NCBI GenBank assembly: GCA_019054805.1
Contig: JAHQIY010000001.1
Span: 5,408,501-5,472,500 of the forward strand
DNA: 64,000 bases
Reading direction: 5' to 3'
DNA from: Brachionus manjavacas
Taxonomy: Eukaryota > Rotifera > Eurotatoria > Ploima > Brachionidae
The notes under the pieces were generated by a model, which saw only the letters and a program-made list of their open reading frames with translations, was not told the origin of the DNA and did not search any database. Shown piece after piece: positions 1 through 64,000 of this stretch. How positions within the stretch are numbered: the stretch's first letter is position 1; every line of letters starts with the position of its first letter. Made by a program: the position numbers and the translations under genes.

Positions 1-1602
1 ATTTTAGATCATATGACTGAATATTTTTTATCAAAACTTTTTTTTGTCAGCTTAATTTTTATATTTTTGGTGGAACGCAATTTTTGAAACTTAAAATCAT
101 ATGTTGTTTTTTGTTAAATAAGACCTGGTGAAAATAATTTTGAAGCATCTTTTTGAGCCAAGATTGAATGCTAAAACTTCTATATAAGTATTGAGAAATG
201 TTGCAAATTTTTATTAAATATTTATGAATTTTAGAAGGGGAAAAATAAATCCAAGTCCAAAATTTAACCAACTTGAACACTGTAAATGGAAAACCAAAAT
301 ATCATTTGTAAAGACTACTCAGGCGAGAATATTTTGAAGAATTTTCAAAAGTTCTTTAAAGGTTTTTTATATGTTTTTGGACGCATTTTCTCACGAATAA
401 TCATTAGAAATTTTTAAAAGATTATTTTTCTTGAATTTTTTTATTCTGGTCTTTCAGAACCCATTAGCTAATAACATTCTAGTTTAAAAATATTTAATAT
501 TTAATTGAAAAACAATTTCGCCGATGTTTATTTTTGGTTGAAGCAAAGGATTTTAATTATAATTGTTTATTTTCTATCAAATAACTTTTAAATTGACATC
601 GGAAGGAATGTTGAGCATGAACGATAGGGATGGAAGAAGATGGTTAATCTTTTGCCTTAATCGTCATTAATATAATTTAATTTAATACTTTGGGCAAACC
701 TTAAGGTTGTATTTAACTTTTTTTCAGCCTAATTAATTAAAAAAATAAATAAAGTTGCTGACAAAATTCTACTCTGGTTTGATACCAATGCGTGTTTTTA
801 ATAAGCTAAAACTACTTTCAAAATTGTAATATGGCGACATCTTTGTCGATATCACTTAGTTGATTAACTTAACCATGAGCGTTTTAAGTAACAAGGAGCG
901 TAAATAGCTGTTCCAATACGACTTACGAGATGATCGGACAGACGGGCCCAAGGTTACTAATGTAAACATTGCACAAATATGATATTAATGTATTTTTTTT
1001 AATTGCATAAATACTGTAACAAGTGTGTTGAATATTTTTAAATAATTTTAATATTCTGATTTAACAGTGAAATATATTTTTATTTTTTTAACAAAATTTA
1101 GATTTTTAGCCATTTCAGTAGGTCTACTTAAAAAATATCGAATAAAAATTATTTTTACATAAAATTTAAAAATTAAAATCAGATCGCCATAATAAATAAA
1201 TGAATGGAATAAAAACCATTTTTAAAGAAAAACCAAAATTTTTTAACAGATTATTCAAAGTCTTCAAAAAATCTCTAATGTTGCGTTGACTGGGTAGACA
1301 AGTTTGGCTTGTTGATTAGCTGCCCAGTATTAGAAATAGATAAAAAATTTTCAAATTTACAATTCATTTAATTGAATTTATTATAAGATAATTATTATTC
1401 AAAAATTAAAATGTGTAAAAATAAAAAACAGTTTTTTATTACATAATTAGTAAAAATTTAACAAAGGAATTCAAATTTAGCAACAAAGTCTATAATAATT
1501 AAATTTGATGTCATTGAAATTTTATAAATTTTAAAGATAGGGACACTAGTCTGTTGGTTTACCTTTAAATTGTTTTTGAAATCTTATATGAGTTTTGAGA
1601 CG
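1..1602. other. AT-rich intergenic DNA, no gene seen
   Basis: I see no supported gene here. A CpG-richer patch lies near 840-960. A possible stem-loop at 1290-1327 pairs CTGGGTAG with CTGCCCAG and ACAAG with CTTGT; it has no other sign of being an RNA gene. A 73-codon minus-strand open frame at 59-280 is low-complexity and probably chance. Confidence 0.5.
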
Positions 1603-1670
1603 AAGGTTTGTTAAGTTCTTTTCAATTCGATTGTTTTAATTCAGCTAAATTCGAATAACTTTTTAGTATT
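1603..1670 (+). mobile_element. Fragment of a MITE (same family as 9288-9639)
   Basis: About 65 bases resemble the outer part of the elements at 9288-9639 and 24437-24646: a TTCAATTCGAT-like block, then a TTCAGCTAAATTCGAATAAC-like block, then TTTTTAGTA. Only the outer part is left. The relationship is by eye and imperfect. Confidence 0.5.
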
Positions 1671-1849
1671 TTTCAAATTTTTATTTGCCTTAAAAATTAA
1701 GTAAAATGGTTTGATTTTTTTGACAATCTTTTCCGGATAGAATGTTCTTTTTTTGACTAGTATTTTATATCTAACTTATTTAAATTAAATAAATCATTTA
1801 AGTTATTAAATGTAAAATTTAGACTCTTTATAACTGTTTAAAAAGTTCT

Positions 1850-1990
1850 AATAATAGAAATTCGAGTATATTTCATCAAATGCCTTTCTGAAGTCAATAA
1901 ACAAGGAAACGGTTGTTAATTTTTTTGTTTTAGCTTTATTCAATTCACTGTATTACTGTTTTGCTGATTAATCCTTAAATTGAAAAAAAA
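1850..1990 (-). mobile_element. LINE reverse transcriptase fragment
   Basis: The minus strand at 1861-1920 translates to a run including VSLFIDFRKAFDEIYS. This is the first catalytic block of non-LTR reverse transcriptases (usual form LFIDFxKAFD). No other RT block is joined to it, so this is a small dead fragment. It points the opposite way to the LINE piece at 2028-2160. Confidence 0.6.
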
Positions 1991-2027
1991 TATTATAAAA
2001 AATTTTACGACACTTTTAATGAACCTG

Positions 2028-2160
2028 AATTATTAAAGGTCTCTAATCGACTTTTTGAGTTAAGTGAATGGCATGTTAGATTAGTTGTGTTTATTAGATT
2101 TGTTGCCAGAATGATGGAGGAATAAAAAACAGGTTTCGAAACAAGTTTTATTAAAATACC
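2028..2160 (+). mobile_element. LINE ORF2 C-terminal fragment
   Basis: The plus strand translates to VSNRLFELSEWHVR, later GFETSFIKIPTYL, with one in-frame stop. This matches the C-terminal end of the LINE at 40560-44990 (VSNRLFELSEKYVG, FESRYIEYPTPL). It is a 5'-truncated, decayed copy of that family. Confidence 0.7.
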
Positions 2161-2198
2161 TACTTATTTGTGAAATGTAACGATGTAACGTAATTTAA

Positions 2199-2357
2199 AG
2201 CAAGGAGAGGGACCATCTCATTCAAATGTCAGCTTTACTACAGATTGCTATCATCGAGGACTTAACATCAAGCGACAAGATCATATTCGACTAGAGAGCA
2301 TATAAAAAAGTATATATAGACTCCCAATTATGGAAACCATTCTTTCATTGCAACTAT
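2199..2357 (+). repeat. Permuted copy of a satellite-like repeat
   Basis: This copy carries the tail motif GCAAGGAGAGG...TCATTCAAATGTCAG first, followed directly by the head motif GCTATCATCGAGGACTTAAC and about 110 bases of body. The copy at 4055-4312 has the same two parts in the opposite order. Such a circular permutation is expected if both derive from a tandem array of a unit of about 260 bases. Confidence 0.6.
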
Positions 2358-2367
2358 AAACCAGTAT

Positions 2368-2460
2368 CTCAAACACTTTTTGATCAGGCTTATCGCTATC
2401 ATAACCATCAACTCTTTTTTGTTTGAGCTTTTTATTTTTTTTAGCTCTCGATTTATTTCT
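2368..2460 (-). repeat. Decayed duplicate of part of the XPC last exon
   Basis: These 93 bases align without gaps to 2747-2839 inside the last XPC exon (the basic C-terminal stretch around residues [16 protein letters not shown]) with only a few substitutions. It sits 149 bases past the XPC stop and directly abuts the satellite-like repeat ending at 2357. It has no open frame of its own that matters and is outside the gene. Confidence 0.85.
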
Positions 2461-2608
2461 AAACTGCTGTTTACCATTTTAAATCTTTGCCCTAAGAATT
2501 TGTAATAATTGTAATGAAAAATATAAACACTTATGATTATAATTTTTATTTTATTGCTTAAATGAATATTTGGTTACAAAAATTGGTAAAAAAATTTTAA
2601 AAAAAAAT

Positions 2609-5600
2609 TTAATCAGTTTCAGACTCACTCAACTTGAAATCGTCAGCATTTGAGTTTTGAAAATTCTTATTTACATCATTGATACTTTTGGAAGCAGATA
2701 GGCGAGTTGATTTTCGCGTTTTTTTGCTGTTTTTGCCCGCATCACTCTCAAACACTTTTTCATCAGGCTCATCGCTATCATAACCATCAACTCTTTTTCG
2801 TTTGAGCTTTTTCTTTTTTGTAGCTCTCGATTTATTTCTGAATTTTAACACAAATTCTTTTTTTGTAAATTCATTCAAATCAGTATTTTCATCAATTAAT
2901 TCAATTTTTTCATTATTTAGATTATTCAATTTGGCTCCTACTTTATCTACTTCTATTAATTCATCAATTTGTTTGTTCTCCGAACAATCACCTTCCATCT
3001 TTTTTACAAGTTTATTTAAATTTTTTCTCTTTGGCTTCACTTCAGTTTCTTCTTGACCATATTTGAGTCTCAAATTCTCACGAATCAATGCGCCTTTAAT
3101 CAAACGCTTCCAATTACTCAAAATTTTCTCTTTTTTTTTTTCGATTAATTTCAAGTTAGCTTCGCGTTCTTCCTCTAAATATGCATCGACAACAACATCC
3201 CTAAATTCCTCGCAAACAATCCAGCCATCATAGACAGCATGAGAAAATCCACCATGAGCGTCAAAGCCAACAACTGCCGCTGCACAGTCAATTTTAAGCT
3301 TGCGGCACACTTTAACCAAATTTGGCATATTTCGCAAATGTACACAACCATGTGGCAACATACATGGCTGAAATAATTCAACATTACCAAATTCGTTTCT
3401 TGGTACTATTCCATTTCGAGCAAACGGAGGTTGGTATTTTTCAGTTTGCCAAAAACCGAATAAATCAAGGTCAGGATTTTCTCGACAACCAGCTTTGTAT
3501 TCACTCTGAAAATCAACAAATAAATTTTTTTAATTTTAATTCTTGATTAAATAATAAAAATTTAAAAATCTATTTTATAAAAAATTTTGAAGATTTATAG
3601 AAAGGATTCAAGGCATTGTAAATTTTGGAACAAAAATTAAAAATCTCTATAATTTTTTTCCTCAAACCCTAAATCGGCTGATAAATTAAGTGTATCACCT
3701 AACTCCATTTTCTGTAAATACTTTGAAAGTTATTTTAGATATGTTTTAAAGTCTGAACATTTTTTTGAATTTTTTTTCAGAGGCTGGAATTAAGTGATAA
3801 ATTATATGTAGAACCTTATGAAATTTACAGTACAAATTTTAGGCTATATCGAAAAAAGCTTGAAAAAGCTATGGCAGATTTTTTTTGTAATTTTTGTCTC
3901 ACCAAGGCAAATGCTTCCCAACTTTCGCGCAGCTAAATTTTTGATAGTGAAAATGTTAACAAAACTAAGTATATGAAAATGAGTCAATCAAATACCGAAT
4001 TTTTATTTAATGTCTTAGAGTCATGAATCATAACACCGCAGATAGAGCAAAAAGTAAACAGCTTTGCTACTGAGTGCTATCATCGAGGACTTAACATCAA
4101 GCGACAAGGTCATATTCGACTAGAGAGCATATAAAAAAGTGTTTATAGATTCCCGATTATGGAGACCATTCTTTCATGGCAACTAGGATAGGTTTGTGAT
4201 TCACTATGTATGGAAAGCAAGGAAGAACCAGCTATAATATTAGCACTTTACAAATCGGAAACAAGACATGGTCAAGCAAGGAGAGGAATCAGAAAGGTCT
4301 CATTCAAATGTCAGATGGCTAAAAATTTAACATATTCAGATTACTTAAAATATAATATTTGGCTGTTCTGAATAGCTCATAAACGAAGAGTTAAGAGTTC
4401 TAGCAATAGACAGAAGCAAATAGATAGAGAATAGAAAAGAAAAAGACAAGCTGCCGATGCCTTAGTGGTCTCTATTACATTATCCTTATTGATAAATACC
4501 GAATTTGATTATTCGATTTACTTTTAAAATTTTCAAGAGTCTAATTCCTTAATTATAAACATTTCCAAAAAAGGGCCATGTCGACTTTGTGAATAGGTGT
4601 TCACAAAAAAGTGTTATAGTTAAAAAGTGTCTCACGTACAAAATGTGATCAGTGATCAATGATCACTTAAAAGTTTTGTGACCAAAACGTCCATTAATTA
4701 ACTGAAGAGTTTATGTAAATTTTTTTTGAAATTAGTAAAATATTTTAATTAAATTAAAAAAAATTTAGTTCTCATTTTATTTAAAAAAAACAAGATAAAT
4801 TTAAATTATTATGTATCTTAGACATTTGAAATTTAACACTCTTTTCATTTTTAAAAAATTCACTTCATATGCTACAGGCCACCGGATTTGGATGCTAGCT
4901 CAATGCTTTTTTTGCCGCCAACTTAACTTCATCAGAAGCTTCTACTGGGGTCAAAAATAATGAATCTGTATTGACGTCTTCTTCATCGTTAGACACTTCT
5001 TGATCATCCTCTTCATAAAAGTGCAGAACAACATCCTTATTCTCGAAAATTGAATGCCGTATGGATAAGTCTCAAACCCATAATCCTATTAAAAATTTCT
5101 TCTACACTTTTTATTTCTTAGCTTAGCAAAAATTTCGTTTAAAATTTTTTAAACTTGTAGTTTTCTATAGTAATAGCTATTTTTTTACTTTTTTTACACA
5201 CTAACATAAATTTAATATTATAGAATCGCTTAAGGAGAAAAATTTTTTTTGTGATTATTTTGGTGATCAAATTTTGGTCACAATGAGTTAAATAAAAATT
5301 TTTGTGATTAAAATGTTCAAATTTTAGATAGGAGACCTATGATCACATTTTTTTGTGAATACCTGATCACAAAGTCGACATGACCCCCAAAAAAAATATC
5401 TGAAAAAAACGTGCTAAAAATCCATCACATTAAATAAAGAATTCAAAAATAAATCTAGTAAAATATAATAAAAATTAAAAAGAATAAAATTTAAAAAAAA
5501 GAAGAGAATTATTTTGGAATTTTAATTTTTTGTAAATAACAAGTGACCATAATTCGAATAATTAAGTTATTTGTGTGCTAAAAATTATCAAGAAAAATTT

Positions 5601-7915
5601 CTTAAGAATTCTTAAGATTTCTTAAGAGATCGAATTTTTTGGAAAAAATTTCCAGCCTTTTTACTGATAATGATCTGCTAAATCAATTGATTTCTGATTT
5701 TCTTGGTTAATTATTAGAATAAGAAAATATAAAAGATTCCGGCAACGCATACTTTCCATATAATCGTATAAAAAGATTTTGGATTTAAAATGATTTATTT
5801 ATCAATTGGAAAAAATTTTTAACTTCAGGTCCAAAATAATCTTTTCAATCTCTAAGACTGAAAATTGAGTAGACCTTAGAAAAACTTTTACTTTGCATTT
5901 AATAATTTTTTAATTAGGCATCAATTAAAAAAAATTTGAATAATTAAATTTTTAGTTTTTAATTTATCTAAAAAATTTTAATTTTTGAGTCTTGTTAGCT
6001 AAAAAAAAAAAACAATTGATCCATCAACATGGTCAAAGTCGGAATTAAAATTAAATCGCTAAATTTTTGTATAATAAAAAAGTACACTTACTCTTTTTAA
6101 TCTTCCTTTGACTATTTTGAAAGGTTTTTCAAATGGTTTAACTGTTCTGGCATACTTCAGCCAGGTTTGTTTAGAGCAAAGAGTGACTAGATTATCTCTC
6201 GAATATACAGGCTCGTTTTTCAAATGAGTGACCGGTAGAGCATTTTGAGGATAAATCGATTGAAATTTCAACAAATGCCTTGTCAATACGTACAAGGGAT
6301 GATCTTTAAATTCGCTCACACTCTGTGGAAGTGGTTTTTTCATAAGAATTTTTTTAAGACAGATTTCTTCTTCCATATCCATTTGTGCATCAATTGGTTG
6401 ATGGTAGGCCAAAGTTTTTTCCCACCACAATTTTTTGTCGTCTAAATGAGATATTCTAGACAGACGAGTTTTAATGCACCAATCTGACGAGTAGCGTTTG
6501 GTCACATCTTTAATTTTGTTATCGTTATCAAAGGCCAAAACATATAGTATATCATTTTCAAAGCGCTCTTCCAACCAAGTAGCACAATCGAATTTAGAAT
6601 TAAATGGCTCAAATGGACACCAGGATTTCTCTTCTTCCAAATAAGTCTCTAGCCAATAGTTGCGATAACCAGCCGACTTTAAATCAAAAATTTTGTCATC
6701 TTTCTCAAAATTGGACTCATCCATAGATAAAATAAGATTGTTTTTTTGAATTTTTTTATTCTTTTGCTCAATTTTTAACTTTTTATTAGACTCCTTGCTA
6801 GTGGCATCGTCTCCATCCGAATTTTCACTATCGTCGCTCTCTTTAGTTTTAGTTGATTTTTTTATTTTATTTTTAGAATTCTTATTCACTGATACAACAT
6901 CAAAGCAGACACAAATTCTTAATTTTATGTTCAAATTCCGCATAAAAACTACCACTATTAATAAATACTGTAAATAATTGTCAAATTTTAGATTAGAAAA
7001 AGCCTGTCCAAGAGATTTAATTGATTGAATGTGTTTGCCACAATTGAAAAACTCGTCTTTTTGACTTAGAGATGAGTCTATGCCGAAAATAGAATTTAAT
7101 TTTTGAATAAATTTTTTTAAATAATCTCTATTAAAATTAACTAATTGAAAACTGTTTGAATGAGAATCAAGTGATTTGGCGAGAGCGTTGATAAATAAGT
7201 TTTGACTTAGTTTGTTCAGAAAGAATCCATGAGCTATCCAACAAAGAAGATGGGTTTTAAGAATTGTAACAGATAATTTTTTTTGCATATTTTTAAACAT
7301 TCTTTCCATTCTGGCTTGCAAATCTACGGGCTTTTTTGACTTTTTTCCGCCTATTGTTATTTGAATCTCTTCTCTTCCGATTTTAGCATTACTCAAGTTT
7401 GCATCCTGCATCTCGACTTCTTCAAAATCGTCTTCGTCTTCATCTTTAATTTTATCTGAACTCGAGTCACTATCAAGATCGGACATCACATTATCATTTT
7501 TTTCTTGTTTATTTGTTTTTGAATTATTCGATTCAAATTTTAATAATAAATCAATTTTGTTTTCAATGTTCTCTATTTTATCAAGCTCTGTCTTTACATC
7601 ACTGATCGGCACAGACTTTGTATTTTGCTCAATGCTATCAGTTTTTTTAGTTTTTTCTTTTTTCTTGACAGATTTTTTTTCATTCTTTTTTGGTTTCTTT
7701 TTCACTTCTTCCTCTTCGCTTGCAGAATCTTCTTTTTCTTTGTCGAAATATTCGCTTTTCTTTGCAGATGAGTCTTTTTTGTTATTCTTTTGTTCATCTT
7801 GGCTCTTTCTTTTCTTGGTTGATTTACTAGATCTTGCTTCTTTGAAGTCATCTTCGAAACTTGAATCACCTTGAAGATAGTTGATCTTTTCACTTGTTCT
7901 ATTCCTCAATTTCAT
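2609..7915 (-). CDS. XPC: XPC/Rad4 DNA damage recognition protein (2 exons)
   Basis: Exon 1 is 7915-6092 (608 codons) and exon 2 is 3505-2609 (299 codons with stop); the protein is 906 aa, close to the 940 aa of human XPC. The intron (6091-3506) has a GTAAGT donor and a TTTTCAG acceptor, both in phase 0. The first ~170 residues are acidic/basic and low-complexity. A transglutaminase-like domain follows, ending near [17 protein letters not shown]. Then come the BHD domains: [18 protein letters not shown] and [20 protein letters not shown] (BHD1), [12 protein letters not shown] and [20 protein letters not shown] (BHD2/3), and [17 protein letters not shown] with [18 protein letters not shown] (BHD3). 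The basic C-terminal tail is poorly conserved. In animals XPC, with RAD23 and centrin, detects helix distortions and starts global-genome nucleotide excision repair in the nucleus. The family call is strong; the exon junction is inferred from splice signals and from continuity with known XPC proteins. Confidence 0.93.
4055..4312 (+). repeat. Satellite-like repeat copy in the XPC intron
   Basis: It holds the same ~125-base body as 2247-2357 (GCTATCATCGAGGACTTAAC ... ACCATTCTTTCATGGCAACT) followed by the tail motif CAAGCAAGGAGAGG...CATTCAAATGTCAG at 4273-4312. The order of head and tail is reversed relative to the copy at 2199. I see no coding content I can name. Confidence 0.6.
4573..5386 (-). 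mobile_element. 814-bp TIR DNA transposon, 8-bp target duplication
   Basis: The ends are inverted repeats of about 41 bases with 5 mismatches: GGGCCATGTCGACTTTGTGA on the left, GGGTCATGTCGACTTTGTGA on the right strand. The 8 bases CCAAAAAA flank both ends (4565-4572, 5387-5394). Subterminal TGATCA/GTGACCA words recur at both ends. On the minus strand at about 4901-5050 an open stretch runs [17 protein letters not shown] ... LAAKKALS to a stop; it is probably the end of a lost transposase. An 8-bp duplication fits hAT or P-type elements; I cannot decide which. It lies in the XPC intron. Confidence 0.82.
5387..6091. other. Rest of the XPC intron
   Basis: AT-rich sequence between the TIR element and the intron's 5' splice site at 6091-6090. 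I see no gene or clear repeat. Confidence 0.5.
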
Positions 7916-7927
7916 TTGGCGCCAAAT
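7914..7927. promoter_or_regulatory. E2F-like palindrome at the XPC start
   Basis: ATTTGGCGCCAAAT is a perfect 14-base palindrome carrying the E2F core TTTGGCGC on both strands. It overlaps the first bases of the XPC ATG, so it would be in the 5' leader or just downstream of the transcription start. Cell-cycle control of XPC by E2F factors is known in mammals; its action here is inference. Confidence 0.45.
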
Positions 7928-9287
7928 TTTTAATTAAATTATTTTAAAAATTTTTAATAAATTTTTTATTTAATCAATCAAAAAAAGCTTTTAGTTTCAG
8001 TTAATTATTTTTCATATTAAATTAATAAAATTATAAATGTTTTTTAAAATAATAATTTACAAAACAAACATTACATTTTTGCATTAATCTACTTAAGATT
8101 AATTGGAAAATAATACTTGTTTTCTTATTGACTTTCGAAGAATCCATGACAAGCATTTTGGCATTACAAAAATGCAAAAATTCCAAAACAAAATTTAAAT
8201 TCTTAATAAAAAGATTTTTCTGTAATTTTTAAAAGGTGAAACAAACAATGTTTCATTTAACAGCCCTATTTAAGAAAAAATTTAAATAAATGCTTCCCAA
8301 TTAATTGATTGTCATTAATAATATTTTATCTAAACTTAGAAATGAAAAATTAAATTTTTACAATTGTAACGATGACAGAATTTTAACATTTAAATAAAAT
8401 AAATATACAAATGCAAAAAAAATTCTGATTTGAATAAATAATAGAGACAAGAAATAAATAAATTCAAAAATTTTGATATTTTGTTTTATCATTAATATTT
8501 TCCTATTAATGAAAATTAATCTTTTTTTGTTGAATTTAGTGAAACATATTTTGTCTCATGTTGTTTCATCATCAAATTTTAAAAAGCGCATAAACACAAA
8601 AAAATTAAGTAACAAAGATTTAGATTTAGTCATTATAGCATATAAAAATTAGTCTCGCATATAAAAGAATTAGTTAAGCATAAAAAAAACATAACTAATT
8701 TTTATCATCGCCAGAATTGGCGTTAATATAAAAGAAAAAAAAATTATATGATTTTATTAGCTATTTTTCGAAATGACGAAGAGAAAGGAAAACCATGAAA
8801 AATTATTAAAAAGAATTATGTCTTTTTTATTTTAAAAAAGTCAAATAGAAAATATTCAATAATAATGAATAAAAATTATTGATAAAATAAAAAAATTAAA
8901 ATTTCAAATTAAAAATATTTAATTCAATTTTTTAGAAAACACTTAAGATTAGTCTTATTTCCTACATTTTATTTATTTTTTTAACTTTTTTTTTCTAAGT
9001 GTTTATAAAAAATATTTAAAATAAAAAATAAATTTTAGAAAATGTAATTGGAAAATTTTTCTTTATTTCAAAAGCGATTAACTAAATATCAGATTTCAAG
9101 TATTATTTAAAGATGGCTTAAATTGGCTGTTTAAATTTGGAAATAAAATATTATAAAATAAGGTAAAATAGATAATATTTCACTAAATTCCAAATAATTT
9201 AACAGACACGACTGAAATTAAAACAAACATTTTCATATCCCATGTTCGACGAGAGCTTATTAACAAATACCAAAATGAGACACTTAA
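7928..9287. other. AT-rich intergenic DNA with a LINE-end hairpin
   Basis: No gene is visible. At about 8709-8726 there is a CGCCAGAATTGGCG hairpin followed by TTAAT, the same module as at 50881 where it precedes a TAAATAAATAAA tail. It is probably the 3' end of an old LINE. The rest is A/T runs. Confidence 0.5.
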
Positions 9288-9639
9288 GGAGTTGTGACTT
9301 CATTTCAATTCGATAATTTCACTTTTTTTTTCTAAAAGAGATAATTTAGTTCTGTAATTAAATTTAGTTTAGAATGCTTAATAGTTAAGCAACTTTGCTT
9401 AATCCAAATATATATGTCTGTAAAAACTCTGCAATGTAATTGCACACTTGATTGGAATACTTTTTAATGGGGTGCAAAATACAAAAAGTTGCAGAGTATA
9501 TTACACACTTATTTTACTGCATTAAGTAAATTTGCTTGTAATTAATAATTTTAAAAAACTAAATTATCTTTTTTAGTAAAAAAGTTATTCAAATTTTTTT
9601 GAATTGAAACGAGCGAATTGAAATGAAGTTCAAAACCCC
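9288..9639. mobile_element. 352-bp MITE, full-length copy
   Basis: The ends are imperfect inverted repeats: GGAGTTGTGACTTCATTTCA at the left and GGGGTTTTGAACTTCATTTC read from the right, both continuing into AATTCG. The centre has a second inverted pair, CTCTGCAA / TTGCAGAG with TGCAC / GTGCA inside it. A weak 8-bp flank (GACACTTA / GACACTAT) may be the target duplication. Further copies lie at 24437-24646 and 1603-1670. There is no coding capacity. Confidence 0.75.
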
Positions 9640-10077
9640 GACACTATAAGAAAAAAAAATATCAAAAGATTAATTCCTACTGCTCAAGAACCCTCATTTC
9701 AGTATCTTTTATATCTATTTCTTCTTTTTATTTTAATTTTTCAGACAAGTTTTTTTTAATTTGATAAGTCTTATGCATAAAACAAATAATTGATATATCA
9801 ATACTAAAAATAATAAAATACAAAACTATGTGATTTAAAAAAAAGTTACAAAAAAAGTATAAATATTCTGAAAGTATATATATTTTGATCCATTTGATTA
9901 TCGGCTGGTTTGTGTAATTTTGACAACAAATCACAGTCACTATTGGAATGTAAACCATTTATGATATGGAAGTCCATGGGGTCTCCCATTGCTCTATCAC
10001 TCTATTACAAACCCTCACAATGAAATAACTGCAACATTCGTAAAATTCACTATCACAAACGAAAATCTAAGCCATTT
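9640..10077. other. AT-rich spacer before the Ty3/Gypsy remnant
   Basis: No gene or LTR that I can support. A low-complexity minus-strand open frame at 9728-9958 looks accidental. Confidence 0.4.
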
Positions 10078-12560
10078 TAGATAGCGGAGCTACAAACAAA
10101 CAACGATGACCTCAGTATTAGCCAAAAAATTAAATTTGAAGCCATTGCAACAAGCAATCAAGAACAAGTTGGTCTCAGCAAGCTACAGAAATCTAATCTC
10201 AAAATTGAATTGAAACTAGTTCTCAGAAGACAATATGGCTAAATTTTTAATTACGAATCAAACAAGACTATTTACATTGAGGTAAAAAACATATCAACAG
10301 AATAGACAATCCCAGATTGTGTAACAAAAAGTAGAAAAATTCCATTAATTATTCTTAACAGAAAATCATATAAAAAATTAACCATCAAACTGTGATTGCT
10401 CACGTTGAGGAAATCAATAGACAGATAGAAGTTCTATGGAAGAATAGGAATTATTACCAAATAGATTTAAAAAATTTGATTAACTGGTCCGAAACATGCC
10501 TTTCAGTATACGATAAAAACAGTCTTCTAGATCTAAAAAGTAAAAATAAAGATGACTTTTCAAAATGAGAAGGATACATCGGTTACTGCGATAAAAGCAA
10601 GTTCAAAATAGACACAGGAAACAGGAGACCAATAAAACAAAGAGCCTGTACAGTGCGGTATGCGAATTAGGAATAAATTGATAGAATGAAAAGTGATATG
10701 TTAAAACAAGGGATAATCTCGGATTTAAAAATCCATGGGCATCACCAAATGTTCTCGTTAAAAAAAAATGATGGTTCTGAAAGATTTTTCATTGATTTTA
10801 GAAAACTCAATTCAGTAACCGTAAAAGACATTACCCGTTACCCCTAATTGAGGAAACTATCTACAAGCTCCGGAATTCAAAAATATTCTCTTCAATGGAT
10901 CTTGTAAGTAGATATTGGCAAATGGTACTTGAAGAGGAATCAAAAAAATAAACAGCATTTATTACAAATATCAATTCGAGAACGTTCCTTTTGGTCTATG
11001 CAACGCAGGGGCATCATTTCAACGTAATATGGAGACAATTTAAGGATTTAGATAATGTTCTTGTTTATATTGATGATATAATGATATTTAGTTCCAGAAT
11101 TAAAGATAATTTAGAACTTTCGTAGATACTTTTTACTCGAACTCAAGAAGCCGATCGCAAATTAAAAAAAAGCAAGTGCAAATTTGGGATAAAGTAGGTA
11201 AAAAACCTTGGATATATTATATCTCCAGATGGAATTAAAACCCGATCAAGAAAAAATTAAAAAGATTAAAAACCATCAAGTTCCCAAAAATCCTAAGGAA
11301 ATTAATCGATTTAACGATTCATTGAATGGTTAATGTGAAGATAGATTCAAAAAGATAATCAAACTTCTGATTAGTCCTCCAATTTTTTCGCTTCCAGATT
11401 TTAATAAAAGATTTCACCTTGCAACAGACGCTTCAGGAGTTGGATTAGGAGCAGTTCTTTATCAATACGATAACAGTGGTAAAGGAAAAGTATTAGCATA
11501 TGCCATAAGTAATTAGAAAGGAATTACTCGGCAATAGAGAAAGAGTGTTTGGGTATTGCATGGTCATGCGAACAATTTAGACAATAACTGTATGGTCGAA
11601 AATTCATAGTTGATCATAATCCTTTGGCTTTTCTCGAAAACATGAAAATTAAATCAAAACGTATCAAAAAATGGAGACTCCAGCTCGCAGAATATGACAA
11701 AGATATAATATATAAAAAGTATCTGTATATACAAATGCTTACGTGTTTTCCAGAATCGAAGTATTTTGTGTAGAAAAAGAAGAAAAATTTTCTAACTTGC
11801 AAAGACAGGATTAATATTTAGCGGAAATCTAAAAGTTATTGAATATATATAGACACAAAAGCATGGATTAACTCATAAAAAATTGTGCTATGCCTAAAAA
11901 TCCGCATCCAACAAAAGCAAAGCTAGTGCCAATTAAAAATTTTAACAGGCCACTCGAAATGCAAGGAATGGATATTAAGCCCTCTTCGGGAAACGAGATT
12001 AAAAAGTCCTAACCCTAAACCCATTGTATGACAATAATGAATGAACAAAAAATACATACTTATAAATACAGACTTCCTTTCAAAATGGGTAGAAGTTAAT
12101 AAACAAGATTGATGCAGCGACTAAAGCTAAAATTTTTGTAGAAGCTTCGGAGAAATTGTTATCAGATCAGGACAGACAATCCATTTCGAATCTAGTTCAA
12201 AAGATTTGTAAAAACATAAGAATAAAAAAACTTGCTACAATACTTTGTCATCTATAAAAAACCGGACAAATTGAACGTTTTAATAAAACTATTTGCCAAA
12301 TCCTTAGCACGTATTGTAACGATCATCAAACCAATTAGGACGAATACATCAATATAACATTACTTGCATACCGAACTAGTCACCTTGATACCACAGAAAA
12401 AACGCCTTTTGAATTATTATATTAGAGGGAAGCTAGACTACCAATCGAATTATATAAACATGAAATCCAATTAAAAATTAATTATAGAATATGGCATTAA
12501 ACAAAATTAAGTATAGAAAGGGAAAACACATTACGACGAAGGGCGTTGTTTAGTCGATAT
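10078..12560 (+). pseudogene. Degenerate Ty3/Gypsy LTR retrotransposon pol
   Basis: Pieces of pol appear in the right order in shifting frames. A retropepsin start LDSGAT (about 10078-10095) is followed after a frameshift by SVLAKKLNLKPLQ. Reverse transcriptase follows: ASPNVLVKKNDGSERFFIDF (about 10741-10800), FGLCNAGASFQR (about 10990) and the active site VYIDDIMIFSS (about 11065-11097). Then RNase H: FHLATDASGVGLGAVLYQ (11410-11465) and NYSAIEKECLGIAW (about 11520-11560). Last are weak integrase-like stretches from 12100 to 12420. Many stops and frameshifts make it inactive. I found no convincing LTRs, primer site or gag, so the boundaries are uncertain. Confidence 0.85.
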
Positions 12561-12691
12561 GAAGAGTCGAACAACTTCATGATATTAAAGATGTTGCTTT
12601 TAAATATTAAAAGTTGATTGGGAAAACTTAATTTGTTTGTTTAAATTTTTAAATAAATAAATGTACGAGCCAACTCCTAAAGCGTTATTTA

Positions 12692-12710
12692 ATATATATA
12701 TATATATATA
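12692..12710. repeat. (TA)n microsatellite
   Basis: Alternating A and T over 19 bases, between the Gypsy remnant and the open frame at 12805. Confidence 0.8.
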
Positions 12711-12804
12711 TTTTTCTAACTAGCAAGTGAAATAAAACAGACTTTTATTTATCTTTGCTTGTGTCACATTGTTTGCGTGACGTTCGTTTCAAGACTAAAC
12801 AATA

Positions 12805-13110
12805 ATGGAGTCCAAAGAAATAGTTGATAAATCATTCAAAGATTTAGAAATGAGATTTAAAGATGTGATTGAAAAATTAAAAAACCTTGTCATTATTTCA
12901 ATTTTTGAATCAGTTTATCCAAGTTTAATTCGAAAAAAGATTAGAGTGTTAAAAATTGATGAAATTTATACCGAATTCGGGATTGATTTAAGCAGAAACA
13001 AAGATGGTCAAATGAAAATTTCAATGAAATTTCAAAAACGGTTCATATCGAATGTTCGAAAAATACAAAGATCCAAACATATCAGAATATTATCCAAGAT
13101 TTTTTACTAA
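12805..13110 (+). CDS. Unrecognised 101-codon frame, probably retroelement-derived
   Basis: The frame starts MESKEIVDKSFKDLEMRF, is charged, and is predicted by eye to be mostly helical. I do not recognise it. Near 13030 a second frame continues more plausibly (FEKYKDPNISEYYPRFFTNF, to about 13166), suggesting a frameshift in a once longer protein. Its charged helical make-up and its position just after a Gypsy pol remnant would fit a gag-like protein of another element, but that is a guess. It may be non-functional. Confidence 0.25.
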   Translation: MESKEIVDKSFKDLEMRFKDVIEKLKNLVIISIFESVYPSLIRKKIRVLKIDEIYTEFGIDLSRNKDGQMKISMKFQKRFISNVRKIQRSKHIRILSKIFY

Positions 13111-13660
13111 CTTTTTAAATAAATTCAACAATTATCTGCATCAAAAATTGAACAGTTCTAGAAGTTAGAATTATAAGATGCAGTTAAAGATCATGAAATT
13201 TTAATCAAGTTACAAATGATTAAATTAATTGCAAATAATTTTAAATTAAAAGGCAACTAGCTTATTGATAAAATTTGAAAGTATAAATAAGATTATTTGA
13301 TTTTTGATTTCTTTTAAAAGATTCGTTTATTTTAAATGGAAATTCAGAACTTAAATTTAATTCCACCTTTAGATTGATGGAAAACAAGATTGTCTTCGAT
13401 ATTTGATTTTCTACTTAATCGTTTAAAAAAAAAGTTTCAACAAATTTTTTTGTAAAAAATCTCCATTTTTTCCCAAAATTTGTAGTATTACCCGAATAAT
13501 TTCTGGAAACATTAAAAACACTCGTTCACAAGGTGAAGACATTTCTTTTTTTAAAGAAAAAAAGAAATTATGAGTAAAAGCAAACGCCTGACATAAACGA
13601 GCTTCGTTATTTACTCGAAATTCTTTTTTTAGCTAGAATAAGAAAAACTTTGAAAGATTA

Positions 13661-13770
13661 CAGTCGAACATCGATATAACGTGTTATTATATAACGAACC
13701 TCTTTAGAACATAAAAGAAAAAAAAATATTCGATGCAACGTGTTTCGATTTAACCCAAAACTTGATAAAT
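13661..13770 (+). mobile_element. One end of a pogo/Tigger-type element
   Basis: A TA dinucleotide is followed by CAGTCGAACATCGATATAAC and further ATAACGAACC-type words. This is the usual terminal inverted repeat of pogo/Tigger elements, which insert at TA. I did not find the matching right end, so it is a partial copy. The right boundary is arbitrary. Confidence 0.55.
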
Positions 13771-13879
13771 CGAGTTGTTTTTAAATGAAAAAGTTTTATA
13801 GCATTATGAAGAAAACTAATGCGGTCCAAAAAAAATTAAGAGTCTAGTTATGATGATGTCACTAAATCAGTATTGTTTT

Positions 13880-13991
13880 TCAAGGTTAAAAAATCGTTAC
13901 CATGGTATTTTTCTGTTTAAAAAGATATTATAGCCTAAACAATGACCTAATAATTTAAATTGCTGTCTTTCAAATTATAAAAAATATTCAA
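13880..13991 (+). repeat. 112-bp direct repeat, copy 1
   Basis: Nearly identical to 16151-16262: both run TTAAAAAATCGTTACCATGG ... TCTGTTTAAAAAGATATTAT ... TTCAAATTATAAAAAATATT. Only a few substitutions separate them. The 2.2 kb between the copies holds LINE debris. It could be a short dispersed element or a duplication scar; no ends typical of LTRs are seen. Confidence 0.8.
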
Positions 13992-14819
13992 AGTATATGG
14001 GTTCCGAGCTTACAAAAAAATTAATCGACGATTTTGGCGGTGTTTAGTAGGTTACAATAGTGGTGCGACATACGATCAAGTACAAAATGCATATTTTTTA
14101 GGAAAATCGAAAAAAAAAGTAGTTAAGCACCTAAAAATATCGATTTCTTTGGTTCAATCTAAAAATTTTAATAAAATAATTCAAATTTGACAATTTTGTT
14201 AATTATCACATGATTTGAAGAGATTTTTTAAGAAAAATAAAGCAATAAAATAAAAAAGTAAAACCATAGAATTTTTCAGAATTTTGTCTAGATTTAAAGA
14301 AATAAAAAATATCGGGTCATAATTGATCCCTCGGAAGAGATACGATTTAAACCAGAAAAAACACATTTTATTCCTTTTTTTAGCCAACAAAAACCGCCAC
14401 ACCCTTTTATTTTTTTTCTAAATTACATTAGCATGTGGAGAATTTTATGCATTTTCAGAATATATATACTTTTTTAGTATATTTAAGTTTTATCTTTGAG
14501 ATTTTGAGTCTTAAAGAACAACAACTTTTTAAAGGGTTTGCTATTTGGAACCCCGGGGCTAAAAATTTTTTTTTCCCCCCTTCAAAAAAATTTATTTTTT
14601 GGGGTTTTTGAGGGCGTAGATTAGAAATTTTGAGTCAAAAATGTGAAATTCAGATAGCACTAAAGTTTTGAATTTCGTGAACTTTAACAACTACAATCTT
14701 TCCCTCAAAACACACTTAAAACGGTTACACAATCATTAACAACAACAAAACATTCAAAAAATACGACCATAACTAACACAAATAACACTAACAACAAACG
14801 GAATTCTATGCTCAACTCC
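13992..14819. other. Non-coding stretch with homopolymer runs
   Basis: No supported gene. 14550-14625 is an odd block with a CCCCGGGG core, a T run followed by a C run, and a TTTTTTGGGGTTTTTGAGGG tail. Confidence 0.4.
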
Positions 14820-15540
14820 CAAATTGCTCAAGTCACTTAAAATGCTTTTTTACGAATACAACATCGAATGTTAACAAACTGAATGAACTAAAAGTTGTTC
14901 TTGAAGACAAATCACCACACATTGTAGCCGTAGCTTGGTTCAATAGTTAGTCAGTAAGTGTATGAGATGCTAGATGGAAATGGTACACTAATTGTTTACA
15001 CACACAAAAAATAGTGAAATTTTTGAGTGCTTAAATCCTTTTTTGAAAGTTTTAATAGAAATAACAGCCAATCAAGTAGTAGATCCTATTACAATATTTT
15101 CCTTACAAACAGAAAATATCTGCCCGTTATAAGAAGATGTGTTTCAAATAACAAAATTTTTAAAAGCCAAGTGAAGACGAAATTCATCCCAGATTGCTGC
15201 TTACGTGAGTCAGATATTATTCGATTAATCAAAAAAGGGCAAAAATTCTATCGAATTTTAAGCCGATATCTCTCTTATTAATCCCCTGTGAGGTGATTGA
15301 ACGACTGGTAAAAGAATTTATTACTAGACACCAGCATGTCTTAGTTAAATTCAAATTATGAGAAACAAACCAAATTGAATCTCTTGATCTAATTTCATAT
15401 ACCATCACCAGAGTACTAGCAATCGATTAGTATTGCTTGACTTAATGAAAGCACTTGATATTGTTCTCGCCGCCAAACTTCACGACTAAGGTTTTCAAGG
15501 AAAGTTAATCAACCTGCTGATAGCGTTTCTGACTTTAAGA
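14820..15540 (+). pseudogene. Degenerate CR1-like LINE (endonuclease and RT pieces)
   Basis: An endonuclease N-terminal stretch reads NKLNELKVVLEDKSPHIVAV (about 14875-14935). An open piece at about 15027-15281 reads SQVKTKFIPDCCLRESDIIR. RT-like words follow in shifting frames, among them the equivalent of YRPISLI near 15260 and MKALDIVLAAKLHD-like words near 15445-15490. Frameshifts and stops are frequent and the fingers/palm region is eroded, so only the general class is supported. Confidence 0.55.
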
Positions 15541-16150
15541 AAATATAGAAGATATTTTTATTAAAAGAAGGAATTGAATTAAAACAAGATTATTTATTGG
15601 ACAAGTCTTCTGCAGAGCTTCTTATATGTGGATTAGCTTAAGAAATACATAATTTCTTATTTTAGTCTCTAAAATCAAACATATATTAAACTTCCTTTAA
15701 AAATTTTCCTTGATTTCTCGAAGAAATGTTGAAGATTTATAATCAATACATGTGCTTTTTTTAAAAATAACAGGACCAATGAAGACGCTTTAAAAAATTA
15801 ATGATTGACTAAAACAGCCTGTAGTAAAAACAGTGTTGTCTTTGAGCATAAATTACTTCTAACATATTTTAAACCAGACTTTAGACTTTCATATGGAATC
15901 AGATTAAATTAACTTAAAAAAAAATTGTTTATAATAATATCATAAATGTCAAAATATATATAAATAATATATATTAAAATATGAAATTCATTTTAATATA
16001 AAAATCTTAATATTCTTTTTCAAAAAAAAAGTTATAAATAAAATTAAAAATAATTGCGATTTTTTATCAATTAAAAAATAATTTAATCTTCCGCCTATCA
16101 AAAACAATTATAAAATGTTGAAGAAATATTAAATCTATTAAAATTTTAAA
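15541..16150. other. AT-rich, no gene seen
   Basis: Runs of A and T only, apart from a short TATATAAATAATATATA-rich patch near 15955-15985. Confidence 0.4.
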
Positions 16151-16262
16151 TCAAAGTTAAAAAATCGTTACCATGGTTTTTTTCTGTTTAAAAAGATATT
16201 ATAGCCTAAACAATGACTTCATAATTTAAATTGCTGTCTTTCAAATTATAAAAAATATTCAA
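16151..16262 (+). repeat. 112-bp direct repeat, copy 2
   Basis: Second copy of the unit at 13880-13991, in the same orientation, with a handful of differences. Confidence 0.8.
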
Positions 16263-16639
16263 CCAAATAATGAACAGAACTTCTTAAGATCTGATATCGA
16301 AAGCAAATTTAAACGAAAATTGATTACTTTTAAAATGTAAAATTATTTTTAATTTCAACAATTTATTTAAAAAATTTATTAAATCAACAATTTTTATAAC
16401 TTAATTTTATTTTAAAAAAAATATTTTTGAAATCGAATAATTATAAAATAACTTATTAAATTCAGTTTTAAATTCTATAAGGACTATATTGCTTGTTTTT
16501 AAATTTCAAAATATTTAATAAATTCTGAATCAAATTGAGAAAATCCTTAACTAACATTTGTGAAATAAAAAAATAAAAATTTTATTTTACTTACAATAAT
16601 CATGTAAAGATTAAACAAATGTTAGTAAAAAATATCTAA

Positions 16640-16985
16640 ATCGAACCATTTCTATTTTGGCAAGAATCCGTTAGATCCAACGAGCTACAGAGCGACCAGT
16701 CTGTTGTCCACCATGTCCAAGATCATCGAGCGGGTCATGAATAACAGAATGCTTGCACGGATTCCCGAGAAACAAGTTATCAGTAAGCACCAAAGCAGCT
16801 TCATGTCAAAACATCATACAAGAGACCACATTTTTCGACTCATCCAAACAATTCAGCATGAAGCTAATTATCGAAAAGCAACTGGAGCTATTTTCTTTGA
16901 CATCGAGAAAGTTTTCGACAAATTATGGCACGAAGGGCTTCTTTTAAAAATGGTAAAGAAGCAATGTACTCCATACATAGGTACT
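16640..16985 (+). pseudogene. LINE reverse transcriptase fragment
   Basis: The plus frame reads LDPTSYRATSLLSTMSKIIE (usual form YRPISLLS), MNNRMLARIPEKQVISKHQS, HHTRDHIFRLIQTIQHE, GAIFFDIEKVFDKLWHEGLL. These are RT blocks 0-1 of a Jockey/CR1-class LINE. The frame stays open for about 110 codons, so it is younger than the piece at 14820. Similarity stops abruptly near 16980, where the ACCGGTT-rich repeat region begins. Confidence 0.8.
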
Positions 16986-17047
16986 TGGGGGAGTTGGTGG
17001 ACCGGTTAAAAACCAAACTGGTTTTTAAAAATCAGTCAAAAAATAAA

Positions 17048-17180
17048 ACCGGTTATCAAAACCTGTCTGAATCTATAACCGGTTATCAAAACCTGTCTGA
17101 ATCTATAGCCGGTTATCAAAACCTGTCTGAAACTATAACCGGTTATCAAAACCGGTTTAAAAATAAATTCGGTTATCAAA
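17048..17180 (+). repeat. 30-bp minisatellite, 4.4 units
   Basis: Unit ACCGGTTATCAAAACCTGTC + TGAATCTATA, with units starting at 17048, 17078, 17108, 17138 and a degraded one at 17168. The period is a multiple of three, so the frame stays open as GYQNLSESIT repeats, but no independent start supports a protein. Just upstream, AAAAACC and GGTTTTT form a small hairpin (17008-17030). ACCGGTT-rich repeats are typical of the subterminal parts of some hAT elements, and a hAT remnant follows. Confidence 0.85.
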
Positions 17181-17389
17181 GTTGATTTGAAAACTTTAAG
17201 GATTTTAAAAAAACAGCATCACCAGTCTAGTTTTAATTTGTAAAAATTACTATTTTCAAAAAAAATTAAGTAAGTGAAATAACAAAAAAAATATTTTTTT
17301 TTAAATTTATTATTTTTATCAAACATTTAATTTAATTCTCAACTTATCCAAGATTTTAATCAAAGTAGTTCTTTGAGTGCAATCGTGTT

Positions 17390-18930
17390 CTATTTTTATC
17401 TACTGTTAGTGTGCCAATCGAAAAGCATTATTCGGAAGGAACACTGGTAGGCATTAATGATAAAAAGTCTTTTGCAATCTGGGCCATGATAGGAAGATCT
17501 TTGTTTTTCTCTTTCCATCATTGTAAAATATTATATTAATTCGAATAAATAATTGGAGGCTGCTTTAAATAAGTCGAGAGTTCATCTTCATCATTTTCTC
17601 TTGTATTTGTAATCTTAGGAATCATACGCTCCATTAAAATCAATGATATTTCTATTTTTTATATAAATTTAGACTTACTCGGTTGACTTGGACTAGAATT
17701 AATTTAAGATGGATATATATCTATTGATTTTTTTACTAAGAAAACATATTTTTTTTTAATAATCTACAATCAATATAATGTGCTTTAAATCTTGGATCCA
17801 AAACATGACAGATTAATGCTTTATCCAAAATTTTGATCCAGTATTCTTCAAATTTTGATATCATAATTTTGATCGCATCATGATTAAAATCAAATTTTTT
17901 ATCAGATTCACACATGTTTAAATGATCTTTTATTTGTTTAAAGCATGGAAACAAATGAGACGAAGAAACTTTCTTAGAAAAAGAAAGATCAATAGTTCTT
18001 TTTAATCAATATTTTGATTAATATTTAAAAAAAAACAATTATTTTACCCTGTCTAAATGGCTCCAATAAATCAATAAGTTTTTCAGCATAATTCCAATAA
18101 GTTGTTTCAATTCTTGGAAAAATAGAGTCTTTTCATTCTCAAGATGGATTGAAGTCGCTGTAATTGATTTGTTTACTTTTATTGCGACTTATAGCATTTC
18201 ATGTGTCGAATTCTATTAAGTCTGGACATCAAGTGCAACTATTAGTTTTGGCTCATTATTTGAAACCGTTTGACTCTCAAATAATTGAATTACTTTTGTT
18301 GATGAATGCATTTTTTTGCAGTAGTATCTAATTTTTTCTATTGTTTTTTTGAACAAATCATTTTCCAAACCAGTTTGCACTATTAGATTCAATAAATGTG
18401 TTGCACATTAAACATGAAAAGAATTTTCTTGGTTGGAACAAATCATTTCAGCCGCTAAAACCATATTTGCAGCATTGTCACTTGTAAATGAGTGAAACTT
18501 ATTAGATATTTGGAATTCATTCAGTATCTATATTCCAAAATAAAATATAATTTAAAATTTTTATTTAAAAAAATTCAACCTCCAAAACTGTATTGCTAAT
18601 AAAACTTGCATCATGAGGATGTGGAAAATAAATAATATCTAACAGATATTAGTTTAGCTTCCAATCATTTGTAATAAAATGGCAGGTAACTACAAGATAA
18701 GGATCTTTATTCAATGAAGTCCAAATATCACTTGTAAAATTTATCTTCGATATGCTAATTGGAAGAATATGCTTTAATTCATTCTTTTTTTTATCAAACT
18801 TTGTTTTTATCATTTCCCGAACAGTTTTTCTATCCATTCAACAGACATTTTCATCTTCCACTTGAAGAGCCATTTTCTTGGTTCGTCTAAACATTTTTTA
18901 ATATATCTATCGGCAATTAGTTTCAATATT
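17390..18930 (-). pseudogene. Degenerate hAT transposase (ZBED type)
   Basis: Read on the minus strand. 18837-18652 gives VREMIKTKFDKKKNELKHIL, INFTSDIWTSLNKDPYLVVT and CHFITNDWKLN, the first catalytic Asp block (xxDxWTS). About 18480-18190 gives NMVLAAEMICSNQENSF, HLLNLIVQTGLENDLFKKTI and a damaged RWNSTYEML-like word. 17954-17739 gives FEEYWIKILDKALICHVLDP. About 17490-17400 gives DLPIMAQIAKDFLSLMPTSV, the hAT C-terminal dimerisation block. Stops and frameshifts interrupt it, so it is inactive. The element ends are not certain; the minisatellite at 17048 may be its subterminal region. Confidence 0.85.
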
Positions 18931-18996
18931 CCATATTCCACTCTTCATGATAGAAAAAGTCTAGCTAAAAAGTTTGATCCGAAAAGTGAATTTTAA

Positions 18997-19221
<225 letters not shown>

Positions 19222-19732
19222 TGCAACATTACTTCAATTTCCAAATCAAAACTCCCGGCCCTTTTCAGGGCCAAATAAAATTTAAAAAATAAAGCGAAAT
19301 GATTTTATAATTGCTGAAAATCAAAAGTAAATAAATGATTTTCTGAAATATAAGAAGAAGAAAGTGGAAAAAGCTTATAAATAGTGTAGGATGCAAACCA
19401 AAACTAATGAGACCTAAAACAATAGCTTTCTTAAATAAGCAGTTCTCTTAATCAATCTTTAGATTTCATTTAGATATTATTTCCATTTTTGTTATAAATA
19501 AGAATCAAAACGCCAAAATATACAAATAAAAAATATTTTGAACTGTGTATATTTTTTTGATTCAGAAAATACTTTTTTCATTAAACAGTTTTCAATAGTA
19601 GAATATCTAACAAATTCTGAGGAATTGGAGTGAAGAAATGAAAATGTTATAAAGAAAACAGATAAGTCATATTTTATTTTTGAGATCTATCGAAATTGGT
19701 CCCTCAAGTAAATTAAAACATAGAAAAATTAT
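19222..19732 (+). repeat. Duplicated H4 3' flank, with histone stem-loop
   Basis: Matches 28620-29127 almost base for base: a few substitutions and one A/T-run length change. It includes the histone 3' stem-loop GGCCCTTTTCAGGGCC at 19257-19272. Homology ends at AAAACATAGAAAA in both copies. Confidence 0.92.
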
Positions 19733-20720
19733 CGTCGGAATTTTGTAAAAAAGCTAAAAATTTGGCCTTTTTCTAGTTTTTTTGAATCTAGTCCTTAGAA
19801 TAACCATAACCCCACTAAAAAATATATATATTCTAAAATTAGATAAAATTTTGAACATTATGAAGTTTTAACTTTTCTATTTTTAGACTTATTATATGTC
19901 TAAAAAGATTGACCAAAAACATTAATTTTTTCAAAATTTTGAAAAACACTTTTTTTTTTAATTTATTAATTTGTATTTATTGATATAATATCATCAACTA
20001 TAATTTAAAAATAATTTTTAAAAATTTAATTCAATAAGTTATTCGATATCCTCAAATTTTCTTGGACTTTTTCTCTTTAATTAAAAATATGCCGTTTTGA
20101 TTTTCCAGAACCTTACATTTTTAGTAATGCCTGATTCAATTGTTGGTGTTTGATTTTCTTGATAAGAAATCTTTTAAACAAGCATTTTGTAAAATTAAAT
20201 TATAAAATTTAACTTTCATATTTTTATTATTCATTATTTAAAACTGATAAAATAAAAAGCTTTTTTTATTTAATTTTGTCTTCTTTAATTATTTTAAGAA
20301 GTTCCATTTTTACTTAAACATGTTTTTCTAAGAAAAAATTTACTTTTTATTTTATCTTATTCTCTTAGCCACTTTTAAATAAAAAATATTTCCTTCAATA
20401 TTTTTGTGTCTTTTTTCTCATTTCTTTTTATAACTTGCATGTTAATTAATTGCTAAACTTATTAATCTAAAAGTAATTAAAGGAAAGAATAAAGGCTCAA
20501 CAAAAAAAGTTCAACTCGTATTTGACTTGAGTCAATATTTTAAGTAACCATTTCTTATTATGATAATAATTAAAATAGGAAAAGAAAAACATCAATTTGG
20601 TTAGTTTAAAATAAAAGATGTGAAAAATACTATTTGTGAGTCATTTTAAATATAAGTGTTTTTTTTTTTTTTAAATAACTAAAATTCAAATAAAATAGAA
20701 GTTGATAATGATTTTAAAAC
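19733..20720. other. AT-rich spacer
   Basis: No gene or clear repeat that I can support. Confidence 0.4.
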
Positions 20721-21005
20721 AACACTCCAACAAGCTCAACGATCTCAGCCACGCCAGAATCTTCTTCAGATTCGCCAATATCACAATCAACTCCGAACAC
20801 TGTGCAAGCATCAAAGAAACAGCGAAATAATTTTAGTATTGAGTTTAAAGTTAAAGTTCTTGATTATTATTCAAAATTTTATTTGAATTTTAGTTTTAAA
20901 AAAATAAATAAAAAAAAAACACTTATATTTATATGCTTTTTATTAAGCCGAAATGCCAAAAAACAGCGTGGAAAAAGTTTTTTTTTAAAGCACGCACCAA
21001 ATTGA
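20721..21005 (+). pseudogene. Possible transposase N-terminal fragment (HTH)
   Basis: An open stretch begins TPTSSTISATPESSSDSPIS and continues QASKKQRNNFSIEFKVKVLD, which resembles the start of helix-turn-helix transposase domains (pattern RxxFSIEFKxKVLDYY). After YYSKFYLNFSF it becomes A-rich, as if running into an intron. A later AKKQRGKSFF piece may be the next segment. There is no catalytic domain nearby. The family is not certain. Confidence 0.35.
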
Positions 21006-21724
21006 GAACAAGAGAGAAGATTTTATGATTTTAACGCTGCTTCTATATTCAAGATCAAAGATTTTAATATTTTTTTATTTTAATATTTTTGTGTTTTAGG
21101 TGATGCGCTTTTGGAAAAATTATGAATAAATTAAAAAAAATATTAAATTTTTTTTAGCTTTAAGTGCTGCTATAAAAATAACGATTTTTTTGAAGCTCTG
21201 CTTTTGTATTTGAATTTCTATTATAAATGCTACGTTTTTAATATGTGTCGACTATGTGATCCATAGGACTTTTAAAATAAAAAATTTAACATTGTGAGGT
21301 CTATGTTAGACCATGCAGCAAAAATCCTACTTATGGTATTAAAGCATAAGTCGCTAAACAAGGGGATACGGTAGTTCCTATATTTTTGAATAAATTCGAG
21401 CAAATTATGAGAATCGCACACTCGACTTAAAAAATTACAACTTGGTTAATACAATAATAGCCAAACTGGATTCATGAGAGTAAGCTTACGACATCAGGTG
21501 GAAGTAGCTACAAAAACAGTACTGAAAGTAGCAGTGATACACAAAATAATTATATACCCGCTTTCTTGGGCGATCTTAGGTACCCAAGTGTAAAAAAAAG
21601 AGAAATAAAGTTGAAAAATGTCCCTAAATTCTTTGGAAATATAAATGATAATGTCGATGCTTGGACTTTTATAAAGTTTACGGCCAATTGGGTGACTCGG
21701 TAAGCATAAGCTTTTGAAAAAAAA

Positions 21725-21770
21725 AAAAGTCCGGACTTGGACTTGACTTGAGACTTGTGACTTTTAAACA
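21725..21770 (-). mobile_element. Fragment of the AAGTC-repeat MITE family
   Basis: Read on the minus strand it runs TTTAAAAGTCACAAGTCTCA then AGTCAAGTCC, matching the left half of the complete element at 23291-23392. It sits inside the gag remnant. Confidence 0.6.
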
Positions 21771-22052
21771 ACTATGGTTGTGACGAATTCTTAGTCGGAC
21801 TTCAGAATATTTGTGATAAAGTTCGTTTACTAATTAAAGCAGTAACAAAAAATTTTAAGAAAAATAAATGCTCAGGCTAAAAAAGCGTATAGATGAAGTC
21901 CAAAATGTTGTTAAGGTAATGAATAGGTGCATTGGGAATACAACTTACAATACAGATAAAGTCAACATGGCTCGATATGTTAATAGAAATAAATCAAATG
22001 GTAGATGAAATAAATTTTACCTTTTAGGTAAGAACGATGGTAATTAACCACT

Positions 22053-22137
22053 GTATAATAATAATAATAATAAAAAGCTACACCAGACTAACTGCGGAGC
22101 AAGGCAAAAGGTAGCCTTGCTATGGTAGCTGTCTGGT
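22053..22137 (-). repeat. (AAT)n plus AGCTAC hairpin module
   Basis: On the minus strand: CAGACAGCTACCATAGCAAG, then GCTACC, GCCTTGCTCCGCA, then GTAGCTTTTTATTATT and an (ATT)n tail. AGCTAC pairs with GTAGCT and GCAAGG with CCTTGC. A related module is at 57296-57375. It looks like the 3' end of a retroposon whose tail is the microsatellite. Confidence 0.6.
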
Positions 22138-22443
22138 TTTAACATAAATCCTTAAATTAATAAAAGGAATTAATTATTATCAGCCGATGAAGATCAGTTT
22201 AATATGGCGGCTGAAGGAAAATTACACAATAGTCGTGGGTTAATTGACGGAAAACCCATGAGAATTTCGTTCGCTTGTGGTGCAACCGTCTCGAAAATTT
22301 CAAACGAAATGATTTACAAACATGAAATGGAGACCATTCCGACGAACAAGCAAGTAAAAATTGCAGACAACTCTGTTTTAAAATTTGATAAAATTTTAAA
22401 GCGACAGAGAAGTGGACATAGAATCACATCTAGAAAGTGTTAG

Positions 22444-23282
22444 GAAAGGTACAATGGATAAAAAATCTGATAGAGTGACAATTAGAAAACAGAGATTAAT
22501 TCTTAAAATTTAAGGGTAAATTCTTGTTTTAATAATGCTTTGGTTCATATTGAAAATAATAAAAATGTTTAGATTTATTTCATTTATTTATAAAATATTT
22601 AGCATAAAAAATTTAAAAAATAACACAAAAATAAATAACACTGAAGAAATAAATTCTAATTAAAAAAATGTGAAAAATAAATAAAACAAAATAAACCTAA
22701 TAAATTTTACAACTTGTTTAAACCGTTGATGTCATAAAAATATGGAATATAATAGAAAATTCAAGAGAATAGAGAATGGACCGAAACAAAAAAGATCAAT
22801 CAGGCAACTTACCCTGAGATTTTTATTTTCCTCTTTCTTATTATCTTTATTTCTTTTTATCTATACTTTACATATTTTTCTCGAAAGATGGTTTTTAAAT
22901 TTTTTATTTTCCGATCATCAGGGTCGATGATGGCTTAACCGGGAGGATCTACTTTCATCATTCACTTACCTGATGATCAACTCGTGTTTAAATCATTTTT
23001 ACAGAATACGTGAGATATTACTTAAAAGCTCTAAACTCGAACACATTTATATCACTTTTAATCAATTAAAAATTCAATCAAAAATCAAATATTCTATTTG
23101 TTGTTTAGCTCTAAATTTAGTAACAAAATTATTTTAATTAAGTCAAATGATATAGAAAATTGAATGATTGTTTTATAAGATTCTCTTTTACTTTTTCCTA
23201 AAGATTAAAATTAAATTATGTGAAAATTAGATATATCTTTTAAATTTTAATTAGAAAAATGAAAGACTTGGAAATTTAATAC
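22444..23282. other. AT-rich spacer with an open frame of doubtful value
   Basis: A 62-codon frame at 22742-22930 is hydrophobic and probably accidental. ACCCTGAG near 22811 and TCAGGGT near 22918 form a loose inverted pair. Nothing else is supported. Confidence 0.4.
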
Positions 23283-23290
23283 TATTAAAC

Positions 23291-23392
23291 CAGACTTGTT
23301 TTTAAGTCACAAGTTTCAAGTCAAGTCAAGTCAATGACATGACTTAAATTTTTCTGACTTAGACTTTAAACTGTGATTTAAAAACAAGTCTG
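23291..23392. mobile_element. 102-bp hAT-like MITE with perfect 8-bp TSD
   Basis: The left end is CAGACTTGTTTTTAAGTCAC and the right end on the other strand is CAGACTTGTTTTTAAATCAC: 21 bases with one mismatch. The flanks are TATTAAAC at 23283-23290 and again at 23393-23400, an exact 8-bp target duplication. The interior is mainly AAGTC/GACTT repeats. An 8-bp duplication with a CAG start fits hAT elements. It is too short to code for anything. Confidence 0.9.
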
Positions 23393-23400
23393 TATTAAAC

Positions 23401-24436
23401 TATTAATGATTACAACTGATATGTCGAAAACTCCTTTAAAAATCAGTGTTCTGCACAAATTCTTCTAATACTCAAAAATTATGATTAATTAAGATTTCCC
23501 AGTTAATTATAATTTAAAAATCAAAATGAATTTAAAAAAAAATATTAAGCCGTCATACCAACAATTATATCATCATAATTAAAAAATGATTGTTTATTAA
23601 AAATTAAACGTGGCCCGGGGACAGAGTCCTGGTTTAGGATAACAGGTAAGCAGAAAGTTTTGGTCTTTTTAATAAATTAGTCTAAAATTAAATTTTATTT
23701 TGGAGTTTTTCTTAATATTTTAAACCCAAATGTGTGAAAAAAACTAAAATTTGCATACATATATTTACGATAAGTAACTTCAATATTTAAATATACTGCT
23801 TTTAAAATTGTTTTAATCAATTTTTATGCATCATAAAATAAAGCTTATCTCTAGGCACAAATTTGTTTCTTATAGTTTATTTATTTGTTTTTTGTACCGA
23901 ATACGAGCTTCTTCAGAATAAATAAAAAAAAAATAAAGTTAATAAGCTAAAAAAAATTAAAAATTAAAGTAGCAATTAAATTTTTTTTAATAGCAGATCT
24001 CTAAATTGAAAGTTTATTTTATTTGCAAAAGGCGTAAATTCTATTTTATTAGTAGTAAAAATTTGAGAAGTAACTAATTAACAATTTAAATGATTAATTA
24101 AAACCTGAGTTCACATGACTTCTGGTAAGTAAATTACTTTATGATTGAACAATAATGAATGCTATTTTATTGAATCAATGAACAATAATATAAAAAAAAA
24201 GCGACATTAAGAGATCGACTTCCATTGAAAGATTATTTGAGAGTAAGGGACATTTTGATAGAAAATTGGTCCAAGTTTCTTCAGTAATTTTGGAAAATCG
24301 GGAAAATGACCAATTAAGGAAAATTGGTCCAAATTTGACAGGAATCCAAATTTTTTAACAACGAAAAAGTTCGAAATAATGCCTGAAATATCAACCCATA
24401 AATGGACCCTTTATTTTAAATGGTGCAAAACAAAGA
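23401..24436. other. Spacer with a LINE 3'-end hairpin
   Basis: At about 23880-23935 (minus strand) there is a LINE tail: GAAGAAGCTCGTATTCGGTA then CAAAAAACAAATAAATAAA, a diverged form of the 3' module at 40600. No gene is visible. Confidence 0.5.
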
Positions 24437-24646
24437 AGGGGTTGTGGAGTTCATTTCAATTCCATTTTTTGAATTCAGATAAATTTGAATAACTTTATTA
24501 CTAAAGGATATAATTTTATTTCGTAAAATGCTTAATGTTTAAGCAATTTTGCTTAATCCAAAAAAAATCTGCAATGTAATTGCACCCATGATTAGAATAT
24601 TTTTTAATGGCGCTCAAAATTTAGAAAATTGCAGAGTATTTTACAG
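24437..24646. mobile_element. MITE copy truncated at the right end
   Basis: Begins AGGGGTTGTGGAGTTCATTT and runs co-linear with 9288-9639 through GCTTAATCCAAA, TCTGCAATGTAATTGCAC and AATTGCAGAGTATTTTACA, then stops before the right terminal repeat. Confidence 0.75.
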
Positions 24647-25064
24647 AACAGAGTTGTCATTCGTATTTGAATAAGGATAGTTATGATACTTTCTTTAAAC
24701 TCAACTCAAATAGTTGTAAAATTAGGCAGTCTGCGTAAAGCTGATTCAAAGAAAAAAGCTGATTAATTGATAAAAATATTTTCTTTCTTGTTATGACTAC
24801 TTTTTTTTGCTACTTAAATAATAAAATTGTCACAACAACGATTATATTCAATAAATACATTTACATTTATTAACAACTTAAATATAAAATTGATATAAAA
24901 ATCATTATAAAAAGGAAAAAAAAATCGAAGAAAAGAATTCATCAAAGTTAAATCATTCAAGATTTTCTGACAAGAAATGGTAAACATTTGATTTGAATTT
25001 TTTTATTGTCAATTTTTAATAGAAGTCAAAAAAATGTCTCTTTTTTTATTTTCATTATTTCGGC

Positions 25065-25235
25065 AGCGGGTATGAAGCGGAAGAACTGCGTCATTCTGAT
25101 GCATTGGTTGTCAAGGTGGTTGATGAATATAAAGCGGTTTCTGAACCAAGATATGTCGAATACCCGACTTCATTGCGTGATTGCTATCTTACTTCTTTCT
25201 TTCATGAACTGTCTAATACTTAAACATATAGCAAT
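25065..25235 (+). mobile_element. LINE ORF2 C-terminal fragment
   Basis: The plus frame gives VVDEYKAVSEPRYVEYPTSL then RDCYLTSFFHELSNT and a stop. It matches the end of ORF2 in the LINE at 40560-44990 (VKEYKEGFESRYIEYPTPL, CNCYLTISSFF). A T-rich 3' region follows to about 25320. 5'-truncated copy. Confidence 0.75.
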
Positions 25236-25320
25236 TGTCATTAGTTGTTTAATTTTTTTATTATTTTATTTCTTTCTTTATTTTTTTTTCTTTTTAACTG
25301 TTAAAAAATTTAGATTATAA

Positions 25321-26702
25321 TTTATTATTTAAAAAATTGATATTGACCAATTCTAATTAATTAACAAAATATTTGTAAAGTCTTTGAAATTAAAATTTAA
25401 TTTAATGATAATTTTCTAATCAATTATCTCTTGAAAAATTATTATTTAAATTACTGACCTGACCTAAAATTTAATTTATTTAATTAAAACATTTACAACA
25501 TCGGTAGATTATAAGCTTAGATTAAATCATTGAGGGAAAATTAAAATAAAAGAAATCCAAAATTTCTAAAAAATAACTCTTGATTCTAGACTAAGGTAAA
25601 ACTGATATGCCAAAGTTATTAAAAAACGTTGTTTCAACCTAAACAGTTAAATAGGTGGAAAAAACTGCGGAACATTCAGCAAAATTAGAATGACGATATT
25701 CTAAAGTTTATATCAGTCGAGAAGAATACCAATAATACGATAGATAGAAAATTCAAAATATTCATATTTATTTATACAGTTTATACAGTGTTTTTATTCA
25801 AGGCTAAGAAGTAGGTTATTTTACGATATTTTTCACTGTTTTTGTTTAGCTAATTTAATCAAAAGTGATCTATTACTAGTCGGTAGGAATTTTTAATTTT
25901 ACAAAAAATCACGTTTCTTGTTTTTAACCGTTCCAGAATTTTTAAGAAAAAAAAATAAAATTTTTTTTAGATATAAATATAACTACTCATTGTAAAATTC
26001 GAAGTTTAAAGATAATTCTTTAATAATTTGATAATTTTTAAATTGCTTTAATTATTAGCTCTCGGCAGTTTTCATCAGCCCATCAGATTAAATTGAATCC
26101 TGAATTGAAATATCCTTGATTAGCAGGATTTTTGATTTTTTAGCAAGTTTCATTAGTTATAAAAATATTTTATTCTCTATTTTTTCTTTAACCATAATTA
26201 CTTATTTTTTAATATTCTTAAATGTTTCAAAATACGCTTTAAAAGGGTGTAAAAATAAAAATATGTTTAAAAAAAAGAATAAAGAAGAGATAATGAGACC
26301 AAAAAATTCAAAATCTAATTATTAAATGTTGATGGTTTATAATTCCAAAATAATTATTCTTTTTTTTTTATTTGCTCATTTAATTTTTTTGAGCTAATCA
26401 AGAGAAATTTTTTAAATTTATTTCCACATCTACTATTATATTCATTACTGAAAAAAGTCACTGTCTTTATTCTGTCTTTCTCTTTTGTTTTTATATGGTT
26501 TGGTAAATTTCAGTAACAGAGAAGATGAAAATATTAAATTAATTAACAAAATTGTCAAAAAAAAATACATCTTTTTTTTTAATTTCATCAAGATTTTTTT
26601 GAATATGGGAAAAAAAAACAAGAAAATAATTAAATTGTGAGTTGAGTTTTTGGTTAAAAAAAAAAGTTAAAAATTAGGGATTTGCTTTGATTTTTAAATT
26701 TT
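25321..26702. other. AT-rich spacer upstream of the H2A 3' end
   Basis: No supported gene. A 69-codon plus frame at 26116-26325 is hydrophobic and A/T-run driven; I regard it as chance. Confidence 0.4.
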
Positions 26703-26707
26703 TGTCT

Positions 26708-26723
26708 GGCCTTGAAAAAGGCC
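26708..26723 (-). terminator. Histone mRNA 3' stem-loop (H2A)
   Basis: GGCCTTTTTCAAGGCC on the minus strand, 29 bases past the H2A stop. It fits the metazoan consensus (6-bp stem, 4-base loop, GG start) bound by SLBP and used for U7-dependent 3' processing. Confidence 0.93.
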
Positions 26724-26751
26724 TGGGGGTTTAAAACATAAATTTTATTGC

Positions 26752-27141
26752 TTATTCGGCTTTGGAACTTGGACCTTCTTCAGCTTTCTTTGGCAATAGA
26801 ATTGATTGAATGTTTGGCAATACACCACCTTGGGCTATTGTTACACCAGACAACAACTTGTTCAATTCTTCGTCATTTCGAATGGCCAACTGCAAGTGAC
26901 GCGGTATGATTCTTGTTTTTTTGTTGTCTCTTGCAGCGTTGCCGGCTAGTTCGAGAATCTCAGCACTCAAGTATTCTAGAACAGCAGCCAAGTAGACTGG
27001 AGCACCGGCACCAACTCTCTCGGCATAATGACCTTTTCTCAACAGTCTATGAATGCGACCCACTGGAAATTGAAGACCAGCTCTCGACGACCTTGTTTTG
27101 CCTTTGGCTCTTACTTTTCCTCCTTTGCCTCGTCCTGACAT
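26752..27141 (-). CDS. H2A: Histone H2A
   Basis: 129 aa, intronless: start [20 protein letters not shown], acidic patch residues in [14 protein letters not shown], docking region [11 protein letters not shown], tail [10 protein letters not shown]. It has no SQEY end, so it is canonical H2A rather than H2A.X, and the ordinary length argues against H2A.Z or macroH2A. The encoded protein is identical to that of the H2A at 48135-48524. The stem-loop downstream marks it as replication-dependent. It packages DNA with H2B in the nucleosome. It is part of an inverted ~745-bp duplicate; the H2B that accompanies the other copy is missing here. Confidence 0.98.
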
Positions 27142-27446
27142 TTTGCTTCTTTGTTTGCTTGGTAGATTGAATTAGAATATTTATTCTTTTTTAATTGAAA
27201 AGTGGATCTATTTATATTATTAAAGCAAAATTAGAAATTTATTCATAATAAATATTTTAGTTTAAACTTAATTTGCATAAAAACAGAGGTCAAATCGATT
27301 CGATTAAACCAATTATAAACATTCAATTGTTAGATTGGATCCAAAAATTATTTCCGGTCAAAATTTTTTAAAAATTTCGAACAACTCTATTTACAACTTT
27401 GAACTTTTGACTCTTTTGATTTTGTTCATAATATTTCTATTCAGAA
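27142..27446 (-). promoter_or_regulatory. H2A promoter (duplicated block)
   Basis: Inverted near-copy of 47826-48134. It contains an octamer ATGCAAAT (minus strand, 27278-27271), a TATA-like ATATAAATAG about 70 bases before the ATG, and an ATTGG (CCAAT) word upstream. Homology stops at ATTCAGAA near 27446, so the H2B half of the divergent promoter is only partly kept. Confidence 0.75.
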
Positions 27447-27779
27447 ACATAAAATAAAATTATTATCTCATAAGTTTTTTTTTTTTTTTTTTTTTTTTGA
27501 ACCAAAACGAATCAAACCGACTCAAGCCGAACTAGGAGTTTTTTTTAATTACAAAACAAGAAAAGAACTGAAAAAATAAAATAGAAGAGAAAAAAAAAAT
27601 AAAAAATATAAGACAAATTAGGCAATGTTTCTTTTATTTATTTTTTCTTTTACTAAAAAAAGATTGTTAATTTAATAAATTTAATAAATTTTTTTTTTTT
27701 AAATGGCTTTGAGTAATTAAACTCCTTTCACCATTGTTAGAAGAATTTTTAAATAGTGTTAGAGTTTAAATAATTTCAG
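27447..27779. other. Poly(T)/poly(A)-rich spacer
   Basis: Includes an uninterrupted T run at about 27477-27498 and A-rich sequence after it. No gene seen. Confidence 0.5.
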
Positions 27780-28083
27780 AAAGAACAAATTACAAATACA
27801 TTTTAGAAAATTTACAAGCTTTGAATTATCCACTGCTGCAAATACTTTGAGACAATTGACAAGGGAGTTCTAAAGTCAGGCATTCTTGAGCTTTCAACAA
27901 AGACATCAACGTACTCTTTCGAAAGGCTTGTTATTAAAGCGTTTTTGTGACCGAAACAATTTTTTAAGTATCTAATAAACAGTTTTTCTAATCTTAATTT
28001 TATTGGATCTAATTTAGTTTCTTCAAGGAAGTTATAAAAAATAAAAAGTTACATGTGGCACATGTTTAAATAGTTCAAGTCGA
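27780..28083 (-). mobile_element. LINE ORF2 C-terminal fragment
   Basis: The minus frame reads EETKLDPIKLRLEKLFIRYL, KNCFGHKNALITSLSKEYVD and SSRMPDFRTPLSIV, the usual end of Jockey/CR1-type ORF2. At 28050-28083 it shares a ~30-base word (CATGTGGCACATGTTTAAAT, then AGTTCAAGT) with the 3' UTR start of the LINE at 40766-40795. Confidence 0.6.
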
Positions 28084-28139
28084 TTTTTCTGATTGTTCCT
28101 GAATAACTAGTGAGTTAAATTAAAATAGAGCATTTTTAT

Positions 28140-28619
<480 letters not shown>

Positions 28620-28654
28620 TGCAACATTACTTCAATTTCCAAATCAAAACTCCC

Positions 28655-28670
28655 GGCCCTTTTCAGGGCC
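28655..28670 (+). terminator. Histone mRNA 3' stem-loop (H4)
   Basis: GGCCCTTTTCAGGGCC, 36 bases past the H4 stop: 6-bp stem, 4-base loop. It differs in stem sequence from the H2A/H2B version but keeps the pairing. Confidence 0.93.
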
Positions 28671-29127
28671 AAATAAAATTTAAAAAATAAAGCGAAATGA
28701 TTTTATAATTGCTGAAAATCAAAAGTAAATAAATGATTTTCTGAAATATAAGAAGAAGAAAGTGGAAAAAGCTTATAAATAGTGTAGGATGCAAACCAAA
28801 ACTAATGAGACCTAAAACAATAGCTTTCTTAAATAGGCAGTTCTCTTAATCAATCTTTAGATTTCATTTAGATATTATTTCCATTTTTGTTATAAATAAG
28901 AATCAAAACGCCAAAATATACAAATAAAAAATATTTTGAACTGTGTATATTTTTTTGATTCAGAAAATACTTTTTCATTAAACAGTTTTCAATAGTAGAA
29001 TATCTAACAAATTCTGAGGAATTGGAGTGAAGAAATGAAAATGTTATAAAGAAAACAGATAAGTCATATTTTATTTTTGAGATCTATCGAAATTGGTCCC
29101 TCAAGTAAATTAAAACATAGAAAATCC

Positions 29128-30494
29128 TTTTTTTATTTTGTTTTGCAAACTAACAATATTCTTACGGTATTTCCACTTTCTTCTTGTCTGAAAAACTTTT
29201 AAAATTTACAAAATATTTGTTGGTCAAAACATGGTCAACATTTATGTTTTAACTTCATTTTTTTTACTTTATTTCTTTATTCATAATCCTTCTTCTGAAG
29301 GAGTTTAATAAATTACAATAAAAAAATCATTTTTGTTAGTTATTGTTTTCTAGTCGGGTTTCTAAATAATACTTCCTTAACTAAAACTTTTTTTTATTTT
29401 TTTTTAATAAAAATCGCGAAATTTAATCTATAATCTTTCTAATTTATCATTTTATATAAATCAATAGACTCAGACTGTTCATTTGAAAAATGAAAATTTT
29501 TTATATTGTCCTATAAGAAGTAGGCACTTGTAGAACTTAAATGCACATATGAAATCATGAGTAAAAAGAACTTAGAGTAGTTTTAATTAGTTACTTAAAA
29601 TTGTAAAAAAATTACTTCATTTTAAAATGTTTAGAAGCATTAAAACTTAAAACTTGTGATCTTGAATTTTTTTAATTTCACAATTATGATCACTTATTTT
29701 TTTCTTTGGTCATCTAAAAATATAATTTTTTTTTTATATTAAAATCATAGCGTCAAAAAGTTTTTTAATTTTAAATTTTTGGTCACATATCATCCTTGCG
29801 AAATTCATGTTCCCAATTCAGGTCGCATATTTTATGTGACAGATACCACTGAGAGTTGTTTAAAAGTTACACGTCGTAAGTCAAGTCAAAGACTTTAATT
29901 AATTTTTTTTAAAATTTAAATCATTTTTAAACTTTAATCTGAAACTTTGAATACTGGAGGAGCTTAAAATGGCTTTCAAATTACACTGAAGTAATTTTAA
30001 ATTGTTATTTTTATAAACGACCAACCAAAAAAAATTTAAAAATTTTGAACTTAAAAAAATTTTTTGTAATAAATAAATATATTTTTGAATTATAAAACAG
30101 CGTATTTTTAATTTTATTTATTTTAATTTTAAATAATAGTTCACTAATCTACAACAATTCTATTTTTAAATGACAATCAATTTTTTTTAAAATGAAGATT
30201 TAATCATTGAAATGACGGCTTTTACCTTTCTTTAACACATCTATTTAGATCAGCCCATTAGCTTATTATTTTATAAAAATACTGTGTACTCACAATAATC
30301 CTTGAAAAATTTCACGACACAAAAATTAAAATAAACTTAAAATTAAAATTAATATAAATTCGGTTTAAGATAAGTACTCTTTTCTATCATAACTAGATAC
30401 CTTGATTTAAATTTTTTTTTGATTTTTACAAAGTTTGTAGTTTAGTTTTTAAATTGTATTGTTTTAAGTAATTAAATTTAAAAAAAAAATTAAT
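29128..30494. other. AT-rich spacer with transposon traces
   Basis: Near 29296-29306 CTTCTGAAGGAG resembles the LINE 3' hairpin. 29848-29895 carries AGAGTTGTTTAAAAG followed by AAGTCAAGTCAAAG, the terminal and subterminal words of the AAGTC MITE family. No gene is visible. Confidence 0.45.
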
Positions 30495-31684
30495 TTATTT
30501 AAAAAGCCATTTGAACGCAGATGGAAATTCGTGGCCCCAAAATGTCTCATAATGAATACCATCTGGTCGCACAAAAGAAACTAAGTTTTCATAGCCTTTA
30601 TTTAACAAGATATCAACCATTTTGAGCATATTACTGGTCATGTTACGATCACCTTCCATTCCTCCACAAACAAAATACAATTTTGTGTCATCGTACTTTG
30701 TCACTTCTGGAGAATCTACCAAATCAAAGACTGTTGAATTGAACCAGTATGATGGAGAAAAAATAATTAGTTTGCTAAATAAATTTTGATTCTTCATTCC
30801 AGCATAAAAAGTCATCAAACCACCAAACGAACTTCCACCAAGACCAGTAAATTCTCGACCTGGTTTAGTTCTAAAATTTCTATCAACATATGGCTTGACA
30901 TCATTTATTAAAAAATCAACATATCTATCTCCTTTTCCACCTCCTCTTACTGGATGTGTATAAGGCGTTAACTCATCAGTGCGCTGATCTTTTGTCTGTA
31001 GTCCGACAACAATTGCAGTTTCTTTGCCAGAAAAATAATTTCTTTCAATAGTCTCATCAACATTCCATTCATCGCCAAACGAGCTGGATGCATTGTCAAA
31101 AAGATTTTGTCCATCATGCATATATAAAACGGGATATGATTTTAAAGATGAAAAATAGTCGGGTGGAAGATAAATCCAAATTGGTTTAATGGCATTAAAT
31201 TGCGGGTATGGGAAATTGTTGCTTAGAATGAATACGTTTCCCGTAGCTGTGTGTCCTCCTTTAAAATCGTTCCAGTTTTGAATGCGTACCAAATGAGTTT
31301 GCCGGTCGTTTGATGAAATTTTAAGGATTCTGTTTGGCTTAAAATCCCCATTCGAATTTGCTTCACCAGTTGACCATGAACCGCGAGTAAATTTATATTC
31401 GTGATCACCCTGAGCAAGATCTATGACCAATTTGAATAGATTATTCGATAACCTGTTGAATTTGTATTGAGAATGATTCGGGGCCCAGTTGTTAAATGAG
31501 CCTGCGATAAATATGTCATCTTTTAAAGGCGTATAATATCTCGGAACTTGTACAATGTCAAATTCAATTTCTACATTTTTTACCTTATTAAAGGCTTAAG
31601 ATAATTGAAAAAATAACATGTCTAATTATTTAAGTTAAATAAATTACCTAAAAGCGAAAAAATCAATATAACTTTTAAAATCAT
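30495..31684 (-). CDS. Secreted esterase, alpha/beta hydrolase (2 exons)
   Basis: Exon 1 is 31684-31648 and exon 2 is 31594-30495; the 53-bp intron has a GTAATT donor and a TTATCTTAAG acceptor in phase 1. The 378-aa product opens with a short hydrophobic signal peptide, MILKVILIFSLLAF. Residues ~20-120 look like a starch-binding-type beta-sandwich (IFIAGSFNNWAP, then GDHEYKFTRGSW). The rest is the esterase D/enterochelin-esterase fold: IWIYLPPDYF, VLYMHDGQNLFD, nucleophile motif GGSSFGG (Ser about 268) and C-terminal GIHYETFW (His about 360). The acidic residue is not assigned. The likely role is an extracellular or lumenal ester hydrolase; the substrate is unknown. The architecture is commoner in bacteria than in animals, so transfer is possible. 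Starting at the internal TTG near 31430 would lose the signal and half the sandwich. Confidence 0.85.
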
Positions 31685-32290
31685 TGTTTGATATAAATTA
31701 AAGAAAAGAAAATACATAATAAGTAAAAATCAAAAAATAAATTTTTTTTCAAGATGTTAAATTTCTTTGTTAGAATTAAAATGCTAAAATAAAATTTTGT
31801 TGAATTTTGAAATTTTAAAGTACAAGAAATTAGTTTAGTAAAGAAGTTAATATTTTGAAGCCAGCTAGATGAAAATTAGAATTGTAAAAATATTTTATAA
31901 CTATGTTATTAACCATTTCCAATGCAGACATATCTATACTAATTTAGTGCTAATATTTGAAAATTTTTTGAAATTAGAATAATTTCCAAAATTATAATAT
32001 AATATTTTTTTTGATTATATATAATTTTTTCACTAAATTCAAAAATTCTTGATTTGGTAAGAGAATCCTTTTGTAGTTTTAATGAAAGAATGAACACCCA
32101 AAACGCTCAAGCAATTGTTAGATTAAAATAAATGCCAAAAAGAAAGAAAGCATTTTGGAGTTTAGAAATCATTTCAACAGATTAATTTTTTTTTTCGAAC
32201 TGAAAGTCTTTTTCTGAACTTAAAAAGTACTTTTACATTAAATATTTAGTGTATTACATTGATAACATTTTTTATTTTAAAAGTATTTTT
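31685..32290. other. AT-rich upstream region of the esterase
   Basis: No gene. TATA-like words are everywhere and none can be singled out. Confidence 0.4.
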
Positions 32291-32338
32291 TTCTTAATAA
32301 AATCGTTTTATTCAAGTATAAAACGATTTTATTAAGAA
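32291..32338. repeat. Perfect 21-bp inverted repeat (hairpin)
   Basis: TTCTTAATAAAATCGTTTTA(T) and its exact complement flank the 6-base loop TCAAGT. All 21 pairs match. No homologous gene end or histone-type signal is near. Confidence 0.9.
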
Positions 32339-33183
32339 TGAATAACTCCAGATGATGTTCAGAGATAAGGGATGTTAACACAGTCAAAACGACGAGCAAG
32401 AGTAAATATTGGAAATACTATCGAAAGTTCCAGCATTCATAAACACTATGTAAAAAATGACCCAAAAATATTGAATAAAGAGCTTAATATGATTGAAATA
32501 TATCCAGTTTCGATTTTAAGAAAAGAAATTTCCTTCGTTAAAAAAATGCTTTATTAAAAATCTAAATAATAAGTGGCCGCTCTTTACCAAGAGTAAGCCT
32601 GCTAACAAATATAAGAGAGAGAGAAAGAAAAAGAGAAGTCTTCTAATTCTAATTCTATTCGAATTCTATATATATGTGGTATGTTCTATTGTGTTTTATA
32701 AAAATTTTAAAAACAATTTTAAAATGCAGTGAAAATGTGCGATGAATGAGATATTTTATTTTAAAAATATCTGGAGAAATTTTTTGTTTTGTCGTTCTAT
32801 TTAAATTGAATATAGTGTTTCAATAAAGATTTTTTGTTTAAGAAAATTTTTAGAAAATATATTAAAAATTCTATTAAAAACATTGTTTTTTATTAATTCT
32901 AAATAAAATTTTTAATCTTTAGACTATTTTCTTATTTAAAAATTTTCTTCAAGTAGAAAGACTTTAAAAGAACAGCCTGTTCTTTATTTAAAACTGGACT
33001 CATTGTGAAAGCAATTTTGAATGAAAGGTAGCTAATTATTACTAATTGGTCCACTTTTTTAATAAAAATTTGTAGGGTTGTTAATTGAACTGGATTTCAA
33101 ATTTTTGAAGTTTTTGAGATAACTTCAAGTTTATTTTTCAACACTTCGAAATTTTCGAAATTCTTTGCTTAGATTTTGAGGAG
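32339..33183. other. Spacer with a doubtful 61-codon frame
   Basis: A plus frame at 32372-32557 (QSKRRARVNIGNTIESSSIH, LNKELNMIEIYPV) has a fairly protein-like composition but I recognise no family. GAGA repeats lie at about 32610-32632. The rest is AT-rich. Confidence 0.35.
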
Positions 33184-34761
33184 ATGGCGAATGAACCAGA
33201 AGAAAGTCCTAAAACAATTAAAGAGTATCTTGCACCAGATTCAAAAATTGAAAAAATAAACGAGAAACTAATTAGCTTTATTATTGCCAACAATTTTCCT
33301 TTTAACATTGTAAATTCCGAAGAATTTCAAGGGCTACTTGACACAATTAAATCTCATTACTACAAATTACCTTGTCGTCAAACGTTGAGATATAAGTTGT
33401 TACCCGAGTTGGTATAAAAATTAATTTTATAAATATAGATAATAATGTAACTTTATATTTTTTAGCATGACACAATAAAAAAAGTTTTGTTAGTCGAATT
33501 AAGTCGAATGAAATTTGCATGTATAACTACTGAGGTATTGACTTCAAAAACAAATCATTCTTATCTTGGCGTAACTCTTCATTTTGTTGATATTTACATG
33601 TTCAAGCTTAAAAATCGTGTTATTGCCCTTAAACATTTGGACGATAAGATAAATGAAATTATTGCTGAATGGAATATAGCTAATAAGGTAAAAGAAAAAA
33701 ATATTTAAAATTTTTACAGTTAAAGTTATTATTATTTTTAAAGCTTATTGGAATAGTTTCCGATTCAGGTCCTAACATGAAATCAGCCGCTATGAAGTTT
33801 AGTGAAAAAATATTGCGGTTACCATGCGCTGTTCACAAATTAATTCAGCAGTTTCTGATTTATTTAAGACGAAAAATATTAAAACTAAACGTGAGAAAGG
33901 CACTCAAGTTCCATATTATACTATTCGGTCTTTTGATTCTGAAGGCATTTCGAGAGATATTCATAATAGAATAGAAGAAGTAAACAAAGTCAATGATGAA
34001 ACTTTGATACCTATATTAAACAAATGCAGAAAACTGCTAGGTTCATTTAGTCATAGCGAGGCCTTATGTAGACGACTAAAAGATAAACAAGAATATTTTA
34101 ATTTGAAGAAAAAAGTAAAGTTGGTACAAGAAGTGGTCACAAGATGGAATTTAAAATTAGACAAGCTTGAAAACATCTTGTTGAACGAAGAGCCCTTAAA
34201 GATGATTGCGTTTGAACCAGAAAACGAGTGTTTAGAAAAAACAAATAAAATAAATAAAATCAAACACGACAGTCTCGAGTTTGATTTTATTTATGACCTT
34301 TATCGACTTTTGAAACCAATAAAAGAGTTAACAGTGTATCTTAGGGCCTCTAAATATGTAACGACTTCTTTTCATTATCCATCAATTTACAAGCTTGTAA
34401 CATTCATTTATCCTGGAATGAAATTTTCGGATCCATCGATCGAAAAGCTCAAAATTGACTTAATTCAAATTTAAAAAGACGCTTTATTTATGTTTTAAAC
34501 CCAAACGTTAATGATTTTTTTATCATGGCTACCTATTTGGATTTCAAATATAGAAAATTTTCGTATTTGAATGATGAAAGCGAAAGCACTAAAATGGCTA
34601 AAAGAGCACAAAATATTGTTATCAAGTATTATAAATTGTATTTGGAACATAAAAACGCTGAAATTAGTCAAGTCGAAACAAATACACAAAATATATCGGA
34701 AACAAGCTCACCTCCAGTTATCGTAAGACCCTCAATTCGACAAACATATTTCGAAAAATAA
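33184..34761 (+). pseudogene. hAT transposase with introns, broken
   Basis: Exon 1 is 33184-33411 (MANEPEESPKTIKEYLAPDS, then CRQTLRYKLLPEL), with a GT donor at 33412 and AG at 33474-33475. Exon 2 is 33476-33687 (HDTIKKVLLVEL, ITTEVLTSKTNHSYLGVTLH). A second GT-AG intron is 33688-33743. Exon 3 starts at 33744 (LIGIVSDSGPNM, LPCAVHKL), then a one-base frameshift near 33850 leads to SAVSDLFKTKN and VVTRWNLKLDKLENILLNEE. Further pieces reach YLDFKYRKFSYL. These are hAT blocks in order. The first catalytic Asp (DxWTS) is replaced: TTEVLTS. The C-terminal dimerisation block is missing. Inactive, but younger than the hAT at 17390. Confidence 0.82.
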
Positions 34762-34829
34762 TATTTTGACAATTTTATTTTGACAAATCAAATTTAGACA
34801 AAGTTATATTTCGACAATACTGTCACATG

Positions 34830-35400
34830 TCACGAGTCTTAAAAGTACTAAAATTATTCAACTTTGATGAACTTTATCTATTTTCAAAACTAACTTTTAT
34901 TGATACAATTAAATATAATTATCTATCATCACAATTTTTAAAATATATGCTAAGTGACCCCCCTCTAATAAATCTTTTTCCTCCGACTTAGTACTTATTT
35001 CCAAGTACTTTAAAATTGAAACCTCAAAAATTTCAGTAAATATAAACCAACTTAAAGAAAATCTTAAGATCAATCTGATTTCTAATGATGGTATATCTGA
35101 TTCAATTTGGTTATGTCTTCGCAATTTAAAATTAAAACATTACAGAACTCTCCTAAATGAGCTAATTCAAAATAAAAGAAATTCATGAATTTTGGTCCGA
35201 ATTATCTTGCTTTCTAACTTTCATCCCTTTTTCTATTTTCGAACTAATGTTCCTTTTTTATTTTTGTAATTTTATTTTTAGATAATAATTTTTCATTTTT
35301 TAAAAAAACACAAAAAAAAAATTTTATCTTTATTTTCTTTTACTTCTCCTTAAAGGAGGTTAATTCAATTCAATAAATAAATAAATAAATAAGTTATATT
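34830..35400 (+). mobile_element. LINE 3' end
   Basis: The plus strand reads VLKLFNFDELYLFSKLTFID then TIKYNYLSSQFLKYML. After decay it reads LRNLKLKHYRTLLNELIQNK and a stop, a layout known from the C-terminal tail of some LINE ORF2 proteins. The 3' region ends CTCCTTAAAGGAG (hairpin) and a TCAATAAATAAATAAATAAA tail at 35370-35392, which marks the insertion end. Class not assigned. Confidence 0.55.
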
Positions 35401-35404
35401 TGGC

Positions 35405-36500
35405 TGACCGGCAGAATGACCGTCCGCCAAAAAGCTTTATTCATTTTCATTAGTTATTCTAAAAAATATTTTAAACAAAACTTCACTCGTTTAATTCACT
35501 CGAACCCCGCTGTGAGAGCCACAACATTGGTGTCCCAAGTGAGGATTAGTGTTGCATGGAAGCCAATCCGTAGGTGAATTAGAATAAAAGAAAGTTTGGG
35601 AATTCTTTTTTATCGACTATATATAAAAAAAAGCCCTGAACCTACTGGGGTTTCTCGATCCGGACTTGATCTTTTCGATACCAAGTGGTATCAGTTACAT
35701 TAGGCCGAGCATTTGGAAAGTTAGAGGTATAGATACAAACCCAAATGTTCTTAATCACGTGTAAGACAAACATGCGGAAGACCAGACCATTTTTATAAAG
35801 CAATATGCAAACGACTTAATTTTTTCAAGCAAGTGTTTCAGCCCTTTTGATGATTGCCGTAGCAGCTTCAATCATTATTTTGTACCTATAATATGTTTAT
35901 TTCCGAGGGAGGCACTTTTACCGTGCACTTCATTTTGGAAGCAGCCTGACTTCGCATGACGCCGAAGTCATAAGTTTTCCAACGTGGATCTCTTTAGAGA
36001 GATTCAAGGTTAATAAAGAGGCTATTGCCCATGCCTCATGAGACTTATCAGCACTACTGAATCGTATACTGAATATTTCCTCAGACACGCCTGGAAAAAC
36101 TTCTTAGTAGCTTAAATGAATGAAAGTTTATTAAAAAAACTCAAAGTAACTTGTGATATGGATTACAAGACGATTAAGCTGATTCATTCCCAATCGAAAT
36201 TTGGTAAAGTAGATAATTTAAGACAAGTGGCGATGGACAATACAGTAGCAGCTATCTATCAATTATGTGACTTGAAACAAATCGTTCAACAGCCATGTAA
36301 GCCGATTTAAAGAAGCAGCTAAAAAAGCTGATATTAGTAAAGATGACTTTTGACCAAGGTCTTATGACTACAAAATTTTAAAAGCACCCAAATGGTAAAA
36401 TATTTTAAACAGGCAATCGCGCTCCAAATATCTCTTTGTATCTTAAACTCGTTTAAACCTGTTGTGAGCCGCGAAACGTATATTAACCTAACGAGATCAA
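35405..36500 (+). mobile_element. Possible short LTR element remnant
   Basis: A CTCGAACCCCGCTGTGAG... block ends in CACAACA and is followed by TTGGTGTCCCAAGTGAGG (about 35527-35545), which looks like an LTR end plus a primer-binding site. A loosely similar CTCGTTTAA...TGTTGTGAGCCGCGAAACG stretch at 36446-36479 could be a decayed 3' copy. The interior has a 64-codon frame at 36116-36310 (LKVTCDMDYKTIKLIHSQSK) that I do not recognise. Weak call. Confidence 0.25.
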
Positions 36501-36515
36501 ATAATAATTATAATA

Positions 36516-37021
36516 CAGTCATCCCTCGATAATCCGAACATTAAATATTTCTGAAATTTTCTTCGGAATAGCGAAATTTCGGATATGCGGTAATCCGAAT
36601 AATGGTAAAAAGTAGAAAAACTTCGGATTAAGAAAATTTAAACTTTATTTATACGAAAAAAAATCTCTTTTTTGATCATAATCTAATTCAACTCTTTTCC
36701 TTGGCGGAGTAGGTGACATTTTTTTTCTGAACTTTTGACTTATTAAATAAACACTTGTTTTTTTACTTTTTTTATAATTGAAAATAACGTAAGTAATTTT
36801 CGAAATGATTTTATAACACTGAAACAATAAAATTATATAAATTTTAGCAGTTTCAACTCAACATTTTTTCTAAATTTTCTTCGGATTAGAGAATTTCGAA
36901 TCTTCGGATTAAAGAGTGAAAATAACATGTATTTTACATGTAACAGCTTTTATTTCCTAATTTTTCTTCGGATTTGCGAATTCTTCGGGATATCGAACTT
37001 CGGATTAAAGAGTTTTGACTG
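36516..37021 (-). mobile_element. 506-bp pogo/Tigger element, internally deleted
   Basis: It is flanked by TA (36514-36515, 37022-37023). The ends are CAGTCATCCCTCGATAATCC and, from the right, CAGTCAAAACTCTTTAATCC, the usual start of Tigger-type inverted repeats. Subterminal CTTCGGATTA words recur. On the minus strand MSPTPPRKRVELDYDQKRDF (about 36710-36655) resembles the helix-turn-helix start of a pogo transposase, then runs into a stop. The catalytic part is gone, so it can only have moved in trans. Confidence 0.82.
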
Positions 37022-37189
37022 TAATAATAAAATTAAGCTGCAACATTAACCATGCTTAGGCAAACATTGGCGGCTGCTGAATTACGCCTTCGGCGAAATA
37101 TTTATAAATATGTTTTATTTTTGTTCGGCAGATAAATTTTTTCGTTTTAAATCATTTCGGATTTTGAATTTTCACATGCTTATCGTAGT

Positions 37190-39290
37190 TCGGTTTGAAA
37201 GTGTTCTTTGATGGGGAGTAGACTACGGAATGCGGTAGCTTGTTACAAACCGGGATATTAAACGGGGATTATTCTGTTAACGAAGAACTTTTCTCTTTGG
37301 CCACAGTTCCTTGTGAATTGTCTTGCTACTCTGTGTTGGCTTCCTCGAATACCACTAGCCGACCCGACTTACCTCAACGCTTGTGCAACTCTATTTGGAT
37401 GGAACCAGTTAACCTAGTTAATTCCGTTCTCAATTTTAAAGAATGTAATTCTTTATCAAGAGTGAGGCCAAGTCTAGTAAGCTTTTCTTCATAGGGTAGT
37501 TTCCTGAGTTCTGGTACGAGCTTGGTGGCCCTTCTTTGGACTCTCTCTATTGTTTTAATATCACTCTGAATTATCTCTCTATTGTTCCAAACTGATGCTG
37601 CATATTCTAGGTGAGGTCTGACTAAACTGCAGTATAAAATTTTGACTGTGTCGCATGTCCAATATTTGAAGGCGCGTTTATGTGAGCCAAGTGCCAAGTT
37701 AGCTCTGTTTGCTGCTATTGAAAATCGATTTTGGGTCCTGTTGGCATAAAGTTGGTACTTTACGCCACCTCAATCGTCGTAAAAGACTGAAGAAAAATGT
37801 TCGCTAAAACGATCGACAATTCGGCTTGTTTTTAGATGACCTAAATTTAAACCAGTAAATATATTTTTCTCTTAGCGCATTTTTTAGTTCAACGGTGAAT
37901 CATCTAGTTGAGTTGATTTTCGATTTCACTTTTGGGATAAACTCGTTCGTTTTTGATAGATAAATCTCCTTAAACTTTTCGTACATCTGCTCAACATCGT
38001 AATAAGCTGGATATTCACCTTCCCAACTTATTAATGAAATAGAACTTTTCAAATTAGTGTTTCCTCTCGGTAAGTCAGCCAATCGAATAAAAACTCAGAT
38101 GGCTTTCTACCGGCGAGCAGGTTGAATCTCCATTTGAGCGACGCGTGAAAGTTGTTTTTAAATGTTTTTAAATTTTCATTTGAATCCAGATTTGCTCACT
38201 TGAGCCATATCCTGCATCCATATTCGTAGTCTCGCTTACCTCTAGTCCTTTTCGCACATAGATGGCTACTTCCCACCTCGAATTGTTTCCGTATCTTTTG
38301 TGAAAAAATAATAGTTTTTAAGCTGCTAATTAGATTTGCTGTTAAACTATCTCTCTGTAAAAAGCAGCAAGTCCAATTTTTCCATTGCAAGAAGAGCTTT
38401 AAGGTGGTTCATTTTGTCAACTAATGAAGTCGCATTCGTGTAGTAACATCTCAAGTGTGTGAATGAATTCATTGGGGAACTAGATGCGTCTTGCCTGTTG
38501 CAAGCTCCTTTTTGTTGCTTTCTCTATTTTTCTAATTTCTCCAAATCATTTACCCCGGTAGTAATGCCTCCCGTTCTCTGTGACAGATCTAAGCCTACTT
38601 TTACCTCCTGAACCGCTTTCTCTTGTCTCTTTAAATCCTCATTTCTTTTTCTGCTTCTAGTTCCGCAGTAAGTAAGTCTTTGTTTATAAAAATATTTTCA
38701 TTTTTTCTTCGTCCTTCAGCTTTTTTGCGCCTCTAAATGCGCCTTCTTGAACGTTTTTATTGTCAAACTCAACTAGAAGAAGGGCAGGTTTGTTACTTGG
38801 TCTCGTTTTGAGGATTCGGACTCTTCTTTTGACATGATTGCTGTTTATTCCAATTAGGGTGAATACCGATTTTAGTTCTTCCGAATCGTGGTTTTCTTTT
38901 TTTTTTGCTGTTCCATTATCTTTTTCGGCCAATACGCTAATCGTTATGTTGTTTTCCTTGTTCTCTTTTGTTTTTATTTCACGCGAGACCTAAGCTAAAA
39001 ATATTGTTTCTTCCTTGCTATTTAATTTCCACATGATTATGCACCAGTCAGGAGGAGCTCTTGGAGCGATTGAATGCTCCTTGAGTTTTTTTGTTTGATC
39101 AGTAATGATTTTTTCTTGGTTGCTGCTTAGTTGCTCTAAGTTTGAGATTCTAACTGTTTGACTTTCGTTCATGGCTTCTAGTTCATGTATATGATTGGTA
39201 GGTTCACCAACGACAAACATCAGTTCCCCTTTCCACTCATGCGGATTTTTTAAGGTCTCTGACGATGCTGAAGGCATACCTTGCCATTTA
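37190..39290 (-). pseudogene. CR1-like LINE, internally deleted
   Basis: From the right: ORF1 at about 39277-38600 starts MPSASSETLKNPHEWKGEL, has a coiled-coil stretch ISNLEQLSSNQEKIITDQTK, then SVFTLIGINSNHVKRRVRIL and ALLLVEFDNKNVQEGAFRGA (RRM-like). ORF2 pieces are an endonuclease end near 38390-38196, a linker with YEKFKEIYLSKTNEFIPKVK at 38080-37900, and the RT C-terminal part at 37697-37374 (VKILYCSLVRPHLEYAASVW, RRATKLVPELRKLPYEEKL). The end is NKLPHSVVYSPSKNTFKPNY (about 37250-37200). Most of the RT core is deleted, and several stops occur. Confidence 0.8.
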
Positions 39291-40094
39291 TTAAAAGAGT
39301 TGAGATTTTTATCAAAATAAATGTATTTTTTTTAATTTTTTGCCACCTAAATAAATTTGGCTTTGTTTAGTCGAAACAATTCTAAAAAAAGAGTACGAAA
39401 AACTGGCCTCAAAATCTTTTGTAAGATTAGAAAAGATGGAGTTAGTCCTAATTCTGCTTCTAGTCACTACTTTTACTAATTTTAGGTGTAGCATTTTTAT
39501 TAATTGATCCAGAAACCCCACGCAAGAAATAAACTATTAAAGTAGCAGCTTTGTACACCAAAAAAGAATGCCATTTGGGAATGGATCTCATTGAGAAAAT
39601 ACGATGTAGCAGCTGACATACGGCATTTTGATGATGAGATTCGGATGTGGAGGGTGAGAATTGCAGCAATATGTATATTTTGAGCGTCATGGATTTTCAA
39701 TCTTTGAAAACGACCAAGAAAAAGATGCATTCTAAGAAAGGTTGAATGAAGTTACAGCTTCGAAATTAGAGTAGCTAACTTCGAAAAATGAAGTAATGCA
39801 CATTATTAGGCACTTAAACTCCCAAATGTCTAACTTCTGTGATTCTTAACAAGTATAATTATCTTTGTGCATCAGTTAAATATTTTTTGTTTCTTAACAA
39901 CATTATAAAAATGCTAAGGCCGGAAACTTTCTCTTGATTCCTTTAGATATAATCAGAATTTAAAAAAAGTAATTAATTTGTATTTATTTTAAATAAAATT
40001 AAGAATATGGATAAATTTTTAAAAACTTATTTTTATTTATTAATTCATTACTTGAATCATATTCATTATTTAATATATATTAATTTTCTCCTTC
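39291..40094. other. Unassigned stretch between LINEs
   Basis: Short overlapping minus-strand frames at 39312-39730 (for example ILLQFSPSTSESHHQNAVCQ) have moderate codon complexity but no family I recognise. The rest is AT-rich. Confidence 0.35.
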
Positions 40095-40307
40095 TTATTT
40101 ATCCTTATCACATTCCAAAATAACTTTAAATTGTCTGGGTTTATGCTTTTCAACGCCCATTAACAACAACACACTAGTTACATCTGCACAGGCTCCGAAG
40201 ATCCTTGATCCGCTCTTTAGACACAATACCAGCCTAAAATTGGTTCCTGTCTTCCACGTAATTTTGACACGTATTACATTAAAATCGTCTTCAAAAAATT
40301 CAAACAC
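40095..40307 (-). pseudogene. SWIM-like zinc finger fragment, degenerate
   Basis: The minus frame includes FRLVLCLKSGSRIFGACADV then TSVLLLMGVEKHKP. It lines up with the better-kept copy at 50122-50349 (CDCKVGARTVGCCSHLASVI), but the CxC...CxH ligands are mostly lost. It is cut at 40308 by a LINE tail. Confidence 0.45.
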
Positions 40308-40470
40308 ATATTATTTATTTGTTTTCTGTACCGAGCTAAAGCTCCTTCAGAATAAGTTAAAAATAAAATAAAAAAAATATAATAAAAATAAAATTAAAGT
40401 TAATAAAATTAGATAAAAAAAAGAATCAAAATAGAGTAAATAAGCTAAAAAAATGAAAGTTGAACACATA
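40308..40470 (-). mobile_element. 5'-truncated LINE 3' end
   Basis: Only the last ~160 bases of the 40560-44990 LINE family: TTTTTTTAGCTTATTTACTC, an A/T-rich stretch, then the hairpin GAAGGAGCTTTAGCTCGGTA and an ACAAATAAATAA tail. It lies just beyond the 3' end of the larger copy, in the same orientation. Confidence 0.8.
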
Positions 40471-40790
40471 GTCCAAATTTTTGTTTAAATGTTCAAGCGT
40501 ATGTGAGATGCTCTGTCTCAACTGATAGACACCAAAAGTAATTAATTGAATATACTGGTATTTATTAATTTATTATTATTATTTTTTTATTTATTTGTTT
40601 TCTGTACCGAGCTAAAGCTCCTTCAGAATAAATAAAAAATAAAATAAAAAATAAAATTAAAATAAAATTAAAGTTAATAAAATTAGATAAAAAAAAAAGA
40701 ATCAAAATAGAGTAAATAAGCTAAAAAAAATTAAAGTTGAAAAGACATATATTGGAAAAGATTGTTTCATGTGGCACATGTTTAAATAGT

Positions 40791-43610
40791 TCAAGTTTCA
40801 GGAAAAAAAGAAGAAATAGTAAGGTAGCAATTACACAATGGAGTTGGGTATTCAATATATCTTGATTCGAAACCTTCTTTGTATTCTTTCACCAGTCTTT
40901 CAACCAATGGAATAGAATGACTCAGTCCTGTCCCAACATATTTCTCGCTCAACTCAAAAAGACGATTCGAGACTGTTAGTAATTTTAGTTTATTAAAAGC
41001 TTCATGTTGCACGATGTTGGAGGGAGTATCATATTTTAACTTAAGGATAGATCTTACTGCTGTATTCTGAATTGCTTGTAGTTTTTTGATATTATTTTCT
41101 GAAAATGAATTTAAGCAAGGAAAAGAATAGTCTAAAATCGATCCGATTAAAGATTTATTTAATTTCCTAGTGTGTTTTGATTGAGACCCCATTTTTTGTT
41201 TGACAATATCTTAATAATATTTAGCCTTTTGTTGCAGCGTTCTTTAATTTCGTCTACTAGTATATTAAAGTTTAACTTAGAATCAAATTTAATACCAAGA
41301 AACTTGATTTCTTTTTGGCTCACTATTCTGTTTCCATAGATTTTTAAGTTTAGATTATCACCCTCTTTTTTGTACCTAGAAAAGACTACTGAACACGACT
41401 TTTCAACTGATTTCTTCATTGTCGATTTAATAAGCCATTGTTCTAGTTCGCTGGTGTATTTATTAATCTTATTTTCTAGGTTCCCTTTCTTGTTATAAAT
41501 GAAGAATGTAACTAGATCATCTGCGAAAAGCAGAGAGTATTCCTTATTTTTTTTGTTTCTTTTGGGTATGTCATTAATATATATACTAAAAAAAAGAGGA
41601 CTAATTACTGAGCCTTGAGGAACACCTGCAGTTATTTGATATTCGTCGCTCAATTGGTCATTCACATTTACATTAAATGTCCTACTATCTAAAAAGGATC
41701 TAATCCAGTTAGTCAAGTAATGAGGTGGATTCATTTTAATCAATTTAAAAAGTAGACCTTCATGCCAACCAAACCCTATCAAAGGCTTTAGAAATATCAA
41801 AAAAAAAGGCCACAAACTCTTTTTTTTCTATTTAATGATTCCACAATTTTTTGAATTAAAAAGAATAGATTATCTGATGTTCGCCGGTGTTTCCTAAATC
41901 CAGATTGCTCCTGGATAATGAGTAAATTTTTTTCTAAATAATTGTATAATCTTGAAAATACTATGCGTTCCATGAGCTTTCCCAAACAACTCGTTATACT
42001 AATTGGTCTATAATTTAAAGGATCTTGTAAAGAAGAGGCTTTTTTTTGAATCATAGTAATGTTCGATGTTTTCCATGCTTTAGGGACTCTACCTTCTCGA
42101 AGAGATAAATTAAAAAGTTCTATAAGTTCTTTTAATGAATTTCTAGGTAAGTTTTTTAACATTAGTTTATGAATTTGGTCAGGTCCTGATGCCGCTTCAT
42201 TTTTCAATCTTTTTAGAGCCATAATTAATTCATTTAAGCAAATTGGATCATTAAAATTAGACTGATCATAATTTCTAAAGAATTCAGAGTTAGAATTAAG
42301 TATTTCGAAATCTTTATTACGATCTATTAAATCAGAATTAGGATTAAATATTGAAGATAGGAGTTCTCCAAAGCATTTTCCCTTTTCTTCATTAGTTTTG
42401 AATTCTTTGTCATTTAAAAACAAATTTGGGATTAAATTTGATCCTTTTTTTGATCTAAATTTATTTATTTTTTTCCAGAATGGTCTACTTGTCAGTGGGT
42501 TTTTTCCCATTTTCTCAATAAAATCAAACCAATTTTGATTCCAGAATTTTTTTAAAGAGGCCTTTAACTCAAATGTTAGTTGATTAAATTTTATCATGAG
42601 ATTTTGACAGCGAGTTTTTTGAAAGTTTCTTCTTACTTTCCTGCGTTCTTTTATCAGAATAACAATGTTCGGGGGAAGACTGGTTTTGTAGATTTTCTGC
42701 GAATGATAAGGAATGCTTTTATGTGAAGTAGAAATAATTTTTTCTTTAATTTTATCATTTAGTTGATCTATTGTGAGGGAACTTTCAGTGATATTCACTG
42801 TTTGAGAATTTAAAATCTCGCTGAATAATTGCCAGTTTGCTTTCTTATAGTCAAACTTTTTAGCTGCTGATTTATTTTCTAATTGATAGCCCATAGAAAT
42901 CGATGCTTCGATTGGGAAATGGTCACTAGTCATGTCTTGACTATTTAGGACACAAAAGTCGGTAATTTTGTCAATTAATGAAGATGAAACTAAGAAAAGA
43001 TCAAGAATTTCAAAGTAATTCCTATTAAAAATATTGAAAGTAGGACGCTTATCATTAATTACTGAGAAGTCTAACTCATTGATTATTCTTTCCAACATTA
43101 TGCCGTTTTCATTTTCCCCTACGCAGCCTATTTGCTTTGTTCTGGCGTAAAGATCACCACCTAAAATGTTGTTTCACATTTTTTATTAACAGTTTTAAAA
43201 AACTCAAAGTTCAGAAGCATAATGGGTGGATTATAAAGACTGAATATAAACAATTCATTATTCTTTCCTAAGTTCATATTTATACAAAGGAGTTCGGAAT
43301 TGAATTCCTCATAAGAGAAATCTTGTATAAATTCAATTCCTTCTTTAATTAAAATTGCTAATCCTCGTCCATACTTGTTGCGTGGTTTTGTTATGAATTG
43401 ATAATTGTGAAAATCAAGATAAATATTTGCCTCACTTAAATCTATTTTTAGTTCATTGAGCAAAACAATATCTGGACATTTTTGAGCTAAAAAATTGGCT
43501 AAGAGATGAACCCTACTAGGTAAATGAAGGCAATTCCAGTGTGTAATTACTAACCTTGTTTTATTAAGAGGTTTTGTTCTTAAAGTTGATTTATTTATCT
43601 TCTTGTTCAT
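40791..43610 (-). pseudogene. LINE ORF2: endonuclease and reverse transcriptase
   Basis: Starts MNKKINKSTLRTKPLNKTRL. APE-type endonuclease: WNCLHLPSRVHLLANFLAQK, catalytic Glu in LLNELKID, GRGLAILIKEGI, FSLYNPP, then after a frameshift near 43150 ILGGDL and SDHFPIEASI. RT: LNYRPISITSCLGKLMERIV, IQEQSGFRKHRRTSDN, DISKAFD, GVPQGSVISPLFFSIYINDI, active site LLFADDLVTFF, FLGIKFDSKLNF. C-terminal part: LDYSFPCLNSFSENNIKKLQ to PTPLCNCYLTISSFFPET. Frameshifts lie near 43150, near 41815 (T run, plus a 4-base TTGG duplication just after) and near 41180. It would make nicked, reverse-transcribed copies if intact; as is, no full protein can be made. Confidence 0.9.
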
Positions 43611-44837
43611 TTTAAATTTTCTTCAATGCTGTTTTGACTGGCAGTTTGCTGACCAATTTCTTTAGATGATTGATCTACTTGAATTGAACATTCAGTTGTT
43701 GAACTGTTTGATTCAGACTCGAAGGTACTGTCGCTTTGATTTTCTAAGACAACTAATGGTTTCTTTGATTCATTTTCGGTGAGCTATTTTTCATTTGGAT
43801 CAGATTCGGGAAATCTCTTGGTTTGATTTTTGGTTTGGAAAAAATTCTCAGTCCCATTCGGATCATTTGAGCGTACATTGACAGGTGATTGGCATAGAGG
43901 TAGAAAATCGTTTAAACGACTTACCAAAGCTTCCACTAAAACTGGAGTTTTAAGGTCTTTTAGGCTAATTTGGGATATTACGTCATTGAAATTTGTTGGC
44001 TGATATCCAGGTGTTTTTGGCATCACATTTTCATCATTATCTTTTTTGTCAGCTTCAAATAATGATTGCGTTTCTTCTTGGTCAATGTAAAGATCATTGT
44101 AGTCAATCTTTTTCCTTTCAAGCGACTTAAGCTTTTCGGCAATGGAGCATTTGTTTGTCAAATGTCCTTTCTGATGACAATTTTCGCATAGTGTTTCTTT
44201 AACAGGGCATTTAGCAATGTTGTGTCCTTCATCATCACAAAAATAGCATTTCTGCTTTTGTCCAACAATTGACACAAGACACTTTAAACCTTACATTATT
44301 GTGGGGCCTGACAAGCTTCCAATAATATTCTCAACTTCTTTTGGAAATGATATTCTCACCCTTCTGACACCATTTTTCCTCTCGGGTCTATCTATCGGGT
44401 CTATCTTTAAATTTTTTTTCGGTAATGTGTTCAATATTGAGTCCATCAATTCGAACAGCATTAAAGAAGGTTTCAAGTCTATGATTCTCGAAATCAGAGG
44501 GCAAGAAGTGAAATCGAAAAGTACAATACCTTCGGAGATCCGGGACTTTATTTGCATCTTCAAGTCTGAAAATGGTTCCATTGATATTGATGTCACGATC
44601 GAAAACTTTGGCAACATTAAAAGCAGCATTAAACTCTATTATCCAAACTTTGCTTGAAGAGAAATTGTAGATACTTGTGTTCGCATCATTTTCCATTTGG
44701 TTCAGGACGACATCAAGTGCACTAAATAAGACTTTATGGCTAATCGGTTTGTCTAACCTCTTCAAGTTTAGCTTGACCGAATTTTTAAATATCCACAGTC
44801 GGTTTTGGTTTGTTTTGTTGAGCGACATTGCCAGCAC
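43607..44837 (-). pseudogene. LINE ORF1: nucleic-acid binding, CCHC knuckles
   Basis: Starts MLAMSLNKTNQNRLWIFKNS, with FRLEDANKVPDLRRYCTFRF in an RRM-like part. Two CCHC zinc knuckles follow: CYFCDDEGHNIAKC and CENCHQKGHLTNKC (44230-44140). A low-complexity tail ends SIEENLK and TGA. Damage: a ~13-base tandem duplication near 44385-44410 (GGGTCTATCTATCGGGTCTA) shifts the frame, and in-frame stops fall at about 44291 and 43784. This is the RNP-forming partner of ORF2. TGA overlaps the ORF2 ATG as ATGA, suggesting coupled re-initiation. Confidence 0.85.
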
Positions 44838-44924
44838 ACAACTTTCAACGGTTTTAAATCACGTGATGACGCTATTAATTAAATTTTGGTTTTTCAAAAC
44901 CAAAATTCAAAAATTAATTAATTT

Positions 44925-44981
44925 AATTTGTTTGGACCAGTGATGAACGAGTTGCTTCATCACTGGTCCAAACGACAAATT
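44925..44981. repeat. Long hairpin in the LINE 5' UTR
   Basis: TTTGGACCAGTGATGAA (44931-44947) pairs perfectly with TTCATCACTGGTCCAAA (44956-44972) around CGAGTTGC. Six more pairs (AATTTG / CAAATT) follow after a 3-base bulge. A second hairpin, AATTTTGGTTTT / AAAACCAAAATT, lies at about 44882-44907. Confidence 0.9.
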
Positions 44982-45073
44982 TTCAAATTATCGAAACATT
45001 ATTGCTGATATACTTTCAAAATTTAATTCGACCATTAGCTAATTCAATTACCATTCTAATTTTTGTAATTAAT

Positions 45074-45380
45074 ATATAATAACTGTCTCTATTCTATCCT
45101 AGTATATCAATTTATCTGAAAAAAAATCACTCATCTCCTTTTCATGTCCCTTTTTGAGTAACGGCTCCGATCTGACATAGAGGCTACTGCATCAAAATGA
45201 TCATCTACTCCGCAATTATTACCCAGTCGAAACTGGTCGCCCTATTTTTATGATGAAAAAGGTTTTACCCTTCGCCCCGTATTGCAAAGATATTTTGAAG
45301 AATTTTTCATCCTCAGCGGGTTTTGAACCCTCGATCCTCTGCTTGCATGACTAACACGCAAATCATTCGGCTATACGGGC
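45074..45380 (-). mobile_element. tRNA-derived SINE with 17-bp target duplication
   Basis: Read on the minus strand it begins GCCCGTATAGCCGAATGATT (box A-like) and has a box B GGTTCAAAACC about 50 bases in (GAGGGTTCAAAACCCGC), as in tRNA genes. A ~230-base unrelated body follows and a short TTATTATAT end. TAATTTTTGTAATTAAT occurs at 45057-45073 and again at 45381-45397, immediately next to both ends: a perfect 17-base target duplication. An internal ATACGGGGC could pair with the 5' GCCCGTAT. A second copy is at 49145. The T-arm mismatch and long body argue against a real tRNA gene. Confidence 0.88.
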
Positions 45381-45439
45381 TAATTTTTGTAATTAATCTT
45401 TGTAGTGTGTTGAATTTTTCTTTATAAAAAACTTGGCAT

Positions 45440-46425
45440 CCTTGGTGTTTAATGCTTAATGTCTATTTCAATGTATTTTATGGAGTCACGAAAAACTCTA
45501 TCAACAACAAAAAAATCATCTTGATAAAACCAATTGTCTACTTCTATTTTTTTAGATATTTTGCATTTTTTTAGCATCATTATTTTTTCCGAATAGGAGA
45601 AAAGGACCAATGACATCAATAATTGTTCCATCAGGTGCTGAAACCAGCATTAACTTAAGCAAACACGGTTTCTTATGTTCACAAAAAGAAGCCTTTAGAA
45701 AATTGAAAGACCCTGAATTTTCAATGTATATATGACTAGCATCCTAAATTTTTACCACATCATCTCCATCAGCTTTTAATAAAACTTTCGCCATAGAAGT
45801 AGTATAAGTTTTAATTACTTCATAATTATTTCTTATATTAAAGCTCATTATTTATTAATTCTTTTACATGGTGAACACATTTTTTGTTTTTTGATCATAA
45901 GAAGCTTACGGGAAAAATGCCGAAAATTTTTTTGCTTTCACTTGTTCGTTAAAAAACACAAGTAGCTAGTAGCAGGTTTTGTAAAGGTTTCTATGGCACT
46001 CTCCACAAACCCATTTGCAAGTGGTATTATCAATAAATTATTTACTGTTAAAAGGTTTTTAACAGTAAATTATTTATAATAAATTAAAAAAAGATAGAAA
46101 ATAATTAAATGGAGAATATTAAGTCTAACATACCTTTTTAAGTAATTTCAAAAAATTTGTTTCATTGGTAATATTAGATTAATTAAAAAAATACAATTTT
46201 ATTAAAAATTTCATTTAAAATTAAATTGTAGAAAAAATATATATTTTTCCATTTATTTTTTTTTCTAATTAAAATACAAATTAATTACGTTTTTTAATTT
46301 CTGATCTTATCAAAAGGCATTCTCAAAAGACACAAGCGAGTGTTTCCTGGGATGTCGTGATCACGCATTCAACTAATGTTGTTTGATGATGTTGCTTCAT
46401 CTTGTCTGTAAAATAAAACACAAAA
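45440..46425 (-). pseudogene. DDE transposase remnant (Harbinger/DDE_Tnp_4-like)
   Basis: Minus strand, about 45760-45560: DASHIYIENSGSFNFLKASF, CEHKKPCLLKLMLVSAPDGT, IIDVIGPFLLFGKNNDAK. This spacing (DAxxIYIxxS, then APDGxIIDVxGPF, then NDA) is that of plant/animal DDE_Tnp_4-type transposases, and the two Asp positions are kept. Upstream at about 46010-45950 is a Cys-rich word, CKWVCGECHRNLYKTC. A possible first exon lies at 46425-46310 (after TTTTATTTTACAG) reading MRDHDIPGNTRLCLLRMPF. Stops and a frameshift near 45600 break it. Confidence 0.55.
46033..46077. repeat. 21-bp inverted repeat (20/21 paired)
   Basis: ATAAATTATTTACTGTTAAA(A), loop GGT, then the complement with one mismatch. It lies inside the DDE remnant region. 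Confidence 0.85.
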
Positions 46426-47335
46426 AAGTGTTTCGGGATTGGCACCTAACTTAATGTTTCTATATATATTATTTTGTTTTAACTTGTTTTTTTGACTCAT
46501 TATTATTATTTGAAAAATAAAATATTAAAAAAAATAAAGCATTAGCTTCTTAGTGAACTTAATATTTCCCGTCTTAGCATTTTTAATATGTTGTTAAGAA
46601 GCAAAATATTTTTTAAAAAAAGTATCTTTGAAAATTTTTGAATTGGGGACATTTTACTCCAGAGACTCTTAAAGACGTTTTGGTAATCAGAAAGATAGTA
46701 TTGAGGTACCGGTGACAAATATGAGAAGTGGTCATTATGAGGGACTCTTAAGAAATCAGACGGCAAAAGAATGAGACAAATTAAATCTAAAACTGAACTA
46801 AATATTAATTATCGATGGATTGGAATCAATGCTCGGCGCTGAACAAAAAAGCATAGACCATCTAATGACAAAAGTAATCGAATGAATTAGTAATCGAAAG
46901 CAAGTGCATTAAATTAATCAGAAAGGGACTTAACACTGGTCTAAAGGGCATTGACAAGGTGAAAGAAATTTTAAAAAGATATAAATGATTCTCTTATTTT
47001 TTTAATAAATATTCAATATTCAAATTTACTTAATTATTTTATTATATTACTATTTTTAAATCACGGAAATTAATCAATAATAGTTACGTGAATTACCTAA
47101 TTAAAAAAACGAAATCAATTAAATCAAGAATGGACCAAACTAATAGACAGTTAGCCATTGGTACGATAGGTACCAAAAATTTAGCAAAGACCGCCACTTG
47201 TATTTTAAAACCTGATTCGTAAATTATCATGTATATTTTTATTAACTTTATATTACTTTTTGTATTGCCTAATTTGGCCTAATCTCTGTAAATAAATAAA
47301 TATTATGAATTTGCTATATTTTTTAGGGTATGATT
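46426..47335. other. Spacer before the H2B 3' end
   Basis: A 74-codon minus frame at 46766-46542 (FLRVPHNDHFSYLSPVPQYY) is not recognised. At 47253-47290 GCCTAATTTGGCC and a following TAAATAAATAAAT look like another retroposon tail. Confidence 0.35.
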
Positions 47336-47351
47336 GGCCTTGAAAAAGGCC
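47336..47351 (-). terminator. Histone mRNA 3' stem-loop (H2B)
   Basis: GGCCTTTTTCAAGGCC on the minus strand, 32 bases after the H2B stop; identical to the H2A stem-loops. Confidence 0.93.
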
Positions 47352-47382
47352 GGGGTTATTAATTGAAATAAATCTGATTTTT

Positions 47383-47751
47383 TTATTTGGAACTGGTGTA
47401 TTTGGTTACAGCTTTAGTTCCTTCGCTAACCGCATGCTTGGCCAATTCACCTGGTAAAAGAAGACGAACTGATGTTTGAATTTCACGACTCGAGATGGTC
47501 GAACGACCATTGTGAGTCGAAAGTTTAGATGCTTCAGAAGCTATTCTTTCAAAAATGTCATTGACAAACGAATTCATTATGCTCATGGCTTTGCTTGACA
47601 CACCAGTATCCGGATGGACTTGTTTCAAAACTTTGTAAATGTACACTGAATAAGTTTCCTTTCTTTTCTTTCTTCGTTTTCCATCTCCTTTGGCTCCTTT
47701 GACTGGTTTTACGGCTTTTTTGGCTCCTTTGCTTGGCGTTTTTGGGGGCAT
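47383..47751 (-). CDS. H2B: Histone H2B
   Basis: 122 aa, intronless: basic tail [20 protein letters not shown], histone fold from [40 protein letters not shown], and the classic end [20 protein letters not shown] + KYTSSK with the ubiquitylatable Lys. A small oddity is [16 protein letters not shown] where most animals have LAxYNKRSTITSREIQ. It is divergent from the H2A at 48135, with 383 bases between the two ATGs. Stem-loop downstream. It pairs with H2A in the nucleosome. Confidence 0.97.
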
Positions 47752-48134
47752 TTCTTCTTTTGTTGAATCAAATGTTAATTATTTTTCTTGACATGTTCCA
47801 AAACTTGCTATGATATTTAATTCAGAATTTTGAATAGAAATATTATGAACAAAATCAAAAGAGTCAAAAGTTCAAGGTTGTAAATAGAGTTGTTCGAAAT
47901 TTTTAAAAAAATTTTGACCGGAAATAATTTTTGGATCCAATCTAACAATTGAATGTTTATAATTGGTTTAATCGAATCGATTTGACCTCTGTTTTTATGC
48001 AAATTAAGTTTAAACTAAAATATTTATTGTGAATAAATTTCTAATTTTGCTTTAATAATATAAATAGATCCACTTTTCCAATAAAAAATAAATAAATTTT
48101 CTAATTCAATCTACCAAGCAAACAAGGAAGCAAA
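47752..48134. promoter_or_regulatory. Divergent H2B/H2A promoter
   Basis: Shared 383-bp spacer. For H2A: octamer ATGCAAAT at 47997-48004, TATA box TATAAATAG at 48059-48067 (67 bases before the ATG). ATTGG at 47962-47966 and again near 47932-47936 could serve as CCAAT elements. No clear TATA is seen on the H2B side. The H2A-proximal 310 bases are duplicated in inverted form at 27142-27446. Confidence 0.75.
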
Positions 48135-48524
48135 ATGTCAGGACGAGGCAAAGGAGGAAAAGTAAGAGCCAAAGGCAAAACAAGGTCGTCGAGAGCTGGT
48201 CTTCAATTTCCAGTTGGTCGTATTCATAGACTGTTGAGAAAAGGTCATTATGCCGAGAGAGTTGGTGCCGGTGCTCCAGTCTACTTGGCTGCTGTTCTAG
48301 AATACTTGAGTGCTGAGATTCTCGAACTAGCCGGCAACGCTGCAAGAGACAACAAAAAAACAAGAATCATACCGCGTCACTTGCAGTTGGCCATTCGAAA
48401 TGACGAAGAATTGAACAAATTGTTGTCTGGTGTAACAATAGCCCAAGGTGGTGTATTGCCAAACATTCAATCAATTCTATTGCCAAAGAAAGCTGAAGAA
48501 GGTCCCAGTTCCAAAGCCGAATAA
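48135..48524 (+). CDS. H2A: Histone H2A
   Basis: 129 aa, the same protein as at 26752-27141, differing only by a few silent bases. It is the partner of the divergent H2B, so this is most likely the ancestral arrangement and the 26.7-kb gene the copy. Canonical, with stem-loop. No SQ motif at the C terminus. Confidence 0.98.
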
Positions 48525-48552
48525 GCATTAAAATTTATGTTTTAAACCCCCA

Positions 48553-48568
48553 GGCCTTTTTCAAGGCC
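48553..48568 (+). terminator. Histone mRNA 3' stem-loop (H2A)
   Basis: GGCCTTTTTCAAGGCC, 29 bases after the stop, followed by AGACAAAATC, as in the copy at 26708. Confidence 0.93.
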
Positions 48569-49144
48569 AGACAAAATCTAATAATTAAAGCAATTTAAAA
48601 GCATTACAAAAATATCTTCCAACTTATTATAGCCAACTGTTTCGTATGAGAAAGACTTAGATATTAAGTCATATTAAATTTTTTCTTAATTTTCAATTTG
48701 ACCTCTTATCGCAAAGATTTAAAATGCTGTAAACAAAAATTATTATTTATCTAGCAATGAAACCTAAAAAAGTGATTTTTATTAAACTTATAAAAACAAA
48801 ATTTTTTCGATATCTTTTTGATTTTCTTTCAAACATTAACATTTAAGAGAAAATAGAATTAATTAATATTTTTAATAATTAAAATTCTTAATAATGTGCT
48901 GAAACCAACCATTTCAAAACCAATCAACGATTAATTAGTTTTTAATCGGAATCTATTTAACTTCGTGCTGAAATATAAAACGAATTTGTGGAAATTTTTA
49001 GGAATAATGTTAGAGAACACAAGTAAGGTAGAAAAAATTAAAATGGCTAGTATGTCATAGGTCTTTTAAATATTCAAATATAAAGCAAAGGCTAGAAGTG
49101 GTTTTTATTTAAAAAATTGTCTTTTCTACTTAAAAAAAAAACTA
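48569..49144. other. AT-rich spacer
   Basis: No gene seen; homology with the 26.7-kb H2A block ends near 48575. Confidence 0.45.
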
Positions 49145-49290
49145 GCCTGTATAGTCGAATGATTTGTGTGTTAGTCATGCAAGCAAAAAATCAAGGACTA
49201 AAAACCCGCTGAGAGTGAAAAAAATCTTCAAAATATCTCTGCAGAATAGCTATCGTCTCCCTATTATCCGCTAGGTCAGAAAAAGGACAA
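49145..49290 (+). mobile_element. tRNA-derived SINE, second copy
   Basis: Begins GCCTGTATAGTCGAATGATT and tracks the SINE at 45074-45380 through GTGTTAGTCATGCAAGCA and AAAACCCGCTGAG to CTTCAAAATATCT. After that it is rearranged or deleted, with AGGTCAGAAAAAGGACA near the end. Its box B has decayed to GGACTAAAAACC, so it is older than the 45-kb copy. Confidence 0.8.
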
Positions 49291-49543
49291 ATACATATTT
49301 AATTCAATCATGAGATAAAATGGCCATTAAAGAATACTAATGAAATAATTCTGTTTCAGTTTTATTTCATAGCTTCAAATTAAAACTTTAAAAATTAAAA
49401 ATAATGTATTTTATAAAAACTCATTTATTTGGTTTGAAATATCGAATTATTTATTAAATGCAAAAAGTTTTAAAAAAAATTTAAAAATTCCATCACAACT
49501 TGTTTTTAAATTCCATTCAAAATATTTACTTTATTCAAAATAT

Positions 49544-52500
49544 TCACAACTCATCATCTTGATCACTATTAGCCAAGAACTCATCATTAGAACTATCATC
49601 CGAATCTCTTTTCTTTTTTCTTTTTTTATTCGATAGTTTTTTGGCCGAGCTCGACAACCCGCGCTTATGTTTGGACTTTCGTGGCGTGGCACTCACTGAA
49701 TCCTGACCACTTGCATTTCCACCTGGTGTACTCGTCACTGATCTTGTCTTTTCAATGCCTTCATACAATTTTTGCTGCAAAAGACTTAATTTAGGCTCAC
49801 AACCAGGCCTAATTACTTTGGTCTCATCTGTTTTTACAGCTTCTTCTTGATCTATCGTCAATATCAATTCCTTAAACTAAATTAAATTTTATAAGTATTG
49901 TTTAAAGGATTTAGAAAAGTTAATTGATGAGATGTTTATTTTTTCAAAGAAAATCAAAGTGTCAAAAGTTAAAGTCTAGGTCTGACTAATGTTAAAAAAT
50001 GAACTTTTCTTTTATTTTAAAGTTGGTCTTTGCTCTTTTAAAAAAGATGAGGATTTTTTCAAAAAATTTTATTTTAGTTTATTTAAATCTAGTGAATAAT
50101 CGTATTTTAATTATTTTCACCTTATTTTAATCTTGCAGCATTTAAACATAAAGAGTCTATTTTTGCCTTATTGCTTGTATTTAACTTGTTTTCACAAACT
50201 TCCAAACCAAAATACCATATAACACTTGCTAGATGTGAGCAACATCCTACAGTTCTTGCACCCACTTTACAATCACAATACCATGATTTTAGAGCATAAA
50301 GTGTAAATAGATACAAATTAAAGCATATGCAAAGAAATAATAATTTCAATAATCTTTTTAAAATAAATTGTTGCTAAATTTGTTTAATTTTTAGCTTTTA
50401 ACTCAAGCAGATTTTGAAGGAAACAAAAGGGACGGCTGAAAATTTGTCAGTTTGTAAAGTTTTTGATGCGCTTTCAGAATCGTAGTCGATCTTATTGTAA
50501 AAATTAAGGGAAGGAATCAAAACTCAACTTTGAATTCCAAAAAAGTCGATTTTTCTTATTATTGTGTATTACTTGGCCAAAAATAATTACAATAATTATG
50601 ATTATATTATACTATTGTAGCTTATAGTCTCAGCTATCAATAGAGGGTCGATTATTATATCAAGCTTTTGTATTCATTAGTTATATGAATTTGAATACTA
50701 CTAACTTTTTTGAGTTGGTCAACTTCCGGCCCCCAGTGCCCAAAGAGGACATAATTTAAAAATAAAAAATCAAGTGCACTTTAATGTATTTTTGGTCGTA
50801 GAATTCAAATATTATAATAATTTTTTAAGAAAAATGAAAAATCAAAGTTAGATTTTCAGGTTCAAAATGTCCTTTAAATCGCCAGAATTGGCGTTAATTG
50901 AATCTAATAAATAAATAAATAAATTAGATGGTGTGCACTCCGCAATGTGCATTTTGATTTTCCAGAGTCTATCTTTTTATTTAACATTGAATGTTAAATC
51001 CAAAAATGTTTCTCTGCATTAATTCAATTATGAAAAATATATTTATTTCATACTTTATACTTTGTATGATCATTTTGTGTATCAAAAATTGGAAATAAAC
51101 CTCAAAGTTCCGTTTTTTAAACATATAGACCGGCTTTTCAGAAGAACATATTGAAAAGGATGCATATTAACCCGTTATTTCAATAATTAAATTATGAAAT
51201 GGATAATCAGATTAAATAATTAAATTATTAATTTTAATTTTAACATGTATTTTTTTAAGTTAAATTAATGCTGGTAATTAAATTTAAATCTGTTGGGAAT
51301 CTATTTTTATTTTTATTTTTTTTACCTATTGAAACCAGTTTTAATTAAAGAAAAAAGATCTGTAAATTTAAGTTTAAAATTTCAAAGCAATAGGACTTTT
51401 AGTTATAATACAAAATAATGCATTATTTTGCCCGTAAATTCTACTTAGTTATGTGATCAAGACTGATCACCTATTACGTGACCAGTAAATATGTGTTAAA
51501 CTTAAAAAGATTTATTAAATTATGTGACTAACAAAAAAAAAACGTGACGTGATAAAATTAATTTTTTGAATTCGATTAAAAAAATTTTAATCAATTTTTA
51601 AGTAAGCCGATTTATTAAAATCGATTATAAAGGATTTTTTATTTAATTTTTTAATGATAAACCTTTCCAAAATATGAAAAAAAAAAGGGTTAATTTTAGT
51701 AGATTGTTTTTATTTTTTAAACGCAGATTTAAATTATTCTATTATATAAAATTTTAGTTTAAAAAATTGAGAATTTTTTTTTTGATTATTTGATAAAATT
51801 CACTCAACTTTTTATACAAAAATCTTAATATCATTGACTTTTAATTTATGTGGCGAATTTTTTTATTCTAAATTTTTTGATCGCAAATTTTCTAGTTAAA
51901 ATAAACCCGATTTTTCATTATGAAGAAATAAGAAAACATGATTAAATATTTTTTTTCGAATAACTATTGAATTAAAAATGGTTAAGAACCAGAGTTGTTC
52001 CTCAAGCCTCAAGAATTTTTTTTAATGAGTAAAAAGTCGTCTTAATTTGACTTGAATTTCTTATTCAGTAAAAGTTAAATAATTGATTTCATTTTTACTA
52101 AATTATAAAAATCTCGAAATAACAACCTTATTTAGATGTAATTTCGAACATCTTGAATCTTTAATTTTTTTTCAGTTTATTAAAAATATTAATTAAGAAT
52201 AATATTTTAGCTTATTGACATTTTGAAATAGAGTTATGAATATGACCGAATAGTCTTTAATTTCATTGTAATCGAAAAAAATCATCTCAGGTAGTAAAAT
52301 TCAACAAAAAAATCTGAATAAAAAAAGCCATGAAGTCAAAGTCAAGTCTGGATTTTAAAATTATTTGAAATCAAAGTCTGACTTTGACCCAAAAATTATA
52401 CGATTCTGACTTTAAAGTTTGACTTTTGACCAACTCTTATTTATCTCTATTTGAAAGAAAAAAACCGATGAAAATTTAATATTTCATCGATGTGACATAA

Positions 52501-55500
52501 TGAATCTGCTCACTCCTCATCAATGATAATTCGATGAATTTTTTTCATTGATGCAATATCAAATTTTAATTGACAGGGTTGGTATTGCAAATCTTTTTAT
52601 TTTACCAGAATTAATTTAACTTAAAAAATGACAATTAAATTTTATTTTTTGGAAAAAGTTTTGTTAGATTTGAAAATATTTTTAAATTTTTTGTTCCAAT
52701 TTGGTAAAAATGGAAGCAACTTCTTCTAAAAATAATTAATGTGAATAAAAAAAGCTCTTAAATGATACCATTTTCAAAAATATAATTTTATTTGTTTTAA
52801 TCGAACCCAAATAGCGCTCGTAGTTCTAAAATTTTATTATTGAAGCATCTCCAATATAGAAATTTTTTGTCTTTTGTTGAACCTTTAGGCTTTTAGTCAT
52901 TGAGGTTTATTAAATTAAAAAAATTAAAAATTAAATAAAATTATTCAACTTTTTTTTTGATAAAAATTTTTTTACCAGTACACCACTAAAACTTAGATAA
53001 GAGGACATGTGTCAATTATAGATAAAGTTGTCCCAGAAGTTTTGGAGATTTTTACTATTTGAACTTATATGCACAAAATTTATTCATATTCAGTCAAAAT
53101 TGGTTAGAAACCAGCTAAAGGAAAAAAAATTCTAATTTTGACTTAGCCTTTTGACCAACTCCGACTTAAAGTCATAAAATTGTCACAGCAACAACAACTA
53201 GATAAAACAAACTTACTTCCAAATACTCGTTGACCAAAGACTCCTTTAATTTGTCAGTTTGTAGAGCGTCATTTCTGTATCGATCAATGTAGTCGATAAT
53301 CTGTTTAGGATTGAATTTACGGTTGGTCTTGCGAGATGTCAAAGGCCGATCGTTTACTTTGGCCGAATCGCAAGGCGAATAGCTTTGTATGCGCGAGTCA
53401 TTTATTGTGTACACTTCTTTGAGAAACAATTTTAATATCAAAAGCAAACAACATCCTTGAGCTTTGTACATGCATTGTTTGAGTGCGCTTAAATCGCTTG
53501 GCAAATTTTGGAACACACTTTCAAAGGTTTGGTCATCTTCGTCTTCTATTTGGGGCACTTTGGCCGCCGCTCTCACTTCTTCCACTTCTTGCGGACACTC
53601 CAATTGACTGAGCATGTCAAAATTGTTCTGCACGCTGGCGCCACCGCCATTGTCCCTGGGCAACGCTTCAGCGTCACTTTTGTCGCTCAAGTTTTCCTTG
53701 AACGTCTGCAGCAAATTGATGCCCGTGCACGAAATTATCAAGTCGATTTGATGTATTATGAACAAGGGCTCGTCTAGCAGCTGATAGGGAAAATAGGCCA
53801 GATTGTCGGCAATGAACACTTTGTGCTCCAGGGTGGTGTGATTGCTGGTCGACGAATCGTCAAACATTTTGAGCAATTGCTGAACGAACGCCCGACGATA
53901 CGACCGATTCGAGCGTATCAACGAATACAAGTGATGATTTAGACTGAGCACTTCGCCATTCTCGCTAAAGCCGCGCACAACGCTCTGACCGTTTGTGCGC
54001 ACACATTTGTGCAGCATGAACGACACGTTGACGCCGGCGATCGATTTCGACTGCACAAAATTTGGATGCGCCTTTTGCAAATTGGTCAAGTGCACCAGCG
54101 ACTTGGTCTGTATTTTGATGTCAATATCGGTTGTCATGGCAACCAAGTAGGGTACACACTCGATCGGATAGACAAGGCCTTGGTTCAAGATCATGCTCAA
54201 ACAAGTGAACACACTGAGCCGCACCTGAACTTTGCTGGTCAAGTACGAGTCCAGTATGGGCTTCAGATAGCACTGCACAATGGTGGACGCCATTCCGGAC
54301 TGCACGTCCAGCATCTCTTTCAAATCGTCCTTGCAATGCGACTTGGCCAATTGGGCGCTCTTCACCAAATTTCGCTTGTCCTCTTCGCTCAAATAATCGG
54401 TCAAATTGGCAAAGACCTGGGCCTTGAGCGCAAACGGCACTCTAGTCTCGTCCGACTTGATATACTCCAAGTACAAGCACTTCACTTCGTCTCTGATCAT
54501 GTACTCGCTGTTAGTGGTCAGAAAAAAGCCCAAGCCCAGCAGCGACTTGAGCTGCAAATCCGGGTCAAAGGTGGCCTTGACAAAATGCATGAACAAATCG
54601 AACAGGTTGTCTTTGCTGCACACATTGAACTGTTTGAATTGAGCCGAGTCCAGGTCGAAGTGTTTGGACAAAAGGCCGAGCGTGTACAAGACCCGATAGA
54701 GCATGGACTTGGCATGGGAATCGATGCGTTGATCGGTCTTGACACTCTGACGCAAATACACAGCATTCTTGTAAAATTTGCTCAAACAATCAGCCGCCAG
54801 TTTAAAATTGTGACTAAGCTTGTTGACCACATTGCCCAAACAACTAATACAACTGCTCACAATCATCATGCCACTCTGGAATATCAACTTGCACAAGCTT
54901 TCCTCGAGCGCGAGCAAAAAACTGTTTGACGGCGATTGCAGCAGCGGGACCACGCACTCAAGAATGCGTGCCGCACTGTTTATGATCAACGAGTCGGTTG
55001 GACTCGTTGATTTGATGTTCAAATAGGGAAGCAGGGTCTCGGCATGAGCGACCAGATAGTCGGGCTTTATTTTGCTGAGCAGATAGAGAGTGGCCAGTGA
55101 CGAGACCAGCTGACCGGTGTTAGAATTGGCCTCGGTGCTGAGCACATTCTCGATCAGACAATCAACTATTTGCTTGCAGGATCGTTCCACTTCTTTGGAT
55201 CTGTTTAGTAAGAGCTCTTTTTCGCCCGAGTCCTTGCTGATGGTGGTGCTGGTGCTGATGGTGTCGTCACTTTAAAAAAAATTGTTTAAAAAAATTAAGA
55301 ATAAATTTAGTTAATTATTAGGTCAGGTGTTATTCGTTTTCATCTATTATTCAACATTTTCTTTTCTTCAAAAAGTAATTTTTGCTTTCAATTTTCGTTT
55401 AATTTTTCATTTTAAACGATATTTTCCAGAGCAAATGACAATAATATTGTCAAAAATGATAGGATTTACTGTTATGAAGCAATTTTGAATTTCTAGATAT

Positions 55501-58500
55501 TAAGTAAAATGAATATGAAATGAAAAAAAAAAACTAAACAAATTCAGGAGAGAGTGGGGGCAATTTTTCTTTCAATTTCTCAGAGCAGAGCAATTTTTTT
55601 CATAAACATAAATAACTTTTTCAAAATGAATTTTGTTATAAAAAAAATTGAAGCAAAAGTTAGCATTTTTTTTTTTAATTTAAATTAGATTTTGAGCCTT
55701 TATTATTATTGAATAATAAACTATTATCATTATTGCTATTATTATTAAAATTTAGTTATTTTAGACAAAAATTTTACATATCAAATATTTATATCACCAC
55801 TTTGACAAATATCAAAAAAAAATAAATAAAAAGTTCAGTATTCAAGTTTTTTTTTATTGTAAAATTAACTTCACAAATCAATAATCGATTTTCAATTTAT
55901 TTTTAAATTTTTAAATTATCATCATATTTAACAAATTTTTACTTTTAATATTTTAAGATTTCGTTATGTTATCATTTAGGATTTTATGCAAGTTTAGATA
56001 AATTGCTCTGCTCCTGATAAAAAACTGCTCCCAACTTCACTCTTTCCTAATTCAGAAGCAATTATTTATCTATAAATTTAAATATTAATGAAAGTGAATA
56101 ATGTTAATGAATTCAATTTAAAAATTTCTTAAGGTAAGTCACATGACTTTTAATTCATAATAATTAATAATTTTTAATTCATTTATAAATAATGGTTAAA
56201 GCATGAAATTGTCTAAAACTAATTTTCCTCACTGCTAATTTTATAACATAATAGATTAAAAGAAAACCCTAACTAAAGTTAAGACTAATTTATTAAAAAG
56301 ACCCTAGCCTTCTGATTACCCCAAATACTAAACTAGAGCTTCGCTCCGAACCGAATGTATTGAATTTGATACCTAATACTCTGATTGATATTTATCAAAT
56401 GATACCTCTGATACTCGAGTATCATCATCTTCATGCAGCTAAGATCTAAGTAGTGTCAAAAACCCATGTATTTGTTTGTCTTATTCATTTAGTTGAAAAT
56501 GTAATTAGATAATAAAAAAATTTTTTTGAATAAAATTAATCGATAACTGTGAAATTAAAGTTTGTTTGAAAAAAAAAGAAATTTTGACATTCGAACCACA
56601 AATTATACTTTTTATAGTTTTAATAAAAAAATATGCAAGTCGATAATGTTGATCATTTAATACGAAATTAAACTCATCTAAATAAAAAAAAATATAATGC
56701 ACTAAGAGGCTTTCAATAACTTAAACTACTAACGGTCTCAAATCGACTTTTTAAGTTGGTTGAGAGATATGTCAGGGCAGGATTGAGTTATTCGGTTCCA
56801 TTGGTCATCAGATTGGTGGTTGAAAAAAGAAAAAGTTTTGAATCAAGATTTATCAAATATCCAACTCCATTGCGTAATTGCTACCTAACAATTTCTTTTT
56901 TTTTTCTTAACTATCAAATATTTAAACATTTCTAACCTCTAGCTATTTCAAATTATCGTTTTCAATTTTATTTTCATTACTTAACTTTATTTATACTTTT
57001 ATTCTTTTTATTTTATTTTATTAGACTTTATTTTTATTCTGAAAGAGCATTAGCTCGGTACAAATTTACAAATAAATAAATAAATAAAGTGTTTATCTAA
57101 TAAAATCACCGAATATCTAAGATTACTTGAACTTAGGACGATATATTATAAATAAACCAAGGGATGGGACATTTTTTTTTAATTCGAAGAAATTTTAAAA
57201 AATTATTTATAACAAAAATAGAAAAATAAAAATTAAAAAAAGCAACACTAAATTTTTAGATACTATATGCCTGATAACATCAAGTAAAATAATCTTAATA
57301 ATAATAATAATAATGATAATAATAAAGAGCTACAGCAAGCAAGCTTGCGGAGATAAGTGCGCATATGGTAGCTAATTACGCAAAAATTGAGAGATAAATT
57401 AAGGAACTACAATAAAACTTACACAGACGAAACTGAGGTACAAGACGAATACGAGAGATTATACAGATTAATGAGTTAAGTAGATTTAAAGTAATTCAAA
57501 AAATTTGTCATTAATAAGAAATTAATAAAAAATAAATCAAATAATGGTAAAATAATATAAAAAACTAATAAGGGATGATTAATTTCATTTATAGGTACAA
57601 TTGATTAAGAAAAAAAAAATTAAAGAGACATTATAGATATTACATAAGATTATAAAGAACATTACAGGTAAAAAAAAAGATAAATAGAAAATTAAAAAAA
57701 TTAAATTCTAATTATATAAAAGTGTATAATAATCTATCTTCTTTTTTTTTCAATCAAGTATTTTTTAACTTAAAGTTCTCTTATCTACTACATACCCGAA
57801 TGCTGTCTGAGTGACGATAAGTGCCGCAAACAAACTCTCGAATATGTCCATGCTGGTCGGATTGCTGATCACATTGAATTCATTGACCACTTGGACCAGG
57901 TTTTGTACGCGCTCAAATCGCTGCTGTTTGTCGCACGGCGCGAACCAAATTTGATAGAAAGTGTCAATTACCAGCTTTTTGATATTGTCTTCGTCGTTGA
58001 TGCGTCTTAGGATGCGCACGCATATTTCGCGTTTGTGTTCGAATCGCGGCTGATTCAGACAAATGTCTCGCAGTATCTTGATCACTCGTTTGCGCACACT
58101 CACTCCCACGTCCAGTATGCGCTCCGACAACAGCTTGTAGTAGTGGGCAGTGAGTTCAGGCATTATGGTGATGAAGCGGCCGACGAGATCGACCGAGGCC
58201 TCGCGAACACTTATGGTCTGGTGCAGAAAATTGGCCTCCACACACATGTAGACTTTGGGCTTGAGTAGGATGTGCGGATCGGCCTCGATCACCAGCGACA
58301 AACACTTGATGGCTTTGGAGCGCACTTGGGTCGGCGTCGTGCCATCACTGCCCGTCAAATTCACAATGTTCAACAGGTAGAAGTCGAAATTTTTGTCCAA
58401 ATTTTTTTTCGCCGATATGAGGTATTTGGTTAAAAAAAATGCCTCGCCAGCGTCCAAGCCGGTGTTCGACTTTTGGTTGTCGAGCAGTGAGTAGATTTTG

Positions 58501-61500
58501 TGCCTGAGCTCGTTCTGTGTGTTCACTGCGTCTACGCGCTCTTCGCCATGCTCCATCTCTTCGCCTCCATTCACTGGCACATTCACCTCCTTGAGCCACT
58601 GGGCTAGTAGAAAATTTTTGGCATACTTGTGCAATTGATCGTTGACAATCAGACTGTTCAAGTAGGCTACTAGGCTTGACTGTAAGACAAACAACGTGTC
58701 GGCGTCGGAAATTTGAGATTTTTTAATTGACAGCTTGTCGAGTATTTTGTCGATGCGGCTCGGGTACTTTTGGTACTCGAGCGAGTCCTTGCGCAGCTGG
58801 GACACTATGATGCCCAGGTATTCTAGCGAGTTGACCCGGCTGGGCACGTCAACTTGCTCGCTCTGTATTTGATTGACCAGTATTAGGCCTAGCAAATTGA
58901 GCAGTATTTCGGACACGGGCCACTCGGGCTTGTTGGCCGTGACCAGCAGATCTTGGATGAAATTTTCGAACAAGGGCCGAAAGTCAAAGTCGGCCTGTTT
59001 TACTTTGCATTTGGAGAAAAAGTGGGTGAGAAATTTTTTGGCTGTTTGGTTGGCTTGTTCGTAAGTGTTGAGCAGGAAGGTTTCTTTTTGTTCGAAAGTG
59101 AGCTCGCAGTTGTCAGCACGGCTCTCGTCCAGCGTGTTCACTTCGGACTGGACTAGCTGGAGGACCAGGGCGGTGAACATTTGAATGGAGTCGCCGCTGA
59201 AGCACTTGTACGAGCGGCTCGTGCGCTTCGATTGATGCAGCTTGGCCAGCGAGGACAGGATGTCGTCGAGAACGAGCTGTCGGTGACGCTCGTATCTGCT
59301 GAATATGTTGGTGAGTATCTTGAGCGCTTCTAGCTGAAGGTCGTTTATGTTCTCGACAAAAAAGCACATGACTGACAATGACGTCAGCGTTATGATTATG
59401 GTGTCGGTTAGATCGATTTGACCGAGGAGGTGACTGGTGAAGCCGAGCATTTCTCGCACCCGGTTGTACATGTGGTTTATGTGCTTTGAGTTCAAGGCTG
59501 TTTTGGTGTTGATGTTCGATTGAGTGAATAGTTTGCGTTTGGACGCAGGCTTAGAATCCGACGACGACTTGTACACTGGGTCGTAGTGCGGAAATATTAT
59601 TTCGTTCAGAATCAGCTTTTGAAAAACTCCTATTTGTTCGATTAGATCTTCAATTATTAGCTCTTTGGATATTTTGTCCGATGTCATTATTATCAATGAT
59701 AGAATACAGCAATCGGACGCGCGCAGCACTTTGTCTACCAGAATGTCTTTAAGCAACTTTTCTTCATTAGATTCCTTTAAATTTAAAAAAATGTACTATC
59801 TTTAGAAATGGATTTTGGTATTTTAAGAAAGCAAAAGAAAAAGACTGCGGAACCCCACTTGTAGGGACACGTAGAAACAAAAAGTTCGCCTAGTTGTAGG
59901 CGCAGAAAGTCAGAGCATGGCACACCTCCTTTTAGGAGCTTGCAGCCTAAAATAGCTAGGTAAACCTGTTTTTTTTAATTAATTTTTTTGAGAAAATTAA
60001 TTAATTTAATTTTTAAATTAATTTTTTTTCTGATTTTTTTTTATTTTTGTTATAATTATCATTTATTCATAAAATTACGCCAGATTCGGCGATGTTAAAA
60101 ATAAAATAAAATAGAAGAAGGAAGTACTGCTTGTTTTCCCTTTTTTAAAAAATTAAAATTATGTTTAAGATATTAAAAATATAAAAATAAATTTTTAAAT
60201 TTATTTCAATGAACGTCTTTAAGGCGAAATAAAAAAAAATTAAAAGTAAAAATAAATTGAATGGTTTGATTAATTTCTGAAAAAAATTTAAATTAGAAAT
60301 AAATTTTTAATTTCAATAATCATTATTCATTCATTTTTATTTTAAAAAACGATGATCAAAGAAAATTTATTAGGAAAATATAAGAAAATCGATGAAAAAG
60401 CATTAAATACAATGTAGAACTAGGATAAAAAAAATATGTTAAGTTATTAGCCTTTAACTTCAATATTTCAGCATAAAAACTCTCAAATTCATCATACTTA
60501 GAAAAAGTTTAACCTAACTTTAGTAACTTAGATTTACATTTTGCTATGGTTTTAAAAGTCGCATTTTGATCTTCATTTTTAATTTGGCCATCAGACATGT
60601 TTTTCAAAGATGAATCAGATTCACTGCTACTGCATTGACTGTATCAATTTTTTCGTTTGAAATTTTTAATATTTTTTGGAAATAATTAGAAGAACGACAT
60701 TTATTAACTAAATTAACTTGAAATTAATAGCACTGTCGTAGTTTAATTAATAACTAAATCATAAATGGTTGATGAGTTTTACAGATTAAAATTGTAAGTT
60801 TTCCTTAATAATTATTTTGCAATTAAACTCAAAGAAAATGCAACCGCAATGTGAAATTTTATTAATTAGATCAGCCAAAAAATCCAAAAAATTAAATCAA
60901 AAAATGTTTAAAATAAAAAAGACATTTTTCATCCTTTAATATTTTAATAATATTTACTTTTATTTTTTTCAAACCGAGTAATTTATGTTTGGAATAGTCT
61001 TCCTAAATACACCGTCAATTCTGAAACAGTTAATAACTTCAAAATTAACTTGGACAAATGGCTAAAGAAACAGCCTAGTTTACTGCCATAGCTTTGAAGA
61101 AGCTTAACCCGATAGAGTCGCAGTATCTATAAATACTAGTAATAACGTCAATTTCAGTATTTGTTTTTTTACTTAGTTTTCACATTGCCAAATAAATCGA
61201 AAAGTAATTTGTAAGACTGAAAAAGAAAATCATTTGAAATGAAGTTATCAAGTGTCACTGGTGGCAAACAGAGAAAGTGTGGTACTTAGTCAACTGGCAT
61301 AAATATTCAAAAACTGATCAGCTGAATCTTTAAATTGTTTTATGTTTCATTTGTCAGACAAAATTTGGAACATTTTATTAGTGCTTGGTCTTTTACAGTA
61401 AAGACTAAGCTTTTTAAAAGCATCAAGTGTTAATTAAATGAAGAAATATTTGAGAAGTTGACTTTAATGTAAAACAGACAAAGTAAAGGAGTTTTTCAAT

Positions 61501-63778
61501 CTTAACAGACCAACAAATTTATTTTAAATTTATGGTTAATCTAATAACACTAGAGGCCATAAAGCAATTTACAAGGAGCCTTGACTGTGATCACTTCTTA
61601 TCAAGCAGTATTGTTAACAAATGGAATAAACTTTTCCCTGATGTTCTCCATGTAAGGTCAAGATATGTATTCAAGAAATTTGACGATTTTAAAGGAACTT
61701 AATAAATAAATATGAAAAAAGTAAAACTATAAAAAATACTGAAAGCTACTAAAGCGAGCTTTAAGGAGTTCGTTTGCCGGTAAACCTGTCGTAGCGTATT
61801 ATCTTTTAACATAAATAAATAATAAGGCAATTTAAATGAATTGATTTTTTGGATATTTTAATTAAAATTATTTAAATTATAAATTATTTAATATTAGCTA
61901 TGAGGACTGATCAATTTCGTTACCAATTTATCATTTTTTACCCAGTTAGATTATTACTTAATTTGTGAAGTTGGGATAATCTTTCGCGCAGCATTTAAAA
62001 TATATATAATATATTTATATATATATATATAATATATTTTAAATACAATTTAATATTATATCAATTTAATATACAATTTCAAAAATGAAAATTGATTTCA
62101 ATTTCTAATTCCGATTATTATTGTAGCGATAATAAAATGCATTACTATAATGTGAAATATTTCGATTATTTTATGTTTCATTTGGACTTTTAACAGAAAT
62201 TATTTGCGAGGAACGAGCGGTGCGTGACGAGCATATTAAGCATAGACACACGTTAATAAAAACAAATACTGAATAGTTATAAAAAAAATCCTGGACGTAA
62301 ATCGTCAATAGAGTATACACATTAATTGATAAATTACATGTTATTTTTAACTTTTTCGAAACTAAAAAATTATAAAAAACATGCAAATAAAACATAACAT
62401 TAAAGTTAAAGGTTAACACCTCGTTACTAGCAATTATAAAGCCCTGATTCCCTATCTTTTGCAAAACTGTAAATTTAAAATAAATGGTAGCATTTGAATT
62501 GACTTCAATTTTTTTTTGAAAAAAAGTCATTTCAAAGACTTAATAAAAACTATCTAGAACGACAAAAAAATGATATGATCGCCAGAATAACTTGATGGAA
62601 CGATAAAAATTCAAAAAATTAATAAGTCATTATTGAGTCAAGTCGAACGACTTTTTTTGAAAAAAAATTTATTTTTTAAAAAATATTTGTTTCCTAAGCT
62701 AAATCATCAAATTTTATTTTTAAACGAAAAAAAAAATCTTATTTACCTCATTCATAATGTGTAGTGATCGTATTCCATCTTTGATGTTGAAAAAAATCAA
62801 ATTTTGCAATTTGAGCAAATTTTCTTTTCTAACAAGATTGATAGATGAATAAGTGTACATTTTGAATGCTTCTTGAGCCATTTCCGCACATAGTTGACGG
62901 CTTATCAAATACTCGCTGGGAATGTCTTGATCCAAGTCTTTGTTAGTGATCATTTGTTGCAAATCGTTCTCGAAAGAGTCTAATAAATCTTCTAGCAATT
63001 GACTAAACCGTTTCAACGAGTGATGCTCGTTGGGTTGATCGGGCTCTTTTTTTTGACGCACAGGCATCATTTTACTAGGCGTTTTATCGGGATTTTTTTT
63101 TTTCAACCTCAATTCATCTTCACTCTCACTCGATTCTCCTTTAATAGTGGCTTTCGGCGCTCTCGTCCGCCTAGAACCCATAACATCATAGCCCTCTGCC
63201 GCCAACTGCTCGATTAACTCGGGTGTAAAGTCATCAGGCAGGTTTTTATTAGTTTTTTTGTAAAAACTATTCGGTTTGATTGTTTCTTTTTCAACCTTTG
63301 GCTTTGATTCTATTTTGACAGTTTTGAGCGATTCCCTGCTCTCATCATTTACTTTAGGGCTCTCTTCAATAAATTGGACATCAGAAAATTTGTTGGAAAA
63401 AATGCTCCGGTCTTTTTTGATTAAGGACTTTAATAGAGGTGGAAAGGGAATATTTTTTTTTTCATCGTGATGAATGAATTCTATTTTGGAAGTGTCAACT
63501 TGTTTTATCAGAGAGTATATTGATTCGACAAACGAATTTTCAGCGTTGTTTGTGAGTTTGAACGAGTGGTCTTGATAACAGTCATCAACAATTGAAAGTG
63601 AGTCAAAGTTGATGTCCGTGTCTAAGTCAAGGAGTCGTTTGTCAATTGGTCTAACAAAAGGAAGCTCTTTTAATGTGTCGCTTAAATTCGATATGGAGCT
63701 AAAACTGAGTATGGGAACGGAGGGAATCGTGTGGCTAGTTGAGCTTATTTCACATGGCGATGTTGAGGAAATTGACAT
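49544..63778 (-). CDS. NIPBL: NIPBL/SCC2/Nipped-B cohesin loader (4 exons)
   Basis: Exons: 63778-62747, 59774-57796, 55269-53217, 49876-49544 (stop). All junctions have GT donors and AG acceptors with matching phases (0, 2, 0), and the total is exactly 1799 codons, a 1798-aa protein. Exon 1: MAU2-binding N terminus (VPILSFSSISNLSDTLKELP), a charged linker, then NLIFFNIKDGIRSLHIMNE. Exon 2: HEAT repeats, with MTSDKISKELIIEDLIEQIG, HYDPVYK, FVENINDLQLEALKILTNIF, SRYERHRQLVLDDILSSLAK, ALIVTQTAFG. Exon 3: LVSSLATLYLLSKIKPDYL, SCLGNVVNKLSHNFKLAADC, LKEVYTINDSRIQSYSPCDS, FNPKQIIDYIDRYRND. Exon 4: basic then acidic tail. With MAU2 it loads cohesin on DNA and activates its ATPase. It is much shorter than human NIPBL (~2,800 aa), mostly by a reduced disordered N-terminal part. 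Exons 2-3 are clearly GC-richer than exons 1 and 4. Confidence 0.95.
50122..50349 (-). pseudogene. SWIM-type zinc finger fragment
   Basis: The minus frame reads WYCDCKVGARTVGCCSHLAS then VIWYFGLEVCENKLNTSN. The CxC...CxH arrangement (CDC, then CSH) is that of a SWIM finger, often found in MULE-type transposase proteins and other mobile-element ORFs. It is bounded by AT-rich DNA with no partner domain nearby, so it is probably an orphan exon of a dead element inside the NIPBL intron. The related, more decayed copy is at 40095. Confidence 0.6.
50880..50925 (+). mobile_element. LINE-type 3' end hairpin and tail
   Basis: CGCCAGAATTGGCG hairpin, then TTAATTGAATC and a TAATAAATAAATAAATAAA tail. 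The same hairpin is at 8709 (plus) and, as CGCCAGATTCGGCG, at 60076 (minus orientation). Confidence 0.6.
51990..52437. mobile_element. AAGTC-rich MITE-like element
   Basis: The left end CAGAGTTGTTCCTCAAGCCT and the right end (other strand) AGAGTTGGTCAAAAGTCAAA share an 8-9-base core. The right half is full of AAGTC/GACTT words (TGAAGTCAAAGTCAAGTCTG). I see no matching target duplication, so the limits are tentative. Confidence 0.45.
55548..56048. mobile_element. 501-bp TIR element with AATTCAG target duplication
   Basis: The left end runs GAGAGAGTGGGGGCAATTTT ... CAGAGCAGAGCAATTTTTTT. The right end on the other strand runs GGAAAGAGTGAAGTTGGGAG ... CAGGAGCAGAGCAATTTATC. The flanks are AATTCAG at 55541-55547 and 56049-56055 (7 bases, perhaps 8 with one mismatch). 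The inner part is A/T-rich and palindromic. Non-coding; inside NIPBL intron 2. Confidence 0.75.
56725..57090 (+). mobile_element. LINE ORF2 C-terminal fragment and 3' end
   Basis: The frame reads VSNRLFELVERYVRAGLSYS-like words, then RKSFESRFIKYPTPLRNCYL and TISFFF, matching the end of the LINE at 40560. The 3' UTR ends in a CTGAAAGAGCATTAGCTCGG hairpin, TACA and an AAATAAATAAATAAATAAAG tail at 57067-57088. It lies antisense to NIPBL. Confidence 0.8.
57290..57375 (-). repeat. (AAT)n plus AGCTAC hairpin module, copy 2
   Basis: On the minus strand AGCTACCATATGCGCACTTA, TCTCCGCAAGCTTGC and GTAGCTCTTTATTATTATCA, then an (ATT)n tail. Same layout as 22053-22137. The DNA to its right (57376-57478) contains an open stretch LRDKLRNYNKTYTDETEVQD that may belong to the parent element. 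Confidence 0.6.
59843..59938 (+). other. String of short hairpins, possible structured RNA or SINE
   Basis: ACTGCG near 59844 can pair with CGCA...AGT near 59901-59910, enclosing CCCacttgtaGGG and CGCCTagttgtAGGCG. A third hairpin, CTCCTtttAGGAG, follows at 59926-59938. The patch is far less A/T-rich than its surroundings. There is no box A/B, and no second copy was noticed. Confidence 0.35.
60960..61200 (+). mobile_element. LINE ORF2 C-terminal fragment
   Basis: The plus frame reads VWNSLPKYTVNSETVNNFKI then NLDKWLKKQPSLLP and a stop, the standard end of CR1-class ORF2 (WNxLPxxVVxAxSxxxFKxxLD). Antisense to NIPBL. Confidence 0.7.
61500..61815 (+). mobile_element. Second LINE 3' fragment
   Basis: The plus frame reads SLDCDHFLSSSIVNKWNKLF then PDVLHVRSRYVFKKFDDFKG and a stop; same C-terminal pattern as at 60960 but a different family. 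A GAGCTTTAAGGAG-like hairpin and ATAAATAAATAA tail lie at 61757-61820. Confidence 0.6.
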
Positions 63779-64000
63779 ATTGAAAATTTATGATTTTGAA
63801 TTCTATATTTTTTTTCATTTTATATTTTTTTTGATGCTGTTAATAATTTTATCGAAAAGATGATGCAATTATTTTAGTCTTGAAAAATTAGTGTAATTTA
63901 TTAATGAAAAAAATCGATTAACTAAATATTCAATGAATTTAATTTAAATAAATAAAGATTAATATACATTTAAGATTTCGATTTTTCTCTACGAAACAAA
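63779..64000 (-). promoter_or_regulatory. NIPBL upstream region (partial)
   Basis: Only 222 bases upstream of the NIPBL ATG are in the window. They are A/T-rich, with no TATA box or other element I could single out. A further upstream 5' exon outside the window is possible. Confidence 0.35.

Follow-up and report, generated by a model that had tools for sequence, protein, structure and literature searches.

The window, a 64,000-nucleotide stretch of Brachionus manjavacas DNA (C1:5408501-5472500; GC content, 28.7%) taken from a genome of 114 Mb in 61 contigs, contains a LINE on the minus strand at approximately positions 40580 to 44900, with endonuclease and reverse transcriptase (RT) domains in broken frames. 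The 3' end of this LINE is seemingly present twice in tandem (approximately 40560 to 40640 and 40310 to 40440), and pieces related to it stand inside or beside the SINE loci L004, L038, L054, and L055. Just upstream of its first open reading frame (ORF), an inverted repeat (GTTTGGACCAGTGATGAA) occupies positions 44930 to 44973. Its 18-nt arms are perfect and enclose a loop of 8 nt, and no second copy was seen in the window and locus sequences searched. Two histone H2A genes encoding the same protein and one adjoining H2B gene lie at 26752 to 27141 (minus), 47383 to 47751 (minus), and 48135 to 48524 (plus), and we take their proteins to be divergent for an animal.

The window also holds a SINE that is full length and lies in minus-strand orientation; its 5' end is at 45380 and its 3' end is near 45074. 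The original prediction had described a complete tRNA-derived SINE with a tRNA-like head, a B box, and a perfect 17-bp target duplication; each of these was found, and the strand is newly assigned here. The duplication adjoining the 3' end (45057 to 45073) and that adjoining the 5' end (45381 to 45397) are identical over 17 nt, a match that lengthens to 18 nt (45056 to 45073 and 45380 to 45397) on inclusion of the boundary C; they read ATTAATTACAAAAATTA on the minus strand. The tRNA-related head (family positions 1 to 73) occupies positions 45308 to 45380 and was delimited by alignment of the consensus head with a genomic tRNA-Thr(CGT). Within it, an A box, TAGCCGAATGR (family positions 8 to 18), lies at 45363 to 45373 and a B box, GGTTCAAAACC (family positions 52 to 62), lies at 45319 to 45329; both were assigned against what we take to be the consensus sequences of these boxes. 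Their positions and spacing are those of tRNA, which makes them a putative RNA polymerase III (pol III) promoter. The 5' terminal GCCCGTAT (45373 to 45380) and an internal ATACGGGGC (family positions 99 to 107; 45274 to 45282) form the two strands of a closing stem predicted by fold computations. A core 28-mer, ACCAGTTTCGACTGGGTAATAATTGCGG, lies at 45210 to 45237, and the 3' region (45076 to 45131) ends in CTAGGATAGAATAGAGACAGTTATTATAT.

This copy differs from the family in its 3' region, in which a stretch bearing eight consecutive T residues replaces the 5' half of the family tail hairpin. The 3'-most 67 nt matched only itself in a genome search because the stretch is altered in this copy. 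A run of eight T residues would terminate a pol III transcript, and the window copy is therefore probably not a source copy. It is 87.5% identical to the family consensus, compared with 95 to 99% for 29 other loci, which were the best matches and hence are biased toward young copies. We regard the window copy as an ordinary, older product of the proposed retrotransposition of this family.

The SINE family across the genome

The family consensus is approximately 295 nt long. Genome-wide, the head gave 424 matches and the core gave 480 (28-mers, at most 3 mismatches), and the tail gave 571 (22-mer, at most 2 mismatches). The two strands were represented by 206 and 218, 237 and 243, and 290 and 281 matches, respectively, and reversed-pattern controls gave 0 matches for each of the three. 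This is a short, dispersed, multicopy repeat. An element search of the genome, in which the best 40 of 1,045 first-look candidates were scored, yielded at least 41 matches including the window copy, and in 30 tail loci picked by order of coordinate (L032 to L061), the identity of the main SINE piece to the consensus was 78 to 99%. Single-copy status, which had been named as an outcome that would speak against a SINE, was not observed: there are hundreds of copies, many of them full length.

The tail was examined in 65 copies. The motif GGGACA was held by 55 of these, 51 of which had 1 to 6 ATT units; the remaining four scored no ATT, in L001 since the match fell at an upstream GGGACA and in L026, L029, and L104 owing to a base change. 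The family therefore ends in a terminal simple repeat of variable length, (ATT)n. The tail hairpin (positions 256 to 285) is small, with a z score of −1.65 (15/200 shuffles).

A second, diverged copy sharing the head and early body had been noted at 49145. That similarity is present on the plus strand (family positions 1 to 98; 49145 to 49243; 86.9% identity to the consensus), but the description missed that consensus positions 252 to 291 follow at 49254 to 49293 (80% identity), so that the element (49145 to 49293) is an internally deleted copy; no target duplication was seen around it by eye. Flanking repeats of four other internally deleted copies, judged by eye and without a control, were exact over 16 nt (L032) and 15 nt (L105), matched at 12 of 13 positions (L043), or extended over 8 nt only (L098). 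Because deleted copies are still flanked by repeats, the loss of internal sequence probably preceded or accompanied insertion, which is what template jumping by the reverse transcriptase would produce.

A second SINE family with the same head was considered and rejected on the heads that were read. Among 53 listed exact heads on C1 to C5, 26 had no nearby listed exact core, exact tail, or element-search match, and four of these were read: L104 and L107 are full diverged SINEs, L105 is internally deleted, and L106 is a 43-nt head fragment followed by unrelated sequence. The rotifer spliced-leader 23-mer gave 0 hits with at most 2 mismatches allowed. A search of IMG/VR and GTDB contigs for a 24-nt stretch of the SINE core yielded no exact match, and no printed occurrence of five strings from the family was found in the literature searched; repeats of Brachionus are the subject of a paper (PMC6555955). 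The family is new, and its kind, the tRNA-derived SINE, is already well known.

Candidate partner LINEs

The original prediction held that the body of the SINE does not resemble the LINE tails in the window, and it proposed a comparison of the last bases with LINE 3' ends. The LINE at approximately 40580 to 44900 (minus) was rejected as a partner, as its 3' end consists of a hairpin plus AATAAATAA-type sequence and is unlike the SINE. A different LINE family has its own hairpin and an (ATT)n end, at 22055 to 22160 and 57296 to 57383 of the window (both minus) and at L024 (approximately 1375 to 1450), L029 (approximately 2423 to 2510), and L075 (approximately 2424 to 2506), with fragments in L018, L094, and L012. 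These 3' ends are recurrent and diverged, with a hairpin of the type GCTACCATAG...GTAGC. In L024, a LINE-like ORF end (LYEVVNQWNTLP...SVNQFK), presumably of a CR1/Jockey-like clade, stands just upstream of the tail.

On the basis of its terminal repeat and architecture only, this hairpin-(ATT)n LINE is the first helper candidate. It is possible, though we hold it tentatively, that it serves as the helper and that the SINE is recognized through a hairpin together with its terminal ATT units, with no shared sequence. The LINE ends occur twice in the window and also at several loci, one of which has an ORF end, and they repeat the same unit as the tail of the SINE. On the other side, similarity to the SINE outside (ATT)n was at chance in all five LINE tails compared (83, 224, 245, 299, and 417 of 500 shuffles were as good), and the L029 tail ends in ATAATAAT and not in ATTATT. 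The LINE end at 22 kb of the window stands between two plus-strand frames, which we take to be gag-like and protease-like.

Alternatively, the helper LINE may share the 3' end of the SINE, as in known pairs, and may be a low-copy element hidden among the 571 tails; we give this reading the same tentative standing. A survey cited in PMC3747384 counted 58 SINEs with a LINE-shared 3' end. In addition, all 30 tail loci that were read (the first exact matches, in coordinate order) had SINE sequence beside the tail, a sample in which a LINE at less than approximately 10% of tails could be missed. Four exclusion-pattern searches (0, 31, 18, and 17 places, partly overlapping) nevertheless found no LINE family with the SINE tail, although a low-copy LINE, or one whose shared stretch lies further upstream, would escape both such searches and those based on RT distance. 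In the set of 31 places, the 12 that were read were heterogeneous, comprising two full diverged SINEs, one truncated SINE, one internally deleted SINE, and eight tail-only inserts. None of the 12 had shared non-SINE sequence upstream, and the eight tail-only inserts had unrelated upstream sequences. A tail-only insert could equally represent an extreme truncation of the SINE or a truncated LINE. Clustering of these inserts at positions 269 to 270 was discarded as an artifact of the pattern used. RT distances were measured from 115 LINE-type RT places, which were chosen by length from 150 RT matches with the 35 shorter ones omitted. Among 100 listed tails, a single one had such a place nearby, at a distance of 518 nt on its upstream side, and the SINE ending in this tail is full length; a second tail stands 5.8 kb before an RT.

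The tRNA-like head and its predicted fold

The consensus head (positions 1 to 73) was aligned with six tRNA sequences from this genome. The alignment with tRNA-Thr(CGT) was gap-free, with 44 of 73 positions identical (z, 7.3), as was that with tRNA-Lys(TTT) (42/73; z, 6.3). A tRNA-Lys variant gave 41 identities (z, 6.5), and alignments with gaps gave 44 for the tRNA at L108 (z, 6.0), 41 for that at L109 (z, 4.5), and 37 for tRNA-Gly(GCC) (z, 3.2). The head is thus tRNA derived by alignment. ARAGORN reported no tRNA in the window, and Rfam reported no family at gathering scores. An Rfam cmscan of the copy at L011 gave no tRNA match even at an E value of 5, which counts against the SINE explanation. 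Since neither ARAGORN nor Rfam calls a tRNA, the head is, as judged from its sequence, degenerate relative to tRNA. Absence of TTTT from the consensus was dropped as support for pol III transcription, as 948 of 2,000 shuffles likewise lacked it.

Two observations on tRNA genes elsewhere were made. Those on contigs C21, C45, and C55 (L062 to L066) have encoded CCA ends, and for this reason these are probably bacterial contigs within the assembly. On C11, C9, C2, C17, and other contigs (L068 to L091), 32 tRNA places have an equal score of 72.1 bits; the ones that were read share a single sequence, that of a tRNA-Lys(TTT), and several stand in opposed pairs.

An unusual closure of the head, by pairing of the 5' GCCCGTAT with the internal ATACGGGGC, had been suggested from inspection. 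Computation predicts this closure as the thermodynamically favored fold. In the consensus, positions 1 to 8 pair with 99 to 107 with probabilities of 0.43 to 0.99, and the probability of the ordinary acceptor pairing (1 to 7 with 66 to 72) is 0.0. The computed folding energy of the 107-nt head is −41.0 kcal/mol, and shuffles average −25.5 (z, −4.37); the energy of the head was matched by 0 of 200 shuffles and by 0 of 300 in a separate run; the head of the window copy itself gave a z score of −2.92 (1/200 shuffles). Because segment 74 to 107 pairs with both 1 to 8 and 39 to 55, the modeled head takes the form of a clamp that encloses two small hairpins. The whole element folds modestly (z, −2.45; 3/200 shuffles), and the part from 74 to 295 alone shows no unusual folding (z, −0.27).

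The closure structure was derived from the consensus, which favors it, and the closure test was post hoc. In 31 of 2,000 shuffles, the 5' end finds an 8-nt complement interrupted by no more than one bulge, and when segment 74 to 107 alone was shuffled, the observed energy was reached in 6 of 500. These values leave room for a head closed as an ordinary tRNA acceptor, with the 99 to 107 pairing a chance occurrence. Six of the seven acceptor positions are pairable. Over 48 copies, acceptor cells were paired at 79.9%, or at approximately 94% once the never-paired G5-A68 is set aside, against 92.7% for closure cells, and such pair counts do not decide between the two. A comparison of 79.9% with 92.7% as evidence against the acceptor was therefore dropped, as it reflects that one position. 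The pair probabilities and the shuffles of the entire head argue against the ordinary acceptor, and we regard it as unlikely. The family is young, and the sole compensated pair of the closure (C4-G103 to T-A), occurring only in L014 and L028, was rejected as support; these two loci have a common flank, so that the change counts as one event, and both sites lie in CpG.

Target duplications, mode of spread, and related systems

Target duplications in other copies, a check proposed with the original prediction, were scored against a control in which the flanks of different copies were paired, with the 95th percentile as the threshold. Identical loci were removed, and L014 and L028, which have a common 5' flank, were both kept, giving 42 full-length copies. 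Duplications of 8 to 18 bp exceeded the control in 25 of these (20 of 30 best-match loci and 5 of 12 other full-length copies), and the window copy scored 17 of 17. Target duplication is thus a property of the family, as in other tRNA-derived SINEs. The 17 full-length copies with no duplication above the control count against a SINE family. Among partial copies, 8 of 23 exceeded the control, and 5 of 23, being pieces of internally deleted copies with SINE sequence upstream, were unable to score. In 19 of the 25 passing copies, 2 to 6 extra bases separate the duplication from position 1. These bases often end in GA, and the true 5' end of the family, as read from sequence, is therefore probably (A)GAGCCCG.

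A nonmobile repeat spread by duplication, as the common 5' flank of L014 and L028 and five places approximately 7.5 kb apart on C10 might suggest, is refuted for copies that pass the duplication control and is exceedingly improbable overall, given that the remaining aligned flanks of L001 to L030 are unrelated to each other and that many copies have target duplications above the control.

The head, boxes, target duplications, and tail identify the element as a tRNA-derived SINE. We conclude, with a probability of about 0.93, that it represents a tRNA-derived SINE family of approximately 295 nt that would spread by pol III transcription and LINE-driven retrotransposition, with the window copy as one older product. 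The head of the family is collinear with tRNA and has A and B boxes. Its copies are dispersed over both strands and include 5'-truncated ones as well as copies with target duplications, and its tail mostly has 1 to 6 ATT units; that the searches run found no LINE family sharing the SINE tail counts against this explanation. In the proposed mechanism, RNA polymerase III would transcribe the SINE from the A and B boxes, and the head of the RNA would take an enlarged, cloverleaf-like shape held closed by pairing of positions 1 to 8 with 99 to 107. A LINE reverse transcriptase would recognize this RNA by its 3' hairpin and terminal (AUU)n and copy it by target-primed reverse transcription at a nicked site. 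Slippage could account for the variable number of ATT units, early stopping for the 5' truncation, and template jumping for those internally deleted copies in which flanking repeats are retained.

A more specific proposal joins two steps: that the tRNA head gained a complementary downstream strand (74 to 107, pairing with 1 to 8 and 39 to 55), giving a 107-nt clamped cloverleaf that replaced the acceptor stem, and that the LINE recognizes the hairpin and (AUU)n without shared sequence. We consider this combination rather doubtful. Should either the clamp or recognition by a LINE that lacks the SINE tail be borne out, this would inform the question of how SINE RNA is selected by LINE enzymes, which is usually argued from common 3' sequences. 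The compact 114-Mb genome also gains a SINE family that includes copies of recent origin and has an RNA fold that can be tested.

HaSE1 of Helicoverpa armigera, as described in PMC3272025, is alike in plan, with a tRNA-related head of approximately 74 nt, A and B boxes, and a unique body. Its head is 58% identical to a fly tRNA, compared with 44/73 to a genomic tRNA here; its tail is also a trinucleotide repeat, (TGA)n rather than (ATT)n; and its target duplications are likewise short (5 to 18 bp) (PMC3272025). The same description differs from ours in two respects: the HaSE1 3' end is common to the LINE HaRTE1, whereas no such match was found here, and its head is reported as a cloverleaf, whereas the predicted closure here uses a strand outside the tRNA part (PMC3272025). 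The stringent pairs described in PMC3747384, eel UnaL2 with its SINE and the tobacco TS SINE, likewise have a 3' hairpin and variable short terminal repeats but include a LINE partner whose 3' sequence matches; the searches run here found no such partner. The Drosophila I element, a LINE and not a SINE, is a non-LTR element that likewise ends in trinucleotide repeats, in its case TAA, by the description in PMC3747384. 

The five places on C10 (2730174 to 2760326) are SINE tails with an identical upstream 14 nt and form a tandem array of a larger unit.
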